Shown: piece after piece, positions 1 through 64,000 of the stretch | How positions within the stretch are numbered: position 1 is the stretch's first letter | Layout of the letters: every line of letters starts with the position of its first letter | From: Acidobacteriota bacterium | Lineage (GTDB): Bacteria; Acidobacteriota; Terriglobia; Acidiferrales; UBA7541 | Direction of reading: 5' to 3' | Assembly: GCA_003224525.1 (NCBI GenBank) | Contig: QHZB01000189.1 | Coordinates: 1-64,000 of the forward strand | DNA length: 64,000 bases | Notes under the pieces: model-generated | Databases searched by the model: none | Told to the model about the DNA's origin: nothing | Seen by the model: only the letters and a program-made list of their open reading frames with translations | Made by a program: the position numbers and the translations under genes

Positions 1-1
1 A

Positions 2-1219
2 CTTCAGAGCGAGATGGTGGATCGAAACCGGAAAGACTCACTGCAACTGTTGCGCGTTCAGAACGACCTCAATTCCATCGCGCTGGCCATGCGGGACATG
101 CTGGACACCACGGAACCCTATCCGCTGACGGCTTGGACCGCGCAGTTCGAACGCATTCATCAGGACCTGGACACCGGGTTGAAACTGGAAGAGAGCCTGG
201 CCGGAGCAAACCGCACTCCGGAGCAGCGGCTGTTTCTTTCCCAAGCGGTGGCGCAGTTCTGGGACGCCGTGAACCGGATGTTCGGGCTAGCGCAGAACAG
301 TAGGGATACGGAGGCGCGGGAACAGATTCGCTTGTCGCTCCAGGCGCGGCAGCAAGCCCTCAGCACGGCCGTTTCACGGCTGCTGGTGGGAAATAACGAA
401 GGTGAAGAGCAGGCCGCCGCGCGCATCACGCAGATTTACGATGGTGTGCAGCGGCAGCTCTATATTTTCCTGGCCGCAACGCTCATCGCCATTGTTCTGA
501 CAAGCTTGTACCTGATTCGCAGTAACCGGCAGATTTTTGCCCGCCTGGCAGAGCTTTCCGAGCAGCGCAGTGATTTGGCGCAGAAACTGATCTCGACACA
601 GGAATCGACACTGCGGCACATTTCGCGCGAACTCCACGATGAATTCGGACAGGTTTTGACGGCGATCGGATCGATGCTGGGCCGCGCGGGCAAGCATGCC
701 CCGGATGGATCGCCCCTGCGCGAAGACCTGAAGGAGGTGCAGGAGATCGCGCAATCGACATTAAATAATATCAGGACACTCTCCCAGGCGCTTCATCCCG
801 TTCTACTCGAAGAGGCCGGGTTAGAAAGCACTTTCGACTGGTATATTCCCACGGTGGGACGGCAAACAGGCCTGGCGCTGCATTACGAGAAGACAGGACA
901 GCCATTTCCCGTGGAGACGAGCGCCGGCGTGCATATCTATCGCGTCCTGCAAGAAGCGCTGAATAACGTGAGCCGGCATTCCGGGGCCACTGACGCCTGG
1001 ATCTGGCTGAGATTCTCGCCGGATTCGCTGGAGCTCGAAGTGGAAGATCACGGCATGGGTTTCCTGGCAGAAAAGATGCAGCGCGGGATCGGGTTGGTGG
1101 CCATGCGCGAACGCGCCGAGTTGGTTGGCGGCACGCTGGCAATCTCACCGAGGCCGCAAGGCGGGACCAGGGTGCGTCTCCAGATTCCCCGAATCAAAGT
1201 GGATGCCAATGGCACCTAA
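2..1219 (+). CDS. Sensor histidine kinase, NarL/DegS type (5' end outside window)
   Basis: Membrane-anchored kinase that should phosphorylate the response regulator encoded directly after it. The frame is open to the window edge, so the true start is upstream. Counting from the ATG at 14, an N-terminal helical sensor region is followed by one membrane helix (about residues 150-168). Next is a HisKA_3 dimerisation segment with the phospho-acceptor in RELHDEFGQ (His208), then an HATPase_c domain with an N-box (EALNNVSRH), a G1-type motif (DHGMGF) and a GIGL motif. This layout is the NarX/DegS class. Its 3' end overlaps the regulator start. The sensed signal cannot be read from the sequence. Confidence 0.9.
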   Translation, partial: LQSEMVDRNRKDSLQLLRVQNDLNSIALAMRDMLDTTEPYPLTAWTAQFERIHQDLDTGLKLEESLAGANRTPEQRLFLSQAVAQFWDAVNRMFGLAQNSRDTEAREQIRLSLQARQQALSTAVSRLLVGNNEGEEQAAARITQIYDGVQRQLYIFLAATLIAIVLTSLYLIRSNRQIFARLAELSEQRSDLAQKLISTQESTLRHISRELHDEFGQVLTAIGSMLGRAGKHAPDGSPLREDLKEVQEIAQSTLNNIRTLSQALHPVLLEEAGLESTFDWYIPTVGRQTGLALHYEKTGQPFPVETSAGVHIYRVLQEALNNVSRHSGATDAWIWLRFSPDSLELEVEDHGMGFLAEKMQRGIGLVAMRERAELVGGTLAISPRPQGGTRVRLQIPRIKVDANGT

Positions 1220-1838
1220 GATAACGGTTCTGCTGGCCGACGATCACGCTCTGGTACGCCGCGGATTTCGCCGTATGCTGGAAGATGACCCGGAAATCTC
1301 CGTCGTTGGAGAAGCCAGCGACGGTAAAGAAGCCGTCCGCCTGGCCTGCGCGCTGCGGCCCAGGGTCACCGTGATGGACTGCGCGATGCCGGAACTGAGC
1401 GGTATCGAAGCGGCACGAAAAATCCTGGAAAAATTCCCGCAAGCGGGAATCTTGATGTTAAGCATGCATTCCGAGGAAACGCTGGTGAACCAGGCGCTCG
1501 AAGCGGGCGCGCGCGGCTACGTGCTGAAAAATGCCATGAACCTCGACCTGGTCAGCGCCGTCAAGAGCATCGCGGCAGGCATGACAGTGCTGGACCCGCA
1601 AGTGGCCCGGCCGGACACGCTCAAGGGGGAGCGCGGCGGAGGATTGACGCCCCGCGAACTGGAAATCCTGAAACACATCGTGGCCGGCAAGTCGAACAAG
1701 GAAATCGCAGCGGGCTTGAATCTCAGTGTGAATACAGTCGCGGTGCACCGCGCCAATATCATGGAGACGCTGGGGATTCACAAGACGGCAGAGCTGGTGG
1801 TCTACGCGATTCGAAATGGTCTGGTGAACTTGCCTTGA
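1209..1838 (+). CDS. Response regulator, NarL/FixJ family
   Basis: Transcription factor of 209 residues and the cognate partner of the preceding kinase. The receiver domain has the acidic pair D11/D12, phospho-acceptor D57 (VMDCAMPEL) and conserved K107 (YVLKN). The C-terminal LuxR-type HTH reads LTPRELEILKHIVAGKSNKEIA. The chosen ATG overlaps the kinase stop codon; an ATG two codons earlier is equally in frame. The stop overlaps the start of the next gene as TTGA, so regulator and ASPIC/UnbV protein are probably translationally coupled. The regulon is unknown, but the co-oriented cytochrome locus downstream is an obvious candidate. Confidence 0.92.
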   Translation: MAPKITVLLADDHALVRRGFRRMLEDDPEISVVGEASDGKEAVRLACALRPRVTVMDCAMPELSGIEAARKILEKFPQAGILMLSMHSEETLVNQALEAGARGYVLKNAMNLDLVSAVKSIAAGMTVLDPQVARPDTLKGERGGGLTPRELEILKHIVAGKSNKEIAAGLNLSVNTVAVHRANIMETLGIHKTAELVVYAIRNGLVNLP

Positions 1839-3529
1839 ACCGGCGAGACTTCCTTTTCAAAACAATCAGCGCAGGACTAACCACGGCGGCGCCACCTTGG
1901 ACATTCGCTAATCCAGCCTCTTCCCTAGGATTCCGTCTGACCGATGTTACGAACGCGGCCGGCATCCAGTTCCGGCACAACAGCGGCGCTTATGGCGGCA
2001 AATTGCTCCCGGAGACGCTGGGCGCAGGCTGCGCGTTCCTCGATTACGACGACGATGGCTGGCAGGACATTCTGCTGGTGAACGGCATGGACTGGCCCGG
2101 ACACAAACGCCAGCGATCCACGCTGCGGCTCTACCGCAACAACCGCAACGGCACATTCACCGACGTTACCCGAACCGCGGGCCTCGACGTCGAGATGTAT
2201 GGAATGGGAGTGGCCGTCGGGGATTACAACAACGATGGTTTTCCGGATATTTTCATCACTTGCGTGGGGCAGAGCCGGCTTTTTCGCAACACCGGCAAAG
2301 GAACATTTGTTGATGCCACGCGTGCGAGCGGCCTCTTTGGGCGTCAGGGCTTCAGCACTTCCGCGCTGTGGTTTGATTATGACCGGGATGGCTTGCTGGA
2401 TCTTTTCCTGTGCAACTACGTGCGCTGGTCTCCCGAGCACGATGTCTTCTGCAGCCTCGATGGTTCGCACAAATCGTACTGCACTCCGGAAGCGTATCGC
2501 GGGGATACTTGCTGGCTCTTCCACAACCGTGGAAACGGCACTTTCGAAGAGGTGACCGCCACGAGCGGCATTTTTGACAGCAGCTCAAAATCTCTTGGCG
2601 TCGCCATGTTCGACTACGACCAAGATGGCTGGCCCGATCTTGTGGTGGCCAACGACACGCAACCCAATAAGTTGTACCGTAATTTAAGAAACAGCAAATT
2701 CAAGGATGTCGCGGTGGAGGCCGGTCTGGCGTTTAGCACAGAAGGAAAGGCCCGCGCCGGCATGGGCGTCGACACCGGAGATTTCGATGGCTCGGGCAAG
2801 CCGGGTGTGGCCATCACCAACTTTGACAATGAAATGATCGGCCTGTATCGCGCCGCTGCTCCGGGAGTTTTCGACGACGTGTCCATTCCATCCGGCATCG
2901 GGGCAGCATCCAGGAACACTCTCGGATTTGGCTGTATGTTCTTCGATGTGGACCTTGATGGCGCTCTGGACCTGGCGGTGGCCAATGGCCACATCGACGA
3001 AACCGTCAGAAATATCCGCGGCAACACCGGATACGCGCAACCGCCGCAGCTCTTTCTGAACCAGGGCGGTGGAAAGTTTCTAGATGTGGCGAACGGGGCT
3101 GGAGGAGGATTTGAGACTCCGAAAGTTGGACGGGGACTGGCCTACGGCGATTTCGACCGCGACGGTGACCTGGACATCTTGATGACCACCAACAATGGGC
3201 CAGCGTACTTATACCGGAACGATCCAGAGGGGCATCCTCGGAGCATTCGATTTCGCCTGAAGGGTACGAAGTCGAATCGCGATGCGATCGGCTCGTCGAT
3301 CCGCATTTACTACGAGGGGCACACGCAATCGAGGATGGTCCGGGGGGGCTCTAGCTATCTTTCTCAATCGGAATTGCCGGTAACGTTTGGTCTCGGCTTG
3401 CGTGAAAAAATCGATCGCGTGGTGATCGACTGGCCCAACGGGCGCACGGAGGAATACAAAGATCTGCGTGCCGGAGAAATGTACAACTGCATGGAAACAA
3501 AAGGGATAGATGCTCAGCATGGTTTCTAA
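1835..3529 (+). CDS. Exported FG-GAP/VCBS-repeat protein with ASPIC/UnbV C-terminus
   Basis: Predicted extracytoplasmic beta-propeller-like protein of 564 residues. The N-terminus has a twin-arginine motif (RRDFLFK) before a hydrophobic stretch, so Tat export is likely. Repeated calcium-binding-like loops of FG-GAP/VCBS type (DYDDDGWQD, DYNNDGFPD, DYDRDGLLD, DYDQDGWPD, DVDLDGALD, DFDRDGDLD) fill the body. The last 90 or so residues are an ASPIC/UnbV domain (GTKSNRDAIGS, GGSSYLSQSE, DWPNGR). The start is TTG, overlapping the regulator stop by TTGA. A close paralogue lies a few kb downstream. Family function is poorly known; adhesion or scaffold roles are usually proposed. Confidence 0.88.
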   Translation: MNRRDFLFKTISAGLTTAAPPWTFANPASSLGFRLTDVTNAAGIQFRHNSGAYGGKLLPETLGAGCAFLDYDDDGWQDILLVNGMDWPGHKRQRSTLRLYRNNRNGTFTDVTRTAGLDVEMYGMGVAVGDYNNDGFPDIFITCVGQSRLFRNTGKGTFVDATRASGLFGRQGFSTSALWFDYDRDGLLDLFLCNYVRWSPEHDVFCSLDGSHKSYCTPEAYRGDTCWLFHNRGNGTFEEVTATSGIFDSSSKSLGVAMFDYDQDGWPDLVVANDTQPNKLYRNLRNSKFKDVAVEAGLAFSTEGKARAGMGVDTGDFDGSGKPGVAITNFDNEMIGLYRAAAPGVFDDVSIPSGIGAASRNTLGFGCMFFDVDLDGALDLAVANGHIDETVRNIRGNTGYAQPPQLFLNQGGGKFLDVANGAGGGFETPKVGRGLAYGDFDRDGDLDILMTTNNGPAYLYRNDPEGHPRSIRFRLKGTKSNRDAIGSSIRIYYEGHTQSRMVRGGSSYLSQSELPVTFGLGLREKIDRVVIDWPNGRTEEYKDLRAGEMYNCMETKGIDAQHGF

Positions 3530-3642
3530 TGCTTTTGCATTATTGCCAGCCTCGGCGCTAAAACATATAAGTGTGCCCACTAGCAACAGCGCCTCCGGCT
3601 CCGCCAGATCCTGGCTCGCTTCGGGGCACCCCAAACTGAATT

Positions 3643-3679
3643 GCGGCCGGATGTTACTCACACATCCGGCCGCTGTTTT
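3643..3679 (+). terminator. Strong hairpin terminator after the first ASPIC gene
   Basis: A perfect 12-bp inverted repeat (GCGGCCGGATGT / ACATCCGGCCGC) encloses a 7-nt loop and is followed by TGTTTT. It separates the kinase-regulator-ASPIC unit from the cytochrome gene. It also argues against any cytochrome start codon inside it. Confidence 0.8.
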
Positions 3680-3712
3680 GATAGCCGCAAACTGCACATC
3701 CAGGTGGAGATG

Positions 3713-6601
3713 ATGCAAATTGATTTTGTAAAGCGGTGGTTATCACGAATCCTGGCTGCGCTGACCGTCAGCGCGGTTTACCTGTATGGATATCCCTCGG
3801 CCACGATTTTTTACTTTGTTGCGGATTTGTTTCACATCGCGATCGGAACCGGCTTAACGATCCTCCTCATTTTTTACGTTGTACGCTTGCTCCCCCGCGA
3901 AACGCTTCTGGCCCGGCTGGGCTGGATCTCGCTGGCTACGGGAGCGCTGCTCGGAATCGTGTTGATCAAAATCGGTACGCCTCTTCGGCTGAGGACGTGG
4001 CTTTATGCGCATATTGCGTTGTGCGTTCTTGGCACGCTTTTTCTGGCGACGTCGTGGCTCTTTTCAAAAGGGTGGCCGGGTGACGGCGTCCTCCCGCGCG
4101 GCTTTGGATTTGCAGCGCTGACGCTACTGATGGCGGGTATCGCCGCAGGCACATGGTGGACGCGCGAAGTCGCCTGGAAGAACGCAAATCGCATCTCCAA
4201 TCCGCTGATGCCTCCGGAAACAATGGACAGCGAAGGTGATGGCCCTCAGGGGAAGTTCTTCCCCAGCTCGGCGCAGACCAAACATGGCGGCAACATTCCA
4301 TCCAAGTACTTCATGAAATCGGACGCCTGCCAGCGCTGCCATGCGGATATCTATAAGCAGTGGGACAGCTCGATGCACCATTTCTCTTCCTTCAACAACC
4401 AGTGGTACCGCAAGAGCATCGAGTACATGCAGGAGGTCGCGGGCGTGCGTTCCTCGAAGTGGTGCGCGGGCTGCCACGATCCTGCGCTGCTCTACAGCGG
4501 TTTGTTCGATACGCCGATCAAGCAAATTGTTGATCGCCCGGAAGCTCGCGCCGGCCTCGGCTGCCTGATGTGCCACAGCATTGTGGAAGTGAAAAGCACC
4601 ATGGGCCAGGGTGATTTTTTCCTGGAGTACCCGAAACTCCACGAGCTGGCGGCCAGCGAGAATCCGTTGGTGCGCAGGTTGCACGACTTTGTGGTTCGCC
4701 TGAACCCTGAGCCGCATCGCCGCACTTTTCTGAAGCCCTTCATGCGCGCGGACACCGCGGAGTTTTGTTCTTCGTGCCACAAGGTCCATCTGGACGTCCC
4801 GGTGAATTACTACCGCTGGATTCGCGGCTTCAATGAATATGACAACTGGCAGGCCAGCGGCGTTTCCGGCCAGGGCGCGCGCGCCTTCTACTATCCGAAG
4901 TCGCCCATGAATTGCGCGGATTGCCACATGCCGCAAGTTCCCTCGAACGATGACGGCAACGTTGACGGCCTTATCCATTCGCATCGCTTCCCCGGCGCGA
5001 ACACGGCGGTGCCCACAGCGAATCAGGACCCGGCGCAATTTGAGTTCGCCAAAAAGTTTCTTCAGGACAATCAACTGACCGTCGATATTTTCGCGATCTC
5101 GCCCGCGGAGAAAGAAGCGAACGTGCCCGTACGGAGCGAAATTGGAAGGCCCGAACTCTCGACGACTTTCGCCGTCGGCGAAGAATCTGATATTTCACTG
5201 CCGAAAGGCCCATCCGGCGAAATCCGCCCGGTCACCGCTCCCATCGATCGCACCGATGCGGCGGTGCGGCGGGGCGATAACGCTCGCGTGGATGTGGTCG
5301 TGCGCACGCGCAAGGTCGGGCACTTCTTCCCCGGCGGCACGGTTGACGCTTTCGATGTGTGGCTTGAGCTGCAAGCCACGGATGAAAAGGGCCAAACGAT
5401 TTTCTGGAGCGGGAAAGTGGAGGACGATGGCAAAGGCCCGGTCGAGCCGGGGGCGCACTTCTATCGTTCGCTGCAGATCGATGGCCACGGCAATGCCATC
5501 AACAAACGAAACGCGTGGGCGACGCGCTCGGTCGTTTACGTCCATCTGATCCCTCCCGGCGCGGCGGATACGGCGCACTATCGTCTCCACATTCCGGAAA
5601 ATGCGGAAGACAAAATTACTCTGCATGCTCGGCTCAACTACCGGAAGTTCAGTTGGTTTAATACACGCTTCTCGTTCGCGGGGGTCGAGGCGGACAAAAC
5701 CGGGCCGGGCGACCTTGGCACAGCAGCCACGCCTGATTACGACGACCGCAAGTGGGCCTTCAACCGTGATACATCGACGGTGTCCGGCAACCTCAAGGCC
5801 ATTCCGGATCTTCCCATCATTACAATTGCCGAAGACACCAAAACGTTGCGAGTTCTCGCGCGGAATGCTGCTGCGCCCCAACCGAAGACAGTTGCCACGA
5901 AAGAGGATTGGACTCGGTGGAACGATTACGGAATTGGGCTTTTTCTGCAGGGCGATTTGAAAGCGGCCGCCGCTGCGTTCGAGGAAATCACACGGGCCGA
6001 TCCGCAAAATCCCGACGGCTGGACCAACATCGGCCGCGTTCTGGTGCAGGAGGGGGATACCGCGGGCGCGCGAAAAGTGCTGGAGAAGTCCCTGGCGATT
6101 GACTCGCAGCTTGCGCGGACAAATTTCTTCTACGCACGCGCCCTCAAAGAAGATGGAGACTACCAGGGCGCCATCGCTCACTTGCAAATCGTGCTCGCGC
6201 AGTTCCCGCGCGACCGCGTCGTGCACAACGAGCTTGGTCGTGTTCTTTTTCTTCAGAAGCGCTACGCCGACGCGGTGAAGGAATTCGAACAGACACTTTC
6301 GATCGATCCCGAAGACCTGCAAGCGCATTACAACCTGATGCTGTGCTACAACGGCCTGGGCGATGACGCCAAAGCGAACGAACACAAGGCGCGGTATCTG
6401 CGATTCAAGGCCGATGAATCGGCCCAGGCCATTACCGGGCCGTACCGCCAAACTCATCCCCAGGACAACAACGAGCGGCAGGCGATTCACGAACACGTCA
6501 GCGTCACCCTTACACCGGCGCGGACCAAAAAGGCGCTTACGGCGAGGGCCTCAACGCAAAGTGTAAACCGGGAGCGTGCCCGCCCCGGCGGTTCGAAATA
6601 A
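3713..6601 (+). CDS. Membrane multihaem cytochrome c with C-terminal TPR repeats
   Basis: Predicted electron-transfer protein of about 962 residues. The N-terminal 150 residues hold about four membrane helices. Five CXXCH haem-binding motifs follow: CQRCH (about 206), CAGCH (251), CLMCH (284), CSSCH (352) and CADCH (401). Scattered His residues could be distal ligands, as in the cytochrome c554 superfamily. Residues from about 740 form TPR repeats (WTNIGRVLVQEGDTAGAR, VHNELGRVLFLQKRYADAV, AHYNLMLCYNGLGDDAKA). A ribosome site (AGGTGGAG) precedes two consecutive ATGs and fixes the start. The haem domain should lie outside the cytoplasm. The electron donor and acceptor are unknown. Confidence 0.88.
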   Translation: MQIDFVKRWLSRILAALTVSAVYLYGYPSATIFYFVADLFHIAIGTGLTILLIFYVVRLLPRETLLARLGWISLATGALLGIVLIKIGTPLRLRTWLYAHIALCVLGTLFLATSWLFSKGWPGDGVLPRGFGFAALTLLMAGIAAGTWWTREVAWKNANRISNPLMPPETMDSEGDGPQGKFFPSSAQTKHGGNIPSKYFMKSDACQRCHADIYKQWDSSMHHFSSFNNQWYRKSIEYMQEVAGVRSSKWCAGCHDPALLYSGLFDTPIKQIVDRPEARAGLGCLMCHSIVEVKSTMGQGDFFLEYPKLHELAASENPLVRRLHDFVVRLNPEPHRRTFLKPFMRADTAEFCSSCHKVHLDVPVNYYRWIRGFNEYDNWQASGVSGQGARAFYYPKSPMNCADCHMPQVPSNDDGNVDGLIHSHRFPGANTAVPTANQDPAQFEFAKKFLQDNQLTVDIFAISPAEKEANVPVRSEIGRPELSTTFAVGEESDISLPKGPSGEIRPVTAPIDRTDAAVRRGDNARVDVVVRTRKVGHFFPGGTVDAFDVWLELQATDEKGQTIFWSGKVEDDGKGPVEPGAHFYRSLQIDGHGNAINKRNAWATRSVVYVHLIPPGAADTAHYRLHIPENAEDKITLHARLNYRKFSWFNTRFSFAGVEADKTGPGDLGTAATPDYDDRKWAFNRDTSTVSGNLKAIPDLPIITIAEDTKTLRVLARNAAAPQPKTVATKEDWTRWNDYGIGLFLQGDLKAAAAAFEEITRADPQNPDGWTNIGRVLVQEGDTAGARKVLEKSLAIDSQLARTNFFYARALKEDGDYQGAIAHLQIVLAQFPRDRVVHNELGRVLFLQKRYADAVKEFEQTLSIDPEDLQAHYNLMLCYNGLGDDAKANEHKARYLRFKADESAQAITGPYRQTHPQDNNERQAIHEHVSVTLTPARTKKALTARASTQSVNRERARPGGSK

Positions 6602-6638
6602 TCTTCAGGATGACAGCCGTCTCAAGGAGCTGCGAAAA

Positions 6639-7205
6639 ATGACCTGGATCAAGACTGTTCGAATAGACGAAGACAATCGCGTCAAGAGCGCGATGGAAGC
6701 GCAACGCAAGGTCTATCCGGTCGAATACGCTACCCCCGTCCATCCCGTGAATGACGGCCAAATGTCCGGCATCGTAGCGAGCCATACGCTTCTCCCCGAT
6801 GTGCTCTTCCATGCCTTCAGCACGTTTGGCGCGCTGATGTCGCCGGATTTGCCTCTCAAACGGCATCAGCACGAAATGATCGCCACAATGGTTTCCGTGA
6901 CGAATCGCTGCCACTATTGAATCGAATCACACGCAGAGTTTCTGCGTCGGGTCACGCTGGATGAAACGATGGTCAATGCGCTGCGCAATGACTATAGGAC
7001 CGCGTCAATCAGCGAGCAGGATCGCACCATGCTGGACTATGTGGTGAAGCTGACGAAAGACGCAACGAAATGCGGCCGGGAAGATCACGTCAAGCTGCGC
7101 GCCGCTGGCTTCGACGATCGCGGCATTCTGCAGATCACGCTGATCGCGTCCTGGTTCAACTACATCAATCGCGCGGCCGATGCACTCGGCGTGGGCCGCG
7201 ATTGA
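6639..7205 (+). CDS. Probable selenoprotein: AhpD-like / peroxidase-related carboxymuconolactone decarboxylase-fold protein (UGA at codon 94)
   Basis: Read through an in-frame TGA, the gene gives a 188-residue protein of the peroxidase-related AhpD/CMD fold, the usual family length. A good ribosome site (AAGGAG, 9 nt upstream) sets the ATG. The active site reads C91-H92-Y93-U94-x3-H98 with E79 twelve residues before C91. This spacing (E-x11-C-x2-C-x3-H) is that of the AhpD catalytic residues, with Sec at the second (resolving) Cys. Downstream sequence ([42 protein letters not shown]) continues the family without a gap. A SECIS-like hairpin follows the UGA. The role is probably thiol/peroxide redox chemistry. 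The alternative is a pseudogene with a Cys-to-stop change. Confidence 0.82.
6918..6947 (+). promoter_or_regulatory. In-frame UGA codon and bacterial SECIS-like hairpin
   Basis: TGA is followed 10 nt later by a perfect 7-bp stem (ACGCAGA / TCTGCGT) closing a three-base GTT loop. The loop G is the 18th base after the UGA. Known bacterial SECIS elements lie in the coding region just after UGA, with a G at the start of the apical loop and roughly 16-37 nt between UGA and loop, so the geometry fits. SelB would be the expected ligand; no sel genes lie in this window. Confidence 0.72.
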
Positions 7206-7216
7206 AACTTGGGGGA

Positions 7217-8932
7217 ATGGTGAAGCGTTCGCTCGCAACGATTCTAGTTTTTGCGCTGGCAATACTTCTCGTCGGAGAAACAGGAATCGGAGCAACACCA
7301 GAAACCTCAACGATTCAGTTCCGGGATGTCACGCAGCAGGCGGGAATCCGCTTCGTCCACAACAATGGCGCCTTCGGGAAGAAATTCCTTCCCGAAACCA
7401 TGGGACCGGGTGTGGCCGTCATTGACTACGACAATGACGGCTGGCCAGACATTTTTCTCGTGAACGGCATGGACTGGCCCGGGCACGTTCAGAAGCACTC
7501 GACGCCCAAGCTCTATCACAACAATCATGACGGCACGTTCACGGACGCAACCCACAAGGCGGGACTGGACATCGATATGTTTGGAATGGGGGTGGCGGTC
7601 GGGGACTACGACAACGATGGCTACGACGATCTTTTTGTTACTGCCTACGGCCAAAGTCACCTTTTTCATAACAACGGCAACGGCACTTTCACAGATGTCA
7701 CACGGAAGGCGGGGCTGCTGGGGCCAAAGGAATTCAGCACCAGCGCCGCGTGGGTTGACTACGACAAGGACGGCCATCTCGATCTGGTCTTCGCCAATTA
7801 TGTCCAGTGGACCCCGGAAAGCGATCTCTACTGCACGCTCGACGGCAAAAGCAAGTCCTACTGCACTCCGGAATCGTACAAAGGCACTTCCGTCCGTCTC
7901 TGGCACAATCGCGGCAACGGCACGTTTGAAGACGTGACACAAAAAGCCGGACTCGGCGACCCAACGTCGAAAACTCTCGGCATTGCCGTGCTCGATTACG
8001 ACAGTGATGGCTGGCCCGATCTTTTGTTTTCGAATGATACCCAGCCGAACAAGCTATATCGCAACAACGGCAACGGCACGTTTGCCGAAAAGGCGGTCGT
8101 CGCAGGAATCGCTTTCAGCGAAGACGGCGTTGCCCGCGCAGGCATGGGCGTGGATGCGGCGGATTACGACCACTCGGGCTTCCCCAGCCTCTTGATCACT
8201 AATTTCGCGAACCAGATGCTCTCGCTTTATCACAATGAAGGAAAGGGACTCTTCGTCGATGAAGCTCCGCGCTCGGAGATCGGGCGCGCTTCCCTGCTCA
8301 CTCTTGGCTTTGGCTGCTTCTTCTTCGATTATGACCTCGACGGCTGGCCTGACGTTCTGGTCGCGAACGGCCATATCGATGCCGATATCCAGCGTGTGCA
8401 GGCGAACGTGAAATACGCCATGCCGCCGCATCTGTTCCGCAATATCGGCAAGGGGAAATTCGAAGAGGTCACCAAGTCACTCGGGCAATCCTTCGCCACT
8501 CCACGAGTGGGGCGCGGCGCCGCCTACGCCGATTTCAATAACGACGGCCGGCTGGACCTTCTTCTCTCCACCAATGGCGGCCCGGTGTATTTGTTTCGGA
8601 ATGAAGCACAGGGCTCTGCGGCATCGAACAAGAGTCTGCGCGTCAAGTTGACCGGCACAAAATCCAACCGCGATGGCATCGGGACAACTGTGAGGCTGAC
8701 GTCCGGGGGAGAAACGCAGACGCAAATGCTTCGCAGCGGCTCCAGCTACCTCTCCGCCAGCGAACTCGTTCTGACCTTTGGCCTTGCGCTCAAAGACAAA
8801 GCCGACATAGTCGAAATTCGCTGGCCCAGTGGTCAGGTCGATCGGCTCTCGAATGTGAGCGCAGGCCAAACCGGGACGGTGACCGAAGGAAAGGGCATCA
8901 CCGCCTCCCGCGCCTACAGCAAGAAAAACTGA
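7217..8932 (+). CDS. Secreted FG-GAP/VCBS-repeat protein with ASPIC/UnbV C-terminus (second copy)
   Basis: Paralogue (571 residues) of the ASPIC/UnbV protein upstream, collinear along its whole length (shared stretches such as NGMDWPGH, KSYCTPE, NDTQPNKLYRN, GTKSNRD). Here the N-terminus is a Sec-type signal peptide (MVKRSLATILVFALAILLVG) instead of a Tat signal. Repeat loops include DYDNDGWPD, DYDNDGYDD, DYDKDGHLD, DYDSDGWPD, DYDLDGWPD and DFNNDGRLD. It starts 11 nt after the AhpD-like gene, preceded by GGGGGA, so the two are likely cotranscribed. Function is unproven; localisation is probably periplasmic or cell-surface. Confidence 0.87.
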   Translation: MVKRSLATILVFALAILLVGETGIGATPETSTIQFRDVTQQAGIRFVHNNGAFGKKFLPETMGPGVAVIDYDNDGWPDIFLVNGMDWPGHVQKHSTPKLYHNNHDGTFTDATHKAGLDIDMFGMGVAVGDYDNDGYDDLFVTAYGQSHLFHNNGNGTFTDVTRKAGLLGPKEFSTSAAWVDYDKDGHLDLVFANYVQWTPESDLYCTLDGKSKSYCTPESYKGTSVRLWHNRGNGTFEDVTQKAGLGDPTSKTLGIAVLDYDSDGWPDLLFSNDTQPNKLYRNNGNGTFAEKAVVAGIAFSEDGVARAGMGVDAADYDHSGFPSLLITNFANQMLSLYHNEGKGLFVDEAPRSEIGRASLLTLGFGCFFFDYDLDGWPDVLVANGHIDADIQRVQANVKYAMPPHLFRNIGKGKFEEVTKSLGQSFATPRVGRGAAYADFNNDGRLDLLLSTNGGPVYLFRNEAQGSAASNKSLRVKLTGTKSNRDGIGTTVRLTSGGETQTQMLRSGSSYLSASELVLTFGLALKDKADIVEIRWPSGQVDRLSNVSAGQTGTVTEGKGITASRAYSKKN

Positions 8933-8978
8933 GCGATCCCGCGACACACGTTAGGCCTAAAACAAAACGCCTCCGAAT

Positions 8979-8995
8979 CGACCGGGGTCGTTTTT
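8979..8995 (+). terminator. Probable Rho-independent terminator
   Basis: A short hairpin (CGAC CGGG GTCG) is followed by TTTTT. It sits between the convergent ASPIC/UnbV and glutamine synthetase genes. The stem is short, so confidence is moderate. Confidence 0.5.
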
Positions 8996-9015
8996 CCTTC
9001 TTTAGAGAATTATTT

Positions 9016-10446
9016 CTAGAACATGTTCCAAAGGAACTGGTTGTACACCTCATGGTGATACTGCACCTCGGGAACTTTCACGACTGTTCCAAGAGCCCGC
9101 GGGCACCGGTCGGCAGCAGCGCGCTTCAGATCAGCATAGCGAGCCTTGACGTCAGCCCCGAAGAGCGCGGTGGTCCAGTCAGCCTTCTCGAAATTTTCCA
9201 GAGCGGTGTAGATGTTGTCCGGGAGGTAGCGCTGCGCGGAGCGTAGACTCTTGATCTTGGCGATCTCGCCGTCGAGGCCGGTCTTGAAGATGGAATACAT
9301 GACCATGTAGGGGTTTGAGTCGGGGGCAACGGCGCGCACTTCCGTGCGCATGCTCTTCTCGTTGCCGATGGGGATGCGTACCATGGCGCCGCGGTTGACC
9401 GCCGAAGCATTGAGCTGGTTGGGCGCCTCGAAGTGCGGGTCGAGCCGGCGGTACGCATTGACGCTGGAGTTGATCAGCAAACAGATATCGTTGCCGTGGC
9501 TAAGAATGCGATCCACGAACTCCCAACCGAATTTGCTGAGTTTCTCCTCGCCCTTGGGATCCCAGAAGACGTTCTTGTTGTCCTTGCTGACAGAAACGTT
9601 GGTGTGCATGCCGTTGCCGTTGACCCCGACGACGGGCTTGGGCAGGAAGCACGCCGTGAACCCCATGTTGGTGGCCACCTGGCGGCAAATCAGCTTGTAA
9701 AGCTGGATCTGGTCGGCCGCGGAGACCACTTCGCCGTACCCATAGTTGATTTCGAATTGCGAGGGCGCGACTTCCGGGTGATCTTTCTCGTTCTGGAAAG
9801 CCATGGCCCGTTGGACCTCGGCGGTGGTGTCAATAAATGTGCGGAGCGGATCGCCGGGGAGAGAGTGGTAGTAACCGCCGGTATTGACGTATTCGAATTT
9901 GCCGGTTTCGTTGTAACTCCGCTCCGCGTTCTGGCCTTTAAAAAGGAATCCTTCAATTTCATTGGCGGCGTTGAGCGTGTAGCCCTTCTTCTCGTGCAGA
10001 TTGTCGGCGTAGCCCTTCAGAACTCCGCGAATGTCGGCGGCGTAAGGCGAACCGTCCTTGTCGATCACGTGGCCGAAGACAAGGACCTTGCCGGATCCAA
10101 ACACATCCGAAGGCGCCCAATAAAATGAGCCCCAATCCATCGCCAGCCGCAGGTCGCTTTCGCGTTGCGCGGTAAATCCGCGGATCGAGGAGCCGTCGAA
10201 CGTCAGGTTGTCCCAGCTCTTGATCAGAAATTTCTTGTCGTAATCAAGCATGTGCAGGCGACCTTCGAGATCACTGAACAGCACCGTCACGGCCTTGATC
10301 CGCTTTTCCTCCGTCAAATATTTAATGCGCTCTTCCTGAATTTTGTGCGCGGCAACTCGTTTCTGACGCTGCTCCTTGGCTTTCAGATTCAACTGCTCCA
10401 GCTCGTCATAGGATAGGGAAAGAAAGTTACGCAGTTCGTTCGACAT
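9016..10446 (-). CDS. Glutamine synthetase family protein
   Basis: Ammonia assimilation enzyme of the GS-I fold, 476 residues. The N-terminal beta-grasp region has the signature FDGSSIRGF. Catalytic-domain motifs include NEIEGFLF (metal-binding Glu residues), HEVAPSQFEINYG-like spacing and KPVVGVNGNGMHTN. I see no clear adenylylation-site loop of the enterobacterial type, so control by adenylylation is doubtful. The ATG is preceded by GAGGAG four bases upstream, which favours it over a longer frame. Substrate identity (glutamate versus another gamma-glutamyl acceptor) cannot be settled by reading. The interrupted host tRNA-Glu lies just upstream. Confidence 0.9.
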   Translation of the reverse strand: MSNELRNFLSLSYDELEQLNLKAKEQRQKRVAAHKIQEERIKYLTEEKRIKAVTVLFSDLEGRLHMLDYDKKFLIKSWDNLTFDGSSIRGFTAQRESDLRLAMDWGSFYWAPSDVFGSGKVLVFGHVIDKDGSPYAADIRGVLKGYADNLHEKKGYTLNAANEIEGFLFKGQNAERSYNETGKFEYVNTGGYYHSLPGDPLRTFIDTTAEVQRAMAFQNEKDHPEVAPSQFEINYGYGEVVSAADQIQLYKLICRQVATNMGFTACFLPKPVVGVNGNGMHTNVSVSKDNKNVFWDPKGEEKLSKFGWEFVDRILSHGNDICLLINSSVNAYRRLDPHFEAPNQLNASAVNRGAMVRIPIGNEKSMRTEVRAVAPDSNPYMVMYSIFKTGLDGEIAKIKSLRSAQRYLPDNIYTALENFEKADWTTALFGADVKARYADLKRAAADRCPRALGTVVKVPEVQYHHEVYNQFLWNMF

Positions 10447-10523
10447 GAATCTCCTCAAAGTGGGATAAGACTCAAGCTCAGGAGTAAACTCTTGGGCCGC
10501 AATGGACGCGCCAACCCGGCCAT

Positions 10524-10553
10524 AGGGTATCGCGTGGCACTTCCGACCGTCAA
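10524..10553 (-). promoter_or_regulatory. Candidate sigma-70 promoter of the glutamine synthetase gene
   Basis: On the minus strand TTGACG is followed, after about 18 bases, by TACCCT, about 80 bp before the glutamine synthetase start. The -35 is good and the -10 is weak. No clear sigma-54 site (TGGCAC-N5-TTGC) was seen on this strand. Confidence 0.3.
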
Positions 10554-10774
10554 TCGAAAGACCCAATGCAAAGAATCAAAGAAATTGCATTTGACTCCGT
10601 CCGGTTCGGCCCGAAGGCGCGCCAATGCAACGATGCGTGCTGCGCAAGCACGACCCTATCTCGGGGGCGCTTTCTCCGCCGCAGGCGCGAACAGCTCCTC
10701 TACCTGCAAGATTGGAAGATGATGCAGTCCTGTGCGACTGCAGACCAAAGGTGAATGAAAACATCAGGCAGAAC

Positions 10775-10821
10775 TGGTAGCGCTACCGGGAATCGAACCC
10801 GTATTTTAGCCTTGAGAGGGC
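10775..10821 (-). pseudogene. 3' half of interrupted host tRNA-Glu(CTC), left attachment site
   Basis: From 5' to 3' on the minus strand it contains the anticodon loop CTCTCAA, the 3' anticodon stem GGCTA, a T-arm (ACGGG TTCGATT CCCGG), the acceptor strand TAGCGCT, discriminator A and an encoded CCA. No matching 5' half adjoins it. The missing half (anticodon stem TAGCC, a perfect partner for GGCTA) is found 9.3 kb away. The T-stem has one A-G mismatch, possibly decay after disruption. The shared core with the other end is GCCCTCTCA. Confidence 0.85.
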
Positions 10822-10838
10822 GGAATCGAGGAAACCGG

Positions 10839-12008
10839 ATGCTACAACACGAGATTAGCGAAGGGTTTCTGCGGAAGGTAGGCCGGAACTACTTCATGAT
10901 TCTGACGATTGACGGCCAGCGCCAACAGCGTCGAACAGGCACGGCTGTTGAAGTCAAGGCAGCGGAAATGCTGGAGGACTGGAAGGCTCAAGCCAAGTCT
11001 GGCGTGGTGGAAGAGGCCCGGCTGCGTTACGAAGCGATGCGGGACGAGTACATTCAGAAAGGTGGTAAACAGGTTCAAGAGAGCATCCTGCGCGATCTGA
11101 ATATGTTCTTCAAGAACATCCGCATAAGCGCCATCACAGTCAAGAAGCTTGATGAGTTTCGCACCTGGCGGGAGAGCCTGGCGCAGGTTGTTGAATACCG
11201 GAACGAAACCCTGGCAAAGGAAATATCCCTACGCATTCAGAAAGCGACCAGCAACGGGCGGAAGAAACTTTCGCCGGGCCAAAAGGAAAAGATCGAAGAA
11301 GAGGCAACGACCTGGGTTGACAACGGCGTGAAGGCCACAACCAATCGCCGCTTGACCGTTCTCCGTGCCATGTTCAACTTTCTTGTGAAGCGTGGCACGA
11401 TTCAGAAAACTGATGTTCCTTCGTTCCCTATCGCAAACAATGTTGACAACAAGCGCCGAGGCTACCTCGACAAAGAGGACATGGACAAGCTTCTCAAAAT
11501 CCTCCCCGGATACCTCCACCCGTTCGTGCGCTTTCTTTATGCAACAGGCATGCGTTCCGGCCAGGCTTCACAACTAACCTGGGATATGGTCGATGCGAAG
11601 GTCACGGAACTGCACGTCCCTGGTGAACTCACTAAGAACGGTGAAGACTTCACTCTTCCACTCATGTATCGCGACGGTATGCCGATGTTTGATTTCGTAA
11701 CGGACTTGAAAAAATCTGTGCGTCAACCGCACGAGCCGATCTTCGATACAACTGACTTTCGTGGCCAGTGGCGTCAAGCTTGCGCAAAATTAGGACTTGG
11801 AATCGACAATCCTGAAACCCAGGTCTATCGCGGGTTGCGTCCTCATGATTTCGGTCGCACGGCATGCCGCAACATGATTAAAGCGGGTATCCCTCAAGCA
11901 GTCGCAATGGCGATCTCGGGACACAAAACTGATAGCATGTTCCGTCGCTACGCCATCATGGACAAGAGCGCCGTACAGGAAGCGTTCGAAGTTCTCGCTA
12001 GCAAGTGA
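10839..12008 (+). CDS. Tyrosine recombinase (integrase)
   Basis: Site-specific recombinase of 389 residues, expected to integrate and excise the element. The N-terminal arm- and core-binding regions are followed by the catalytic domain, with Arg in ATGMRSGQASQLTW, HDFGRT (H-x2-R), SGHKT and the nucleophile in RRYAIMDK. An insertion rich in charged residues (about 130-175) lies in the core-binding domain. The ATG is preceded by GAGGAAA. A longer frame exists upstream but reads through the tRNA remnant and is unlikely to be translated. The gene lies 18 bp inside the left attachment core and is followed after 15 bp by the element's tRNA. Confidence 0.92.
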   Translation: MLQHEISEGFLRKVGRNYFMILTIDGQRQQRRTGTAVEVKAAEMLEDWKAQAKSGVVEEARLRYEAMRDEYIQKGGKQVQESILRDLNMFFKNIRISAITVKKLDEFRTWRESLAQVVEYRNETLAKEISLRIQKATSNGRKKLSPGQKEKIEEEATTWVDNGVKATTNRRLTVLRAMFNFLVKRGTIQKTDVPSFPIANNVDNKRRGYLDKEDMDKLLKILPGYLHPFVRFLYATGMRSGQASQLTWDMVDAKVTELHVPGELTKNGEDFTLPLMYRDGMPMFDFVTDLKKSVRQPHEPIFDTTDFRGQWRQACAKLGLGIDNPETQVYRGLRPHDFGRTACRNMIKAGIPQAVAMAISGHKTDSMFRRYAIMDKSAVQEAFEVLASK

Positions 12009-12014
12009 TAGAAT
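11985..12014 (+). promoter_or_regulatory. Candidate promoter for the element-borne tRNA
   Basis: TTCGAA, 18 bases and then TAGAAT lie across the integrase 3' end; the -10-like box ends 9 bases before the mature tRNA 5' end. The -35 match is weak. Cotranscription with the integrase is the alternative. Confidence 0.3.
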
Positions 12015-12023
12015 CTATATCGA

Positions 12024-12098
12024 GGCCCGGTAGTGTAATCGGTTTAACACGTTGCCCTCTCAAGGCAAAGATTACGGGTTCGATTCCCGTCCGGGCTA
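12024..12098 (+). tRNA. tRNA-Glu (anticodon CTC), carried by the element
   Basis: Folds as a complete cloverleaf: acceptor GGCCCGG / CCGGGCT (one G-U), D-stem GTGT / ACAC, anticodon stem TTGCC / GGCAA with loop CTCTCAA (anticodon CTC), T-arm ACGGG TTCGATT CCCGT and discriminator A. CCA is not encoded, whereas the interrupted host copy encodes CCA, so the two have different origins. It would read GAG codons. It lies inside the element that destroys a host tRNA-Glu(CTC), and so may replace it. Confidence 0.93.
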
Positions 12099-12106
12099 CT
12101 AAACTT

Positions 12107-12349
12107 TCAAGCGGCCTTCTGCACACGGCTATCTACGAACGCTTCCAAATCAGCACGACGCATGAGGTACGGCTTCTGGTTCACGATGGGCAGATGCTTG
12201 GCGTGAATCGCTTGACGTAGCGCCCACACACTGTACCCCGTATACTTCGATGCACCTTTTAGATCAAAACTATATGCTGGCGGCTGCGGCTCTGGCGCAG
12301 GCACGAGTTGCGGCGCTGGATTCGAGTATTTCTTCTTGGGGCGAGGCAT
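12107..12349 (-). CDS. Excisionase-like helix-turn-helix protein
   Basis: Small DNA-binding protein of 80 residues. A basic, Pro-rich N-terminus (MPRPKKKYSNPAPQ) is followed by an HTH_17/Xis-like winged helix (LKGASKYTGYSVWALRQAIHAK, then a wing region ending in RRADLEAFVDSRV). It lies convergent to the integrase and tRNA, a normal position for a recombination directionality factor. A longer frame upstream is possible, but the internal ATG begins a typical domain architecture. Whether it acts in excision or in transcription is inferred from family only. Confidence 0.7.
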   Translation of the reverse strand: MPRPKKKYSNPAPQLVPAPEPQPPAYSFDLKGASKYTGYSVWALRQAIHAKHLPIVNQKPYLMRRADLEAFVDSRVQKAA

Positions 12350-12429
12350 TACGCCACCGCCTGGGTAATGGAGGGAATAACTGTGGGGACGCGGGCATTC
12401 TTTACAGCCATAGCGCAACCTTTTTGAGA

Positions 12430-12963
12430 TTGACTTATGGTCTGAGTTTGCCGATTGCTCCACCTATCGAATTCTCGGGCACCGTCAATGTGAACACCAC
12501 TCCAACAAGCCCGGTTTATGTCGATGCCGATCGACCCGCTCGTAACAGTTTCAGCGCGTCGTGCTTTACCAACAACTACGACTCGAACAGCGGCCAGGCT
12601 TCCTGTACGATTTTCACGATTCCGGCACGCCGCCAAGTCGTGGTCGAGAGTGTTTCTTGTACAGCAGAAGTTGCCGCCGGGCAGGGACCGGCACAGGCCG
12701 ACTTGATCATTCCGAACATTCCCTATGGCTCCGGCCCGGGGTCCGGAGTAATCGCCTACCAGTTTCCCCTGGCAATGACCAAGCAAACGCTGAATACAGG
12801 GACAGGCGCGGACATCTGGGCTATAACGAATCAGTTCCGTGCCTACGGTCGGGCACCCTCCGATGGCAGCGTAGATATCGGAGTATTCTTCCGCGCGTCT
12901 TTGCCGAATCTAAACCCGCCTCAGGGGATGAATTGCACAATCGCTGGGTACGTGGTGCCTTAG
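12430..12963 (+). CDS. Hypothetical protein, possibly the C-terminal part of a larger secreted protein
   Basis: The frame has a convincing protein-like body (EFSGTVNVNTTPTSPVYVDAD, then SASCFTNNYDSNSGQASCTIF, ending MNCTIAGYVVP). This resembles C-terminal parts of acidobacterial proteins rich in TVNV repeats. There is no good start: the upstream frame overlaps the HTH gene on the other strand, and the TTG used here has no ribosome site. Cys pairs suggest extracytoplasmic disulphides. It is either a truncated remnant or a short gene with a non-standard start. Confidence 0.4.
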   Translation: MTYGLSLPIAPPIEFSGTVNVNTTPTSPVYVDADRPARNSFSASCFTNNYDSNSGQASCTIFTIPARRQVVVESVSCTAEVAAGQGPAQADLIIPNIPYGSGPGSGVIAYQFPLAMTKQTLNTGTGADIWAITNQFRAYGRAPSDGSVDIGVFFRASLPNLNPPQGMNCTIAGYVVP

Positions 12964-12987
12964 AAGGCCGACTGCAGCCACTCTATT

Positions 12988-13149
12988 ATGCCCCACCTTT
13001 CGACCTGCACGGAGGGTGGGGCAACTCGCCCCCTCATTGCAGGGGCGAACTGGTCGGCATCCATCAAGGACGCGAGGGGGTTTCCCAATGCGGGTCAGAC
13101 GCTATATCTGTGTGCGAGTACGATGGACGCCACGGGAGCCGCAGGATAA
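12988..13149 (+). CDS. Small hypothetical ORF (53 aa)
   Basis: An ATG frame of 53 residues lies just after the preceding frame, with a coherent C-terminus (GANWSASIKDARGFPNAGQ, then LYLCASTMDATGAAG). It looks like the tail of a conserved family rather than random coding. No clear ribosome site is visible. It may be a fragment of the same decayed region. About 110 bp without a recognisable gene follow. Confidence 0.3.
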   Translation: MPHLSTCTEGGATRPLIAGANWSASIKDARGFPNAGQTLYLCASTMDATGAAG

Positions 13150-13260
13150 TCCTCACAGCCGACTCCGACGTGATAAATTTTGCCAACGGTAAACTGGTCC
13201 GACGCGAATGAGTGCTCACAGTCTGGTGATTTCGGATGCAGAATCAAATTCCGTGGATAA

Positions 13261-13455
13261 TTAATGGGACCGTCTGCGCGCATCGCGCCGAATTTCCAGT
13301 ACGCGCTCAATATCCCTTTCTCGAATCATAACCTTCGCACCGTGTCTCACCCTTGGTAACAAGATACCTTCGAGGCACAGCCATCGCTTGAGCGTGTGCC
13401 GCCCCACTCCGATTCTCCGCGCGGCCTCGCTAAGTGAGTAGTGTTTTTCCAGCAT
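13261..13455 (-). CDS. Small HTH DNA-binding protein (excisionase/MerR-like)
   Basis: Protein of 64 residues, almost entirely one winged HTH (YSLSEAARRIGVGRHTLKRW, wing LPRVRHGAKVMIRERDIERV). It is probably a transcription or recombination directionality factor of the element. GGAGG 8 nt upstream supports the ATG used here; an upstream in-frame GTG is nearer the ribosome site and less likely. It follows the ribbon-helix-helix gene closely on the same strand, so the two are probably an operon. Confidence 0.7.
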   Translation of the reverse strand: MLEKHYSLSEAARRIGVGRHTLKRWLCLEGILLPRVRHGAKVMIRERDIERVLEIRRDARRRSH

Positions 13456-13469
13456 CACCCCCACCTCCG

Positions 13470-13640
13470 CTACCGTTTATGCCGTTCAATGTATTCGCGC
13501 AGCGCCGCACAGAGAATCTGTGTCATAGTCCCATCTTCGCTTTTAGCAATAGCATTAATCCTCTTGTAGACCGCGAAATCCACACGAGCGGAAAGCACTG
13601 CCATCTTGCGTTGCGTAACGGGCTTGCGCTTGCGACCCAC
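13470..13640 (-). CDS. Small ribbon-helix-helix-like protein
   Basis: Protein of 56 residues with a basic N-terminus and a pattern typical of CopG/Arc folds (MAVLSARVDFAVYKRINAIA followed by two short helices ending in ALREYIERHKR). The GTG start is preceded by GAGGAG. It is probably a DNA-binding regulator of element functions; a lone antitoxin is possible but no toxin partner is adjacent, since the downstream gene encodes an HTH protein. Confidence 0.6.
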   Translation of the reverse strand: MGRKRKPVTQRKMAVLSARVDFAVYKRINAIAKSEDGTMTQILCAALREYIERHKR

Positions 13641-13816
13641 GGCGCTCCTCAAATCGCTTGATGTGTTAGCAGCGATCCAACGCATTTGCAAGTCAGTTTT
13701 ACACTTATTTCTAACTGTATCCCGTTCTGTTGCCCGTGCTCAACGTAAGCCCAACAGAATCAGAATATGCGTAGAATCAAGCATTCTACTCGATAGGACG
13801 TTTACCGCTCGCGTTG

Positions 13817-13997
13817 CTAAGAGTCTTTTGTCGAAAATGAATTCACAATCGTAGGCCATCGCGCATCGATTCGTTCGAGGATGAACACAGCATCTTCGAT
13901 GGCACGGTCCACGAAAAACCCCTTTGCCATATTCGACTTGTCCGGGTCCAGGTCGATGAGCCGCCAACAGAATGGCGAACTTCCGCTCCTCTGTCAT
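13817..13997 (-). pseudogene. Remnant of a small conserved hypothetical gene
   Basis: The start reads MTEERKFAILLAA, after which the coding sense shifts to another frame (LIDLDPDKSNMAKGFFVDRA, IEDAVFILERIDARWPT) and stops at TAG. Both halves look like real protein and together would make one short helical protein. A frameshift separates them. I know no function. Confidence 0.4.
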
Positions 13998-14099
13998 TTC
14001 ACGGGCCTAATCGAATACCCCCTTTACGAAATGCGCAATCATCCGGTCGCGAGCGATTGACTCCCTCTTGTACCTCTCACTTATCATTTGGACGTGAAA

Positions 14100-14471
14100 A
14101 TGCCACCTCGCTTCCCCCGCGCATCCTTTAGCCGAGAAGAGTATCTCCGGATGCCATCTGACCGCCAGAGAAACCAGAAGCGGACCCCTGCTGCCGTGGC
14201 TCTACAGGTCTCAAGTGCGGCGCAACCGTTCATCACAGAATTGGCGTTTACTGAAAACGTCAGCTTGCACGGCGTCCGCGTGGTAACGGGGCGTGCGTGG
14301 AAACGAGCAGAGCGCGTGATTGTGAAGTCTTACAACGGCAGCGTCCAATCACGGGCAACGGTAATTTATTGTCATCATTTGGCGAAGGCACGCTACGCCG
14401 TTGGGTTGGAGCTACATTCACCGGTGGGGACATGGGCGGACACTTCGCAACCTCCAAGAGTGGAAGTATAG
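14100..14471 (+). CDS. Stand-alone PilZ-domain protein
   Basis: Protein of 123 residues whose core is a PilZ domain with both c-di-GMP signatures: RxxxR (RNQKR) and NxSxxG (NVSLHG), then ARYAVGLEL near the end of the barrel. It is probably a cytosolic c-di-GMP receptor acting on an unknown partner. Two further PilZ genes lie 2-3 kb downstream on the other strand. The ATG is chosen over a TTG four codons earlier; neither has a strong ribosome site. Confidence 0.7.
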   Translation: MPPRFPRASFSREEYLRMPSDRQRNQKRTPAAVALQVSSAAQPFITELAFTENVSLHGVRVVTGRAWKRAERVIVKSYNGSVQSRATVIYCHHLAKARYAVGLELHSPVGTWADTSQPPRVEV

Positions 14472-14528
14472 CTCAGCATCTCCAAAGTCTTGTGCAGGAT
14501 GCTTACCTCAGTGGCAACTCTTTGAGGT

Positions 14529-15011
14529 CTAATTTTCCGGTTGATAGGTGGAGGTCTTTTCCGCAGAGGGGGCTTGCTGAAGCTCGTCATTATTGCTGCG
14601 GCTCGAATGGCACTGGGGACATCTCCACAGCCGGAAGCTCCTCTGCGCAGGCAGAACCTCAGCAAGGTACATGGGCAGCCCATCTTGCGAACACCAGACC
14701 TCCGGCGTCATGTCTGGGTCGACCCCATTCCCGTTGTGCACGACGGCGAAGTATCCGCGTGAGCTGTTGTAATGGACGAGGCAATCAGGCTCCGGACAGG
14801 CGTACACAAGAGTCTGCTCTGGCTCGCTCCCGCTTTGCAGAGGAACTTGGGTTAGCCTCATCTCAAGATGATGCTCGTAACAGAGCGGTTGAAGCGCCTT
14901 GTTCCTTTGCAGAGCTGACACACGGTGTGTTCCGAAACACATTAGAAGGGACTTCTCTGAGGGCTTCTGGGCTAGGGAGGCAGATTGCATCGCGCCAGTA
15001 TCTTTTTTCAT
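14529..15011 (-). CDS. Hypothetical protein with Cys pairs (possible zinc binding)
   Basis: Protein of 160 residues, not recognised. Cys/His residues are spaced as in zinc ribbons (CYEHH, CPEPDC and CPQCH near the C-terminus). A good ribosome site (GAGGTGA) lies four bases before the ATG. The composition is ordinary and there is no signal peptide or membrane helix. It sits among element cargo genes. Confidence 0.6.
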   Translation of the reverse strand: MKKDTGAMQSASLAQKPSEKSLLMCFGTHRVSALQRNKALQPLCYEHHLEMRLTQVPLQSGSEPEQTLVYACPEPDCLVHYNSSRGYFAVVHNGNGVDPDMTPEVWCSQDGLPMYLAEVLPAQRSFRLWRCPQCHSSRSNNDELQQAPSAEKTSTYQPEN

Positions 15012-15177
15012 GAATCACCTCGGAGTGCGGATTGATCCAGCTTCGGAATTGAGGTGATGGCAAACGACCTGCCAGTCCAGAAGTTGAGGAATCTTATTGA
15101 AAGAATTAGAGATAAGGAATCTTAGGTAGTAAGCCTCTGCTGCAGATTTTTTGCGCAATATGAAGAAATTACAAGTT

Positions 15178-15609
15178 CTAGTACCCGGCACCTACGACCT
15201 CCATGTGCCCTTCGATGTATGAGTCAGGTCGAAGCCGTGATTCATACCGGACCAAAATGCGGGTACCTTCACGACTGACGAGCATCCACATACCATGCAT
15301 ATATCCGAGCTTTTGAAATAAACCAAAGACAGTTGGAATGTCGTTTGTATTCGGCGCAGTCAGGTCATCGTATCGCATGCCAACCAGTTCTTCACGTTGA
15401 TACCCAACAAGTTGGCAGAAACTGTCCGAAACTTCGACATACCTCCTGTCGCCGTCTACCACCGTAACGTACTGAGGCTCCACTTCAAATTGCGGGGCTT
15501 CCAATTCTTGGCGAAGTGTTTTAACAATACTCCGCGCCCATTCGGGATACTCTGTCTCGGATTCGTAGTGAGTAACGCGAGGTGGAGTATACGGTTTCCT
15601 TTTTGACAT
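15178..15609 (-). CDS. PAS-domain protein
   Basis: Single-domain protein of 143 residues. After a charged N-terminus comes a PAS fold (VTVVDGDRRYVEVSDSFCQLVGY, then EELVGMRYDDLT and VRYESRLRPD). No output domain follows, so it would act through a partner or as a ligand sensor. The ATG has GGAGG about 12 bases upstream; an upstream TTG gives 12 more residues. It lies near three PilZ proteins, suggesting but not proving a signalling link. Confidence 0.65.
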   Translation of the reverse strand: MSKRKPYTPPRVTHYESETEYPEWARSIVKTLRQELEAPQFEVEPQYVTVVDGDRRYVEVSDSFCQLVGYQREELVGMRYDDLTAPNTNDIPTVFGLFQKLGYMHGMWMLVSREGTRILVRYESRLRPDSYIEGHMEVVGAGY

Positions 15610-15737
15610 TTCAGCGGATGCCTCCGTATACGCCCTAAGATACAAGCGTTGCGCTTTTGTAACGCACTGCGAGAACGCCTGCTTGGGAAACCAATCAAGA
15701 CTCCCTTTAACTCATGTGGGGTGGATTTCTACACCCG

Positions 15738-16150
15738 CCCGGCTGGTGGTACACTTGTTTCAAACTTCAATGTCCATTCTATGATCTGCTCATGCTCCCG
15801 AAGCACGTCCACAAATTTGGCATCGAGCCAGGTCTTGTTTCGAATCTCGACTGCAAACTTGCACGTGAACATTGGTTGCAACTGCTTTAGAAAGAAGCGC
15901 AGACGGGGGAGGAATTCATTGGCGCTCTTGAACGCGTAGTTGTTGAAATACGGAATTGTAGAAGCAATGGCCCAAGCTTATCGTCAAGTAGGTCCATCCG
16001 GGTGATGAACTCGTCAAACTCCTCTTCACAGTCCACCAGCACTTTATCGTTGCGTCACAACTCTCGGGACTTTGGCGGCGAATACAAAATCGGGAGGAGT
16101 CTTCTCGTACCATCCGGTCACTGTCGAAACCGAGGGCGTCCGATAAGACG
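15738..16150 (-). pseudogene. Decayed DUF72 (YecE-like) gene
   Basis: Pieces of one DUF72 protein can be read in order but in different frames: TVTGWYEKTPPDFVFAAKVP, then KVLVDCEEEFDEF and LLDDKLGPLLLQF, then YFNNYAFKSANEFLPRLRFF, and FAVEIRNKTWLDAKFVDVLR. At least two frameshifts and a missing C-terminus make it non-functional. It shows that parts of the element are degenerating. Confidence 0.7.
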
Positions 16151-16194
16151 AACTATCCATTTCAACCGTTGCAAATTGGGTCAGGTTACATTCC

Positions 16195-16464
16195 CTATGC
16201 GGCTACTTCCACTCCAATAGCGAAGACGCCGCTCTCCTTGCGCTGGCAGTAAGCGACCCTTCCTTCAAACTGAACGCCATTCCGGGGTAAAGTAACCAGG
16301 ACACGAGTCCCAGGCTGCCAACACCGCGCCGTGGTAACGCGTGCGCCGTGAGGACTCACGTTCTCAGTGACCGTCTTTTCCTTTTGCACAGATTCTTTTG
16401 AAAGCGAAACCTCTGCGTCCCATATCTGTTGGATACGCCTTTCGGATCGACCGTTTGCAGCCAT
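16195..16464 (-). CDS. Stand-alone PilZ-domain protein
   Basis: Protein of 89 residues from the internal ATG chosen here (131 if the upstream ATG is used). It has RxxxR (RSERR) and NxSxxG (NVSPHG) c-di-GMP motifs, then a barrel (VLVTLPRNGVQFEGRVAYC, GVFAIGVEV). It shares the segment TVTENVSPHGARV with the next PilZ gene, so the two arose by duplication. Neither start has a strong ribosome site. Confidence 0.65.
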   Translation of the reverse strand: MAANGRSERRIQQIWDAEVSLSKESVQKEKTVTENVSPHGARVTTARCWQPGTRVLVTLPRNGVQFEGRVAYCQRKESGVFAIGVEVAA

Positions 16465-16790
16465 TTTGACACCCGATTGATTTTCGGTGTTGTCAGTCCT
16501 ACACGTATAGAGTGCCTGTTCTGTGGCTCTCTCTCTCTCCGAAGCCTCCCGAGGGGGGCCGGATGACCTCACGAGAATAATTCTTGGCATCTAATAATAA
16601 TTAACAAGAAGGCGAATCCCGGAAATCGAACACGGTAGATACCCTAGCGGGGCGTCCGGAAAGCCTAAACGGCTTGGTTTCAAGGCGGTACCAGAATTGA
16701 GGAGTCCACGACGGTACGAGACCACGACAGGGGCACAACATACGATTAACTTTCTTTACCGCCTCTGCGCGAGGTCTAACTCTTCCTGCT

Positions 16791-17087
16791 TTAAGCTATG
16801 GAGTAATTCTCCCATTTGACCGAACGATCCGCGAATTCTACGCCCACAGAAAAGCGATTCCCTGTTTTTGGCAAACAATAAGTCACTGTTCCGACTTGCA
16901 GAAATTCTCCCGTTAAAGGAGTAACGAGTGAACCTTCACCGGGTCGCCAGGACCGCCTGCTGACTACACGCGCACCGTGGGGACTGACGTTTTCCGTAAC
17001 CGTTCGTTCACGGACGCGGGGTTCTCCCCAGCTTGCGAGGTAGACGGGAACTGAGGTAGGAAAACGTTCTTCAATTCTAACCATCAT
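16791..17087 (-). CDS. Stand-alone PilZ-domain protein
   Basis: Protein of 98 residues, essentially a bare PilZ domain. The RxxxR motif (RIEER) is at the N-terminus, NxSxxG (NVSPHG) in the middle, and VGTVTYCLP and RFSVGVEF follow. Two ATG codons stand in tandem at the start. It is probably a c-di-GMP-binding adaptor. About 330 bp separate it from the PilZ gene downstream on the same strand, so an operon is uncertain. Confidence 0.68.
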   Translation of the reverse strand: MMVRIEERFPTSVPVYLASWGEPRVRERTVTENVSPHGARVVSRRSWRPGEGSLVTPLTGEFLQVGTVTYCLPKTGNRFSVGVEFADRSVKWENYSIA

Positions 17088-17420
17088 GGAAATGTCTTTT
17101 ATTGGTATCCGGTCTTTGGCGATGGGCAGAACCGTTCATCATTTGCCCCTTCGATAAGGAGAGGAGTCCCCACAGCGCGCCCTTTAAGCTAACAAATAGC
17201 TTCCCATCACCCATCGAGCGGTCAATCGGCAAAAGACCCTAATTGCTGTTCGGGTAATTCCCTGAGTATCTGACAAGGGGCTCGTTATCAGATTCAATCG
17301 ATACTCCGAGATATGGTATTGCGTAAGATTCTGGACCATCTGGATGGAAAGAGTACCCCCCCGTGTCAGAGGAGTACCGAGGAGCCTGTAAGACAACTCG
17401 TCAAAACTCGACGCCACACG
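17088..17420. other. Stretch without a supported gene
   Basis: Only short overlapping frames are present and none has a domain, ribosome site or coding-like composition. It probably holds the promoter of the PilZ gene to its left and the 3' end region of the secreted-protein gene to its right. Confidence 0.5.
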
Positions 17421-17885
17421 CTAATTCTTCGAGAGAAGTCGGAACTGTGCGCTGTGGGCACCCTGATAATCCTGGTATACGCGTGTACTCACGGTTTCAT
17501 AGAGGTCGTTGTGCTGATAAAGCAAAAGCCCGGGGAATTGCCTGGCAATTGCTTTGAAAATCGAACTGAAGAGCTTTCCCCGTGCATCGTAAGCGGCTTG
17601 GTTTTTGTATTCCGTCAACAACACAATGTTCGGGTCGGTTTCCGAGGTACTTTGTTCTGCGATGCGGTGATAGCTCAGAACGGCACCCTGGCGCCTGGCT
17701 TCCTCGCGGATGCGCATCCAGTTGTCGTCCAAGTAGCCGAGCGTTGGACCGAACTTTCCAGGCATTACTTTAAGGATTTCCATCGTCCAGACCGGCTTTT
17801 CGCTTTCCGAAGGGCTTTGCGCTCCTCCACCGGAGACGATGAATAGAGAGACAAGAAAAAGGCCTGCGAACATACGTCTTTGCAT
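17421..17885 (-). CDS. Secreted small protein, NIPSNAP/EthD-like ferredoxin-fold
   Basis: Protein of 154 residues with a clear signal peptide (MQRRMFAGLFLVSLFIVSGG, cut near AQS). The mature part (VWTMEILKVMPGKFGPTLGY, then NIVLLTEYKNQAAYDARGKL) resembles dimeric alpha-beta barrels. A strong ribosome site (GGGGAGGT) lies seven bases upstream and rules out the longer frame. Function is unknown. It is cargo of the element. Confidence 0.7.
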   Translation of the reverse strand: MQRRMFAGLFLVSLFIVSGGGAQSPSESEKPVWTMEILKVMPGKFGPTLGYLDDNWMRIREEARRQGAVLSYHRIAEQSTSETDPNIVLLTEYKNQAAYDARGKLFSSIFKAIARQFPGLLLYQHNDLYETVSTRVYQDYQGAHSAQFRLLSKN

Positions 17886-18156
17886 GGCTGCACCTCCCCG
17901 TCTGTTCAGACGCACTCCAAGGGCAAAAGGATATCCCAGAATCAAGGCGAAACAGTTGACTAAAGTCGCGAAACCGGACAAAGTCCCCAGTCCGCTTTCC
18001 CGCTGGATTCCACGACGATTACGGCTTTAGAACGAGGCCGCCCAGGGAGTGTGAGCGCCACCAGCTTTCCCATGTCAAACAGTAGACCTATCCATCTCGG
18101 CATAACCTTAACACGATGCCCCGTGAACGTGAGACTATACCGGGCCGGAGGAATTC

Positions 18157-18402
18157 ATGAACATTTTGGCGGCTTTGAGACGGGAAGAAACGAAGCTACA
18201 AAAGCATGCGGATAAGGTGCGGCAACAGTTGAACGCCGTTCGTGCAGCGAGGAAGATTCTAGGCCGTGAAGGAGCAAGCAGCGGTAAACGCATTGGCAGG
18301 AAAAGACGCAAGATGTCTGCGGCTGCCAGAGCGAAGATTGGAAAGGCGACGAAAGCGCGGTGGGCAAAGTTTAGAGCAGCGAAGGCGAAGGGGAAACACT
18401 AG
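18157..18402 (+). CDS. Small highly basic protein
   Basis: Protein of 81 residues. The N-terminal half is a charged helix (NILAALRREETKLQKHADKV) and the C-terminus is a Lys/Arg/Ala-rich tail (RKRRKMSAAARAKIGKATKA). This suggests nucleic-acid binding, as in nucleoid-associated proteins. The ribosome site GGAGG is six bases from the ATG. No specific family was recognised. Confidence 0.65.
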   Translation: MNILAALRREETKLQKHADKVRQQLNAVRAARKILGREGASSGKRIGRKRRKMSAAARAKIGKATKARWAKFRAAKAKGKH

Positions 18403-18424
18403 AGCCGTCGGGGGCGGGTACAAG

Positions 18425-19020
18425 TTGAGCAAGAATGATGAATTCATTGCTTCCCTTTTTCTTGTTATGACGTTCGTTATCACGTCCTCGCCAGCCCATG
18501 CACTACGCTCACAGTTTGTGAGGTTGCTATTTAAGCGTTCAAAGTTACAGGGGATTGCCGCCACGGTCCTCGCCGGATTATTACTAGCCAACGGATGCGG
18601 TGGGGGCGGGGCAGCACCAATTCAAGTGCCTCCTTCGCTACCAGATATCAGCGGAACGTATCTGCTTAACTTTGGCACAGGCCCAAGCGGTGCACTGGCG
18701 ATTGCGAGCCTAACGGTCACGCTCAACCAAACCGAATGGCTCAATGGAATCAACACCCTGAGCATATCGTCAGGCCAACTGCTGTCTGGATGCCCTGGGG
18801 CTACCAATCAGACCATAACCATCGCCGCACACCTGGAATGGAACGGCCAGCAAGAAAGTTTGTGCTGTCCATAGATACGTCGGCGGGACAAAACATTCTC
18901 ACGATGACCGACGATAACTTTGTTGCGCCGTACTCTGGCGCGTGGACGCCGGGGTCAGCATTCCCGCCGTGCAATGGTCAGGTAGCGCCCCCATTTTCTT
19001 GGACCGGAGTCAAACGATAG
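18425..19020 (+). pseudogene. Frameshifted lipoprotein gene
   Basis: The first frame has a hydrophobic stretch with a lipobox-like site (LLLANGC, then a Gly run) and a beta-rich body (DISGTYLLNFGTGPSGALAI). It shifts near 18850, after HLEWNGQQ. The second frame continues naturally (KFVLSIDTSAGQNILTMTDD, then PCNGQVAPPFSWTGVKR). A single indel would restore one lipoprotein of about 195 residues. It could be real decay or a sequencing error. The start is uncertain (TTG here, ATG at 18467 possible). Confidence 0.55.
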
Positions 19021-19171
19021 GGAGACTGCGGAAGTCTCCCAACCTGCAACCGTGCAAGAAGTTCCGCAAAGTGACAGCCGCGAGATTCGTTGAGCACCTG
19101 AACGAAGGAAAGTGCGAGCAGTGTTTGGCGTTCTTTCGCATGTTGGCTAGGAGAATGTTGGCTCCGAGAAA

Positions 19172-19237
19172 AGGTGCTCTAAAAGAGTGATGAACACCGG
19201 GTTTTCGCTGAACCCGGCATTCTCTTTCGGAGCACCT
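19172..19237. repeat. Extended inverted repeat / hairpin
   Basis: An outer 8-bp pair (AGGTGCTC / GAGCACCT), a middle pair (AAAGAG / CTCTTT) and an inner 7-bp pair (CCGGGTT / AACCCGG) are nested over 66 bases. This is too elaborate for a simple terminator and lacks a T-run. It may be an RNA structure, a REP-like sequence or an end of the adjacent decayed insertion sequence. Confidence 0.5.
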
Positions 19238-19286
19238 AAAAATGACATCTTGTTGTATACCACAACTCCCATTTTCCTTCTACTAG

Positions 19287-19893
19287 CATCGAGCCATTCG
19301 AGCCGATTTTTCTGGTGGACAGATCACCAGCGACGCCGGCCTGCTGCCGCTGCGGGCCTTCGATGAGCGCCATCATCTGACCCGCGATTGGGCCGCGCTT
19401 CTAGATGACCCGCGCCGGGCGGAGAGCGTCGATCACGACGCGATGGCGTTGTTGCGGCAACGCATCTACCAAATCGTGGCCGGCTATGAGGACGCCAACG
19501 ATTCCGACCGCTTGCGCCATGATCCCGCCTTGCAAATCGTCGCCGATCAGAAACTGGGAGAGCCGCTCGGCTCGCAACCTACTTTCAGCCGCTGGGAAAA
19601 CGCATCTTCCGCGCGCAGCCTGGTACATCTGAACGATGCGCTCTTGGATCAGTTCATTCGTCTCTGTGGCCGGCAGGTCCGCCAGCGCGGCGAGATTTTG
19701 CTGGACATCGATTCCACCGACGATCCGACGCACGGCCAGCAGCAATTCAGTTTCTTCAACGGCGCCTACGACCAGCACATGTACCATCCCATGCTGATTT
19801 TCGAGCGTCACACCGGATGCTTGCTGAGCGTGCGTTTGCGACCGGGCAATGCTTCCAGTCACGCCCGCATCGTGCCCATGTTGCTGCTATCAA
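19287..19893 (+). pseudogene. Truncated IS1380-family transposase
   Basis: An in-frame stretch of about 200 residues with IS1380 transposase sequence: ADFSGGQITSDAGLLPLRAF, RIYQIVAGYEDANDSDRLRH, then GEILLDIDSTDDPTHGQQQF, which includes the first DDE aspartate. The 5' end is cut by a stop just before homology begins. The homology ends near ARIVPML, so the rest of the normally 400-plus-residue enzyme is missing. It cannot transpose itself. It lies close to the right end of the element. Confidence 0.75.
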
Positions 19894-19970
19894 GGAAGGC
19901 ATTAGGAAGGCGAAGTCTGCAAAGGCGTAGCAACGAGGAGCGGGGGCGTATAACAAACGTGTATAACCAA

Positions 19971-20001
19971 GGGCTGGGACTGGTTCCCAGCCTTTTGCTT
20001 T
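19971..20001 (+). terminator. Rho-independent terminator
   Basis: A perfect 8-bp stem (GGCTGGGA / TCCCAGCC) with a 5-nt loop is followed by TTTTGCTTTT. It would stop transcription running rightward towards the attachment site and the host tRNA fragment. Confidence 0.75.
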
Positions 20002-20002
20002 T

Positions 20003-20029
20003 AGGTGCAAATTGCACCCCGATTGCACC
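20003..20029. repeat. Cluster of TTGCACC heptamers near the right end
   Basis: GGTGCAA is followed by two copies of TTGCACC(C) within 27 bases: one inverted pair and one direct pair. They lie about 100 bp inside the right attachment core, where integrase arm-type binding sites are often found. The role is inferred from position only. Confidence 0.4.
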
Positions 20030-20131
20030 CGAAGGGCATCTTCTGGCATCTGCTGTGACCTCCTGAATGCTCAGTAAACCGCTGATTCTATTGCTAAGTG
20101 CCGCATTTACAGTAGGTGACCTGATTCAGGC

Positions 20132-20168
20132 TGAGAGGGCTACGTCCTAACCCCTAGACGATATCGCC
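20132..20168 (-). pseudogene. 5' half of interrupted host tRNA-Glu(CTC), right attachment site
   Basis: On the minus strand: acceptor strand GGCGATA, TC, D-arm (GTCT AGGGGTTA GGAC), G, anticodon 5' stem TAGCC and loop CTCTCA. The next base diverges from a tRNA and no T-arm follows. Joined to the 3' half at the far end of the element it gives a full cloverleaf with a perfect anticodon stem. The acceptor stem then has one A-G mismatch and one G-U pair. Confidence 0.85.
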
Positions 20169-20298
20169 ATTGCCTTTCAGGTAGAGAATGATTTTCGTAT
20201 GGCTGGAAATCGCGTGCAAGTAAACGTCGGACACGCCAGGATTTCCCCGCTTTCGCCATCCTCAGTCCCGCATCGCGATTCATGGATTCAACGATTTG

Positions 20299-20760
20299 CT
20301 ACTCGCCGTGGGCGGCCGCCACGGGCCGCTCTTCCCTTCGCAGCGGCCGCATGGAAAAAAACTTGTGCCGGCAAGGTGCGCAGCGTAGCGCCGGGAGCCC
20401 GAGGATCCGCCCGGGAATCGCAGTCACACCCGGCACGTGCTCGGCAGAAATGCGCTGCAATTCCAGGTTGCCGCAAATCCCGCAATGAGCGTAGAAGAAG
20501 GTGCGCAGTGGCAAGAGACGAGCGTGAAATCGTAACTCACAGGACGCGCAGCGCCACGGCAGGATGCCCGAGAGACTGAAGAGATAATCCAGCACCGACC
20601 GGCGTTTGGAACGCCGGCAGTTCGAACTGTGACAAACCGGGCAGCTTGTCGGGCTCGTGCTGATTGGTTCTCTCCTCGACAAGAGTAGGCGAAATGCTCG
20701 GAAGTCCGCAAGAGAAACTCTTCCCCTCGTCGCGATACAATAAGGTTGAGAGGCGCACAT
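20299..20760 (-). CDS. Zinc-ribbon protein with two Cys4 modules
   Basis: Protein of up to 153 residues with two pairs of CxxC motifs: CPVC / CASC around a hydrophobic stretch (LDYLFSLSGILPW), then CGIC / CAPC. This is the arrangement of double zinc ribbons. No enzyme domain is seen. The ATG here overlaps the divergent queF start by two bases; a later alternative start would give a shorter N-terminus without affecting the ribbons. The first gene outside the right end of the element. Confidence 0.6.
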   Translation of the reverse strand: MCASQPYCIATRGRVSLADFRAFRLLLSRREPISTSPTSCPVCHSSNCRRSKRRSVLDYLFSLSGILPWRCASCELRFHARLLPLRTFFYAHCGICGNLELQRISAEHVPGVTAIPGRILGLPALRCAPCRHKFFSMRPLRREERPVAAAHGE

Positions 20761-21166
20761 GCCCGATTACACTGCAGAACACGCCCGCGCTGGCGTCAAA
20801 GCAAAACTGCCCGCGCTCGAGACCTGGCCCAATCAATTTCCCGGCTACGTCATTACTACGCGTTTTCCCGAATACTCCTCCGTCTGCCCCAAGACCGGTC
20901 TTCCCGACTTCGGCACCATCACCATCCAGTACATGCCAAAGAAGGATTGCATCGAGCTAAAAGCCCTGAAGATGTATCTCCTCGCCTACCGCGGCCTGGG
21001 CATCTTCTACGAAAACGCCGTGAACAAAATTCTCCACGACATCGTCGCCGCCGTTCGCCCGGAGTGGTGCGTCGTCCGCGGCGAATTCACCCCCCGCGGC
21101 GGCCTCACCACCTCGATCTTCGCCCGCTGGCCCTCCCTGCACCTACGCGTCAAACGCAAGCAATAA
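20759..21166 (+). CDS. queF: NADPH-dependent 7-cyano-7-deazaguanine reductase (preQ0 reductase)
   Basis: Converts preQ0 to preQ1 in queuosine biosynthesis, a modification of tRNAs with GUN anticodons. At 135 residues it is the short, single-domain T-fold type. The catalytic Cys43 and Asp50 lie in SVCPKTGLPDF, matching the seven-residue spacing of known QueF proteins. NADPH/substrate motifs ELKALKMYLLAYR and FYENAVNKI follow. No other queuosine genes are adjacent. Confidence 0.93.
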   Translation: MPDYTAEHARAGVKAKLPALETWPNQFPGYVITTRFPEYSSVCPKTGLPDFGTITIQYMPKKDCIELKALKMYLLAYRGLGIFYENAVNKILHDIVAAVRPEWCVVRGEFTPRGGLTTSIFARWPSLHLRVKRKQ

Positions 21167-21411
21167 TACTGTGGGCGGTGGCCCCAGGCGTAAGCTACCA
21201 CGTGTGGTGCATTTGACTTTCCCTCCATCCTCTTGCCCCACCCTCTTTTTTCAAGATTTTCCGGGCTACCCGATTCAAGAGCCTGGCCTAACCGCCAGGC
21301 AACGCTTATCGTGCGAATCGGGAAGTCCTTATTTCTTGCCTTTTTCGCAGTTTGCCTTAAGCTGTCCGGTATTGGTCGGGCAATTCCCTCACAATTAATT
21401 GGAGGCGTATC

Positions 21412-22116
21412 ATGCTTCTGGCACCCAGTGCGAAAGATCCCATCGTTCTTTCTTACCTGGCCCTCAGGAAAGCTGTCGGGGCAGTCGCGCTAGGACTCCC
21501 CTTTTCACTCTCGATCCCGTTGTGGATTCTGCGACACCACATCATGCAAAGCTCAATCAGTGGCTACTACTACACGGGGATGCGGAACCTTTTTGTCGGT
21601 AGTCTCTGCGCCATTGGCATGTTCATGCTGTGCTGCCGTGGCTATGATCGAAAAGATGAGATCGCCGGTGTTTTCTCTGCCTTTTGCGCGCTGGGCGTTG
21701 CTTTTTTCCCAACGGCCCCGGATAGCGGCGCAACGTCCCGCCAAAGCTACATTGGGATTGCACATTACATCTTTGCCATACTTCTGTTTTCGACGCTCGC
21801 CTATTTCTGTCTTGCGCTTTTCAAGATGAGCGCCACGAACAAGACCATGACTCGAAAAAAGGTTCAAAGAAACCGCGTGTACACGATTTGCGGGTACGTG
21901 ATCATCGCTTCGATATCACTGATTGCGATCCTAAAACTCCTTCTCAAGATAGATCTTCTGGTTGGAAACCTCGGGACAGTCTTCTTCTTCGAGACGACCG
22001 CACTTCTTGCGTTTGGAACCGCGTGGCTTACCAAGGGAGAGACCTTCTTGAAAGATGAGACCCCGGGACCTTCCAGAACCGTGACAACCGACGGTCACGT
22101 CTTGCTCACTGCATGA
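21412..22116 (+). CDS. DUF998-like membrane protein
   Basis: Integral membrane protein of 234 residues with about six hydrophobic helices. Motifs such as SSISGYYYTGMRNLFVGSL and FFPTAPDSG match the DUF998/Frp1-like family of unknown function. The short C-terminal tail is polar. It stands alone between queF and the coiled-coil gene, with 240 bp of upstream DNA in which no other gene is seen. Confidence 0.7.
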   Translation: MLLAPSAKDPIVLSYLALRKAVGAVALGLPFSLSIPLWILRHHIMQSSISGYYYTGMRNLFVGSLCAIGMFMLCCRGYDRKDEIAGVFSAFCALGVAFFPTAPDSGATSRQSYIGIAHYIFAILLFSTLAYFCLALFKMSATNKTMTRKKVQRNRVYTICGYVIIASISLIAILKLLLKIDLLVGNLGTVFFFETTALLAFGTAWLTKGETFLKDETPGPSRTVTTDGHVLLTA

Positions 22117-22125
22117 ATGAAGCTC

Positions 22126-22215
22126 AGTCAGAATAGGGGTAGGGAGAATCGCAAAGGATTCCCCCTCCCTCCGAACCGGACAGGCGGGTCACCCGCATCC
22201 GGCTCTCCAGCCCTT
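22126..22215. repeat. Structured inverted-repeat block, possibly a group II intron remnant
   Basis: Two hairpins lie back to back: GAATC / GATTC flanked by pyrimidine-rich repeats, and a nested CCGGA-GCGGGT / ACCCGC-TCCGG stem. Read on the minus strand, the order (GAGCCGGATGCGGG, GTCCGGTTCGGAGG, then a purine/pyrimidine hairpin) recalls the RNA sequence flanking group II intron reverse transcriptases. No reverse transcriptase is present. The likeness is from memory. Confidence 0.3.
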
Positions 22216-22347
22216 TAGGGAGAGGAGGATGTCAAAACTGTCAACTGCTTCTCCCTCCTCCCGCCCGGTGGACATCCTGCCCTTTGCAAGCGATAATTCC
22301 CTTTCGGCGCCATTGCCCAGGATGGCGACTATCGCTGAGGAGGGGGA

Positions 22348-23256
22348 ATGAGTATTTCTCCAAACATACCGAGCCCGCAGGAATCGTATCAGTACGAATC
22401 CTCGGGTACACCGCGGTGGATCGCCGTGCTGTTCGGCGTCGTGATTGCCGCGCTGGCCGTGCTGGGCATTGCCGGCTATTCCACGCAGTCCCGCCTGAGC
22501 CAGGATCTCGCGAAGCAGCAGGATCAGAACAAGATTCTCATCGCCCAGCTCGACCAGGCGAATTCGCGCATCGCCGATTTGAAGAGCAAGATGGAGTTCA
22601 CCACGCAGAAAGTCGGCTTGACGCAGTCCGAGCTCGCGCAGGCCAAGAGCCGCGCCGAATCCATCCGCAAGGAACAGCAAGCGTCGGACCAGAAACTCAC
22701 CACGCAGCTCACTCAGGCTCAAAAGGAAAACGAAGAAAAAATCGGCGCGGTGGCCACCGAGGTCGGTGGCGCCAAAAAAGACATCGAAGCCACAAAAACC
22801 GATTTGGAAGCAACCAAAGGCAAACTCGAGCGCAGCTTGGGCGACATGAACGTCATGAGCGGCCTCATCGCGCACAATCGGGACGACCTGGAAGATCTCA
22901 GGCGCAGAGGCGACCGCAACTATTACGAGTTCTCTCTCCAGAAATCCAAGAACGCGCAGCGCGTCGGCCCGGTGCAGATGTCTCTTAACAAGACCGATCC
23001 GAAAAAAGCAAAGTACACTGTGACGGTCATAGCTGACGACAAGACCATCGAAAAGAAGGATAAAACTTCCGGCGAGCCCGTTCAGTTCTATGTGAAAGGC
23101 AGCTCTCGCATGGCCCCCTACGAAATCGTGGTTTTCGACGTCGGCAAGAATCAGATCACCGGCTATCTCGCGACCCCGAAGGAAGGCGGCGCCGCCGCTC
23201 CCCCGGCCGCTGCCGCGGCGCCGGCGGCCACCGCCCCTCCCACAAAACCACAGTAA
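22348..23256 (+). CDS. Membrane-anchored coiled-coil protein
   Basis: Protein of 302 residues. One N-terminal membrane helix (WIAVLFGVVIAALAVLGIAG) is followed by a long coiled coil (about 50-190) rich in Gln, Lys and Ala. Then comes a compact beta-rich domain (YYEFSLQKSKNAQRVGPVQM, FYVKGSSRMAPYEIVVFDVG) and an Ala/Pro tail. The ATG is preceded by GAGGAGGGGG. It is probably a periplasmic structural or adaptor protein; no specific function was recognised. Confidence 0.75.
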   Translation: MSISPNIPSPQESYQYESSGTPRWIAVLFGVVIAALAVLGIAGYSTQSRLSQDLAKQQDQNKILIAQLDQANSRIADLKSKMEFTTQKVGLTQSELAQAKSRAESIRKEQQASDQKLTTQLTQAQKENEEKIGAVATEVGGAKKDIEATKTDLEATKGKLERSLGDMNVMSGLIAHNRDDLEDLRRRGDRNYYEFSLQKSKNAQRVGPVQMSLNKTDPKKAKYTVTVIADDKTIEKKDKTSGEPVQFYVKGSSRMAPYEIVVFDVGKNQITGYLATPKEGGAAAPPAAAAAPAATAPPTKPQ

Positions 23257-23464
23257 TATAACTATATAGATAACTAGTTTATATCATGCTTTCGTTCCTT
23301 GTTTCGGCGAAACCGTAGTTACGTAGCGCTTCGGTTTTCGTTCCGAAAAGAGCTGTTCCGCGTTCTGGAAACTCAGCGCGGGACGGGGCTTCTGTCCTTC
23401 CGCCCGCCGCGTTAATATTAAAAAGTTAGGCCTTTCCTCTACCGACTTGTCGTGGAGCACTCCG

Positions 23465-25222
23465 ATGAAAGCACTGAGCCTTCGCATCCTCTTGCCGATT
23501 GCCGCTCTCCTCTGTATCTCCGGTTCGAATCCGGCGCATGCGCAAGCTCCGCTCGAACCCGCACAAATGTCCTCGCGCACGGCGTTCTACTTGGCCTGGC
23601 GCGGCGTCTCCGGTCCCGAAGCGAGAAAGGCAAACTCCCTCGCCGCACTCTGGGACGATGCGGATTTTGCTCCCGTGCGTTCGGCGATCGCTTCGAATCT
23701 GATCGGCTCCCCGGCGGAAAAATCACCAAAAGAAAAACTGACTGCGGAAGAGATTCAGGAATATGCGGCGCTACTAGAGAATTCATTTACGCTTGGTTAT
23801 CTGAGCGAGCCTGCAAGGCGAACCGTTTCGAATGGCGGCGGCGCGCCGGATTCGAAACCGGCGTGGAATGGGATGTTTTTTGTGTATGACCGAAGCGGGA
23901 AGGAAGAATTGCTTTCAAGAGCGGTTCTTCGCTTGCGCGCTGTGGGAAAAGAAGCGCCTCTCCTTTCGCAGGTCACCATCGGAGGCGTCCAGGTCCTCAA
24001 GGTTCAAGGCAAGAGCAGCGTCACGTATTGGGCGGAACATGGCAAGTACGCCGTCAGCGCCGGTGAACGATCCGTCATGGAAGAAATACTCGGCCGCCTC
24101 GACGGCAAAGTTTCCGGAACGGCATCACTCGCGCAATCCGCCGCTTATCGGGAAGCGCAAGCGAACCTCGGAAGCGGTTTGCTCGAATTCTTTCTGCGTA
24201 TTCCCGACCTGGAAAATCTTGCGACTGATTCGAAAGCAGGAAACTTTCAGGTCCGCCCGCTCCTCGACGCTGCCAGACTCGACGCTGTGCACTCTCTCAG
24301 CGGCCACATCACGTTTGAAGGCGCAAAGACACACGTGCAGGCCGCGATCCTAGGTGATGCCGCTCCTGGAACGCCCTTTGACATCTGGGCCACCGGACAG
24401 TCATCGCCTGCTTCTCTCTCCTTTGTGCCGGTGGATGCCGTCTCTTACACTTCCGGACAACTCAATTTCCCGGGCATCTACGACACCGTGAAGCGCGTGG
24501 CCCGCGCCGCTTTTCCCCAGGTTCAGCAGGGTAACGCCGATCTACTCGACACTCTCGCTCAGACGCGCCTCGGCATGCCTGTGGCAGACGCTCTTGGACT
24601 GCTCACCGGAGAATTCGCCTCGATGCAAACCAGCGCGTCGATGGACAGTACGAAACAAGTCTATTTTTTTGGCATTCGAAAGAAACCGGAGGCGCTCAAA
24701 CTAATGCGCACTGTCTTCAGCGATCAGATAACTTCGGAACGCAATGAAGGTGATGTTGCTTTCCTGAAGATTTCCCTTGGGGGGAAGCAGGGCATCGCCG
24801 GCGTGGCGCAGTGGAATTTCTTTAATCTCGCGGTCACGCAGGACATGATTCTCGGTGCCAATCGTATCGAAACCCTTCGCGAAGTGCTTTCGAATCGCGC
24901 GCACGCTTCCACCGTCGCCGGCCTCGCAACCGTCCCGCAGTTTCAGGCTCGCCGAGCCAAATTTCCGGAAAATCTCAATGGTCTAAGTTATTTCGACTTT
25001 CAGAAAGTCGATTGGCAGGCACTGAAGGATCGTTGGATCGAGGAGGCAAAGAAAAGCCCGGTCGCAAAGACCGTGAACGCTTCGAAAGATGCCGTGCCGT
25101 CCACGGCTCCCGACTGGCTCGCGCAGATCGATCCGCAAGTCTTCGCGCGGCATCTACATTACTCTTCGAGCGTCTCGTGGAAAGATTCGAAGGGCATCCA
25201 TTGGGACCAGTGGGTTGAATAG
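23465..25222 (+). CDS. Secreted hypothetical protein
   Basis: Protein of 585 residues with a signal peptide (MKALSLRILLPIAALLCISG, AHA cleavage). No catalytic motif was recognised. The body alternates alpha and beta segments and has a repeated plan of soluble periplasmic proteins seen in Acidobacteriota, including a segment (VRSAIASNLIGSPAEK) near the N-terminus. The ATG has GTGGAG upstream and starts the signal peptide. No neighbour on the same strand suggests a pathway. Confidence 0.7.
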   Translation: MKALSLRILLPIAALLCISGSNPAHAQAPLEPAQMSSRTAFYLAWRGVSGPEARKANSLAALWDDADFAPVRSAIASNLIGSPAEKSPKEKLTAEEIQEYAALLENSFTLGYLSEPARRTVSNGGGAPDSKPAWNGMFFVYDRSGKEELLSRAVLRLRAVGKEAPLLSQVTIGGVQVLKVQGKSSVTYWAEHGKYAVSAGERSVMEEILGRLDGKVSGTASLAQSAAYREAQANLGSGLLEFFLRIPDLENLATDSKAGNFQVRPLLDAARLDAVHSLSGHITFEGAKTHVQAAILGDAAPGTPFDIWATGQSSPASLSFVPVDAVSYTSGQLNFPGIYDTVKRVARAAFPQVQQGNADLLDTLAQTRLGMPVADALGLLTGEFASMQTSASMDSTKQVYFFGIRKKPEALKLMRTVFSDQITSERNEGDVAFLKISLGGKQGIAGVAQWNFFNLAVTQDMILGANRIETLREVLSNRAHASTVAGLATVPQFQARRAKFPENLNGLSYFDFQKVDWQALKDRWIEEAKKSPVAKTVNASKDAVPSTAPDWLAQIDPQVFARHLHYSSSVSWKDSKGIHWDQWVE

Positions 25223-25229
25223 CAGGGCG

Positions 25230-25553
25230 ATGAACTCTTTTCGTCTTCTGCAGGCGGCAGCGCTCTTTCCTGCTGTGCTTTGGTCCGTACCGCGCAATTC
25301 CGTCTATGCGCCGGAATTCGGCGACATTGATTTTTCCGTTCTCAAGAACATACCGATCACGGAAAGATTCCGCGCCCAATTCCGCGTCGAGTTTTTCAAT
25401 CTGCTCAACCGCGTCAACTTGGCGCCGCCCAGCGGTACCATCGGCGGGCGGTTTCCGACAGAGCAGCGACACCGCAGGAGACTTTTACGGCTCGCCGGCA
25501 TAGGTCCTGGAGAACCCTTCAACATGCAACTCGCGTTGAAGATCCTGTTTTGA
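25230..25553 (+). pseudogene. C-terminal remnant of a TonB-dependent receptor
   Basis: The last strands of an Oar-like outer-membrane receptor are readable: FGDIDFSVLKNIPITERFRA, FRVEFFNLLNRVNLAPPSGT and the end GPGEPFNMQLALKILF. In the middle the expected residues (SSDTAGDFYGSPA) lie in another frame and a second shift returns to the first. There is no plug, no barrel body and no signal sequence in frame. Only a fossil fragment remains. Confidence 0.7.
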
Positions 25554-25711
25554 TGGGGAGCCCTTTCCCCGCAAGCCTTCCGGTCCAGCGAGGAGTGGCG
25601 TCGAAATGCGCTGCTTGGTACCGCTGCATCTGTTGGCAGCGCGATTGCCATTCCACTGTGCGCGCAAAGAGCGCGACGGCCGAAGACAGGTAGAGCGAGC
25701 TTATTTCGGGG

Positions 25712-28162
25712 CTATTCGAATTCTTTCAAAGTGCGCGCCATGGCTTGGAGGCGCTCATCGATCAGCGCGAGGACAGTCCCCGGTTCGAATTTTCCGTCGC
25801 CGTTTTTCTTTCCGGCGGCCATTCCGGTCAGAAGCTCGATGCCTTGTTCGACCTTGCCCACCGGCCAGACGTGAAATTTCCCGGCAGTCACGGCCTCCAG
25901 AACATCTTCGCGCAGCATCAAATCTTCCACGTTGGACTCCGGCATCATCACACCTTGGGTGCCGGTGAGCCCCTTGATGCGGCACACGTCAAAGAATCCT
26001 TCAATCTTTTCGTTTACTCCGCCGATCGCCTGAATATCGCCCTGCTGGTTAATCGAACCGGTTACCGCGATGTCCTGCCGGAGCGGCAATCCGGAAAGCG
26101 CCGAGGCGAGCGCATAGATCTCCGTGGAGCTGGCGCTGTCGCCATCGACTCCCGAGTACGATTGCTCGAAACAGATGCTCGCCGCAAGCGAGAGCGGCTT
26201 GTCCTGCGCAAACAGGCTTCGCAAGAAACCGGCGATGATGTGCATGCCTTTGTCATGGAAGCGCCCGCTCAGATTGGCCTCGCGCTCGATGTTGATCAAA
26301 CCCGTTTTTCCAAGGGCCGCGGTCGCGGTGATGCGCACGGGCTTACCGAACGAGTATCCGCCGATTTCGAGGACGCTCAGTCCATTCACCTGGCCGACGC
26401 GAGTCCCTTCAACATCCACCAACAGCGTACCTTCCTGGATCATTTCGCGGATCCGCGTCTCGATCAGGTTGTGGCGCTCCATTTTCGAAGATAAGGCGCC
26501 GCGCACGTGCGCCGCACGGACCACGGATTCCCCGGCCGCCGCCGCGTTGTAATGCGCCTCGCGCGCCAGGTCGGCGATCTCGACGAAACGCGCCGTCACC
26601 TTGTTTCTTCGCCCCGCCTGGCGCACGCCGTACTCCAGCATGGCCGCGAATGCGCCGCGGTCGAACGGGTACAAATTCTCTTTCTCGGACAACGCGCGCA
26701 GCCGCCCCGCGTATTCCGCGATGACGCCGTCGCTCATGGCCATCTCTTCGTCGAATTCCACGCGCACCTTGAAAATCTTGCGGAAGTCTTCCTCATACTC
26801 GTACAGCAGCTCGTACAAGGAGCGGTCGCCGATGAGGATCACCTTTACGTTGATGTCGATGGCCTCCGGCTTCTGCGCGCTCCCGCCGAAGGGATAGAAC
26901 ATTTCCAGCGGCTGAATTTCCAGCCGGTTATGGTTGAGCGTGCGCTTCAGCGCGCGCCACACGCCGACTTCGGACAGCGCTTCCAGCGAATACATGATCA
27001 GGAAGCCGCCATCGGCGCGGAGCAGCGAACCGCCGCGCAGATCCATGAAGTCGCTGGACCATCCACCTCGCGTGTCATAAGCGCGCTGGATGGTCCCGAA
27101 AAGGTTGGCGTACGTGGGGGTGGTCTCGAAAATGACCGGAGACTTGTCTTCGTCGCTATGGGCGAGAATGACGTTTACGCCATACACCCGAAACGGATCG
27201 CGCTCCGGACCTCCCTGGGCCTTCGGCAAACCGTCCGGCGTCTCTTCATCGCGTTCGCCTTCACCCTCGCGCTCCTTGAAGGGGTCGAGATTGTCGAGAA
27301 GATGATGGCGCACTTCTTCGAGATATTCGGCGATGTTCGGGCCGGCGTATTTTTCCTTGAGTTCTTCGATGACGCCATCGACCAGCACGGACGCCGCTTC
27401 CTGCTCCAAGTAGCTCAGCTCGCTGGCGAGTTCCCGCGAGAGCGTCAGCGTCTTGCGGTACACCACGGTAAATTCCTGCCGGAACTGCTCGTACTTGCGC
27501 TCGATATCTTCCGCCATGGGGCTTTCGAGTTTCCCCTCGTGGACCATCTTGGAGATGTCCTCGATCGGCACCATCTGGCCTTCGAGCACCGGGAAAATTT
27601 CCGGCAGCGCCACCGCGCCCACCTGCATGTGGCCGAGCGCAAATTGCTCACGCGCGATCCTGCGCGTGAAATCGTCCATCAATTCTTTTTCGCGGACCGT
27701 GAAGCGTTCCACGATCCGGCCTTTTTGCCGCTGGAAGGGCTCGCCTTCGAACACCTGCGGAATGCGACGCCGCAGAAAATCGATTCCCGCCTGCATGTCT
27801 TTTTTGAAGCCGTTGGCCTGGCCGCGAGGCAACGCCAGCAACCGCGGCCGGTCCGTCAATTTGAAATTGTTGACGTAGCAGCGGTCGAGCGACTCTTTCG
27901 TCGGAGGGTGAAGCTCTTCGACCATCCGAGCGATCGTTCCACCGCGGCTGGTCCCCGCCAATCCGCACACAAAGACGTTGTAACCGGGGGCCGAAAGCTC
28001 CGCACCCATCTTCAGTGCGCGCAGCGCGCGCTCCTGTCCGATGAACCCTTCGCGCAGCTCCGCTTGCGCGGTTGTTTCGAAAGGGATGCGCGAGAGCTCG
28101 CACTTCCACTTCAGTTTCGCCGCGGGAAGCTCCGTCGGTTTCGAGGCTGGTCTGGTGGTCAT
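25712..28162 (-). CDS. Lon-like ATP-dependent protease (AAA_32 / S16 type)
   Basis: Soluble protease of 816 residues. The N-terminal AAA-type region has a degenerate Walker A (GLAGTSRGGT, Arg where Lys is normal). A long helical insertion lies in the middle, followed by Walker B-like RADGGFLIMYSLEAL. The C-terminal S16 domain carries the catalytic Ser in DGDSASSTE and Lys in NEKIEGFFD, the Ser-Lys dyad. It resembles the LonB/LonH-like group rather than classical Lon, as no Lon N-domain is present. It is probably involved in quality control of misfolded cytosolic proteins; ATP use is uncertain. Confidence 0.9.
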   Translation of the reverse strand: MTTRPASKPTELPAAKLKWKCELSRIPFETTAQAELREGFIGQERALRALKMGAELSAPGYNVFVCGLAGTSRGGTIARMVEELHPPTKESLDRCYVNNFKLTDRPRLLALPRGQANGFKKDMQAGIDFLRRRIPQVFEGEPFQRQKGRIVERFTVREKELMDDFTRRIAREQFALGHMQVGAVALPEIFPVLEGQMVPIEDISKMVHEGKLESPMAEDIERKYEQFRQEFTVVYRKTLTLSRELASELSYLEQEAASVLVDGVIEELKEKYAGPNIAEYLEEVRHHLLDNLDPFKEREGEGERDEETPDGLPKAQGGPERDPFRVYGVNVILAHSDEDKSPVIFETTPTYANLFGTIQRAYDTRGGWSSDFMDLRGGSLLRADGGFLIMYSLEALSEVGVWRALKRTLNHNRLEIQPLEMFYPFGGSAQKPEAIDINVKVILIGDRSLYELLYEYEEDFRKIFKVRVEFDEEMAMSDGVIAEYAGRLRALSEKENLYPFDRGAFAAMLEYGVRQAGRRNKVTARFVEIADLAREAHYNAAAAGESVVRAAHVRGALSSKMERHNLIETRIREMIQEGTLLVDVEGTRVGQVNGLSVLEIGGYSFGKPVRITATAALGKTGLINIEREANLSGRFHDKGMHIIAGFLRSLFAQDKPLSLAASICFEQSYSGVDGDSASSTEIYALASALSGLPLRQDIAVTGSINQQGDIQAIGGVNEKIEGFFDVCRIKGLTGTQGVMMPESNVEDLMLREDVLEAVTAGKFHVWPVGKVEQGIELLTGMAAGKKNGDGKFEPGTVLALIDERLQAMARTLKEFE

Positions 28163-28229
28163 GAATTTCCTTCGAGCGCGTTACTCTAGCACACTCAAGT
28201 CGCGGCCCCACGACAAGACAAACCACGTG

Positions 28230-29312
28230 TTATCGAGCCGTTATGGGCGGATTTTCCGGCCTCTCCATGTACGCCGCCAGAACTCCCGCCGCCATGGCCA
28301 CCAGGACCGGCCCAAGGACCAAGCCCAACATTCCGAACAGGCCGACGCCGCCAACCACGCTGATGAAGATCACCAACCCGCTCAATTCGCTTCGCCCGCC
28401 CAGCAGCAGCGGACGCAAGACGTTATCCACGATCGCGGACACTCCGGCGCAAATCACCAAGAGAAGAATGGCCCGCCCCCAATGTCCCGTGAAACCCAGC
28501 CACAACACCGCAGGCACGAAGATCAGCCCGGAGCCCACCACCGGCACCAGCGAAAAGAAGGCCATGGCCACGCCCCAGAAAAGTGGCGCCGGCAATTTCA
28601 CGAGCATAAAGCCAAGTCCGCCGATTCCCCCTTGAATGGCTGCGAGGATAAGGCTTGTGGTGACACTCGCGGAGATGAGGTTCCGCGTTTGCGTCATCAA
28701 GGTGTCTCGATGTTCCGCATCAAAAGGGAGAATACTGCGGACTCCCCGGACAATCTGGTCCGCGTCGCGGAAAAAATAAAACATCGCGAAGATCATCACG
28801 AACAGATCGAAAACGAACGCCGCGATATTGCGCAGGACCGTGCCGAGGCGCTCCGCGAGAAAACCCGCCTGCTGCTGAACGCCTTGGGCCAGCATTTCCA
28901 GCACATCGGCGTTGGGATCCAGGCCCGGCACATGGTGTGCGATCCAGTCCCAGCTTTTCGCCAACATGGGCGCCTGCTGCACCAGCAAGGTATGCTGCAT
29001 GCCCCGTGAAACGAAAAACGCCTCGCGAATGAACAAGGTGGTCACGAGAATTGCCGGCACGATCAAAAGGAAAGTCACTATCAGGGTACTCAAGACCGCC
29101 GCCTTAGTCGCGGAGAAACGCCGCAGGAGCCGATGGTGCATCGGATAGAAAAAAATCACCAGAATGGCCGCCCACCCCAGCGAAGCGAGGAACGGTTCGT
29201 AGATTCGGAAAACGAGGTATATCAGCAGCAGCAACACGCCATAGGAGAGGACGGTGGTTAAACGGTCACTGGTCGTCGCGTTCGTGGAAGGAGCAAGATT
29301 CTTAGTCATCAT
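28230..29312 (-). CDS. AI-2E family transporter (permease)
   Basis: Membrane protein of 360 residues in the AI-2 exporter/PerM superfamily. N-terminal helices are followed by a soluble loop (about 140-185) and then a block of membrane helices with the family's GGIGGLGFMLVKLPAPLFWG, PVVGSGLIFVPAVLWL and DNVLRPLLLGG motifs. The substrate is not fixed by the family: autoinducer export is only one proposal and Na+/H+ exchange another. Two adjacent ATGs are possible starts. It lies divergent to the MFS gene and 67 bp upstream of the Lon-like gene. Confidence 0.85.
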   Translation of the reverse strand: MMTKNLAPSTNATTSDRLTTVLSYGVLLLLIYLVFRIYEPFLASLGWAAILVIFFYPMHHRLLRRFSATKAAVLSTLIVTFLLIVPAILVTTLFIREAFFVSRGMQHTLLVQQAPMLAKSWDWIAHHVPGLDPNADVLEMLAQGVQQQAGFLAERLGTVLRNIAAFVFDLFVMIFAMFYFFRDADQIVRGVRSILPFDAEHRDTLMTQTRNLISASVTTSLILAAIQGGIGGLGFMLVKLPAPLFWGVAMAFFSLVPVVGSGLIFVPAVLWLGFTGHWGRAILLLVICAGVSAIVDNVLRPLLLGGRSELSGLVIFISVVGGVGLFGMLGLVLGPVLVAMAAGVLAAYMERPENPPITAR

Positions 29313-29396
29313 ATAATCTTGATAGGCTGGGCAAAGGCTGATAACTTCCGGTCTACGCTCCACCAGGTCACGCGCGAGTCACCGAGCCAATTCAGC

Positions 29397-30641
29397 ATGT
29401 CTACCAAGTCCATCCCGCTCACTTCTTACCAGATTCGTCTACTTGCTGTACTTGCTTTGATCAATTTTGTCAACTTCGCCGCTCGCCAGGTCTTGGTCCC
29501 ATTGATTCCGCTCTTGCGCGATCATCTTCATGCTACAGACGCCCAGCTCGGCTCGCTGCAAACTTTTCTCCTCGTGGTCCTGGCTGTCGGCAGCATACCT
29601 TTCGGCTTCTTAGCCGATCGTTTTAGCCGCAAGGCCATCATCGCCATTGGCATCCTGTTCTGGAGCATCGCAACGTTGGCTGGCGGCCTGGTCTCCACTT
29701 TTCTTTTTTTCCTGATCGCGCGGGCCATGGTCGGCCTCGGGGAAGCCGCTTACGCTCCTGCCGCGCAATCCATGATTTCCGGCGGTTTTCCGCAGGAACG
29801 CCGCGCCTTCGCTCAATCCATCTTCGCTTCCGGGATGTTACTCGGCGGAGCCGCCGGCCAGGCGCTCGGTGGCATCATCGGGCTACGTTACGGCTGGGAG
29901 GCCGCCCTGTTCATCGTCGCGTTCGCGGGAATTGTTCCCGGCATCGCTCTTTTCTGGATCGACGAACCGCCCCGCGGCCCCCGTTGTGACGTCGTACCGA
30001 TCACGCGGCTTCTCCGTGTCCCCGCTTTCGTTACCATGATCGCCGCGGGCACTTGCATCACTTTTGCCAGCGTCTCTCTGCTCACCTGGGGAACCGACTT
30101 CGCCGTTAACTATAAAGATTTCAGTCTGCGCGAAGCCTCAGTCTCGCTCGCGCTCATTGCTCTCCTCTCACTGGTGTCCGGCGTCCTTATGGGCGGTTGG
30201 ATCGCCGACCAGCTTCAGAAACACCTGACCTACGGCCGCATCATCGCCGTTGCCGGCGCATTTCTGCTGGCGGCCCCGTTTCTATTGCTCGCCATCCAGG
30301 CCGAAGAGAAGCAAATGGTGCTCATGGGCCTCTTCATTGCCGGCTTTTTCATGTCCTGGTATCACGGCCCCGTCACCGCCGTTCTTCATGACATGATGCC
30401 TCGCCGAGCGCACGCCACTTCCGTCGGCGTCTACATGTTTGCCACGCAATTGGTGGGCGGCCTTGGCCCTCAAGTGGTCGGCAAGATCTCTGATCTCCAC
30501 GACCTGCAGCTCGGTCTGCAAATCGCCGTCGCTGTCATGGTTTGCGGCGCCCTGCTTATGCTCCTCGTCATTCACTTCATTCGCCGCGACGGCCTCCGCC
30601 ATCCTACGCTCGCTTCTTTCCACGCAGAACCCGGAGACTGA
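29397..30641 (+). CDS. Major facilitator superfamily transporter
   Basis: Twelve-helix secondary transporter of 414 residues. The loop 2-3 signature (GFLADRFSRKAIIA) and conserved ARAMVGLGEAAYAPAAQSMI place it near the sphingolipid-transporter (Spns)-like branch of the MFS. The second half has GGWIADQLQKH and a His/Met-rich loop (VLHDMMPRRAHATSVG). The chosen ATG begins a short cytosolic tail; a longer in-frame start is unlikely as it overlaps the divergent gene's promoter. Substrate unknown. Confidence 0.85.
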   Translation: MSTKSIPLTSYQIRLLAVLALINFVNFAARQVLVPLIPLLRDHLHATDAQLGSLQTFLLVVLAVGSIPFGFLADRFSRKAIIAIGILFWSIATLAGGLVSTFLFFLIARAMVGLGEAAYAPAAQSMISGGFPQERRAFAQSIFASGMLLGGAAGQALGGIIGLRYGWEAALFIVAFAGIVPGIALFWIDEPPRGPRCDVVPITRLLRVPAFVTMIAAGTCITFASVSLLTWGTDFAVNYKDFSLREASVSLALIALLSLVSGVLMGGWIADQLQKHLTYGRIIAVAGAFLLAAPFLLLAIQAEEKQMVLMGLFIAGFFMSWYHGPVTAVLHDMMPRRAHATSVGVYMFATQLVGGLGPQVVGKISDLHDLQLGLQIAVAVMVCGALLMLLVIHFIRRDGLRHPTLASFHAEPGD

Positions 30642-30745
30642 CTTTGCAGTGCGGCAGCCCGGCCGCCGCTTTCGCATACGAATGCGTCTGCGGAAGCTTA
30701 ATGTCGAACGCCGGTTTTAATGGAGAAGTGAGCGAGGAAACCGAA

Positions 30746-30769
30746 CAAAAAGACGGGAGCAACCTCCCG
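30746..30769 (-). terminator. Rho-independent terminator for the minus-strand gene
   Basis: On the minus strand a 6-bp stem (CGGGAG / CTCCCG) with a GTTG loop is followed by TCTTTTTG. It lies 15 bp beyond the stop of the adjacent minus-strand gene. Confidence 0.65.
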
Positions 30770-30783
30770 CACTCCAAAGACTC

Positions 30784-31122
30784 CTACTTGATACCGACCT
30801 GCGCGATCAGGCGCAGGACATCGTCGTGCGCCAGGTCGTAGAGCGGCCGCACATCTTCTTCTTCGAGCCGCTCGCGCAAATACTCCGCGGCGACAAAGCT
30901 CGCCTCGCGGTCGGTCAGGTCGCGCCTAGCCTTCTCGCGAAACTTTACGAACGCGGTGTGCGCCAATCCGACAACATGGGCCGTGCCATCGACAAAAAAC
31001 TTCGTGTCAATGGTGTCCGCGTGCCGCGTCGCAATACCGTTCCACATGTGCGAGAAGCGGCATAGATAGGTTTGCCCAGTCAATTTGCAAGTCACTTCAA
31101 AGGCGCCGATGAACTGGCTCAT
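30784..31122 (-). CDS. Hypothetical protein
   Basis: Soluble protein of 112 residues from the ATG used here (124 from an upstream GTG). The N-terminal half is beta-rich (IGAFEVTCKLTGQTYLCRF) and the C-terminal half is helical and charged (EYLRERLEEEDVRPLYDLA). No catalytic motif, signal peptide or membrane helix was seen. It is followed by a good terminator, which supports expression. Not recognised. Confidence 0.55.
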   Translation of the reverse strand: MSQFIGAFEVTCKLTGQTYLCRFSHMWNGIATRHADTIDTKFFVDGTAHVVGLAHTAFVKFREKARRDLTDREASFVAAEYLRERLEEEDVRPLYDLAHDDVLRLIAQVGIK

Positions 31123-31301
31123 CGCGCCGGCATTTGCGAGTACTGGGCGGGTTGTCACGCGCGTTCCTCTGGATCCGTTCTCAGTTATCAGTATTAAGTC
31201 TTCAGGAAGGAAAGAAATTTGAAGGGATATTTTGTTCCCTACTTCCGTTATCCCTTATCTCTTCGCTTCCTTACTTCCTTACATCCGCGATTCTTTCCTT
31301 C

Positions 31302-32510
31302 TTATCTGCTGACTGCCGCCGCGGTCTCCACCTGCGAGTAACTCCGAATTGCCGCTCCCACGCCCGCGCCGCTCGGCACGCGGAATCCCTGATCGAGCAA
31401 GCACTTCTCGAGCGCCGCCAAGAACAGCAGCACGAACGGCTTCTGGCTGCAGTAGCCCATTAGCCCCACGCGCCAGATCTTGCCTTTCACCGACCCGAAT
31501 CCCCCGGCAATCTCAATGTTGAACTCGTCGAGCAACTGATTCCGCACCTTCGCATCTTCAATGCCGCTCGGGATCATCACCGCCGTGACCGTTGGCAAGC
31601 GGTCCGCCGGGTTCTTCACCAGCAGATCCAGCCCCATCGTCTCAAGTCCCGCGATCAGCGCGAGTTGATTCACGCGGTGCCGCTCCCAGCGCGCCTCCAG
31701 GCCCTCTTCCACCACCAGTCGCATCGCTTCTCGCAGCGCGAAAATCAGCGAAATCGGCGGCGTGTGATGATACAGCCGGTCTTTGCCCCAATAATTCATC
31801 GCCGTCGTCAAATCGAAATACCAGCTCTGCACTTTTGTCTTACGCTTTCGAAACACTTCCTCGGCGGCGGGGCTCACCGTAATCGGCGACATTCCCGGCG
31901 GCGCGCTGATGGCCTTCTGCGATCCGCTGAAGCAGATATCAATCCGCTGCTTGTCCACATCGACCGGCACCGCCGCGAGCGAAGCCACCGTATCCACAAT
32001 CAGCAGCGCCCCCAATTCGTCCGCGACCTTTCGGTACGCATCGATGCCGGTGATCACGCCGGTCGAGGTCTCCCCTTGCGCGAAGCCGACAATCTTGATC
32101 TTCTTGCCTTTACCTGCGCGGCGCACATCCTCCGCATCCACCGGCTTCCCATACGGCGCCTCCACCTTTACAACTTTCGGTGACGCCCGCATCGCAATTT
32201 CGTACATCCGTTCGGAAAAAACACCGTTGACCGCCACGATGCCTTCGTCGCCTTCTTCCAGCGAATTCAGTACCGACGCTTCAATCCCGCCCGATCCCGA
32301 CGCCGAAAGCGGCATGGTGATCCGGTTTTCCGTCTGAAAAATCTGCCGCAGCAGGATTTGCGTTTCTTCCATGCAGCCTTTGAACCAAGGGTCCATGTGC
32401 CCCACCAGCGGCGTGGCCATCGCGCGATAAACGCGCGGATCGATGGAAGACGGTCCGGGTGTCAGCATCAACCGGACAGGGGGATTGAGTTCGCCAACGT
32501 GTTGCGTCAT
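31302..32510 (-). CDS. Class V PLP-dependent aminotransferase (alanine-glyoxylate / serine-pyruvate type)
   Basis: Fold-type I PLP enzyme of 402 residues that probably transfers an amino group between small amino and keto acids. Visible motifs: TPGPSSIDPRVYRAM at the N-terminus, SGSGGIEASVLN (cofactor phosphate binding), VDTVASLAAVPVDVDK (PLP-pyridine Asp) and the Schiff-base Lys in SGSQKAISAPPG. The C-terminal domain carries KIWRVGLMGYCS with the substrate-carboxylate Arg. Substrate specificity (Ala-glyoxylate, Ser-glyoxylate or phosphonate-type) is not decided by sequence alone. No pathway partner adjoins it. Confidence 0.9.
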   Translation of the reverse strand: MTQHVGELNPPVRLMLTPGPSSIDPRVYRAMATPLVGHMDPWFKGCMEETQILLRQIFQTENRITMPLSASGSGGIEASVLNSLEEGDEGIVAVNGVFSERMYEIAMRASPKVVKVEAPYGKPVDAEDVRRAGKGKKIKIVGFAQGETSTGVITGIDAYRKVADELGALLIVDTVASLAAVPVDVDKQRIDICFSGSQKAISAPPGMSPITVSPAAEEVFRKRKTKVQSWYFDLTTAMNYWGKDRLYHHTPPISLIFALREAMRLVVEEGLEARWERHRVNQLALIAGLETMGLDLLVKNPADRLPTVTAVMIPSGIEDAKVRNQLLDEFNIEIAGGFGSVKGKIWRVGLMGYCSQKPFVLLFLAALEKCLLDQGFRVPSGAGVGAAIRSYSQVETAAAVSR

Positions 32511-32773
32511 GACGTTTTACCCTTCTTTTTCTGGCGCTTGATTCTCGCGTTCGAATCTCGAACCGCCCGCGAATGCGCTCTTCGGGGACTTTTCTGCCAC
32601 GGCGGGAACTTCAATTTTCGCGCAATCGCCACACCCGCGCAACCGACAATTTGGCTGGGCCTGCTCCGCTGAACCTATTATCTGAAACAGGCAGATTGGG
32701 AATTTCCGCAGCTGCAAACAATTTGATTCGTGGCATCCTCGGAAGGAACACCAGGTCCAAAGGAGCCACTGCG

Positions 32774-33202
32774 ATGTTACGCCCTCTAATTCTCTTGCTT
32801 GCGCTCTCGGCCTTGCCCCTTGCGCAAAGCATTTTCAGGGCACAAGGCGACGAAACGAAAATCATCGCGCTGGAAAATCTCTGGAATCAGATGCACATCA
32901 ATCATGATGCGGACGCCATGGGGACCATGCTGGACAGCGATTTTGTGCTCACCGGCTACGGCGGAAGGGTGATGTCCAAGGCCCAATTCCTGACCTCCAT
33001 TCGCGACAAATCCAACCAGCTTACGGTCGAAGTTTCCGATGACATGAAGCTGCACCGCCACGGCGATACCGTGGTCGTCACCGGCGCGACTCGCGAAAAG
33101 GGGACCGAGAAAGGGAAACCCTATGCCCATCAAGGCCGCTTCACGGACACATGGATCAAGAAGGACGGCCAGTGGCTTTGCGTCGCCGTCAGCTATGTCT
33201 GA
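32774..33202 (+). CDS. Secreted NTF2-like (DUF4440/SnoaL-type) protein
   Basis: Protein of 142 residues with a signal peptide (MLRPLILLLALSALPLAQ). The mature part has the cone-shaped NTF2-like pattern: ENLWNQMHINHDADAM, then FVLTGYGGRVMSKAQFLTS and FTDTWIKKDGQWLCVAVS. A ribosome site AAAGGAG lies nine bases before the ATG. Members bind or transform small ligands, or simply dimerise; no catalytic residues can be assigned. It has no obvious operon partner; about 285 bp without a gene follow. Confidence 0.8.
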   Translation: MLRPLILLLALSALPLAQSIFRAQGDETKIIALENLWNQMHINHDADAMGTMLDSDFVLTGYGGRVMSKAQFLTSIRDKSNQLTVEVSDDMKLHRHGDTVVVTGATREKGTEKGKPYAHQGRFTDTWIKKDGQWLCVAVSYV

Positions 33203-33487
33203 TCGGAAAGTAGGGGCAGTTCTTGACGATGAGTTGCCCCAAACTTCGATTCGAAGTCAATCCGGGCTGCAACTGTCACCTACACTCATCGACTAGGGGT
33301 TTCACCAAGAAGGACCACCGGCCCAAAGACACACAAGAACACCCAATGCCCTGCTGCGCTTCTGGGTATCTGGTCTAAATGCTTTGATGGTCAGCCGACA
33401 ATATCCAAGTAATTATTAAGGGCGTTTTTCTAAAAGTCCAAGCCCTTCAGCTATTTTCCCGGCCTCATTGCGGTAAGATAACAAGCT

Positions 33488-34303
33488 GTGGCTACCCTAC
33501 CGCCCAACGAACAGCTAAAGGATCTGCGCTCGAAGCTGGGTATAACTACGCGCGATGTGGCGGAATTCAGCCAGCGCATTGCGGAAGCGGAGGGCAACTC
33601 GGAATTCCAAATCTCCAACGCGTGGCTTACGCAAATCGAGAATTCAGACTCCGTCCCGAGCATTTTCAAGCTGTACAGTTTGAGCGCGATCTACCGGATG
33701 AAGTTCACCGACTTGCTGCGCCTCTATGGGCTTGACCTGCAGAGGTTGGGGCTCCACCAACTGGCTGCCCCGCTGCCACACACACACTTGACCACGCTGG
33801 AGGTCTACGACGCGGACCGCACGGTTTCTTTCCCCATTCGATTTGACAGGTCCTTCGATCTGGACAACACCAATCTTCTCTCGCGCATGGTGGAACTTTG
33901 GGGAGAAGTACCCATAGCGTTGATCCAGCACCTAGACATCCGGCACAGTCAATACGGCTATGTCGGCCTGGAAGATTACACGCTCTACCCCCTGCTGCGC
34001 CCCGGTTCCTTCGTGCAGATCGATTCACGCGTGCGGAAAGTGCAACCTCTTCGCCGGCGGACCGAATTTGACCGCCCCATTTATTTCGTGGAGCTGCGCG
34101 ACGGCTATGCTTGCTCCTGGTGTGACCTTCTGGATGACCAGCTCTTGCTGCTTCCTCATCCCCTGTCACCCTGCAACGTGCGAAAATTCAAGTATGGAAC
34201 CGACGCCGAGATCGTCGGGCAGGTGACGGCGGTGGCGATGAAACTCAGCGATGCGGCTGACTCGGCTCCTGACGGGAACGCAAGATTGCCAAGGCGAGTC
34301 TGA
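33488..34303 (+). CDS. XRE-family regulator with possible S24-like C-terminal domain
   Basis: Predicted DNA-binding regulator of 271 residues. The N-terminal third is an XRE-type HTH (DLRSKLGITTRDVAEFSQRI ... SNAWLTQIENSDSVPSIFKL). The C-terminal half resembles the LexA/S24 fold (YPLLRPGSFVQIDSRVRKV, RPIYFVELRDGYACSW, LLLLPHPL), but I cannot identify a Ser-Lys dyad, so cleavage is doubtful. The start is GTG. Its 3' end overlaps, tail to tail, the last gene of the minus-strand operon, which makes that operon a plausible partner. Confidence 0.78.
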   Translation: MATLPPNEQLKDLRSKLGITTRDVAEFSQRIAEAEGNSEFQISNAWLTQIENSDSVPSIFKLYSLSAIYRMKFTDLLRLYGLDLQRLGLHQLAAPLPHTHLTTLEVYDADRTVSFPIRFDRSFDLDNTNLLSRMVELWGEVPIALIQHLDIRHSQYGYVGLEDYTLYPLLRPGSFVQIDSRVRKVQPLRRRTEFDRPIYFVELRDGYACSWCDLLDDQLLLLPHPLSPCNVRKFKYGTDAEIVGQVTAVAMKLSDAADSAPDGNARLPRRV

Positions 34304-34694
34304 GGTTGGACGTAAAGAGCCGCGCAACCGTGAGATTCACTTCGGTAGGAATCGCGATGCGGTACGGCTCCAGCTTCTGCCACGTGCGCAGAAACTCTTG
34401 AGGATTCTCCCGGGTAGATCGCAGATAAGCCTCAAGATCGCTGGCTAAGTCTTCCAGCGAAAAACCAGAAACCTTATAAAAGGTCTGCCGGTGGGCCATT
34501 TCCAGCGCTTTGCGTGCAACCTCCGGGCTGAAGCGGCTGGCAAGTCCCTCGTGATAATAGTTTCCCGTGTTGTAATCGCGAGTCGAGGCCAGATAGATCA
34601 GGCGGCCAAGATCGCAGGAAATTCTGGAAAGGGTGCGGTTCAAGAGATCGTCGTACACCTCTTGCACCAGCACGAGTCTGACCGTGGTGCTCAT
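34245..34694 (-). CDS. Hypothetical protein, last gene of a three-gene operon
   Basis: Protein of 149 residues, mostly helical, with a conserved-looking centre (RDYNTGNYYHEGLASRFS, ALEMAHRQTFYKVSGFSLED). There is no membrane helix or signal peptide. The start is the third in-frame ATG, preceded by CAGGGA; earlier ATGs would overlap the upstream gene by more than 100 bases. The 3' end overlaps the convergent XRE gene by 59 bases. Not recognised. Confidence 0.6.
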   Translation of the reverse strand: MSTTVRLVLVQEVYDDLLNRTLSRISCDLGRLIYLASTRDYNTGNYYHEGLASRFSPEVARKALEMAHRQTFYKVSGFSLEDLASDLEAYLRSTRENPQEFLRTWQKLEPYRIAIPTEVNLTVARLFTSNLRLALAILRSRQEPSQPHR

Positions 34695-34731
34695 GCTGTC
34701 CCTGCTCCATTCAAGGCGGACGCAAGGTGGC

Positions 34732-35286
34732 TTAGGAAGATCGCGCACCATCCATTTCGCCTGTTCGAGCTCCGGATTCGAACTCTCTAAGAACGTCACC
34801 AATGCGCTGAGCGAGTTTGTCTGCGCGCAAAGCCATTCCATGCAGCCTGTGCGGGCCTGCCAGTCCGATCAAAAGAAATAGGACTCCGCAAATCAACCTG
34901 AGCTGCGCGTATTGGAGGAATATCCTGGCCTCCATCGCGAATTCGATATCTTCACTGAGGCGGCTCGCCTCCAAATGGCGACGCATGACGCGGCGGATGG
35001 CCGTCGTAGTCTGCTGGACACAAAGGAGCGCCACGGCGCTTCGCTCTCGGAGGAAGTGTCTTTTCAGTTCGGGCCATTCCAATCGCGAAATGAATGCCAG
35101 GTCTTGGCCTGAAAAGATTTGCGAGACAAATTCCGGCGGACATACCTCCACGGCGTCGCCCTGGTCAGGCAGCCACCCGTCCAGAGTGGAAGGCAGACGT
35201 CGCGAGGTCGAGTCCGCTCTGATCCAGACGAGTATCAGTACGAGAAGCACGACGGCGCCGATCAGCGCACTGGAGGTCCCTATCAC
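34732..35286 (-). CDS. Membrane-anchored hypothetical protein
   Basis: Protein of 184 residues. An N-terminal membrane helix (TSSALIGAVVLLVLILVWIR) is followed by a helical soluble part with a further hydrophobic segment (LRLICGVLFLLIGLAG). The segment ELKRHFLRERSAVALLCVQQ and nearby Arg-rich helices have no match that I recognise. It starts by an ATGA overlap with the stop of the seven-helix protein, so the two are translationally coupled. Confidence 0.65.
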   Translation of the reverse strand: MIGTSSALIGAVVLLVLILVWIRADSTSRRLPSTLDGWLPDQGDAVEVCPPEFVSQIFSGQDLAFISRLEWPELKRHFLRERSAVALLCVQQTTTAIRRVMRRHLEASRLSEDIEFAMEARIFLQYAQLRLICGVLFLLIGLAGPHRLHGMALRADKLAQRIGDVLREFESGARTGEMDGARSS

Positions 35287-36044
35287 GGGCGCACCACCTT
35301 CACCAGGTAGCCGCGTCCCTCTCGCAATCGCCGGCTCGTCGGCGCTGCAATTCTTTGGTATTCCTCTTCCAGGCGTACCGCTGTTTTTGGCTTAGGATTC
35401 GGAGCATAGCACCACAGATGCACCACCCAAAGGCCAAGGACCACGAAATAGGAGCCAGGATTGACGTGATGCCAGAAACTGTAAAACCTGCTTCCACTGT
35501 TGGTAACGAACGTCAGCTGAATCACGCTGGTTCCCACGAACAGGCCATAGCCCAGCAGGATGCCTCTCAGATTCCGCCCGAAGGGAATCGAATAAAACAG
35601 GGAGAGGACCACAAGCGCAATAATCGCGAGACTTTGCACCGTCCGCAGCGCCCGTTCAAGTTCCATGGCAGTCGTGGCGGACCACCAGTGCGGATCGTTC
35701 CACGTCTCGACCAGCCCTTTTGTAAACGCCATGACGAAAACGAAGGCGAGCAGATTTCGAGCCATTCGCGCCGTCCCGGGATAGGCAGCCAGCCCCACCC
35801 GGCAAACCTCGAAGACGACACCACATCCGACCAAGACTCCCAACCATTCCGTGATCCAGTAAACGGATGAATAGAGCTCAGGCCGTGAATGATAAACAGA
35901 AAAGCGAAGGAGAGACTGCAACCACACGAATAGGATGTAAGCGTAGAAAAATGGATATCGACCCAGCAGCTTGCCTTGGAGCCCTCGCACTAACAGCAGT
36001 GTTTCCAGGGCAATGCTGCCCCACCAAATGGCTTGCCCGAGCAT
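35283..36044 (-). CDS. Multi-pass membrane protein (about seven helices)
   Basis: Integral membrane protein of 253 residues with about seven hydrophobic segments and a short cytosolic tail (EEEYQRIAAPTSRRLREGRG). Motifs such as RYPFFYAYILFVWLQSLLRF and YSSVYWITEWLGVLVGCGVV recur, in my recollection, in unassigned acidobacterial proteins. No transport or enzyme motif was recognised. It heads the coupled pair and lies 95 bp downstream of a small secreted peptide gene on the same strand. Confidence 0.7.
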   Translation of the reverse strand: MLGQAIWWGSIALETLLLVRGLQGKLLGRYPFFYAYILFVWLQSLLRFSVYHSRPELYSSVYWITEWLGVLVGCGVVFEVCRVGLAAYPGTARMARNLLAFVFVMAFTKGLVETWNDPHWWSATTAMELERALRTVQSLAIIALVVLSLFYSIPFGRNLRGILLGYGLFVGTSVIQLTFVTNSGSRFYSFWHHVNPGSYFVVLGLWVVHLWCYAPNPKPKTAVRLEEEYQRIAAPTSRRLREGRGYLVKVVRP

Positions 36045-36138
36045 TTTCCCCCGAGGCGGACCTGGATAGACCGCGCTCAGCCAATCCTAGCATGAGGGAG
36101 GGGAAGGACGCAGGGGCCTTCCCCTCAAAAGCTCTTTC

Positions 36139-36354
36139 CTAAGAAGCTGCCCCAACCGAAAGCGGTGGTTTTGGTGGTGGCGGCTGCGGGTCACCACCAT
36201 CGGCGATCAAGGTGACCACGCCGTTGGATTGAATTGCGGGCATGTTGTGCTTTCCTGCGTTCAAAAACGGAACCGGGACCACCCCCGAAAAAACAGCCAC
36301 GGCAGCGGACAGAATGAACAAATAAAGTGCGCGTTGGATTCGCAGTTTCGTCAT
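36139..36354 (-). CDS. Small secreted peptide
   Basis: Protein of 71 residues: a signal or membrane-anchor sequence (LYLFILSAAVAVFSGVVPVP) and a short mature part with a run of prolines (PQPPPPKPP). AAGGAG seven bases before the ATG supports translation. It precedes the seven-helix membrane protein on the same strand. It could be a precursor peptide or simply a small envelope protein; no family was recognised. Confidence 0.6.
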   Translation of the reverse strand: MTKLRIQRALYLFILSAAVAVFSGVVPVPFLNAGKHNMPAIQSNGVVTLIADGGDPQPPPPKPPLSVGAAS

Positions 36355-37006
36355 TTGTGTCTCCTTGAAAAGAGTAGGGACGAGGAAGCGATCGCTCCGC
36401 CCCCTCGCGGCCCCTGGCTAGCCTATGGGTGAAACTAGAAAGATGTGCTGTCAGCAGATATCTGGTTGGCATCCCAACCAGAAATTGAGCGGTAAGGTCA
36501 TGCAGGCGTACCAAATACTCGTGATCGAAGAAGAATGGCGAAGAACTGCAGCGGTAGAAACAGAATGCAAACTGCAACGTACATGAAACTGCAATATCGA
36601 AAGGCCGTATGCTCCAAAGCGCGCTCCTGGTAACGCCCGCTAGGATTTACGATTGGGCCGTTTTAGCCCGAATATCGTGGAATTGCCGCCTTGCACTCCG
36701 CGCGGAGACCTTCGGCGAATTAAACCTTTAGTAAATGTTTAAACACTTGGAACCGTTTCCGGGAACGTTGCAGCGCCTCTTCGGCAAACCCGCAATCTCC
36801 ATTTGATTTGCGCCGATAGCGTCTCAGTGGTTGTGATCCCAAGCGCACTAACAATTTCTGGGAGTCTGGCGCTCGTCCCGAACGAATACTGAATCTATGG
36901 ATGCCAATAGCCACGGATGTAAAGGCTTCGCGCAACCAACGCCGGCCCCGCACAATTCGGCCCTACTAGGTCATGGTTCGAGGAGCAGAGAAGCCATTAC
37001 GCAACG
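36355..37006. other. Intergenic stretch of about 650 bp
   Basis: No supported gene. One minus-strand frame of 77 codons (36720-36953) lacks domain, ribosome site or neighbour support. The stretch contains the divergent promoters of the secreted-peptide operon and the Cys-protein genes; I cannot place them with confidence. Confidence 0.5.
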
Positions 37007-37252
37007 GTGCCAGACAATATTCGCAAAGGAGGACGGATCACTGTGGATATTCGAAAGGGTCAGCGGTGGCATTGTCAGAATCCGAAATGCAGGAGCGAAA
37101 TCTTCGTGAGTGCATCCAGCCGTGTGCAAGGCGGCTCCAACCTGCGGTGTTCCTGCGGCGAAATCATGAAGAAACCGTATGTCCGGCCGGGACTAAATAC
37201 CTTTGAATCAGCAAAGGAGGCGCACCGCAATCTTGCCGCGTCGCCAAGGTAG
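37007..37252 (+). CDS. Small zinc-ribbon protein
   Basis: Protein of 81 residues with Cys in WHCQNPKC and RCSCGE, a plausible four-ligand zinc ribbon. The N-terminus is basic (IRKGGRITVDIRKGQR) and the C-terminus polar. The start is GTG. It precedes two further short genes on the same strand. It may be a nucleic-acid or protein-binding adaptor; no precise family was recognised. Confidence 0.55.
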   Translation: MPDNIRKGGRITVDIRKGQRWHCQNPKCRSEIFVSASSRVQGGSNLRCSCGEIMKKPYVRPGLNTFESAKEAHRNLAASPR

Positions 37253-37333
37253 TTGCTTGACATGTCCTGGACATTTCGCGCGGAGAAGCAGGAAGGTTCG
37301 TCGCCTATGCCGCAAGAGAGGGAAGTTCCCAAC

Positions 37334-37519
37334 ATGAGTGTTTTCAGCGGGTTCGCGATTCTTCTTACGGTGGCGTTGGTTGCACTCGGAATTTTCGTTC
37401 TCTGCGACTCCATGGCACGGCGGAGCGCGGCAGCCTCTGACGGTGTCCTAGCCGGCGCGGTGTTCTTCTCTCGGCCCCTTACCTTGCTCTATTTCCTCCC
37501 AAGACCGGCACTAAAATGA
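37334..37519 (+). CDS. Small membrane protein
   Basis: Protein of about 61 residues with one strong hydrophobic helix (FSGFAILLTVALVALGIFVL) and a second near the C-terminus. The start is uncertain: several in-frame ATGs lie upstream, and AGGGAAG supports this one. The stop overlaps the next start as ATGA, suggesting translational coupling with the Cys-containing protein that follows. Confidence 0.45.
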   Translation: MSVFSGFAILLTVALVALGIFVLCDSMARRSAAASDGVLAGAVFFSRPLTLLYFLPRPALK

Positions 37520-37770
37520 AAGGGCAGGGACAAAAAAAGAAGTCGGCCTCCGAAGAAGGTTCCTCCGGGACGGAATGCCGCGCGGAGTTGATTTGTTATG
37601 CGCGAAATCAAATGAGCAAGTTGCGCTCCGTGGAAGTCCTGGGCGATTACGCCTGCGATTTCAGAAGGCCGGACTGGGCGCATCGATGGTCGGACTGGAA
37701 TTTCGGCCAGAATCCCTACCTGAATCTCTTCCTCTGCGCCAAACACGCCCGCGACCTCGGCCTGATGTAA
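37516..37770 (+). CDS. Small Cys-containing hypothetical protein
   Basis: Protein of 84 residues. The basic N-terminus (GQGQKKKSASEE) is followed by CRAELIC, a single Cys, and CAKHARDLGL at the end; these could together bind zinc. The start codon overlaps the previous stop (ATGA). Not recognised; it has no signal peptide. Confidence 0.5.
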   Translation: MKGQGQKKKSASEEGSSGTECRAELICYARNQMSKLRSVEVLGDYACDFRRPDWAHRWSDWNFGQNPYLNLFLCAKHARDLGLM

Positions 37771-37939
37771 ACGGACACCTTCTGAATCAAGAAGGACGGC
37801 CCGTTGGCTGTGCGCCATCAGTCAGTTAAGCCTGATTGACAAGTAGCTGCAGCTGCTGACGCGAGGCGCTAAAGTCTATTAGCCGCTGCGTCATGGGTTG
37901 GGGCCGCTGCATGCCGCGCGGACATGGTGCTTCGAGAAT

Positions 37940-39132
37940 TCAGTCTCTGCGCACCCTTTGCGCAACTTCCGAACCGTAATAAGAATTCAGAGCCTGGTAG
38001 AACTGCTGGACTCTGGCCGGATTTGATTCTTTCTGGATCATGGTTTCCAGGAGGGGCTCCAGGAATCGGCCGAACATTTTCAGTGTTGCGCTGTCGTGCG
38101 TGACGAACGTTCTCTGCACCCCCTTTTCCGTCGCGGGTGTAACGATTTCGAGCCGCCCGACAAAGACGCGCACGGTTCGCGCAGGAACAGGGTTGATCGA
38201 GAGTGGCAGCACGCCGTCCGCAAACGCTGCGGGCACGATATGCAGCAACCGCCTGCCTTCCTCAAACCAGGAATCTCGCCAGGTTTCGACCATAGCGTGC
38301 GCTTCGTCCTGGCAGAGACCCTGAGCAACGAGCATTCCTTCCAGGTCTGTGCCCAGATCATCGATTGTGCCCGTAAGTTCCGGCGGATCGAGAATCGCAT
38401 CCTTCCGCATCGCGCCACCGATGCGATAGCCGGCTTTCTGCTCACGCCGCTCGAAAAGAATGGTATTGGGGGAATCTCTTCCTTGCTTCGGTTTTCGACC
38501 AGCAATTTACCCGCGGTAGTCAGCTTCGCCGAAATGGGCACGGAAAAGGTAGACACGCCGCGATAGAAAAGAAACTTCTCCTGTTGCTCGCCTGCGGGCG
38601 TCTTCACGCCAAGTGGCGTCGAAGGAGTCATACGGGCAGCGTAATAGTGATTGTCCGGATTTTCGCGCGTGAATTCCTCCCTCAGAATTGGCGAGAGGGT
38701 CACAGAGTCCCACGCAATGCTTCCGTCGGGGTGTAGCTGGTAGAGAGTGCCATCAAATATGTTGGCGGCGGGCTCGACGCGGCTGGCGCGAGGATACCAC
38801 TCCGTGATGACGCCCTTGGAGAAAGCCACTTTGACGGAGACGGCTTCTTCCCGCGAGTCATAGAGATAGATGACCGGTGTTTCCATGCGCACGGTGCCGC
38901 GCAAGCCGCGCTTGAAGCCGGGATTGCGAAAGTGCTCCACGAAGGCAGGCAAATCCGTGGACCCTGTGAGCGGTGACCATTCGACGGCCTGACCGACCCT
39001 CCCGGCGATGGAGGTAAAGGTGCCCCATTCATGGGCCGTGAGACTCGAATAGACAGGGTACGATTCCCTGCCCAACGTATGAGACGAGATGGCAAAGCAG
39101 CAAGCGAGCAGTGCGTAGAGGGATGAGCACAA
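37940..39132 (-). pseudogene. Secreted hypothetical protein gene with a frameshift
   Basis: The frame begins with a signal peptide (LYALLACCFAISSHT) and a body starting YSSLTAHEWGTFTSIAG. Near 38460 the coding sense shifts by one base at TTCTTTTCG. The second frame (FFERREQKAGYRIGGAMRKD, then PPELTGTIDDLGTDLEGMLV) continues to a normal stop. Correcting one base gives a single protein of about 396 residues. A T-run at the site makes either a real mutation or a sequencing error possible. Function unknown. Confidence 0.7.
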
Positions 39133-39289
39133 TTGTTTTCCTGACCTGGCTGGCCTTCCTGACGCCGTCGGCGTTCGGTGTTCCGTCTACATCCAGCCAA
39201 GACGCCAAAGGCTCCGCAGGTGTTAACCAAAACCAGGCCCTGCAGAATGGGCGATTGAAACCGACAACATCATTTTTACTCAGCCCAAT

Positions 39290-40597
39290 TCAGCGATAGA
39301 CGGCTTCATCGAATAGCGCTTTCAGATCGCGGCCGCTCGCCATTTCCATCGCCCGCTCGAAATCTATGGAGTCCACAAGCCGGCGCGCGCTGCCAGAGGT
39401 GTACAAACCGATTCCCCTCCAGAAAATCTCGTCGCCCAGCTCCGTCCTTAGTCGGTCCAAGAACAACGCTCCTTTCACATACGGAATTTGCCCCAGCGCC
39501 TCATGCGCGTCCTTCCACTTTTCCCAATGGAGCGGGCGGTCCTTCCCTTCTTCGCGCAATTTCCTCATCCGGTCCTGCAATTCCGCGATTTGTTTGTCGT
39601 ACGCCGGGCGCCCCTGGTGCTTTTCGATATAGGCATCGGACATGAACTCCGCAAACCCTTCGTTCAGCCAGAAATCCGACCACGAGCGGATCCCCAGCGT
39701 CACGCCCCACCATTGATGGGCCAACTCATGGGCCATCAACTGCACGTCATCTTTGGCCGCAAGATTGGTAAGGTCGTCCTGCGACATGAGCGCCATGCCC
39801 GCGGCCTCTTGTCCCATGCCGCGTCCCGGCAAGAACGCTTGCGTGTAGTGTGCGTTCAGCGGATCGACCGAAGCTGCGGCTCGCAGAAAGTTATAGGCAT
39901 CCGCCGTTTTCGCGAAAGCCGCCCTATTTGCGTCCATTCTCTGCGCGTAAATCGAAAACATCCCATCGATCGCAACCGCAAGCCGCGCAACTCCAAAGCT
40001 GAACAAATACGTTTGCACCGGATCGTCCTGCTCAAAAACAAAGTGGTCACCATCGCGGCCGCGCCACTCACGGCCCGGCCCCCCCGGCCCAACCGCCCGG
40101 AAACCCAGGTTGCCGCCTTCTTTGAACGGAATTACGATCTCCAGCCGGAGCGTCGCGCGCTGCCCTGGGCTGTTGTCACAAACCATCCATGCCTCGCAAT
40201 AAAAAGCGGTGGCGAATCCCGAATCCTGTGAGTCCTCTCGGTGAGGGGCCGCGCCCGCGAACCATTGGATTCCTCGCCCCGCAGCCGCCGTGTATTTGAG
40301 CTTCAAACTGTGCCGGCCGCCCGAACGCAGGCGGACGCGCACCGCCTGTTCGGCCACCGTCACCTCTCCGTTGGCAATGTTCGCGATGGCAAGGCGCAAG
40401 CCTGCTTGCTTCTGCCACTCGATTTCACCCGCATCGGCTTGAAATTCGATGGTCTCGTCGCCCCGCAAGAGTTGGCGCTCGAAATCCGGTTCCAGCTTCA
40501 CCGAGTAATGGGTGGATTGCGCCACCGCCGCTGCGGAAGAAAAAGCACAAAAAATGCAGAACAAAGAAATCCGGTGGGAACGATTGCCGGGAGGCAT
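39290..40597 (-). CDS. M1-family (aminopeptidase N-like) metallopeptidase, short form
   Basis: Zinc peptidase of 435 residues with a signal peptide (FCIFCAFSSAAAVAQS), so probably periplasmic. A beta-rich N-terminal domain is followed by the gluzincin site HELAHQWWG and, 18 residues on, NEGFAEF (HExxH-x18-E). The usual upstream exopeptidase motif GAMEN is not seen, so aminopeptidase specificity is unsure. The protein ends soon after the catalytic domain, much shorter than typical M1 enzymes of over 600 residues. The ATG was chosen because it directly starts the signal peptide. Confidence 0.85.
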   Translation of the reverse strand: MPPGNRSHRISLFCIFCAFSSAAAVAQSTHYSVKLEPDFERQLLRGDETIEFQADAGEIEWQKQAGLRLAIANIANGEVTVAEQAVRVRLRSGGRHSLKLKYTAAAGRGIQWFAGAAPHREDSQDSGFATAFYCEAWMVCDNSPGQRATLRLEIVIPFKEGGNLGFRAVGPGGPGREWRGRDGDHFVFEQDDPVQTYLFSFGVARLAVAIDGMFSIYAQRMDANRAAFAKTADAYNFLRAAASVDPLNAHYTQAFLPGRGMGQEAAGMALMSQDDLTNLAAKDDVQLMAHELAHQWWGVTLGIRSWSDFWLNEGFAEFMSDAYIEKHQGRPAYDKQIAELQDRMRKLREEGKDRPLHWEKWKDAHEALGQIPYVKGALFLDRLRTELGDEIFWRGIGLYTSGSARRLVDSIDFERAMEMASGRDLKALFDEAVYR

Positions 40598-40722
40598 GCG
40601 CAAAAGTATATCGCCGAGAGGATATGCGGGAGCGGCTGAAGAACTCACCCTCGAGAAAACGTCAACCACCGTGTTCCGAGACAATTGGCTCACGAATGTG
40701 GCCGCTCCCAGATCGAGCGAGG

Positions 40723-40757
40723 AAAAAAAAGTGGGACAGACATTCTTGTCTGTCCCA
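40723..40757 (-). terminator. Terminator hairpin (REP-like) after the desaturase gene
   Basis: A perfect 10-bp stem (GGGACAGACA / TGTCTGTCCC) with a four-base loop. Read on the minus strand it is followed by AC and eight T residues, 22 bp after the desaturase stop. The same hairpin is, from memory, a common interspersed repeat in acidobacterial genomes; only one copy was seen here. Confidence 0.7.
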
Positions 40758-40778
40758 GGTATTTCCGTGGCTCTCGTT

Positions 40779-41636
40779 TTAGGCCGCGAGCCGGTCTTGG
40801 GTCAACAGATGAGTGGGGACTTTGCGCAGGTCCCAGACGATGCCGAACCAGGAGAGGACTTTCAGCGTGTAGTAAGTGATGTCGATCTCCCACCAGAAGA
40901 AGCCCTGGCGCGCCGAGGCCATAAAGTGATGATGGTTGTTGTGCCAGCCTTCGCCGAGCGTAAGCAACGCGAGCAGCCAGTTATTCTTGCTGGTGTCACT
41001 GGTTTCATAGCGCCGCGAGCCGAAAAGGTGCGAGAGCGAATTGATGGTGAAGGTATCGTGCCAGAGAAGCATCGTGCTCACGCAGAAGCCCCAGATAAAC
41101 AGCGGCCATCCGCCAATAAGCCACAGCACCACCGCCAGAACGACAGGCGGCACCAGATGATACTTGTTCAGCCAACGCAGCTCGGGATACTTGGCAAAGT
41201 CTGCGATGTATTCGGTGCGCGTGTCATTGTACTTGTCCGAGATAATCCAGCCAACGTGCGACCAGAAAAACCCGAAAAGCGTAGGCGAATGCAAATCCAG
41301 TTCCTGGTCTGAATGCCGGTGATGGTGGCGATGATGCGCCGCCCACCACAGCACGCCCTTCTGCGAAGAGGTCATGGCCATGAACGCGATCACAAACTGG
41401 AACACGCGGCTGGTCTTGAACGAGCGGTGCGAAAAATAACGGTGATAGCCCGCGGTGACAAAGAACATGCGCACGACCAGCAGCACCAGGCAGGTGACCA
41501 GGTAATACCAGCGGAAGGGAAAGAAAAAAATCAGCAGCGCGGCGATGTGAACGAGTGCAAAGGGCAAAGAAAGAAGCAGGGAAATCCGCGAGCCGTTCGG
41601 GAGCGGTATAGACAAATATCGAAAAGGTGAAGCCAT
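40779..41636 (-). CDS. Fatty acid (acyl-CoA-type) desaturase
   Basis: Membrane di-iron enzyme of 285 residues that introduces a double bond into acyl chains, probably at delta-9. The three histidine boxes are present in order: HRYFSH, HRHHH and HNNHHH. Four hydrophobic segments flank them. The start ATG opens a short cytosolic N-terminus (MASPFRYLSIPLPNG). It lies divergent to a small cupredoxin-like gene. Expression is probably controlled for membrane fluidity; no operator was identified. Confidence 0.92.
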   Translation of the reverse strand: MASPFRYLSIPLPNGSRISLLLSLPFALVHIAALLIFFFPFRWYYLVTCLVLLVVRMFFVTAGYHRYFSHRSFKTSRVFQFVIAFMAMTSSQKGVLWWAAHHRHHHRHSDQELDLHSPTLFGFFWSHVGWIISDKYNDTRTEYIADFAKYPELRWLNKYHLVPPVVLAVVLWLIGGWPLFIWGFCVSTMLLWHDTFTINSLSHLFGSRRYETSDTSKNNWLLALLTLGEGWHNNHHHFMASARQGFFWWEIDITYYTLKVLSWFGIVWDLRKVPTHLLTQDRLAA

Positions 41637-41974
41637 CCGGCAAAATCCTCCGCGTCCAGATTGAGACGCTCATGATTGCATCTTCCGCGAGCGCAAGAGA
41701 TCCAGCAGGAACTTCGCGCCACGAATCAACAATTTCAGTGTACGGTTGCGCTGAGGAGCGGTCAAGCGCAGCGAGGTACAGGTTCCCATTAGCTTAGATG
41801 CCCTAAGGTACGGGTTCGTTGGGAGCTATCTCACATCAGTTTCGTAGAACATGGGCTTCGCCGGCGCTGTGCGCAAGCTCACAAGAATTCTTTCCAGCGA
41901 ATATGCTATCGTCCCTGTGCACTCATCAACTTAGGAGCATCGGCCCCGGAATTGCCTCGCGGCCGCACGGAAAA
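41637..41974. other. Intergenic stretch of about 340 bp
   Basis: No supported gene. It must hold the divergent promoters of the desaturase gene and the small gene to its right. I see no clear -35/-10 pair and no hairpin. Confidence 0.45.
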
Positions 41975-42250
41975 ATGGCTGAACGCCCTGTACTCGTTGG
42001 ACTCATCCCGCAGGTTGTCGTGATCGATGAAGGCGACCAAGTATCCTGGATCTCCGACGCTGGCAATTTGCGTGTAGAATTCGATGTCAACCGGTGTCCG
42101 TTTTCATCGAACGTTTTTCAGGCGCCGGCCGGCATGCGGCTGCTCAGCGGCCCGCCTCGCCCCGGTAGCAAAGCGGCCACGTACAAGTACCGTCTGTGGT
42201 TGAACGATCAGCTCGTGGGCCACGGCGAAGTCATCCTGCGAGAAAAGTAA
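41975..42250 (+). CDS. Small hypothetical beta-rich protein (cupredoxin-like)
   Basis: Protein of 91 residues with alternating strands (VVVIDEGDQVSWISDAGNLR, then AATYKYRLWLNDQLVGHGEV). The central part (DVNRCPFSSNVFQAPAGM) has one Cys but no obvious copper site. No signal peptide is visible from this ATG; an in-frame extension upstream lacks coding character. Fold assignment is a guess from the strand pattern. Confidence 0.5.
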   Translation: MAERPVLVGLIPQVVVIDEGDQVSWISDAGNLRVEFDVNRCPFSSNVFQAPAGMRLLSGPPRPGSKAATYKYRLWLNDQLVGHGEVILREK

Positions 42251-42303
42251 GAGCGAGAAAATCAAAACCTGGGGCAGCCGCGAACTCGCCACGCATAAGT
42301 CCA

Positions 42304-42786
42304 CTAGTTCGATTTCTTTTTCGGCGCAGCCGCTGCCGCCGCGCGATAGCTGGCCTTTTGGGCGTCGGCTTCGGTCTTGTACTTCCCTTGTTTGGTTTTT
42401 CCATACCAGCGTGTGTCGGGCTGGTGATACACGCCAGAGTCCGTGCTGACCCAGACCAGGCCAGCGCTGTTTACCGGCGGGGTCTGTTGCTGAGCCGAGG
42501 TTGGCTTGGAAGCAGGCGCTGTGCTGCCCAGCGCGGCAGATGGGGCGGCGGAGGGTTTGCTGACGGGAGCAGCTGCCGCGGTTGATGCGGTGGAGCTCTT
42601 TGAACCGTTTTTCTTTGGCGTGGCCGAGCTATCGGTATTTTTCTTCCCTGATTTTGCGGTCGTGCTCGAGTCACCCTTGGCCTGATCAACGGTCTGTTGC
42701 GTCGTTCGCGCACGAACGGTTACGTTACCGGCGACGAGCAGCGCGACAGCGAGCAAAGCGAAGTACAGACTCTTCGCGCTTTTCAT
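42304..42786 (-). CDS. Secreted low-complexity protein with a C-terminal conserved tail
   Basis: Protein of 160 residues with a signal peptide (LYFALLAVALLVAGNVTVRA). The middle is a long Ser/Thr/Lys/Ala/Pro low-complexity linker. The C-terminal 40 residues hold the conserved piece SGVYHQPDTRWYGKTKQGKY and ADAQKASYRAA. This short tail recurs, to my knowledge, in secreted proteins of several phyla. Function unknown. Confidence 0.7.
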   Translation of the reverse strand: MKSAKSLYFALLAVALLVAGNVTVRARTTQQTVDQAKGDSSTTAKSGKKNTDSSATPKKNGSKSSTASTAAAAPVSKPSAAPSAALGSTAPASKPTSAQQQTPPVNSAGLVWVSTDSGVYHQPDTRWYGKTKQGKYKTEADAQKASYRAAAAAAPKKKSN

Positions 42787-43125
42787 TTTGCGTTTATCCC
42801 TCCGTCTGCGGCGGTGATCCAGCCGCCAGCCACATTCGAATCGAGTACCTTGGACGGGCGGCAGATGACTTTCAGGTGCGCGGTGCGAGTCTTCCTCGGT
42901 GGAATGGGCGCAGGATGTCGGAGAGTGTCTCCGGAAGTCACGGAAAGAAGAAAATTGGGCCCGATTGAGCTGTGCGCAAGGGCCTGTGTTTGCGGCGACT
43001 TCGGACGGGAACTTTAGTGTCACTTTCTAGGAAACTGTAAAGCAGAGGAATTCTGCTGGCCGGAAAAGCAGGGCGGCGTTACTTTGGAGTTTCGGCTTAC
43101 GTCTTTAGGGATAAGAGGGTTTGTT

Positions 43126-43908
43126 ATGGGGATCGTCATGATGATGCACGGGAAACAATTCTTTCGATTGAGTTTGTTGTTCTTGCTCGTAGCTGCAACT
43201 GGCCAAGCGTCTGCCGCACCGGCTCAGGAACAGGGGGCCCCACCGGCAGCGGGCCAGAGGCGTGGACCAAATGATGGCCAAGGGCAGGGGCTGCTGGGGA
43301 AGATTACCGCGGTCAGCAAAGGATCGTTGGAGCTGGCCAAGCCAGACGGCACGACGGTGGCCGTGAAGATCACAGACAAAACGGAATACCGCAAGGACCG
43401 GCAGAGCGTGAAACTGGAAGATTTCAAGGTCGGCGACGTCGTGTTCGTGCGCGGGGAGGAGAATGCGGATCACAGCGTGACGGCGCAGATGATCGGTGGA
43501 CGCTCAGGGGGCAGACCGGAGGGCGGCAGAGGTTTTGGCGGTGGCGCTGGATTCGGCGAGATGGGAAAGGATTTTGTAATGGGCGAAGTGAAGTCGGTGG
43601 ACGCACCAAAACTTACGGTGCTGCGACCGGACAACGTAACCCAGACGCTGGAGCTGAACGAGGAAACGTCACTCCGCAGAGGGCGTGAAAGCATCACGAT
43701 GGGGGACATCCAGCCCGGCGACCACCTGGTGGTGCGCGGAGCTGTGCAGAATAATGCGTTTGTGCCGAAGAACGTGATGGTTCTTTCTCCCGAGCAATGG
43801 AAGCAGATGGAGGAAATACGAAAGATGAGCGGAACGGGTCCTGCCGGGAATGCGCAAGCTGGAAGTAAGCCCGCAACCGCACCAAAAAGCAATCCGCCAC
43901 AGCCGTAG
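43126..43908 (+). CDS. Secreted DUF5666-type protein
   Basis: Protein of 260 residues with a signal peptide (LSLLFLLVAATGQASA). Two repeats of a small beta-barrel unit follow (GLLGKITAVSKGSLELAKPD ... DVVFVRGEE and VMGEVKSVDAPKLTVLRPDN ... HLVVRGAV), as in DUF5666 proteins. A Gly-rich linker (GGRPEGGRGFGGGAGFGE) joins them and the tail is Pro/Ala-rich. It is followed after 21 bp by the TonB-dependent receptor and is probably cotranscribed. Confidence 0.75.
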   Translation: MGIVMMMHGKQFFRLSLLFLLVAATGQASAAPAQEQGAPPAAGQRRGPNDGQGQGLLGKITAVSKGSLELAKPDGTTVAVKITDKTEYRKDRQSVKLEDFKVGDVVFVRGEENADHSVTAQMIGGRSGGRPEGGRGFGGGAGFGEMGKDFVMGEVKSVDAPKLTVLRPDNVTQTLELNEETSLRRGRESITMGDIQPGDHLVVRGAVQNNAFVPKNVMVLSPEQWKQMEEIRKMSGTGPAGNAQAGSKPATAPKSNPPQP

Positions 43909-43929
43909 TTCACTCAGGGAGCCCACGAT

Positions 43930-46900
43930 TTGAAGTCGATTGCCCGCGTCATTTTCATACTGCATTCCTTCAGAATACTTTTTGCGCCTGGATTGCGGGC
44001 GCAGGATGCCGCGCCGCCTGCGCCGACGGCGCAGTCCGCGACGACTCTCGCCGCGGCTCCAGCTTATGAAATCAATGGTTCGGCACGCAGCGGCAAGACT
44101 CCATTGCCGGGAGTGACCGTTACGGCAGCCAACACGTTGACGGGGAAAAGGTATGCGGCGGCGACGAACTCCGAAGGAAAATTTGGATTGTCAGGCATGA
44201 CGCGCGGGAGATATGTGGTACGCGCCGAGTTCATGGGATTCGCGGCTTTCACACGAGAAGTCGTGCTAAATCCTGAGAATCCATCCGCGAAAGTGGACGC
44301 CGAACTGATTCTGGCTTCTCGCCAGCAGGAACAGTCGAACAACATCAATGCGGCAATGGCGGCGGCAGGCCGGGGATTTCAAAGCCTGGCGATGGACAGC
44401 GCGCTTTCTTCGCTGGCCGGAGGAAACTCCGGCTTCGGCGGAGCTGGCGGGCTCGGCGGAGGCCCAGGCAACGGCGAACTTTCAAGCCTTCCCATGAACG
44501 GAGCCGGAGCGGAGGGACCAACGGAGTCGGTGAGCATCAGTGGCGCACAAGGGCGGACGCAGGACTTTGGCGGGGGGAGCGAAGAAGATCTGCAACAACG
44601 GATGCAGGAGTTTCGCGACCGCGCGCAACGCGAAGGCGGTGGTGGTTTTGGGGGTGGCGGGGGTGGCGGCATCGGTGGGCCCGCCGGCGGGATGCTCGTC
44701 CTCGGGAGGATGCCGAAAGGCTTCAACATCAATCAGCCGCATGGCCTGCTGTATTTCTCCGACAATAACGCAGGATTGGATGCTCGATCCTATTCGCTGA
44801 CCGGAATTGAATCGCCAAAAGCCGATTACAACCAGGCTCGTTTCGGTGTCAACATCGGCGGGCCCCTGAATATCCCCAAGATCTTTAACGGGGGAAACAA
44901 ATGGTTCTTTTTCGGCGGGTGGAACGGATCGCGCGGGAGCTCGCCGTACGATGCGTTTTCTACGGTGCCAACGCTGGGCGAGCGCGGCGGCAATTTTTCG
45001 GCGGTGAAGTATAATGACGGCAAGCCCGTTCAACTATTCAACCCTAAGACCGGGCAGCAATATCAATTCAACGGCGCTTCGAACGCCATCGATCCTTCGT
45101 CGATCAGCCCCGCGGCAACCGCGCTGCTCCAGTACATCCCCATGCCGAACATTGCGACGACGGCTTCCGGTCAGAACTTTCACTACGTGACGTCCGCGGA
45201 GAGCAATTCCGATACCGTGATGTTGAGGCTGATCCACAACTTCGGCGCAAGCAGTGGTCCGGGACTCGGTCCGTTCACCGTAGGGGGTGGCGGAGGTGGA
45301 AGCGGTGGAGGCAGACGGCGAGCGCAGAACAACATCAATTTTGGGCTGAACTGGTCGCGCAGTTCGAACAACCTGGTGAATCCATTCCCTTCGCTCGCCG
45401 GAAGCACGGGAACGCAAGGGCTGAACGCCAGCGCGGGTTGGATGTACAGCAAAGGGCGCGTGAGCAACATGTTTCGCCTGAACTACAATCACAATCACGT
45501 TCTGACAGCGAACCTGTTTACGAACGCGACGGACGTGGCGGGAACCGGGGGCGCGGGAATTACAGGGATTTCGAACGACCCGTTCGACTGGGGCTTGCCG
45601 GGAATCAGCTTCACGTCGTTTGGAGGGCTGAACGATCCGACAGCGCGGCGCGAACTGGACCAGACTTACTCCATCTCGGAGACGGTTTCGTGGAATCGCG
45701 GAAAACATAACTGGCGATTCGGCGGAGACTACCGCCGCATTTTGCAGAGTTTCCGCTCGGCAAGAAATGCGGAAGGCAGTTTTGTGTTTACCGGGTTCGC
45801 GACGTCACAATACCCAGCCGGGAGCGCGCAACCGGTAACCGACACGGGGTACGATTTTGCCGACTTCCTGCTGGGTTTCCCGCAGCAAACCTCCCTCCAG
45901 TCTGGCGCAAATTCCTACAACTTCCGCGCCAATGCGTTTGATTTCTTCGCGCAAGACGATTGGAGATTCCGTTCCAATCTGTCGTTCAATCTGGGACTGC
46001 GCTACGAATACAACGGACCTTACACCGAGGCGAGCGATCGCATCGCTAATCTGGACGTGGCCCCTGGCTTTAGATCGGCTGCCGCCGTGCTGCCTGGCCA
46101 CGCCGGGCCCTTCCACGGAATATTTCCCGCGTCGCTCGTACGGCCGGACCGCAACAATTTCGCGCCGCGCATCGGGGTTGCCTGGAAACCGCAGAAGCAA
46201 ACGGTCGTCAGGACGGGCTACGGAATCAACTACAACCTGGCTCAATACGGCACGATGATTCAGAACTTCGCGTTTCAGCCGCCGTTCGCGAACACCGAGA
46301 CGAATACCACGGATGTCAAAAGCCTCATTAACGCGAGCCCGCTCAAGCTCACAAACGGATTCCCACCCCCCTCGGGGAACACGGTGACCAACAACTTCGC
46401 CGTCAACCCCAGCTATCGCCTCGGCTACGTGCACATCTGGAATCTCGATATACAGCGCGAATTTCCCGGTGGCGTGGTGATGAACGCGGGCTATAACGGC
46501 GCCAAGGGAACGCGGCTGGATACGGAGCGCGCGCTGATGGTCTCTGGCGGCCAGCCATTTGTTTATGAGTCTTCGGAGGGAAACTCGGTCCTGCATGCGG
46601 CCTCGGTGCGCGTGCGCAAGCGCATGGCGAAAGGGCTGGGGCTCAGCGGGCAGTATGTGTTTTCGAAGTCCATCGATGACGCGTCATCCATCGGCGGCGG
46701 GGGAAGCGTTGTGGCGCAAGATCCGTTTGACATCTCAGCGGACCGCGGGCTTTCCAGCTTCGATCAGCGGCACAAATTCACGGGCAACTGGATTTACGAT
46801 CTGCCCTTCGGCGAGAACCGGCGGTTGGTTCCCAAGCGTGCATGGAGCCACATTCTGGGCGGATGGCAGTGGAGCGGTAATTTCACCGTAGGCTCCGGGC

Positions 46901-47328
46901 TGTACTTCACGCCCCGCGTGCTGGGGGGAGGGCTGGACATCAGCCGAGGTGTGAGCGGGTCGCTTCGCGCAAACATCGTCGCGGGGCAAGCGATTTCTGC
47001 AAGCGACCCAACCACGCTCAAATGGTTCAATACGGCGGCGTTTTGCACACCGGGCGCCACTTGTACGAATCCGAATGGCTCCAGCTTTGGCGACGCCGGA
47101 AGAAATATTATTGAGGGGCCCGGACAAGTTTTTTTGAACATGTCGCTCAACAAAACGATCACGATCAAAGAATCTCGCGCGCTCGAGCTGCGCATCTCCG
47201 CGAATAACGTTTTCAATACCGTGCATTTTACTTCTATCAATGCGGTGGTGAATTCATTTACATTCGGGGAGGTCACAGGGACGGGCCGCATGCGGCGCGT
47301 GACAATGCAGGCGCGCTTCCGGTTCTGA
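43930..47328 (+). CDS. TonB-dependent-receptor-like outer membrane protein (Oar type)
   Basis: Outer-membrane barrel protein of 1132 residues. Signal peptide, then a carboxypeptidase-regulatory-like domain (EINGSARSGKTPLPGVTVTA). A long Gly-rich segment (about 150-260) lies where plug sequence is expected. Barrel strands fill the rest, with NLGLRYEYNGPYTEASDRI, PRIGVAWKPQKQTVVRTGYG and the end TMQARFRF. No classical TonB box was identified. The start is TTG with AGGGAG upstream. It is probably an uptake or surface-organising protein; the ligand is unknown. Confidence 0.85.
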   Translation: MKSIARVIFILHSFRILFAPGLRAQDAAPPAPTAQSATTLAAAPAYEINGSARSGKTPLPGVTVTAANTLTGKRYAAATNSEGKFGLSGMTRGRYVVRAEFMGFAAFTREVVLNPENPSAKVDAELILASRQQEQSNNINAAMAAAGRGFQSLAMDSALSSLAGGNSGFGGAGGLGGGPGNGELSSLPMNGAGAEGPTESVSISGAQGRTQDFGGGSEEDLQQRMQEFRDRAQREGGGGFGGGGGGGIGGPAGGMLVLGRMPKGFNINQPHGLLYFSDNNAGLDARSYSLTGIESPKADYNQARFGVNIGGPLNIPKIFNGGNKWFFFGGWNGSRGSSPYDAFSTVPTLGERGGNFSAVKYNDGKPVQLFNPKTGQQYQFNGASNAIDPSSISPAATALLQYIPMPNIATTASGQNFHYVTSAESNSDTVMLRLIHNFGASSGPGLGPFTVGGGGGGSGGGRRRAQNNINFGLNWSRSSNNLVNPFPSLAGSTGTQGLNASAGWMYSKGRVSNMFRLNYNHNHVLTANLFTNATDVAGTGGAGITGISNDPFDWGLPGISFTSFGGLNDPTARRELDQTYSISETVSWNRGKHNWRFGGDYRRILQSFRSARNAEGSFVFTGFATSQYPAGSAQPVTDTGYDFADFLLGFPQQTSLQSGANSYNFRANAFDFFAQDDWRFRSNLSFNLGLRYEYNGPYTEASDRIANLDVAPGFRSAAAVLPGHAGPFHGIFPASLVRPDRNNFAPRIGVAWKPQKQTVVRTGYGINYNLAQYGTMIQNFAFQPPFANTETNTTDVKSLINASPLKLTNGFPPPSGNTVTNNFAVNPSYRLGYVHIWNLDIQREFPGGVVMNAGYNGAKGTRLDTERALMVSGGQPFVYESSEGNSVLHAASVRVRKRMAKGLGLSGQYVFSKSIDDASSIGGGGSVVAQDPFDISADRGLSSFDQRHKFTGNWIYDLPFGENRRLVPKRAWSHILGGWQWSGNFTVGSGLYFTPRVLGGGLDISRGVSGSLRANIVAGQAISASDPTTLKWFNTAAFCTPGATCTNPNGSSFGDAGRNIIEGPGQVFLNMSLNKTITIKESRALELRISANNVFNTVHFTSINAVVNSFTFGEVTGTGRMRRVTMQARFRF

Positions 47329-47334
47329 AGGAAG

Positions 47335-49494
47335 ATGAATATGGGGATTTCGGGAAAGACACTTTCGTTCTTCGCAGCAGGGGGGTTGCTCTTGCAGGCG
47401 GCGCCGGTGCTTGCCCAGCAGACCGGACAAGCCGGAGCGAACGAATCGCGCATCCAGGTCACGAGTGAACTCGTGCTGGTGAATGTGGTCGCACACGACA
47501 AGAAGGGGAACCTCGTTCGCGATTTGAAAAAGGGAGACTTTACGGTCTTTGAGGATGGGAAGAAGCAGGAGATTTCCACTTTCGATTTCGAGAATGTAGA
47601 CCAGCTGGCAACCGCCGGCGCCGCGGAAGCAATCGTCTCGGGTGCAGCCGGGCCGGGCACGCTGCTGCGCTCCGCCAAGAAAGCGGCGCCGTCGCTGGAC
47701 GCGCGCGACCGGCGATTGATTTTGCTCTTTCTTGATGTTTCGGCGATGGATCCGGAACAGATCGAGCGATCCGTCGAAGCCGCGAAGAAATTCGTCGACA
47801 CAAAGATGCAGCCCGCCGATTTGATGGCGCTGGTGTCGCTGGCCACGAACATGCGAGTGGACCTGGATTTCACGGACGATAAAACCAAATTGCTGGCGGC
47901 GCTGATCGCGTACAATTCCGGACAGGGCCAGGGCTTCGAAAACGGCAGCTCGGGAAGTGCGGAGGGCGCCGCGGAAACAAGCGGAGCCTTCTCGGCTGAC
48001 GATACGGATTTCAACACCTTCAGCGCCGACCGCAAGCTGCTGGCGCTGCAGTCCCTCATGCAAGCGCTTGGCAGACTCCCGCAGAAAAAGAGCCTCATCT
48101 ATTTCAGCAATGGGATCAGCCAATCGGGGGTGGACAACCAATCGGCCCTGCGCGCCACAACCGCGGCGGCAGTGAAAGCCAACGTATCGATCTATTCGCT
48201 GGATATCCGCGGCCTGCAGGCATTTCCGCCGGGAGGGGAAGCGCAATCGGCCAGCTTGCACGGACAATCGGCTTATTCGGGCGCCTCCGTGCTGAACGAT
48301 CTCAGCGGGAACGCCGCTTCGCAGGAAACACTGGCGACACTTTCATCGGACACGGGCGGCAAGGCGTTTTTCGATTCAAATGATTTTAGCGGGGTCTTCT
48401 CGCAGGTTCAGAAAGACAGTTCGGCGTACTACGTTCTCGGCTTCACGAGCAACAATCCGCGGAAGGACGGAAAATTCCGCCGATTGAAAGTGCAGGTCAA
48501 GCGCTCGGACCTGAAGCTCGATTTTCGCGCGGGTTATTACGCGGGACGGGATTTCGAACACTTGAACCGCGCCGACCGCGAGCAGCAGCTCGAGGAAGAG
48601 CTGGACGCCCAACTGCCGCGGGTCGACGTGCCACTGTACGCCGGAGCGGCGTACTTCCGGCAGGACGACGCCCACTATTATCTTGCGGTTTCGCTGGTGA
48701 TTCCGGGCTCGCAGATACCGTTCGTGACGGAGAAAGACAAGGATAACGCGACCATCGACATCATCGGGGAAGCTCTCGGGGGCGGGAGGTTGCGTGTTGG
48801 GCAATTGCGCGACACCGTGAAGCTGGCCGTGGAGAGCACCGAGCAGGTGCGCCGCAAGAACGTGCAGTACAACACGGGCTTCGTACTCGCTCCGGGCAGC
48901 TACCACCTGAAGTTTGTCATCCGCGAGAATCAGACAGGCCGGATGGGTTCTTTCGAGACGGACGTGCAAATCCCCGACCTTCGCAAGATGCCGCTGAAAA
49001 TGAGCTCGGTGGTGCTGAGCAGCCTGCGCGCTCCGGTCACGAACAAGAAAAATGGAGGGAATCCACTCGTCCGGGACCAGGTGGAGCTGGTTCCGAACAT
49101 TACGCATGTTTTCACTCCCGGCCAGCATCTGTACTTGCACTACGAAGTGTACGATGCGGCAAAGGGAAAGAATCCGGCGGCCGCGGCGGCCGCTAGCCAG
49201 AATGAGACGGCCAAGGATGCGCCGGCGGCCATCCGAGTTTTCACGAGCATCGAGTTCCTTCAGGGCGCTACAAAGATTTACGAATCAAAACCGGTGGTGG
49301 CGAACGAAGTGACGGCTCCGGAACGCAAGGCGGTCATTTTCCAGATGGATTTGCCGCTGCAGGCTTTGCAGCCGGGGCTATATCTGTGCCAGGTAAACGT
49401 GATTGACGACGTGGCGGGAAGCTTCTCTTTCCCGCGGTTGCCCCTGCTGATCCGCGAAGCCGTGCCAGCGGCGGCGAGCAAAGCTGGGGATTGA
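47335..49494 (+). CDS. Secreted VWFA-domain protein
   Basis: Protein of 719 residues with a signal peptide (SFFAAGGLLLQAAPVLAQ) and a von Willebrand factor A domain of the type common in Acidobacteriota: LVLVNVVAHDKKGNLVRDLK, then FLDVSAMDPEQIERSVEAAK and KKSLIYFSNGISQSG. The MIDAS motif is incomplete (DVSAM rather than DxSxS). The C-terminal 250 residues are beta-rich and end without an anchor. It starts 6 bp after the TonB-receptor stop, so the two are cotranscribed. It may bind surface partners. Confidence 0.85.
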   Translation: MNMGISGKTLSFFAAGGLLLQAAPVLAQQTGQAGANESRIQVTSELVLVNVVAHDKKGNLVRDLKKGDFTVFEDGKKQEISTFDFENVDQLATAGAAEAIVSGAAGPGTLLRSAKKAAPSLDARDRRLILLFLDVSAMDPEQIERSVEAAKKFVDTKMQPADLMALVSLATNMRVDLDFTDDKTKLLAALIAYNSGQGQGFENGSSGSAEGAAETSGAFSADDTDFNTFSADRKLLALQSLMQALGRLPQKKSLIYFSNGISQSGVDNQSALRATTAAAVKANVSIYSLDIRGLQAFPPGGEAQSASLHGQSAYSGASVLNDLSGNAASQETLATLSSDTGGKAFFDSNDFSGVFSQVQKDSSAYYVLGFTSNNPRKDGKFRRLKVQVKRSDLKLDFRAGYYAGRDFEHLNRADREQQLEEELDAQLPRVDVPLYAGAAYFRQDDAHYYLAVSLVIPGSQIPFVTEKDKDNATIDIIGEALGGGRLRVGQLRDTVKLAVESTEQVRRKNVQYNTGFVLAPGSYHLKFVIRENQTGRMGSFETDVQIPDLRKMPLKMSSVVLSSLRAPVTNKKNGGNPLVRDQVELVPNITHVFTPGQHLYLHYEVYDAAKGKNPAAAAAASQNETAKDAPAAIRVFTSIEFLQGATKIYESKPVVANEVTAPERKAVIFQMDLPLQALQPGLYLCQVNVIDDVAGSFSFPRLPLLIREAVPAAASKAGD

Positions 49495-49543
49495 AACCTG
49501 TGGGACAAGAGTCGGGGCAGAGAAGCGGTTCAAAATAAGAGAC

Positions 49544-49975
49544 TTAGGATCCGCCGCCGGCGCCCGCGCTTCGAGACACTTCGACGGATTCGGCCAGGCC
49601 CCGGCGCATCGGTCCCAGGACAAATGCAGGCACTTCGCGCTCCGGCTTCAGCGATACGTTGGTAGCTTTTCCGGGGAATTCCGTGCGGCGGTCCAGCCGC
49701 AACCCCGCTTCTCTCAGAAACTCAGCCGAAAAACCCATGTCTTCGGCGCGATCCACACCCCAAAACCACAGCTTCTCTTCCTGGCGCTGGAGGAAATCCA
49801 GAGCCTCTTCGAGTTTTTTCATGGCGCGGTCGAAGGAGGAAGCCAGGAAAAAGACGCTCAGCGTCCACGCATGCCGGGGGTAGTGGACCTGGATGCGGAC
49901 ACAGTATTTCCCCGACTGGTTTCGGTCGATGCTGCAGCGGTAGTCGTTACGAACGGCGGAAGTGCGGGCTGGCAT
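49544..49975 (-). CDS. Hypothetical protein
   Basis: Soluble protein of 143 residues. The N-terminal half has a beta strand pattern (YCVRIQVHYPRHAWTLSVFF) and an amphipathic helix (AMKKLEEALDFLQRQEEKLW). The C-terminus is polar. No signal peptide or catalytic motif was seen. The ATG used lies well inside a longer frame whose upstream part is not coding-like. Function unknown. Confidence 0.55.
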   Translation of the reverse strand: MPARTSAVRNDYRCSIDRNQSGKYCVRIQVHYPRHAWTLSVFFLASSFDRAMKKLEEALDFLQRQEEKLWFWGVDRAEDMGFSAEFLREAGLRLDRRTEFPGKATNVSLKPEREVPAFVLGPMRRGLAESVEVSRSAGAGGGS

Positions 49976-50192
49976 GTTGGTATCACCGATCTGCGGAGTC
50001 CTGGCGCTGGGTGCCCATGATTGCTTCTGTTCCGAATTCTGGGCGCTGGCCCCGGAACCTATGATCCGCCAAACAAAAGCGTTTCGGGTGAAATTCGGTT
50101 TCAAGGAAGACACCAATAGGGTATCGGGACGCGCGAAGAAAGACAAGCGCACTGTATGAATTCTATAAGTCTTTTATTTTGTATTACTTAGA

Positions 50193-52115
50193 CTAGCCAA
50201 AAGTGCCGAAGGCCTTCAATTTATCGGGCATGAGCTTCAGTTTGCCTTCCTGTTTCAAGCGGGAATCCAAGGCTGTCCGGAAGGCGTCAAAGGCCAGGCT
50301 CCGCTTGGATTGGAGGAGCTCTTCGGTCAACTGCTTCTTTTGTTTGTCGAAATCGGCAGGGTTAGCTTCTGTTTTCTCAGCCACGCGATAGACCAGCCAG
50401 TTCTGTCCCAGGCTGAAGGGAGCAGCCACATCGCCAGCTTTCAGGTTAAAGGCTGCGCCGACCTGCTTGCCACTCGCCGCGCCGGGGATGGACCCATCGC
50501 GCGCGATGGGATCACTCGTTTTCGGCTCCAAGCCGAGGGATCGGGCGGCGGCATCGAATTTCTCACCCGCCTTGACGCGCTTGATCAATTCTTCCGCTTT
50601 GTTCTTTGCCATTTCCGTGGACTTTTCGCGCTTGAGATCGGCAACGACACGGTCGCGGACCTCCTCGAGCGAACCCTGGTGTGCAGATTGGATGGACTTC
50701 AGGGATAGCACGACATAGCCGCGATCGGTTCGAACCGGCGGGTTCAGCTCGCCTATGTGCAAAAGGAAGATCGCATGCTCGGCTTCCTGCGAATTGGCAA
50801 GCTCCAAAAGGGGGTCGGTCGCACTGATGGGCCGCGTTTCGCCCACCGTTAGGTGATATTGTTTCGCCAGATCGTCCAGGGAGATCTTGTTGGACTGGCG
50901 GATTGCGGCGGACAGCTGGTCTGCCGTGTCGCTGGCTTGCTTCTCAGCCTGATCGAGCAAGAGGCGTGGGCGCAGTGAATCCTTCACTTCCTCGAACGGC
51001 TTGGTGTGAGCCGTTTCCTTTTCCAAGACCTTGATGATATGGAAGCCGTACTGCGTCTTGACGAGATCGGAGACTTGGCCCGGGTTGAGACTGAAGGCCG
51101 TCTTTTCGAACTCCGGGACGGTCTGACCTTGAGTGATCCAGCTCAAGTCACCGCCCTTATCCTTCGATCCCGGGTCCTCGGAGTATTTCTTCGCCAGGTC
51201 TTCGAACTTGCCGCCCTTTTTGACCTGTTTTAGAACGTCCTCGGCCTTTTTCTTGATCTCCTCGACTTCGGCGTCCGGCTTTCCGACGGTCATGAAGAGA
51301 ATGTGCTCGACGTGAACGCGATTAGGCATTTGATACTGCCGAATGTTGGTCTGATATTGCTGCTTGAGTACGTCGTCGGAAATTTGAACGTTTTGGCGGA
51401 TCTGATTTACGTCCGCAAGCGCGTAGCGCGCCACACGCCGTTCGGGCACCTGGTATTTTGACTTGTTCTTTTCGTAGGCGGCGCGGATTTCCGCCTCATC
51501 AGGCGAAATCTTGCCTTCCAGGTCTTCCGGCTTGATCAACGCGTAGTCCAGCTTGACCTTTTCATTCTTATAGCGGAATCCATCCTGAAGCTCGGCGGGG
51601 CCCACACTGATCCCGTCGGTCACGAGCTTGCGGAATCTTTCTTCCAGCAAGCCCTGGCGGATCAGCTCTTCGAACACCGGCACGGTCAGTTGGAAGCGCG
51701 TCTGGACTTCGGCCGAATAGCGGTCCATGCCGACAAACGTGCCGCCATTGAATGCCGTCGGAACGAACTGGCGAATGCGGTCGGCGCGCTCCTGATCGGA
51801 CACGGCAATTCCGAGGCGCTTGGCTTCGTATTCGATCTCTTTTTCGAAAACGAGCTGCTTCAGGATCTGCTGGGCGTAGAGGGCCTCGATGGGCTTCATG
51901 TTGGGATTCCGCTGCTCGAGCTGACTGAGCTGCTGGCGCACGTCTTGCACGCTGACCGACTCATCCCCGATCTTGGCGACGGTGTCGGTGGAGACCTCAC
52001 CGCTGACCGGCGACTGAGGAACGAGGTAAAGCAGCATGCTACCCCCCAGGACCAGGACGAAGGCCCCGAGAAGAATGCGATACCCAAGTTTGCTTGTATC
52101 TTTTGCTCCAGCCAT
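50193..52115 (-). CDS. PpiD/SurA-type periplasmic peptidyl-prolyl isomerase
   Basis: Envelope folding factor of 640 residues. One N-terminal membrane helix (YRILLGAFVLVLGGSMLLYL) anchors it with the rest in the periplasm. A SurA-N-like helical chaperone domain (about 50-220) is followed by a parvulin rotamase domain (VHVEHILFMTVGKPD, FEDLAKKYSEDPGSKDKGGD, GFHIIKVLEKE). A second, degenerate parvulin-like region lies near 500-600 (KAGEKFDAAARSLG). This order is that of PpiD. It probably helps outer-membrane protein maturation. Confidence 0.88.
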   Translation of the reverse strand: MAGAKDTSKLGYRILLGAFVLVLGGSMLLYLVPQSPVSGEVSTDTVAKIGDESVSVQDVRQQLSQLEQRNPNMKPIEALYAQQILKQLVFEKEIEYEAKRLGIAVSDQERADRIRQFVPTAFNGGTFVGMDRYSAEVQTRFQLTVPVFEELIRQGLLEERFRKLVTDGISVGPAELQDGFRYKNEKVKLDYALIKPEDLEGKISPDEAEIRAAYEKNKSKYQVPERRVARYALADVNQIRQNVQISDDVLKQQYQTNIRQYQMPNRVHVEHILFMTVGKPDAEVEEIKKKAEDVLKQVKKGGKFEDLAKKYSEDPGSKDKGGDLSWITQGQTVPEFEKTAFSLNPGQVSDLVKTQYGFHIIKVLEKETAHTKPFEEVKDSLRPRLLLDQAEKQASDTADQLSAAIRQSNKISLDDLAKQYHLTVGETRPISATDPLLELANSQEAEHAIFLLHIGELNPPVRTDRGYVVLSLKSIQSAHQGSLEEVRDRVVADLKREKSTEMAKNKAEELIKRVKAGEKFDAAARSLGLEPKTSDPIARDGSIPGAASGKQVGAAFNLKAGDVAAPFSLGQNWLVYRVAEKTEANPADFDKQKKQLTEELLQSKRSLAFDAFRTALDSRLKQEGKLKLMPDKLKAFGTFG

Positions 52116-52358
52116 CCGATGAATCTCCCGCGTCAGTAGACAAACTTAAGATTATAGGAGATATTGGCACGCGCCTCAAATACAATTCCAATCGTTCCCC
52201 AATGGTTCCAATCGTCTTTGCCCCTCCAGGTCACGAGGATTCCTCAGAATCGGTCTTTAGGCATCCCTTCGCCCCGCTCCAGCGATGCAAGCCATAAATA
52301 AAATAGTTGACCGGCAAGAGCGGGTCACCGGAGACGGGGGCGCGCATGGTAACTGCAT

Positions 52359-53109
52359 GCCGATTCGCACCCACCAAGAACTTCCTGCATTCCTTGTTTT
52401 TGGCGGCGTGCCGGCATCGCTTCTGCTGTGGCTGAGCGGATCGCTCGCGCAGGACGCTCCCACAAAGATACTACCGACCTTTTATCGCGATGTGTTGCCG
52501 ATCCTCGAGCAGCACTGCCAAAGTTGCCACCGCGCAGGAGGCATCGCGCCGATGCCATTCGAAACGCAGGAAAAATCCATGCCGCCGTGGTTCGCTGATT
52601 CGCATGTAGGACAGTTTTCGAATGATCCATCGCTGAGGCCGGAAGAGATCGGCGCGCTGGCGGCGTGGGCCGAAGCGAAATCGCCGGCCGGAGAGACCGG
52701 CCGTCACGGAGCTGGGCGGAAAGCTGGAGCATCCCCAATGTGGATTTGCTGTTGAAGATGACACAAGCTGTGGCGCTTCCCGCGAGCGGCGACATCGAGT
52801 ACGCCTATGAAATTGTCCGCACGAATTTCAAAGAGGATCGCTGGGTGCAAATGGCGGAGGTTCTGCCGACGTTGCGTTCGAACGTGCATCACGCGGTTGT
52901 GTACGTTGGCCCGCCGGATTCGCACTGGCTGCGGCACGCGATTTCAAGCCGTCGCGTGGTACGACAATTCGAAGGCGAATCCGCACAATCTGGATGCGGA
53001 TGCAGCGGTGCGCTGGGGCGAGCAGGCCTACGACGAAATGATGGTGGGCTTTTTCGACGTTGGGGTACCGGCGGGCGTAGACAAGCAGCACTTTTTCATC
53101 AGGAAATGA
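52359..53109 (+). pseudogene. Decayed secreted cytochrome c gene
   Basis: The first part encodes a signal-like segment and one haem site (ILEQHCQSCHRAGGIAPMPF). A piece between FETQEK and SMPPWF appears deleted. After PEEIGALAAWAEAKSP the frame shifts, and the next part (LLLKMTQAVALPASGDIEYA, NFKEDRWVQMAEVLPTLRSN) continues in a second frame. A further shift leads to the normal-looking end (DNSKANPHNLDADAAVRWGE, FFDVGVPAGVDKQHFFIRK). Internal deletions remove most of the middle. It cannot be functional. Confidence 0.75.
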
Positions 53110-53281
53110 AGAGCGCTAACAAGTTCGCTCCAAAGAGCTGCACCAATGGACAGGCGCCGGGCGCTGGGGGCAGGTGCGGCTGTGCTATTTGCAATTTGAA
53201 TACGCGCCGCTCCGCAATTTAGGCGCGCGCAAACCACTGTGTTAGATTGGAAAATTGGAGCTTTCAAGAGCCGTTGCACCC

Positions 53282-54586
53282 ATGACGACGCAAGCACCCA
53301 TCGACCCCAGGCACGAGCAAGGCCAGCAAAAGGTCGCGCGTGTCGAGGTATATTGGAGGGCGGTCACCTACAAGACGGTGGTGGGCTACAGCTGTTTGGG
53401 CGTGGCGATTCTATTCGGGGGATTCTATCTGGCCAAGCCCGATTGGTACTCTTTCGTCTACAAGAAATTCACTAACGCCGTGAACAACGCGGTGAGCAAT
53501 AGTGACCCGGAACTTGCCGGGACCGACCAGAAAAAGGCAAAATTCGTCAACCTTGACGGCAAAGTTGAAGTCAAAAAGGTCGATTCAGTCAAATGGGCCG
53601 ACGCGGACTTCCGCACCTCACTCGACAAAGGCGATCAAATAAAGACAGGGCCGGATGGAGACGCACGTATCACGTTTGCTGATGGTACGACGTATACGAT
53701 GAAGCCTGATTCGCTGGTCGTCGTGGAAGAAAACTCCACCGAGAGCAACAGGCCGAGCAGCTCGGGCATCGGCATCACGACCGGTACCGTGGATTGGGCA
53801 ACGCCCACCTGGACATTGGCAGAGTCTAAGGCGCAAGTTCGGGTCGAAGACACCAAGGCCCAACTAGGCTCGAACAGCCGCGGTGCGGTGAAGGCGGACC
53901 CCGACAATAAGTCGAGTGAGATCGTGGTTTCGAGCGGCAGTGCGCAGGTACAGCGTGGCGCAGAAAAGATCGACCTCGCGGCGTTCGAGAAGGTGACAAT
54001 TCCGAGCGGAGGGGCGATTCAGAAATCAAACGTGCTGGCACCTCCCGATCTCCTCGAACCGCTGAACCTCGCGCCGATCATCGTGGAAAACCCAAAGACC
54101 TCGCCGGTCCGATTCGAATGGAAGCCCGTTCGGGATGCCGTATCCTATACGCTGCGAATCAGCACCACCGCGATGTTTACGAAGACCGTGAAGGAACCAA
54201 AGGTCAGCGGAACGGCCGTGGAGATCACCGGGCTCGATCCCGGCGACTACTTCTGGAACGTCACGGCGACAGATGGAAAGAAACAGACCAGTGAAGTCAG
54301 TGCCATTTTCAAATTCACCCTGGTGGCCCGAGGCCAGTCGCAGGATATGGTCCTGGAGATCATCAGCACGCAGGTGGTGGGACACTCGGCGGAGATCGTG
54401 GGCAAGACAGAACCCGGCGCGGCTCTGATCGTGAACGGCCAATCCGTGCCGAACATCGCGCCGGATGGCAATTTCCGGCACTTTACCGAGCAGCTTGCTC
54501 CGGGCCAGCACACGATTTCGATTATCGGATCGAATCGCCGGGGCGGGACGAACATGAAACAGGTATCCATCGTGGTTCCGAAGTAA
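53282..54586 (+). CDS. Membrane-anchored FecR-domain protein
   Basis: Protein of 434 residues. One membrane helix (YSCLGVAILFGGFYLAKPDW) lies near the N-terminus and the rest should be periplasmic. A FecR-like domain (WADADFRTSLDKGDQIKTGP, ARITFADGTTYTMKPDSL) is followed by Fn3-like beta modules (PVRFEWKPVRDAVSYTLRIS) and a C-terminal beta domain. No sigma factor gene adjoins it, so a structural or peptidoglycan-linked role is as likely as signalling. It lies 138 bp upstream of mreB on the same strand. Confidence 0.78.
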   Translation: MTTQAPIDPRHEQGQQKVARVEVYWRAVTYKTVVGYSCLGVAILFGGFYLAKPDWYSFVYKKFTNAVNNAVSNSDPELAGTDQKKAKFVNLDGKVEVKKVDSVKWADADFRTSLDKGDQIKTGPDGDARITFADGTTYTMKPDSLVVVEENSTESNRPSSSGIGITTGTVDWATPTWTLAESKAQVRVEDTKAQLGSNSRGAVKADPDNKSSEIVVSSGSAQVQRGAEKIDLAAFEKVTIPSGGAIQKSNVLAPPDLLEPLNLAPIIVENPKTSPVRFEWKPVRDAVSYTLRISTTAMFTKTVKEPKVSGTAVEITGLDPGDYFWNVTATDGKKQTSEVSAIFKFTLVARGQSQDMVLEIISTQVVGHSAEIVGKTEPGAALIVNGQSVPNIAPDGNFRHFTEQLAPGQHTISIIGSNRRGGTNMKQVSIVVPK

Positions 54587-54724
54587 GAGCTCTGAGGAAA
54601 GACCCAAGCGCCTTTGCGCTGGTCGTGGTGTCCGGAGACAATAGCTGGTGGGGCTGGCCGCGGTGAGGCCAGCGCTGTTGCCGGCCGGACAGCGGAGAGT
54701 CTTTCTCCGCAGGGGGATGTAGGG

Positions 54725-55765
<1,041 letters not shown>

Positions 55766-55939
55766 GAGAACAGTTTTCGAGGTTTTGCGCTGGGGCTGTC
55801 AGTCTTGCGAGGCTCAAGCGAGGCAACGTTGTCCGACGCCGCATTGCAACTGAACACTGGCAAGTGGAGAACCGGCAAGACGAGCTACCAGTCACCCAGT
55901 CACTGGGCGCTCCAGCAAATACCAAGAGAAGATTGCCCA

Positions 55940-56842
55940 ATGGTCGCCATTCCTTCTCGCCACAAATCGCTGGTCCTGCTCGCCGGAATCATCGTACTGC
56001 AGGTGCTGCTGCTGGCCGTGCAGATCAAGCGCGAGTCGAAGGGACGGTTGATTCGCGTCTGGACCGTCGGCGCGGCTTCGCCGTTCGAACGCGCCGGTTC
56101 CTACGGCTTCGGGTGGGTTCGCGACACCTGGCGCCACTACTTTGCGCTGCAAAACACTACCAAGGAAAACGAGCAGATTCGCCATGAGAACGACGCACTG
56201 AAACTGCAAATCACGCAGCTTCAGGGCAAAGCCGCGGAAGCTGACCGCCTGGCCGCATTGCTGAATTTCCGCCAATCGCACGCGGGGGTCCCCATGATCG
56301 CTGCGCGGGTGATTGGCACGAGTGCGGGAGCCGCCAGCCAGACGATTCAACTGGACCGCGGCGAGCGCGACGGCATCCGGAAAAACATGGGAGTTATCAC
56401 TCCAGATGGCGTGGTCGGCAAAGTCGTCGAATCCTATCCGAATGCCTCCCAGGTGCTTCTGCTGACGGACAAGGAGAGCGGCGTTGGCGCGATGTTGGCC
56501 GATTCCCGCACCCAGAGCCCCGTGGGGGGCCAGGGTGAGCCTCTGCTGGTCATGAAATACGTACCGAACGACGACACCGTCAATCTCGGGGAACGCGTCA
56601 TCACCAGCGGCATGGACCGCATCTTCCCGCGCGATCTCCCGGTCGGTACGGTCGCGGAGATCAAGTCCGGCAATCCGTTCAAGCAGATTCGCATCAAACC
56701 GGCTGCAAATCTCGAGCGCCTTGAGGAAGTGTTGGTTCTTCTGTCGCTTCGACCTCTCGAGATGAAAAATGAAGAAAATACTGGGGATGCGCAGCCGCAC
56801 GCGCCCGGCGCAGCGAATCCGCCTCCGGCGGCAAGACGATGA
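55940..56842 (+). CDS. mreC: Rod shape-determining protein MreC
   Basis: Bitopic membrane protein of 300 residues linking the MreB filament to the periplasmic elongation machinery. An N-terminal membrane helix (LVLLAGIIVLQVLLLAVQI) is followed by a coiled coil (about 70-105) and a two-domain beta barrel (VIGTSAGAASQTIQLDRGER, VVGKVVESYPNASQVLLLTD, VNLGERVITSGMDRIFPRDL). The last 25 residues are a polar, Pro/Ala-rich tail. It ends in an ATGA overlap with mreD. Confidence 0.94.
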   Translation: MVAIPSRHKSLVLLAGIIVLQVLLLAVQIKRESKGRLIRVWTVGAASPFERAGSYGFGWVRDTWRHYFALQNTTKENEQIRHENDALKLQITQLQGKAAEADRLAALLNFRQSHAGVPMIAARVIGTSAGAASQTIQLDRGERDGIRKNMGVITPDGVVGKVVESYPNASQVLLLTDKESGVGAMLADSRTQSPVGGQGEPLLVMKYVPNDDTVNLGERVITSGMDRIFPRDLPVGTVAEIKSGNPFKQIRIKPAANLERLEEVLVLLSLRPLEMKNEENTGDAQPHAPGAANPPPAARR

Positions 56843-57366
56843 ACGACGCGTTCGATATCCGCGGCGAATCGCACATCGAAGTTCACAAGTTTCGAGCGGG
56901 CGCCATCATCATCGCCACGCTGCTGGCTCTGGTGATCCAGGCAGCGTTTCCGGTTCATTTTTCGAAGGCGGCGATCCTGGATTTGCCATTGCTCGTGACA
57001 ATTTATTTCGGTCTCAGCCGGCGCAATCCTTCGACCGGTCTTCTCCTGGGCATGGTCATCGGTCTTCTGCAGGACAGTCTCAGCGGTCCGACAATTCCCT
57101 TGGGACTTTACGGCATCGCCAAAACCATCATCGGGTATCTCGCTTCCTCCATCGGCGCGCGGCTGGATACGGAGCATCCCGCGGCGCGGTTCGCCCTCAC
57201 CGCGGCCTTCTTCGTGGGGCATCAAGGCCTGTTAGTTCTTACGCGCCGCATTCTGCTGGCGCAGCCGGAGCCGTGGTTTAACACGCGCCTCTTCGTCGCC
57301 GCCCTCGTCAACGCCTTCGTCGCCGTGTTCCTCTTCCTTCTGCTCGACCGCCTCCGCAGGAACTAG
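56839..57366 (+). CDS. mreD: Rod shape-determining protein MreD
   Basis: Integral membrane protein of 175 residues with about five helices, part of the elongation complex with MreC. Conserved-type segment GLLLGMVIGLLQDSLSGPTI. The start codon overlaps the mreC stop (ATGA), so translation is coupled. In many related genomes mrdA and rodA follow directly; here an opposite-strand block intervenes. Confidence 0.9.
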   Translation: MNDAFDIRGESHIEVHKFRAGAIIIATLLALVIQAAFPVHFSKAAILDLPLLVTIYFGLSRRNPSTGLLLGMVIGLLQDSLSGPTIPLGLYGIAKTIIGYLASSIGARLDTEHPAARFALTAAFFVGHQGLLVLTRRILLAQPEPWFNTRLFVAALVNAFVAVFLFLLLDRLRRN

Positions 57367-57415
57367 CGATTCATCACACTCTAGTGGCAACCAGATCGTT
57401 GATTGAGTTCGTTGT

Positions 57416-58717
57416 CTATTGGGCGAGAAGAAATTGTTTGAATTCGTCGTAGGAACTCGAAATGAGCAGCGAAAGCTTTTCACGTTTCAAGTATGCGGCG
57501 AGGCGATCGGGCAGCGGGGGCGCCGTGCCGATAGCCTTCTTCACTACATCAGCAAATTTCGCGGGATGAGCGGTGGCCAGTACCAGGCCCTGTGCCGGCC
57601 CCGGATGCTCGCGCTTGTAAACTTCCCAGCCGAGCACGCCAACGGCGGTGTGCGGGTCGGCGATGTAGCCAAAGCGATCGTGGAGCATCTTCATCGCGGC
57701 GAGCGTTTCTTCGTCGGTTGCGCCATGGCCCCAGATTTCCTTTTGCACGTATTCGAGGCGGTTGCGGCACAGATCGAGTAACCGCGGAAAATTATTTGGA
57801 TTGCCTACGTCCATGGCATTCGAATAGGTCGCTTGCGCCGCGCGGGGATGAAACTCTCCCGTCCGCAGATATTCCGGCACGACATCGTTGGCGTTTGTTG
57901 AGGCCACATATTTCGCTACCGGCAAGCCGATACGCTTGGCGAAAATCCCCGCCGTAAGATTGCCGAAGTTTCCGCTGGGCACGGAAACGATCAGCGGCAC
58001 CGAGGCTACCGGCAACTGCCGGTAAGCCGCCACGTGATAAAACATCTGCGGCAGGAGCCGGCCGATATTGATGGAATTCGCGGAAGTCAGCCACGTGCGC
58101 TTGTTCAGCTCCTCGTCGGAGAAGGCCTGCTTCACCAGGCGCTGGCAATCGTCGAACGTGCCCGCCACTTCCAGCGCGGTGATGTTTTCGCCGAGCGTAG
58201 TGAATTGCTTCTCCTGGGCTTCGCTGATGCGCTTCGAAGGATAGAGAATCACGATGCGAATTCCCGGCACACGCCGGAAACCATGCGCCACGGCGCTGCC
58301 GGTATCTCCGGATGTCGCCACCAGCACCGTCAGCGGCCGCGTTTCGCCGCGCACAAAATAACCCATCAGCCGCGCCATGAAGCGCGCGCCGAAATCCTTA
58401 AACGCCAGGGTCGGCCCGTGAAACAGCTCCAGGATGTGCAGCCCGGGCGAAAGCGAAACCAGATTCACGGGAAAGTTGATCGCTTCGCTCACGACTTGCC
58501 ACAGCACTTCTTCCGGCACATCCGGAGAGGCAAACGGCCGCGCCACGCGGAAACAAACTTCCGTGAACGGCAGCCGGCGAAACTCTTCCAGTTCCTCCGG
58601 CGAATGCCGCGCAATCTCCACCGGCATGTACAGTCCGCCGTCCGGCGCAAGACCGCGCAGGACCGCTCCACGCAGCGAGGTGAGCGCGGCCTTGCGCGAG
58701 GTGCTTCGGTATCTCAA
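57416..58717 (-). CDS. thrC: Threonine synthase
   Basis: PLP-dependent lyase of 433 residues that converts O-phosphohomoserine to threonine. The cofactor Lys is in HGPTLAFKDFGARFM. Phosphate-binding motif VATSGDTGSAVAHGF and SVPSGNFGNLTAGIFAKRI are present. The length and N-terminal domain fit the long (class II) threonine synthases. The gene starts 10 bp after the small kinase gene, probably one transcript. No other threonine genes adjoin. Confidence 0.95.
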   Translation of the reverse strand: MRYRSTSRKAALTSLRGAVLRGLAPDGGLYMPVEIARHSPEELEEFRRLPFTEVCFRVARPFASPDVPEEVLWQVVSEAINFPVNLVSLSPGLHILELFHGPTLAFKDFGARFMARLMGYFVRGETRPLTVLVATSGDTGSAVAHGFRRVPGIRIVILYPSKRISEAQEKQFTTLGENITALEVAGTFDDCQRLVKQAFSDEELNKRTWLTSANSINIGRLLPQMFYHVAAYRQLPVASVPLIVSVPSGNFGNLTAGIFAKRIGLPVAKYVASTNANDVVPEYLRTGEFHPRAAQATYSNAMDVGNPNNFPRLLDLCRNRLEYVQKEIWGHGATDEETLAAMKMLHDRFGYIADPHTAVGVLGWEVYKREHPGPAQGLVLATAHPAKFADVVKKAIGTAPPLPDRLAAYLKREKLSLLISSSYDEFKQFLLAQ

Positions 58718-58727
58718 TGAATTTCGC

Positions 58728-59390
58728 TCATCGCCGGCTTCCCGTTTTGCTCTGAATCATTTTCAGGAACGTTGGTGCATCCAGCGATCCCTCGCGCAAC
58801 GCAGCGACTTCGAGCGTGCAATGCGCGAGCGCTTCATAACTCTGGCGCCGCGCGGCAATCAGAGCAGGATAACAACGCGCCACTGTTTCCCCGGGTGCTT
58901 CTCCCTGCCTTGGTTGAAACGCGCCGCGCCACAGCACCGGCTTTGGATCGTTTAAATATCTTTCGATCAGGAGTTGCTGTTCTGCCGCGGAAGCCGCCAG
59001 ATGCACGATCGTCATTTGGCGCCGCAAACGCATCAGCAGATTATTTCCCGTATAGATGACGCTTCCGGTGGTATCGAGCACCAGGGATTTTTCCGGCTGC
59101 TTCTCGAGCTCCGTCAAGATTTCATCCAACGTATGAATCTCCTCGGCCAAGTACTCTGACTCCCGTTCGGTGTACGTAAGGGAATCCGGCCAGCCCATCC
59201 ACGCCGCGACGCCGTTGATGCCCGTGTATCCGCCGGCGGCAAGGCGCGGTGCGAGCTTTAGCTCGATGCGATCGTCGCAGGAAACCGCGGGAAGCCGGCT
59301 TGCCGCTAATTTCTTTGTCCAAAACGTCTTCCCGGCCCCGGACATGCCGATCAGTGCCAGGCGAAGTGGTTTCTGCAGGTGTGGGTCCAT
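58728..59390 (-). CDS. Small P-loop kinase, shikimate-kinase-like
   Basis: Protein of 220 residues in the P-loop NTPase superfamily. The Walker A is GMSGAGKT near the N-terminus and ESEYLAEEIHTLDEILTELE forms the helical part. LDTTGSVIYTGNNLLMRL fits the substrate region. The C-terminal half (RYLNDPKPVLWRGAFQPRQG) has no shikimate signature I can identify, so shikimate is not the assured substrate. It is probably cotranscribed with thrC, which follows it. Confidence 0.7.
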   Translation of the reverse strand: MDPHLQKPLRLALIGMSGAGKTFWTKKLAASRLPAVSCDDRIELKLAPRLAAGGYTGINGVAAWMGWPDSLTYTERESEYLAEEIHTLDEILTELEKQPEKSLVLDTTGSVIYTGNNLLMRLRRQMTIVHLAASAAEQQLLIERYLNDPKPVLWRGAFQPRQGEAPGETVARCYPALIAARRQSYEALAHCTLEVAALREGSLDAPTFLKMIQSKTGSRR

Positions 59391-59512
59391 GACCAAGAAA
59401 TAGTTTTCTACAATAGCTTGCCCCCACGCAGCAGAGCAAGGCACGCGCGCACGATCGTCACTACCTCTCTATGATGAGCCGAAGTAAATGATGATGGGGA
59501 ACGCCGCGTCTT

Positions 59513-60727
59513 TTACTTCACCAACAAGCGGTCGCAGTTGCTCCACGTCGACATATCCGAGACGATCACCCGATCGCCGGGCTGCAGCCCAGCGACGATT
59601 TTCACGCTGTCGATCGAAGTGTTTCCCAGCTCTACCATGACGCGCGGCGCTTCCTTTCCATCGTCCACCAACTTGAAGAGCGGCACGCGCGTATTGGGCT
59701 TCGCCGACGGCACTCTACCGAGATACACCGCATCCGCCACGCGTTCCACTTCAATCGTTCCATCCACGGTAAGATCCGTTCGCACCCCGGCCGGCTGTGC
59801 TCCGTCCACCTTCACATCAACGTCCACCGCTCCGTTTTGCTCGCCGGGATCAATCCGCGCGACGTGTCCGGAATAGGGCCGGTCCTGCAGTTCAATCTGC
59901 GCTTTCTGATTTAGTTGAAGCTCCCGCGACTGCCATTCGGGAACGTGAAGGCGCGCCATCAGCCGCGCCGAACTCCTTATTTTGCCAGATTTGTTCCCAG
60001 AGCCACTTGCTGTCCCGCATCGACGGTTACTTTTTCCAGCACTCCTGCGATTCCGGCGTGAACTTCGAAGGCCTCCTTGCTGCATTTTCAGCGCCTAGAG
60101 TGCCCGCACCTGAGCCACTTCCGCCTGCTTTGCGGCGAGCTGCGCCCGGCCCGCTTCGTCTGCAATGGTCAGTTTCTCTTTTTCGAGTTGCAACCGAGTC
60201 GTCATCGACTCCGCCCTGGCCCGTGAGATCTTTGCGTTCATGGCCGTTCCCAGCTGCATCTTCAGCAACGCTTCATCGCGTTCCGCCTGCAGCCGCGACT
60301 CCGTGGCTTCGGATTGCAGTTGCGCCTCAAGCGCCTTTTCATTCAGTAGTTGTGATTCCAGTTGAACCCGCAAGTTGGCAAGTCCGGCCTTCGACTTTTT
60401 CGTCGCCAACTCCCCATCCACCAGTTGGTGATCGAGGTCCGGATTGCTCAATTGCAGAATCACCGTGTTCGGTTTTACCCGCGCACCGGCTCGCAGCATC
60501 ACTTGTTCGACGTGGCCTTCGGTCGCCGCAGCCAGCCACCGGACTTCTTCCGGGACCAAGACCCCTAAACCTTGGACTTTCCTGGTCACCGGCCCGCGGC
60601 GCACGGTAACAATCTGAATAGCGGAACGATCGACCATCGGCGATGGCGATTTCAGACGGGATACGCCCATCGTCACGACGACTGCCCCCACCAGCACCAC
60701 AACCGCGTAGAAGGCCGGGCGCATCAT
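59513..60727 (-). pseudogene. Broken RND/HlyD-type membrane fusion protein (efflux adaptor)
   Basis: The first part encodes a membrane anchor (FYAVVVLVGAVVVTMGVSRL), a lipoyl-like barrel half (VTRKVQGLGVLVPEEVRWLA) and a coiled hairpin ending EVAQVRAL at a stop codon. After it the second lipoyl half (HAGIAGVLEKVTVDAGQQVA) lies in frame fragments, with a further stop or shift before MARLHVPEWQSRELQLNQKA. The last part (PYSGHVARIDPGEQNGAVDV, LQPGDRVIVSDMSTW) is intact. No efflux pump gene adjoins, consistent with loss. Confidence 0.75.
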
Positions 60728-61217
60728 TTTTCCTTGGTTCTTATCCGAGGATACTGATTGTATGTCGTTGACTCTCCGGCAGATATTATAAATCGTTCGA
60801 GCCCTGCCCAAGCAGCTCATTTTTTCATGATTTTCCGTCAAGAAACGAATAATCAGCCTTTTTCTTGTGCCCCTTCATTCTTTCATGAATCGCTGCTCGT
60901 TCCCGGTAATCAGCCCGCAACCTGTCCTCCAGGACGGCTTGCGGCCCGCTCAAGCAGGTGATACTTTTAAAAAGACTGTTGCTGCTTCAGGCAGCTTCAG
61001 TTCGGCGGTGATTCGGGAGCTCCCGGAGATTTTTTCGTTTCCCAGGTCGAGGAAATTTTCGACGGACATTTTCTGGCGTGACTCCGATTGAGTCGGGGTC
61101 AACTCGAAACCCGCGCTGTGGATTTTTTCGTGACGCGAGTTGAGTCCGGCCAGTTTAGTAGAAAAGGGCCGGACCGGGCATGCAGCCCTGAGATGGAAAT
61201 ACTCGCGCGGGGTTTTC
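60728..61217. other. Intergenic stretch of about 490 bp
   Basis: No supported gene. It carries the start of the decayed adaptor on one strand and the upstream region of mrdA on the other. No convincing promoter pair was found. Confidence 0.4.
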
Positions 61218-63155
61218 GTGTCCTACTGGTTTCGCAACGACAATCGATTGCCGCAAGGGCGGCTGGCCGTGGCCGCCTACATCATCGTGGGAATGATCGG
61301 CGTGTTGCTGCTCGGTTTCTGGAAGCTCCAAGTCATCGACGCCGACAAGTACAGCTCGATGGCGGAGCGCAACCGAGTGCGCTACATTCCCGTCATTGCG
61401 CCCCGGGGCCGCATGCTGGACCGCGACGGCCGCGTGCTGGTGGACAACCGGCCGGCGTTCAGCGTGCTCCTCCTTCGCGACGAGCCAGCTCTCGTGGAAA
61501 AGTATCTCCCGGGCATTGCGGACGGTCTGGGAATCCCTCTGGATGATTTGCGGGACCAACTCGCGAATACAAAGAATCTGCCGAAATTCCAGCCGATTAT
61601 TATCAAACCCGACGCCTCGCGGGCGGATATTGACTTCATCGAATCGCATCGCTCGGACATTCCGGTCCTGGAAATGATTCCCGTCTCCCGCAGGCGATAC
61701 TTGCCGGGCGGCTTCCTCGCTCATGCTGCCGGCTACGTCGGTGAAGTCAGCGAACAGCAGATCGAAGCAAGTAACGGCAAGCTCCGCCCCGGCGACTTCG
61801 CCGGAAAGACCGGCCTGGAGCACCAGTACAACGACCTGCTTCAGGGCACTGACGGCATGCGGCGCGTGGTCGTAAACAGCGTAGGCAAAGAAGTGGAGCG
61901 CCTGGCCACTCAGGAAGCCATTCCCGGCAAACAGATTCAGCTAACCATCGATTACGACCTGCAGCAGATCGCGGAGCAATCTTTGGGGCCGCGCCCTGGT
62001 GCGGCAGTGGCACTGGACCCGCGCACCGGAGAAGTATTGGCGATGGTGAGTCATCCCGCGCTGGACCCCAACGAGTTCGCGGTACGCATCTCGGGGGAGG
62101 ACTGGAAGAGCCTCAACGAAGATCCGCAACACCCATTGCTCAACCGCGCGATCCAGGCGCAGCTTGCGCCGGGGTCTGTTTTTAAGATCGTCACAGCTAC
62201 GGCCATGTTAGAGGACAAAGTTCCTCCTGAAAATTTCACGACGTTCTGCCCGGGATACGCCTCTTTTTACGGCCGGCAGTTCAAGTGTTACATCTACGGG
62301 AAGGGCTCTCACGGTGTGGCGGGCTTGCACAAAGCGATCCTCGAGTCTTGCGACATCTTCTTCTACAACGTGGGAATGCGCTTGGGCATTGACCGCCTCT
62401 CCTACTACGCCGGCAAATTCGGCCTCGGACACAAGACCGGAATCGATCTCCCAGCGGAGGAACCCGGGTTGATGCCTTCCGCGGAATGGGCCGAACGCGT
62501 CTATCATCGCAAATGGTATGCCGGTGAAACGATTTCGGTGGCCATCGGTCAGGGCGCCGTCATCACCACCCCCCTGCAGCTCGCTCGGATGATCAGTGGA
62601 ATCGCGATGGGCGGCGTTTTCAAACAACCACACCTGTTGAAGGACGCTCCCAACGTTGGTGAAGAGCGCTTCGCGCTTTCCGAGCCGACCGTGGAAAAAA
62701 TAACCGATGCGATGTACGGCGTCGTAAACGAAGACGGGGGCACGGCGAGAAACGTCAGGTTGCCGGGAATCGAAGTAAGCGGAAAATCAGGAACTGCGCA
62801 AGTAATCGGTTATGCAACCCGCGAGCGGATGGGAAAACAGAAGAAATTCGAAGATAATGCCTGGTTTGTAGGCTACGCGCCGCGTCGCAACCCGGAAATT
62901 GCCGTCGCCGTGCTGGTGCAGGAAAGCGGAAAACATGGCGGCGAAGCAGCCGGGCCCGTAGTCAAAGACGTCATCAAAGCCTATTACGACAAGAAGAACA
63001 AGAAGACACAGGGCCAGTACACCGCGGAAACCAAGAGCGATGCGACTGGGAAGGGCTCGGCTGCTGCGGCCGCGCTTGCTCCACGAGCGGCCCTGAAGCC
63101 GGAGAACAGCGCCGCTGTAATGCGGGCACGCGCCAGCGCGGAGCCGCAGCGCTGA
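61218..63155 (+). CDS. mrdA: Penicillin-binding protein 2 (elongation transpeptidase)
   Basis: Class B PBP of 645 residues that cross-links peptidoglycan during lateral elongation. One N-terminal membrane helix (VAAYIIVGMIGVLLLGFWKL) is followed by the dimerisation domain and the transpeptidase. Motifs: SxxK in PGSVFKIV, SxD-type ESCDIFFYN, and KSGT in SGKSGTAQVIGY. The GTG start used here directly precedes the short cytosolic tail; an in-frame ATG 78 bases upstream has less support. The tail is Ala-rich. It precedes rodA by 112 bp. Confidence 0.93.
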   Translation: MSYWFRNDNRLPQGRLAVAAYIIVGMIGVLLLGFWKLQVIDADKYSSMAERNRVRYIPVIAPRGRMLDRDGRVLVDNRPAFSVLLLRDEPALVEKYLPGIADGLGIPLDDLRDQLANTKNLPKFQPIIIKPDASRADIDFIESHRSDIPVLEMIPVSRRRYLPGGFLAHAAGYVGEVSEQQIEASNGKLRPGDFAGKTGLEHQYNDLLQGTDGMRRVVVNSVGKEVERLATQEAIPGKQIQLTIDYDLQQIAEQSLGPRPGAAVALDPRTGEVLAMVSHPALDPNEFAVRISGEDWKSLNEDPQHPLLNRAIQAQLAPGSVFKIVTATAMLEDKVPPENFTTFCPGYASFYGRQFKCYIYGKGSHGVAGLHKAILESCDIFFYNVGMRLGIDRLSYYAGKFGLGHKTGIDLPAEEPGLMPSAEWAERVYHRKWYAGETISVAIGQGAVITTPLQLARMISGIAMGGVFKQPHLLKDAPNVGEERFALSEPTVEKITDAMYGVVNEDGGTARNVRLPGIEVSGKSGTAQVIGYATRERMGKQKKFEDNAWFVGYAPRRNPEIAVAVLVQESGKHGGEAAGPVVKDVIKAYYDKKNKKTQGQYTAETKSDATGKGSAAAAALAPRAALKPENSAAVMRARASAEPQR

Positions 63156-63267
63156 AGGATTTCATGATCTTATTTCAAAAAAGGCAAAGCTCTCGGGTCC
63201 GTGCCCGCAGTACTGCCGGACTTTCTCTCCTCTGGCCACTTTCAACTTTGGGCTTGCGACTGCTCTC

Positions 63268-64000
63268 ATGAAAGACGCACCGGGAACGCGCGATTACGAC
63301 TGGTGGCTTCTGGCCATTCTCGCCACGATTTGCGCGCTGGGCGTGGTCGAAGTCTATTCCACCACGCACGGCAGCTCGCTTCAGGGCATGCACATGAAGC
63401 AAGTGCGCTGGCTGGTAATCGGCTTCGTCTTGATGTTCGCGCTTTCTCGCCTGGACTATCATCTGATTCTCGACCAAGCTCCGATCCTTTATCTCATTGG
63501 CCTCGCAGCGCTCGTCGCGGTTCTGCTGTTCGGGCGCACCCATTTCGGCGCCAAGCGCTGGATCCCCATCCCGGCTCTGGGGGAGCTTGTTCAGGTGTCA
63601 GAATTGGTTAAATTGATTATAATCATTGTACTGGCACGCTTCTTTGCGGAAGTGCGCTCCGATCAGCTTGATCTGCGTGATCTGATCAAGGCAGGATTGT
63701 TGGTAGGTGTTCCGCTGGTGTTGATACTCAAGCAGCCCGATTTGGGAACGGCGCTCGTGCTGATGCCCATGCTGGTGGTAGGCGCATTTCTGGCGGGCTT
63801 GCAGTGGCAACACGCGGCGGCATTTTCGTTGGTGGGGATTATGCTGGTGGGCGCTGTTTTCTATCCGCCCGTCAGCAGACGCATCCTCAAGCCGTATCAG
63901 CGGGAAAGAATCACTTCTTTCCTGCACCCTGAAGAGGACGCCAAGGGCGCCGGCTATCAACTCTTGCAATCGAAGATTGCCGTGGGTTCCGGCGGTTTCT
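63268..64000 (+). CDS. rodA: Rod shape-determining protein RodA (3' end outside window)
   Basis: SEDS-family peptidoglycan glycosyltransferase. The 244 codons present include several membrane helices and the family's motifs: HFGAKRWIPIPALG and QPDLGTALVLMPMLVVG (the catalytic-region Asp). The frame is open to the window edge. It follows mrdA, its usual transpeptidase partner. The ATG begins a short cytosolic N-terminus (MKDAPGTRDYDWWLL). Confidence 0.93.
   Translation, partial: MKDAPGTRDYDWWLLAILATICALGVVEVYSTTHGSSLQGMHMKQVRWLVIGFVLMFALSRLDYHLILDQAPILYLIGLAALVAVLLFGRTHFGAKRWIPIPALGELVQVSELVKLIIIIVLARFFAEVRSDQLDLRDLIKAGLLVGVPLVLILKQPDLGTALVLMPMLVVGAFLAGLQWQHAAAFSLVGIMLVGAVFYPPVSRRILKPYQRERITSFLHPEEDAKGAGYQLLQSKIAVGSGGF

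Follow-up and report, generated by a model that had tools for sequence, protein, structure and literature searches.

The Locus and Its Coding Features

The gene analyzed here, from an acidobacterium of soil, lies on the forward strand at positions 6639–7205 of the window, i.e., the whole stretch of 64,000 nucleotides that was studied, and it encodes an AhpD-like, peroxidase-related protein (TIGR01926, Pfam CMD) of 188 amino acids, M1 to D188, which is predicted to be a selenoprotein. A Shine-Dalgarno sequence AAGGAG can be read at 6624–6629 (forward strand), 9 nt 5′ of the ATG, in agreement with the good ribosome site and start codon described in an earlier note on this DNA. Translation of 6639–7205 gives 188 codons with one in-frame TGA only, at codon 94 (6918–6920, forward strand), and the terminal stop at 7203–7205 is a TGA as well. 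The observation of an in-frame TGA in an AhpD-like gene is confirmed. The coding quality claimed earlier for both sides of this codon, with no frameshift, was borne out by the single TGA in 188 codons and by a downstream half that is equally conserved.

Read as selenocysteine (Sec), codon 94 would complete the motif C91-H-Y-U94. The AhpD catalytic set E-x11-C-x2-C-x3-H is matched exactly by E79, C91, U94 and H98, with Sec as the second Cys; the earlier placement of the TGA at the second active-site Cys of the AhpD/CMD family, with the spacing E79-x11-C91-x2-U94-x3-H98, is therefore exact. On the forward strand the Glu79 codon (6873–6875, corresponding to AhpD Glu118) and the His98 codon (6930–6932, corresponding to AhpD His137, and at the same time the codon with which the SECIS hairpin region opens) are invariant, and the codon of Cys91, the partner of U94 (6909–6911), is kept in 146/146 Sec-containing homologues of the tree set.

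Upstream lies a gene for a cytochrome c554-type/TPR protein (3641–6601, forward strand), ending 37 nt before the selenoprotein gene, and a gene for a CRTAC1-like FG-GAP/ASPIC-UnbV protein (7217–8932, forward strand) follows 11 nt after the stop. Co-transcription with these neighbors in the host is suggested.

The SECIS Hairpin

A putative SECIS hairpin, with a 7-bp stem ACGCAGA/UCUGCGU and the apical loop GUU at 6938–6940, was assigned to 6931–6947 (forward strand) on the basis of synonymous conservation, covariation, fold and agreement with the bacterial SECIS rule. This rule asks for a G within the first two loop positions and for 16–37 nt between UGA and loop (PMC13188914). Counted from the UGA, the distance is 10 nt to the start of the hairpin and 17 nt to its loop; with this spacing and the loop GUU, the hairpin agrees with the rule on both counts. 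A plain minimum free energy test of the 45–60 nt after the UGA was not significant (z +0.5 and −0.3), so that the case for a SECIS element is built on sequence comparisons; the 20-nt hairpin by itself reached z −3.4 with 0/200 shuffles, in a window chosen after the fact.

This comparative evidence for a SECIS element, drawn from sequence alignments, is strong. Synonymous entropy in 30 orthologues averaged 0.11 bits over the hairpin codons +4 to +9 (CAC GCA GAG TTT CTG CGT) versus 1.18 bits for the 91 other conserved degenerate codons, and in 200,000 draws of six random codons a value as low was never reached. In the codons flanking the hairpin, four Ser and six Arg codons are in free use. Among 34 diverse UGA genes, 91.6% of the cells were paired versus 28.6–60.5% with slid partners, and 14 of the 34 sequences carried a compensatory swap from G-C to C-G at one pair, two-sided changes being found in only one of the seven hairpin pairs. 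All seven pairs are formed in 104 of 115 distinct UGA segments, 111 of which have G first in the loop, and most UGA-bearing segments share an identical 18-nt sequence (113 rows, some genomes being counted in both collections). The split between Sec and non-Sec genes is imperfect, as the host's own Cys paralogue (L093) and one homologue with TGG at the Sec codon (L073) keep 6/7 pairs; in six distant UGA homologues 3–5 pairs are found in fixed register. The SECIS-like hairpin after the TGA that the earlier note had proposed can thus be placed at 6931–6947, with synonymous constraint and, in distant homologues, compensatory pairing. Among SECIS data sets, the one offered by this gene family is comparatively clean.

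Selenocysteine Machinery and Conservation of the UGA Codon

A family-by-family search of the 6.47-Mb genome of the host (98% complete) found selA, selB and selD at 568, 364 and 351 bits, respectively, all above their curated cut-offs, and a tRNA-SeC with anticodon TCA was called by ARAGORN at the Rfam tRNA-Sec match; selA, selB, selC and selD, which the earlier note had proposed to look for in the genome, are all present.

Among 150 relatives, exactly one TGA was found in 39/39 orthologues of ~66% identity or more, a set in which the own gene is counted and two members are cut short. The TGA stands at the same codon in 30/30 orthologues that were read directly and in 80/80 loci fetched from a second collection by a scan of named genomes. 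The 80 loci come from Acidobacteriota (one is labeled Betaproteobacteria) and from a few contigs labeled Gemmatimonadota, Latescibacterota and KSB1; they overlap with the 39-orthologue set, and both sets are mainly acidobacterial. In a phylum-wide sample one TGA was present in 29/30 places at ~60% identity or more, and the sole exception (G163) reads TGC, a Cys codon, at position 94, with Cys91 replaced by Thr; apart from this case the TGA is invariant in the orthologues. Where random stops or frameshifts had been considered as a possible outcome, the orthologues instead show a clean single TGA, and the proposed alignment of homologues revealed Cys in the U94 column of most relatives that lack the TGA. 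Together, the sel machinery and the clean TGA in relatives strongly support the earlier core claim of selenocysteine in an AhpD-like protein, and codon 94 is, as judged from the sequences, almost certainly a selenocysteine codon.

A genuine stop or nonsense mutation at codon 94, leaving a pseudogene or a truncated product of 93 amino acids, is extremely improbable. TGA is a stop in table 11, it also terminates this very gene, and standard, mechanical ORF calling splits or truncates the gene. Against a stop speak the invariance of the TGA in the 39 orthologues and the 80 loci of the second collection, the equal conservation of the downstream half, the restriction of synonymous constraint to the hairpin and the Sec machinery in the genome; a nonsense mutation was rejected on the conservation pattern. 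Recoding of UGA as another amino acid, e.g., Trp, or programmed readthrough without selenium can be given equally little credence. The Trp codon TGG at the Sec position of one distant homologue (L073, G116) would fit such recoding, but TGA serves as an ordinary stop, also at the end of the selenoprotein gene, the aligned residue is Cys in most relatives without TGA, and there is a hairpin of SECIS type carrying G in its loop, together with selABCD and a tRNA-Sec(TCA). Non-Sec recoding was likewise rejected on the conservation pattern, and incorporation of selenocysteine is the reading adopted here.

Co-occurrence of the gene with selA discriminates weakly, because selA is nearly universal among the relatives. 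No close orthologue is listed in eight largely complete selA-negative relatives (G051, G061, G098, G102, G106, G117, G123, G129), and one genome (G025; assembly 85% complete, 800 contigs) carries the selenoprotein gene without a selA match. In the viral contigs searched, no relative of the selenoprotein gene was found.

Several further observations concern Sec codons elsewhere. The TGG of the distant homologue L073 (contig G116:C29), in which 6/7 hairpin pairs are kept, reflects either a sequencing error or Sec having been lost recently. CMD genes that contain Sec occur as close pairs on opposite strands in three cases (L068, L076 and L079, in genomes G090, G092 and G091, respectively), and the members of a pair fall into two separate branches of the tree. 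The host selD (L013; G000:C379:15159-16124, minus strand) contains an in-frame TGA at AGU-AAKLSP, followed ~20 nt 3′ of this TGA by a stable hairpin (GAGUCCAG-GGUUG-CUGGAUUC), and TGA and hairpin together make selD a likely second selenoprotein gene of the host.

Family Assignment, Structure and Known Relatives

The read-through protein matches Pfam PF02627 CMD with 34.3 bits (gathering cut-off 23) and NCBIfam TIGR01926 "peroxidase-related enzyme" with 105.7 bits (cut-off 81.8), and TIGR01926 is also matched by 25/25 members of A1. It stays below the cut-offs of AhpD sensu stricto (TIGR00777; 20.7 versus 191.95 bits), of the AhpD_rel_CFYUT selenoprotein (NF041238; 51.1 versus 175 bits) and of the YciW-related (GroundWater_YciW) (seleno)protein (NF053654; 27.8 versus 310 bits). 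With the selenoproteins of NF041238 and NF053654 it has an AhpD-like core with CxxU in common, while scoring far below both cut-offs.

A selenoprotein described as "AhpD-like protein, TIGR01926, CxxU" was already catalogued, with MCB9421940.1 as example (PMC13188914), and this source attributes the entry to the Sargasso Sea survey (PMC1088965). Compared by family and motif only, the two proteins are alike in subfamily, in motif and in having Sec second; the clade analyzed here differs in being mainly acidobacterial, almost always Sec-containing and near-invariant in its SECIS sequence. The kind, an AhpD-like CxxU protein, is already known, and the acidobacterial gene is a further member of it. 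In the literature retrieved, no description of this AhpD-like selenoprotein clade in Acidobacteriota was found, even though Sec is present in nearly all orthologues identified, and a literature search on acidobacterial selenoproteomes returned nothing relevant.

An AlphaFold model built on the orthologue alignment reached a modest mean pLDDT of 75.5, with block means of 78–98 for residues 71–180 and an unreliable N-terminus. In Foldseek searches with the core of the model, the structures 6k40, 3c1l, 2pfx, 2oyo and 2prr were retrieved at E-values of 5e-9 to 2e-6. These peroxidase-related proteins are the best matches in both sequence and structure, at ~23–28% identity over the whole alignment, and the aligned chains of 2pfx and 3c1l read CxYC, i.e., they have Cys at the Sec position of the host protein. 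The CMD-fold debrominase Bmp8 (6ohi/6ohj) is also among the structural neighbors (E ~1e-4, 13–14% identity). M. tuberculosis AhpD (TIGR00777) shares the E-x11-C-x2-C/U-x3-H set and the helical-hairpin active site, whereas the host protein has Tyr93 for His132 and Sec for Cys133, and the structural match is weak (E 0.045 or worse). Tyr93 in place of the relay residue His132 also occurs in P. aeruginosa PA0269, which shows only weak peroxidase activity (PMC3141380).

Catalytic Role of U94 and Proposed Mechanism

The earlier note had labeled U94 as the resolving residue, which is probably wrong, as U94 aligns with Cys133 of M. tuberculosis AhpD and homologues without Sec usually keep Cys94 but not Cys91. 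In M. tuberculosis AhpD the cross-link to AhpC is formed by the exposed Cys133 and not by the partly buried Cys130 (PMC6626918). In the homologue tree, in which U was coded as Cys, two separate lineages (L175 and L090) changed from Sec to Cys and Cys91 was lost in both; four more distant Cys homologues likewise keep Cys94 and have no Cys91, and two deeper CxxC homologues retain both residues. On the M. tuberculosis precedent and the loss of Cys91 in Cys versions, U94 is taken as the attacker and C91 as its resolving partner, and we consider it likely that U94 is the attacking residue. Such rare replacements of Sec by Cys in which the partner Cys is lost provide a natural test of the attacking residue in AhpD-like enzymes.

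The reverse assignment, a genuine selenoprotein in which Sec resolves and Cys91 attacks the substrate, appears unlikely. Sestrins retain just the first Cys, a pattern that counts for a resolving U94. The same direction is indicated by B. thailandensis AhpD, which behaves in the opposite way to the M. tuberculosis enzyme, its first Cys (Cys131) being more critical than the second (PMC6626918), and for this reason it is likely but not certain that position 94 attacks. A resolving U94 is disfavored by the mixed disulfide with AhpC, which is made by Cys133 and not by Cys130 of the M. tuberculosis enzyme, and by the Cys versions of the family, which retain Cys94, often without Cys91.

With U94 as attacker, the following mechanism can be proposed. 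SelB and Sec-tRNA(UCA) would decode the UGA at codon 94, directed by the hairpin at 6931–6947, to give a presumably cytoplasmic protein with a C91-x-x-U94 redox motif within a predicted all-helical CMD fold. A relay formed by E79 and H98 would activate the U94 selenolate for attack on the substrate, which may be an organic hydroperoxide or a disulfide. A selenenylsulfide between U94 and C91 would then form, and a donor of the thioredoxin or lipoamide type could reduce it back. At the sequence level there is support for Sec coding, the SECIS element, the machinery, the family assignment and the conserved residues E79, C91, U94 and H98, and the explanation as a whole, a cytoplasmic TIGR01926 selenoenzyme of 188 amino acids with SECIS-directed Sec at position 94 and CxxU redox chemistry, is very probably correct.

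Genomic Neighborhood and Possible Functions

The order cytochrome c/TPR–selenoprotein–CRTAC1-like is kept in the majority of loci from the host's genus and family, L038, L039, L041 and L042 being exceptions. This neighborhood is not kept in the other Acidobacteriota or in the other phyla examined, and the neighbor genes were dropped as a clue to function because their context is conserved only near the host lineage. A promoter and terminator scan around the selenoprotein gene gave nothing useful.

A selenoenzyme with a non-peroxide substrate, acting either in a Bmp8-like reductive dehalogenation or with a redox partner among the cytochrome c/TPR and CRTAC1-like proteins, would be compatible with Bmp8 (6ohi/6ohj) as a structural neighbor and with the neighbor genes being conserved at most loci within the genus and family of the host. 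It is judged rather improbable, as the TIGR01926 peroxidase-related structures rank far above Bmp8, the neighborhood is lost in other Acidobacteriota and other phyla, and the neighbors look exported while the selenoprotein, from a reading of its sequence, has no evident signal peptide; a literature search on Bmp8 returned nothing relevant. Similarly doubtful is a Sec-favoring subfamily, distributed across Acidobacteriota and present in a few contigs labeled Gemmatimonadota, Latescibacterota and KSB1, whose chemistry nearly requires selenium and whose function is not generic peroxide removal but, e.g., a dedicated reduction coupled to the cytochrome/CRTAC1-like gene cluster of the host lineage; the near-requirement for selenium is based on the retention of Sec in 29/30 orthologues of the phylum sample.

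Further features were noted in the window. The CRTAC1-like FG-GAP/ASPIC-UnbV protein has a paralogue, and the two genes (1835–3529 and 7217–8932) lie on either side of the pair formed by the cytochrome c/TPR gene and the selenoprotein gene. A tyrosine-type integrase gene (10755–12099) ends 15 nt before a tRNA-Glu(CTC), as in tRNA-integrated elements, and a group II catalytic intron was matched by Rfam with 51.7 bits at 22133–22207 on the minus strand.

Follow-up and report, generated by a model that had tools for sequence, protein, structure and literature searches.

Genomic islands that split host tRNA-Glu genes and carry anticodon-matched tRNAs in an uncultured genus of Acidobacteriota

In this article, I describe a genomic island from an uncultured soil genus of Acidobacteriota that very probably destroys the tRNA-Glu(CTC) gene of its host upon integration and brings along a tRNA of its own that takes over. 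The island lies in a 64-kb window, the whole stretch of DNA that was analyzed, from a genome designated G000 (all coordinates given without a contig label refer to this window), and a total of ten such integrations turned up among eight genomes of the genus. Of these, seven are at Glu-CTC (G000, G023, G433, G018, G016, G014 and G438) and three at Glu-TTC (G015, G018 and G016). A sequence-only reading of the window had proposed that the element tRNA rescues the host from the disruption that the element causes, and this idea is now strongly supported, as that tRNA is the only intact CTC copy found and the same architecture occurs in relatives.

The element spans positions 10,822-20,140 (9.3 kb, including one core copy) and lies between two parts of a single host tRNA gene, its 3′ half and its 5′ half. 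The 3′ half (10,775-10,821, minus strand), which forms one attachment junction, matches the intact tRNA of relatives at the same locus by 91-94% and sits upstream of the adjoining host glutamine synthetase gene (9,019-10,446, minus strand); five genomes of the same genus (G022, G012, G013, G008 and G011) possess an intact tRNA-Glu(CTC) at exactly this position, and none of these five gave an integrase match. The 5′ half (20,132-20,168, minus strand), which marks the second junction and the far end of the element, was missed by the earlier reader and was located here, on the same contig as the 3′ half, by searching G000 with the intact G022 locus. Both junctions contain the core GCCCTCTCA (10,813-10,821, minus strand, on the integrase side and 20,132-20,140 in the 5′ half), which at 9 bp is the longest exact match between them and is part of the anticodon arm, anticodon included. 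Since the junctions share this 9-bp core only, the host gene is not rebuilt, and with a core too short to rebuild it, integration therefore destroys the host tRNA-Glu(CTC). Bare core hits in G436, G437, G024 (C144) and G017 (C76) were rejected as chance matches with no tRNA half around them.

Inside the element, a complete tRNA-Glu(CTC) is called on the plus strand by both ARAGORN and Rfam (12,024-12,098, or 12,099 depending on the call), with an Rfam score of 71.4 bits compared to a gathering score of 29 bits. The integrase stop codon TGA occupies 12,006-12,008, leaving a gap of 15 bp before the tRNA, and the 3′ end of the tRNA reads ...GGGCTACTAAAC / CTACTAAAC with CCA not encoded, so this tRNA needs the CCA-adding enzyme. 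Its acceptor, D and anticodon stems differ from those of the host-type tRNA-Glu(CTC), and a search of phage tRNAs returned full-length matches at only ~77%. A putative extended -10 promoter, TGATAGAAT (12,006-12,014, plus strand), was recognized by sequence comparison; it overlaps the integrase stop codon, ends 9 bp before the tRNA and has similar counterparts in G023 and at the G018 CTC locus, which suggests that the tRNA may be expressed independently. What the sequence-only reading had observed at this locus is confirmed: a complete tRNA of the same anticodon lies 15 bp behind the integrase, it lacks an encoded CCA, it is unlike the host copy, and the host tRNA-Glu(CTC) is disrupted.

The G000 assembly is 98% complete, in 516 contigs and with 2.8% contamination, and its tRNA inventory combines a family search with ARAGORN on the fetched loci (a first-look search scored 150 of 285 candidates). 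The genome-wide search gave 50 matches, 49 of them identified by ARAGORN and one a fragment without identification, and the tRNA-Glu genes among these matches are one TTC (contig C110) and one CTC, the element's own. A Glu-CTC pattern search of G000 likewise returned the element tRNA and the broken half only, and the count of tRNA-Glu genes on which the rescue idea had been staked thus turned up no other intact CTC copy in G000. All genomes compared here appear to be fragmented assemblies, and a second copy may have escaped assembly, in G000 as in the others. In the full inventory of G018 (50 matches, 97% complete), the only Glu tRNAs are the two carried by elements, and a search for another intact TTC gene in G015, G016 and G018 found none.

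The integrase is a tyrosine recombinase of 389 aa when read from the likely ATG (10,839-12,008, plus strand; the longest open reading frame starts at 10,755), with profile matches to PF00589 (E 1.2e-16) and to the phrog_1 integrase (2.7e-38); a PDB sequence search with it gave no match. The arginine of the HxxR motif in tyrosine recombinases is catalytic. In the G000 protein, a GGT codon (11,853-11,855, plus strand) places glycine at this position, giving HDFGR compared to HDFRR in relatives according to the alignment and the motif table of relatives, an assignment based on the HxxR motif of those relatives together with what is generally known about tyrosine recombinases. The G000 integrase is probably inactive through this loss (one sequencing error could mimic the change), and because its integrase has lost the catalytic arginine, the G000 element is probably locked in and would be unable to excise by itself.

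Together the integrase and tRNA form a module that ends at the tRNA 3′ end (10,824-12,099, plus strand) and is 87% identical over 1,276 bp to the G023 sequence; this stretch from core to tRNA end is the only part of the G000 element alignable to the G023 sequence that was compared, and no cargo common to the two was detected by alignment. The tRNA of G433 and the few bases preceding it are 90% identical to G000 while the integrases are only 32% alike, and this disparity suggests either strong constraint on the tRNA or tRNA exchange. The remainder of the G000 element encodes small HTH proteins, three PilZ-type proteins, one PAS protein and a truncated transposase: a possible excisionase with a weak HTH_17 match below the curated cut-off (12,107-12,349, minus), an HTH_17/MerR-like possible excisionase or regulator above the cut-off (13,261-13,464, minus), a PilZ-like protein just under the cut-off (14,088-14,471, plus), a PAS-domain protein (15,178-15,645, minus), a PilZ protein (16,195-16,590, minus), a PilZ-like protein also encoded beside the G433 element (16,791-17,087, minus) and the truncated DDE transposase (19,443-20,066, plus). 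The PilZ-type gene common to the cargo of these two otherwise unlike elements shows 77% DNA identity (window 16,810-17,039; L148 1-227, G433 C131). No phage structural genes were recognized on the element, and a PHROGs scan of 8 element ORFs matched only the integrase and the transposase. About 2 kb outside the element, the window also contains a Group II intron catalytic domain (Rfam RF00029, 51.7 bits, 22,133-22,207, minus strand).

The same arrangement recurs across the genus. In G023, G433 and G018, a tRNA-Glu(CTC) lies 11-16 bp after an integrase (92%, 32% and 41% identical to that of G000, respectively, the last with five stops) and is accompanied by a split host gene; G023 and G433 show, at the same locus as G000, the host-gene 3′ half followed by the integrase and then the tRNA 11-15 bp behind it, and the host CTC gene of G018 is split between contigs C98 and C40. 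The pairing first noticed in a single window is accordingly present in other genomes, where the homologous integrases do carry the tRNA. G016, G014 and G438 possess an eroded host half (short as well in G014 and G016) and an integrase in fragments (22 residues in G014) together with a complete tRNA-Glu(CTC). At the Glu-TTC target, the host 3′ half lies upstream of the integrase in G015 and G018 and is followed by a flank that shows synteny to the intact TTC locus in G000, with the upstream host flank of G015 found beyond a stretch of ~3.9 kb, and G016 carries the same rescue-type TTC tRNA beside a decayed host half, for which no integrase was found. For G433, G023, G014, G016, G438 and G018-TTC, one junction was found. 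The most similar integrases with different targets, those of G433 (CTC) and G018 (TTC), are ~61% identical and each is paired with the matching tRNA. In 10/10 cases the carried tRNA has the anticodon of the broken gene, whose identity where the half is eroded is given by position upstream of glutamine synthetase (CTC in G014 and G016) or by sequence similarity (G016-TTC), and in 10/10 cases the element tRNA is the only copy found.

Now considering how these modules age, the integrases are damaged or gone in seven of the ten cases and the tRNAs are intact in all ten. The integrase appears intact in G023, G433 and G018-TTC; the damage elsewhere comprises the catalytic missense change in G000, five stops in G018-CTC and a frameshift in G015-TTC, and only fragments persist in G016-CTC, G014-CTC and G438-CTC. 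Nine of the ten rescue tRNAs are distinct in sequence (75-78 nt), with G016-TTC being the same as G018-TTC, and these nine have standard pairs in 189/189 cells over 21 cloverleaf pairs, and double-sided changes occur in 14 of these 21 pairs, a count reached in 0/500 shuffles. The earlier suggestion that the element tRNA would be an addiction-like trait gains indirect support from this comparison, in which integrases decay and rescue tRNAs do not, and the hosts seem by now to depend on their replacement tRNAs.

A tree of 92 integrases places those of the Glu cases in a supported clade of 20 (SH-aLRT 100), in which a codirectional tRNA lies behind 16 and a convergent tRNA at none, whereas elsewhere in the phylum the convergent arrangement is the common one. 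Within the clade, tRNAs for Thr-CGT, Gln-CTG, Leu-CAG, Met-CAT and Asn-GTT are found in codirectional position as well. The broader proposal that every codirectional integrase-tRNA pair is a rescue was rejected upon flank comparison: adjacency alone is no proof of rescue, because the codirectional Asp, Leu-TAG and Ser tRNAs of other integrases in the genus are simply host genes at their native sites. Rescue is claimed here for the ten Glu cases only, with Thr-CGT, Gln-CTG, Val-CAC and others left out. A scan of IMG/VR with the integrase alone gave no match, and a scan with the integrase alignment gave 22 distant relatives, two of them inside the codirectional clade. These two are on the putative viral contigs L299 (with a codirectional tRNA-Gln(CTG)) and L300 (with a codirectional tRNA-Leu(CAG)). 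G000 itself has an integrase with a codirectional tRNA-Arg(TCG) 20 bp behind (L012, C431) and a truncated integrase with a codirectional tRNA-Met 81 bp behind (L001, C321), both with no split host half seen nearby. At L327 (G464 C1), an integrase has a tRNA-Val(CAC) 5′ half upstream and an intact tRNA-Val(CAC) ~0.9 kb downstream, an arrangement that fits either rescue or ordinary reconstruction, and at L330 (G579 C98), in another genus of the family, the integrase end overlaps a tRNA-Glu(CTC) that is 92% identical to the G018 rescue tRNA.

The mechanism that I envisage is that the integrase would recombine an attP site that precedes the integrase gene with the host gene for tRNA-Glu, within the anticodon arm, splitting that host gene, and that the anticodon-matched tRNA carried by the element, probably from its own promoter, would take over GAG decoding. 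At an early stage, the host would regain its gene if the island excised precisely; after mutation of the integrase or of the host halves, no source but the carried tRNA would be left, and the island would be locked in, at least as far as its tRNA is concerned. Recombination and gene splitting follow from the sequence, and I infer tRNA function, essentiality and a cost of loss: the element tRNA would be expressed, charged and needed, and losing it would reduce host fitness, a cost limited to deletion, imprecise loss or mutated remnants, because precise excision would restore the host gene. On balance, I favor, with some reservation, the wider proposal that a lineage of integrase-tRNA cassettes, each targeting the anticodon itself and each bringing a tRNA of matching anticodon, has on repeated occasions, and irreversibly, taken the place of essential tRNA genes in hosts of a single acidobacterial family, such that excision after mutation of the remnants restores no working gene and all Glu tRNAs found in G018 and G016 are of mobile-element origin.

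Could the window simply contain an ordinary tRNA-targeting island, which rebuilt the host gene at its junction and thereby left an intact tRNA next to the integrase? Rebuilding is the usual rule for islands (PMC4383910), and a native or rebuilt host gene is what the related codirectional Asp, Leu-TAG and Ser pairs represent, but in G000 the host gene has its two halves at other positions (10,775-10,821 and 20,132-20,168) with the 3′ half keeping the host flank, the core is only 9 bp, the intact tRNA belongs to another sequence type in the interior, and in G015 and G018 the flank synteny goes with the remnant. This reading is very improbable, and where the two halves lie is enough to refute it. 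An assembly or binning artefact, with the split gene and foreign tRNA arising from contamination, is scarcely credible: G000 is indeed in 516 contigs with 2.8% contamination, yet a single contig holds the two halves together with the integrase and glutamine synthetase, and the same arrangement recurs in independent genomes.

It is also unlikely that the element tRNA is incidental cargo, a translation bonus or chance acquisition in a host that lives by tRNA-Glu(UUC) reading GAG and has no real dependence on the element. In some bacteria, tRNA-Glu(UUC) is established to read GAG by wobble, and it may do so here, in which case the CTC gene need not be strictly essential; no tRNA-Glu(CTC) was among the listed pattern hits of two genomes, G003 (90% complete) and G437 (84%), which suggests that UUC may read GAG in this genus and that the CTC tRNA may be dispensable. 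Against mere cargo, the anticodon goes with the target, whether CTC or TTC, in 10/10 cases, and the tRNAs persist where the integrase is ruined, with base pairing kept by covariation. For the Glu-TTC target, GAA is readable by no other tRNA, and these three cases provide a stronger argument for essentiality than those at Glu-CTC.

Replacement by an element-borne tRNA is not without precedent. In the tRNA-dependent lysogeny of actinobacteriophages such as Fionnbharth, LeBron and Gaia (Guerrero-Bustamante and Hatfull, 2024; PMC10865867), the core is 8-17 bp, the tRNA is not reconstructed and the phage provides a tRNA of the same isotype; the authors proposed that occurrence beyond actinophages is possible, citing Lj965. 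The G000 element resembles these phages in its tyrosine integrase (PF00589, though with the HxxR arginine lost in this copy), in an attB inside the host tRNA gene with both tRNA-Glu(CTC) halves at the element ends, in a short core without tRNA rebuilding (here the 9-bp GCCCTCTCA) and in an element-borne tRNA of the same isotype (12,024-12,098), and in Gaia the phage tRNA is also downstream of int (PMC10865867). Unlike the actinobacteriophages, it resides in an Acidobacteriota host as an island without recognized phage structural genes, not as a temperate phage forming lysogens; its tRNA family sits 11-16 bp behind the integrase and includes fossils that kept the tRNA after decay of the integrase; and the tRNA requirement, proven with mutants in actinobacteriophages (PMC10865867), is one that I infer here. 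The G000 element works like tRNA-dependent lysogeny but is not a lysogeny system.

Similarly, in the available portion of the report on phage-related sequences of Sinorhizobium meliloti, a replacement tRNA-Leu(UAG) is described (PMC11476347), an isoacceptor of foreign sequence type that is carried by the element and stands in for the host tRNA inactivated by integration, differing from the present case in its target tRNA and phage-like vehicle, and with no series of decayed integrases found in that portion. The Lactobacillus johnsonii prophage Lj965, as far as it is cited in PMC10865867, likewise leaves its junction tRNA unrebuilt and has a cognate tRNA in the prophage, differing as a prophage of a Firmicute. 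Canonical tDNA islands (Islander, PMC4383910) also combine a tyrosine integrase with a tRNA target but restore that target from island sequence, which the G000 element, with only 9 bp in common, does not. Tycheposons, as summarized second-hand in PMC10872708, likewise pair a tyrosine recombinase with a tRNA gene that borders the cargo island; there the tRNA marks the border, whereas the G000 element has its tRNA in the interior and destroys the target.

The principle was known before (PMC10865867); what differs here is the host phylum, the lack of a recognizable phage and the decay series. The question raised in 2024 of occurrence beyond actinophages now has a clear and repeated case in another phylum, on an island that is not a recognizable phage, and the aftermath is visible as well, since integrase genes decay, the remnants of the host gene wear away and the host ends up with the mobile tRNA as its own. 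If true, the wider proposal would represent a general route for bacteria to swap essential tRNA genes as well as a tRNA-based addiction trait, and tRNA gene turnover and toxin-free dependence on a mobile element become testable from sequence.
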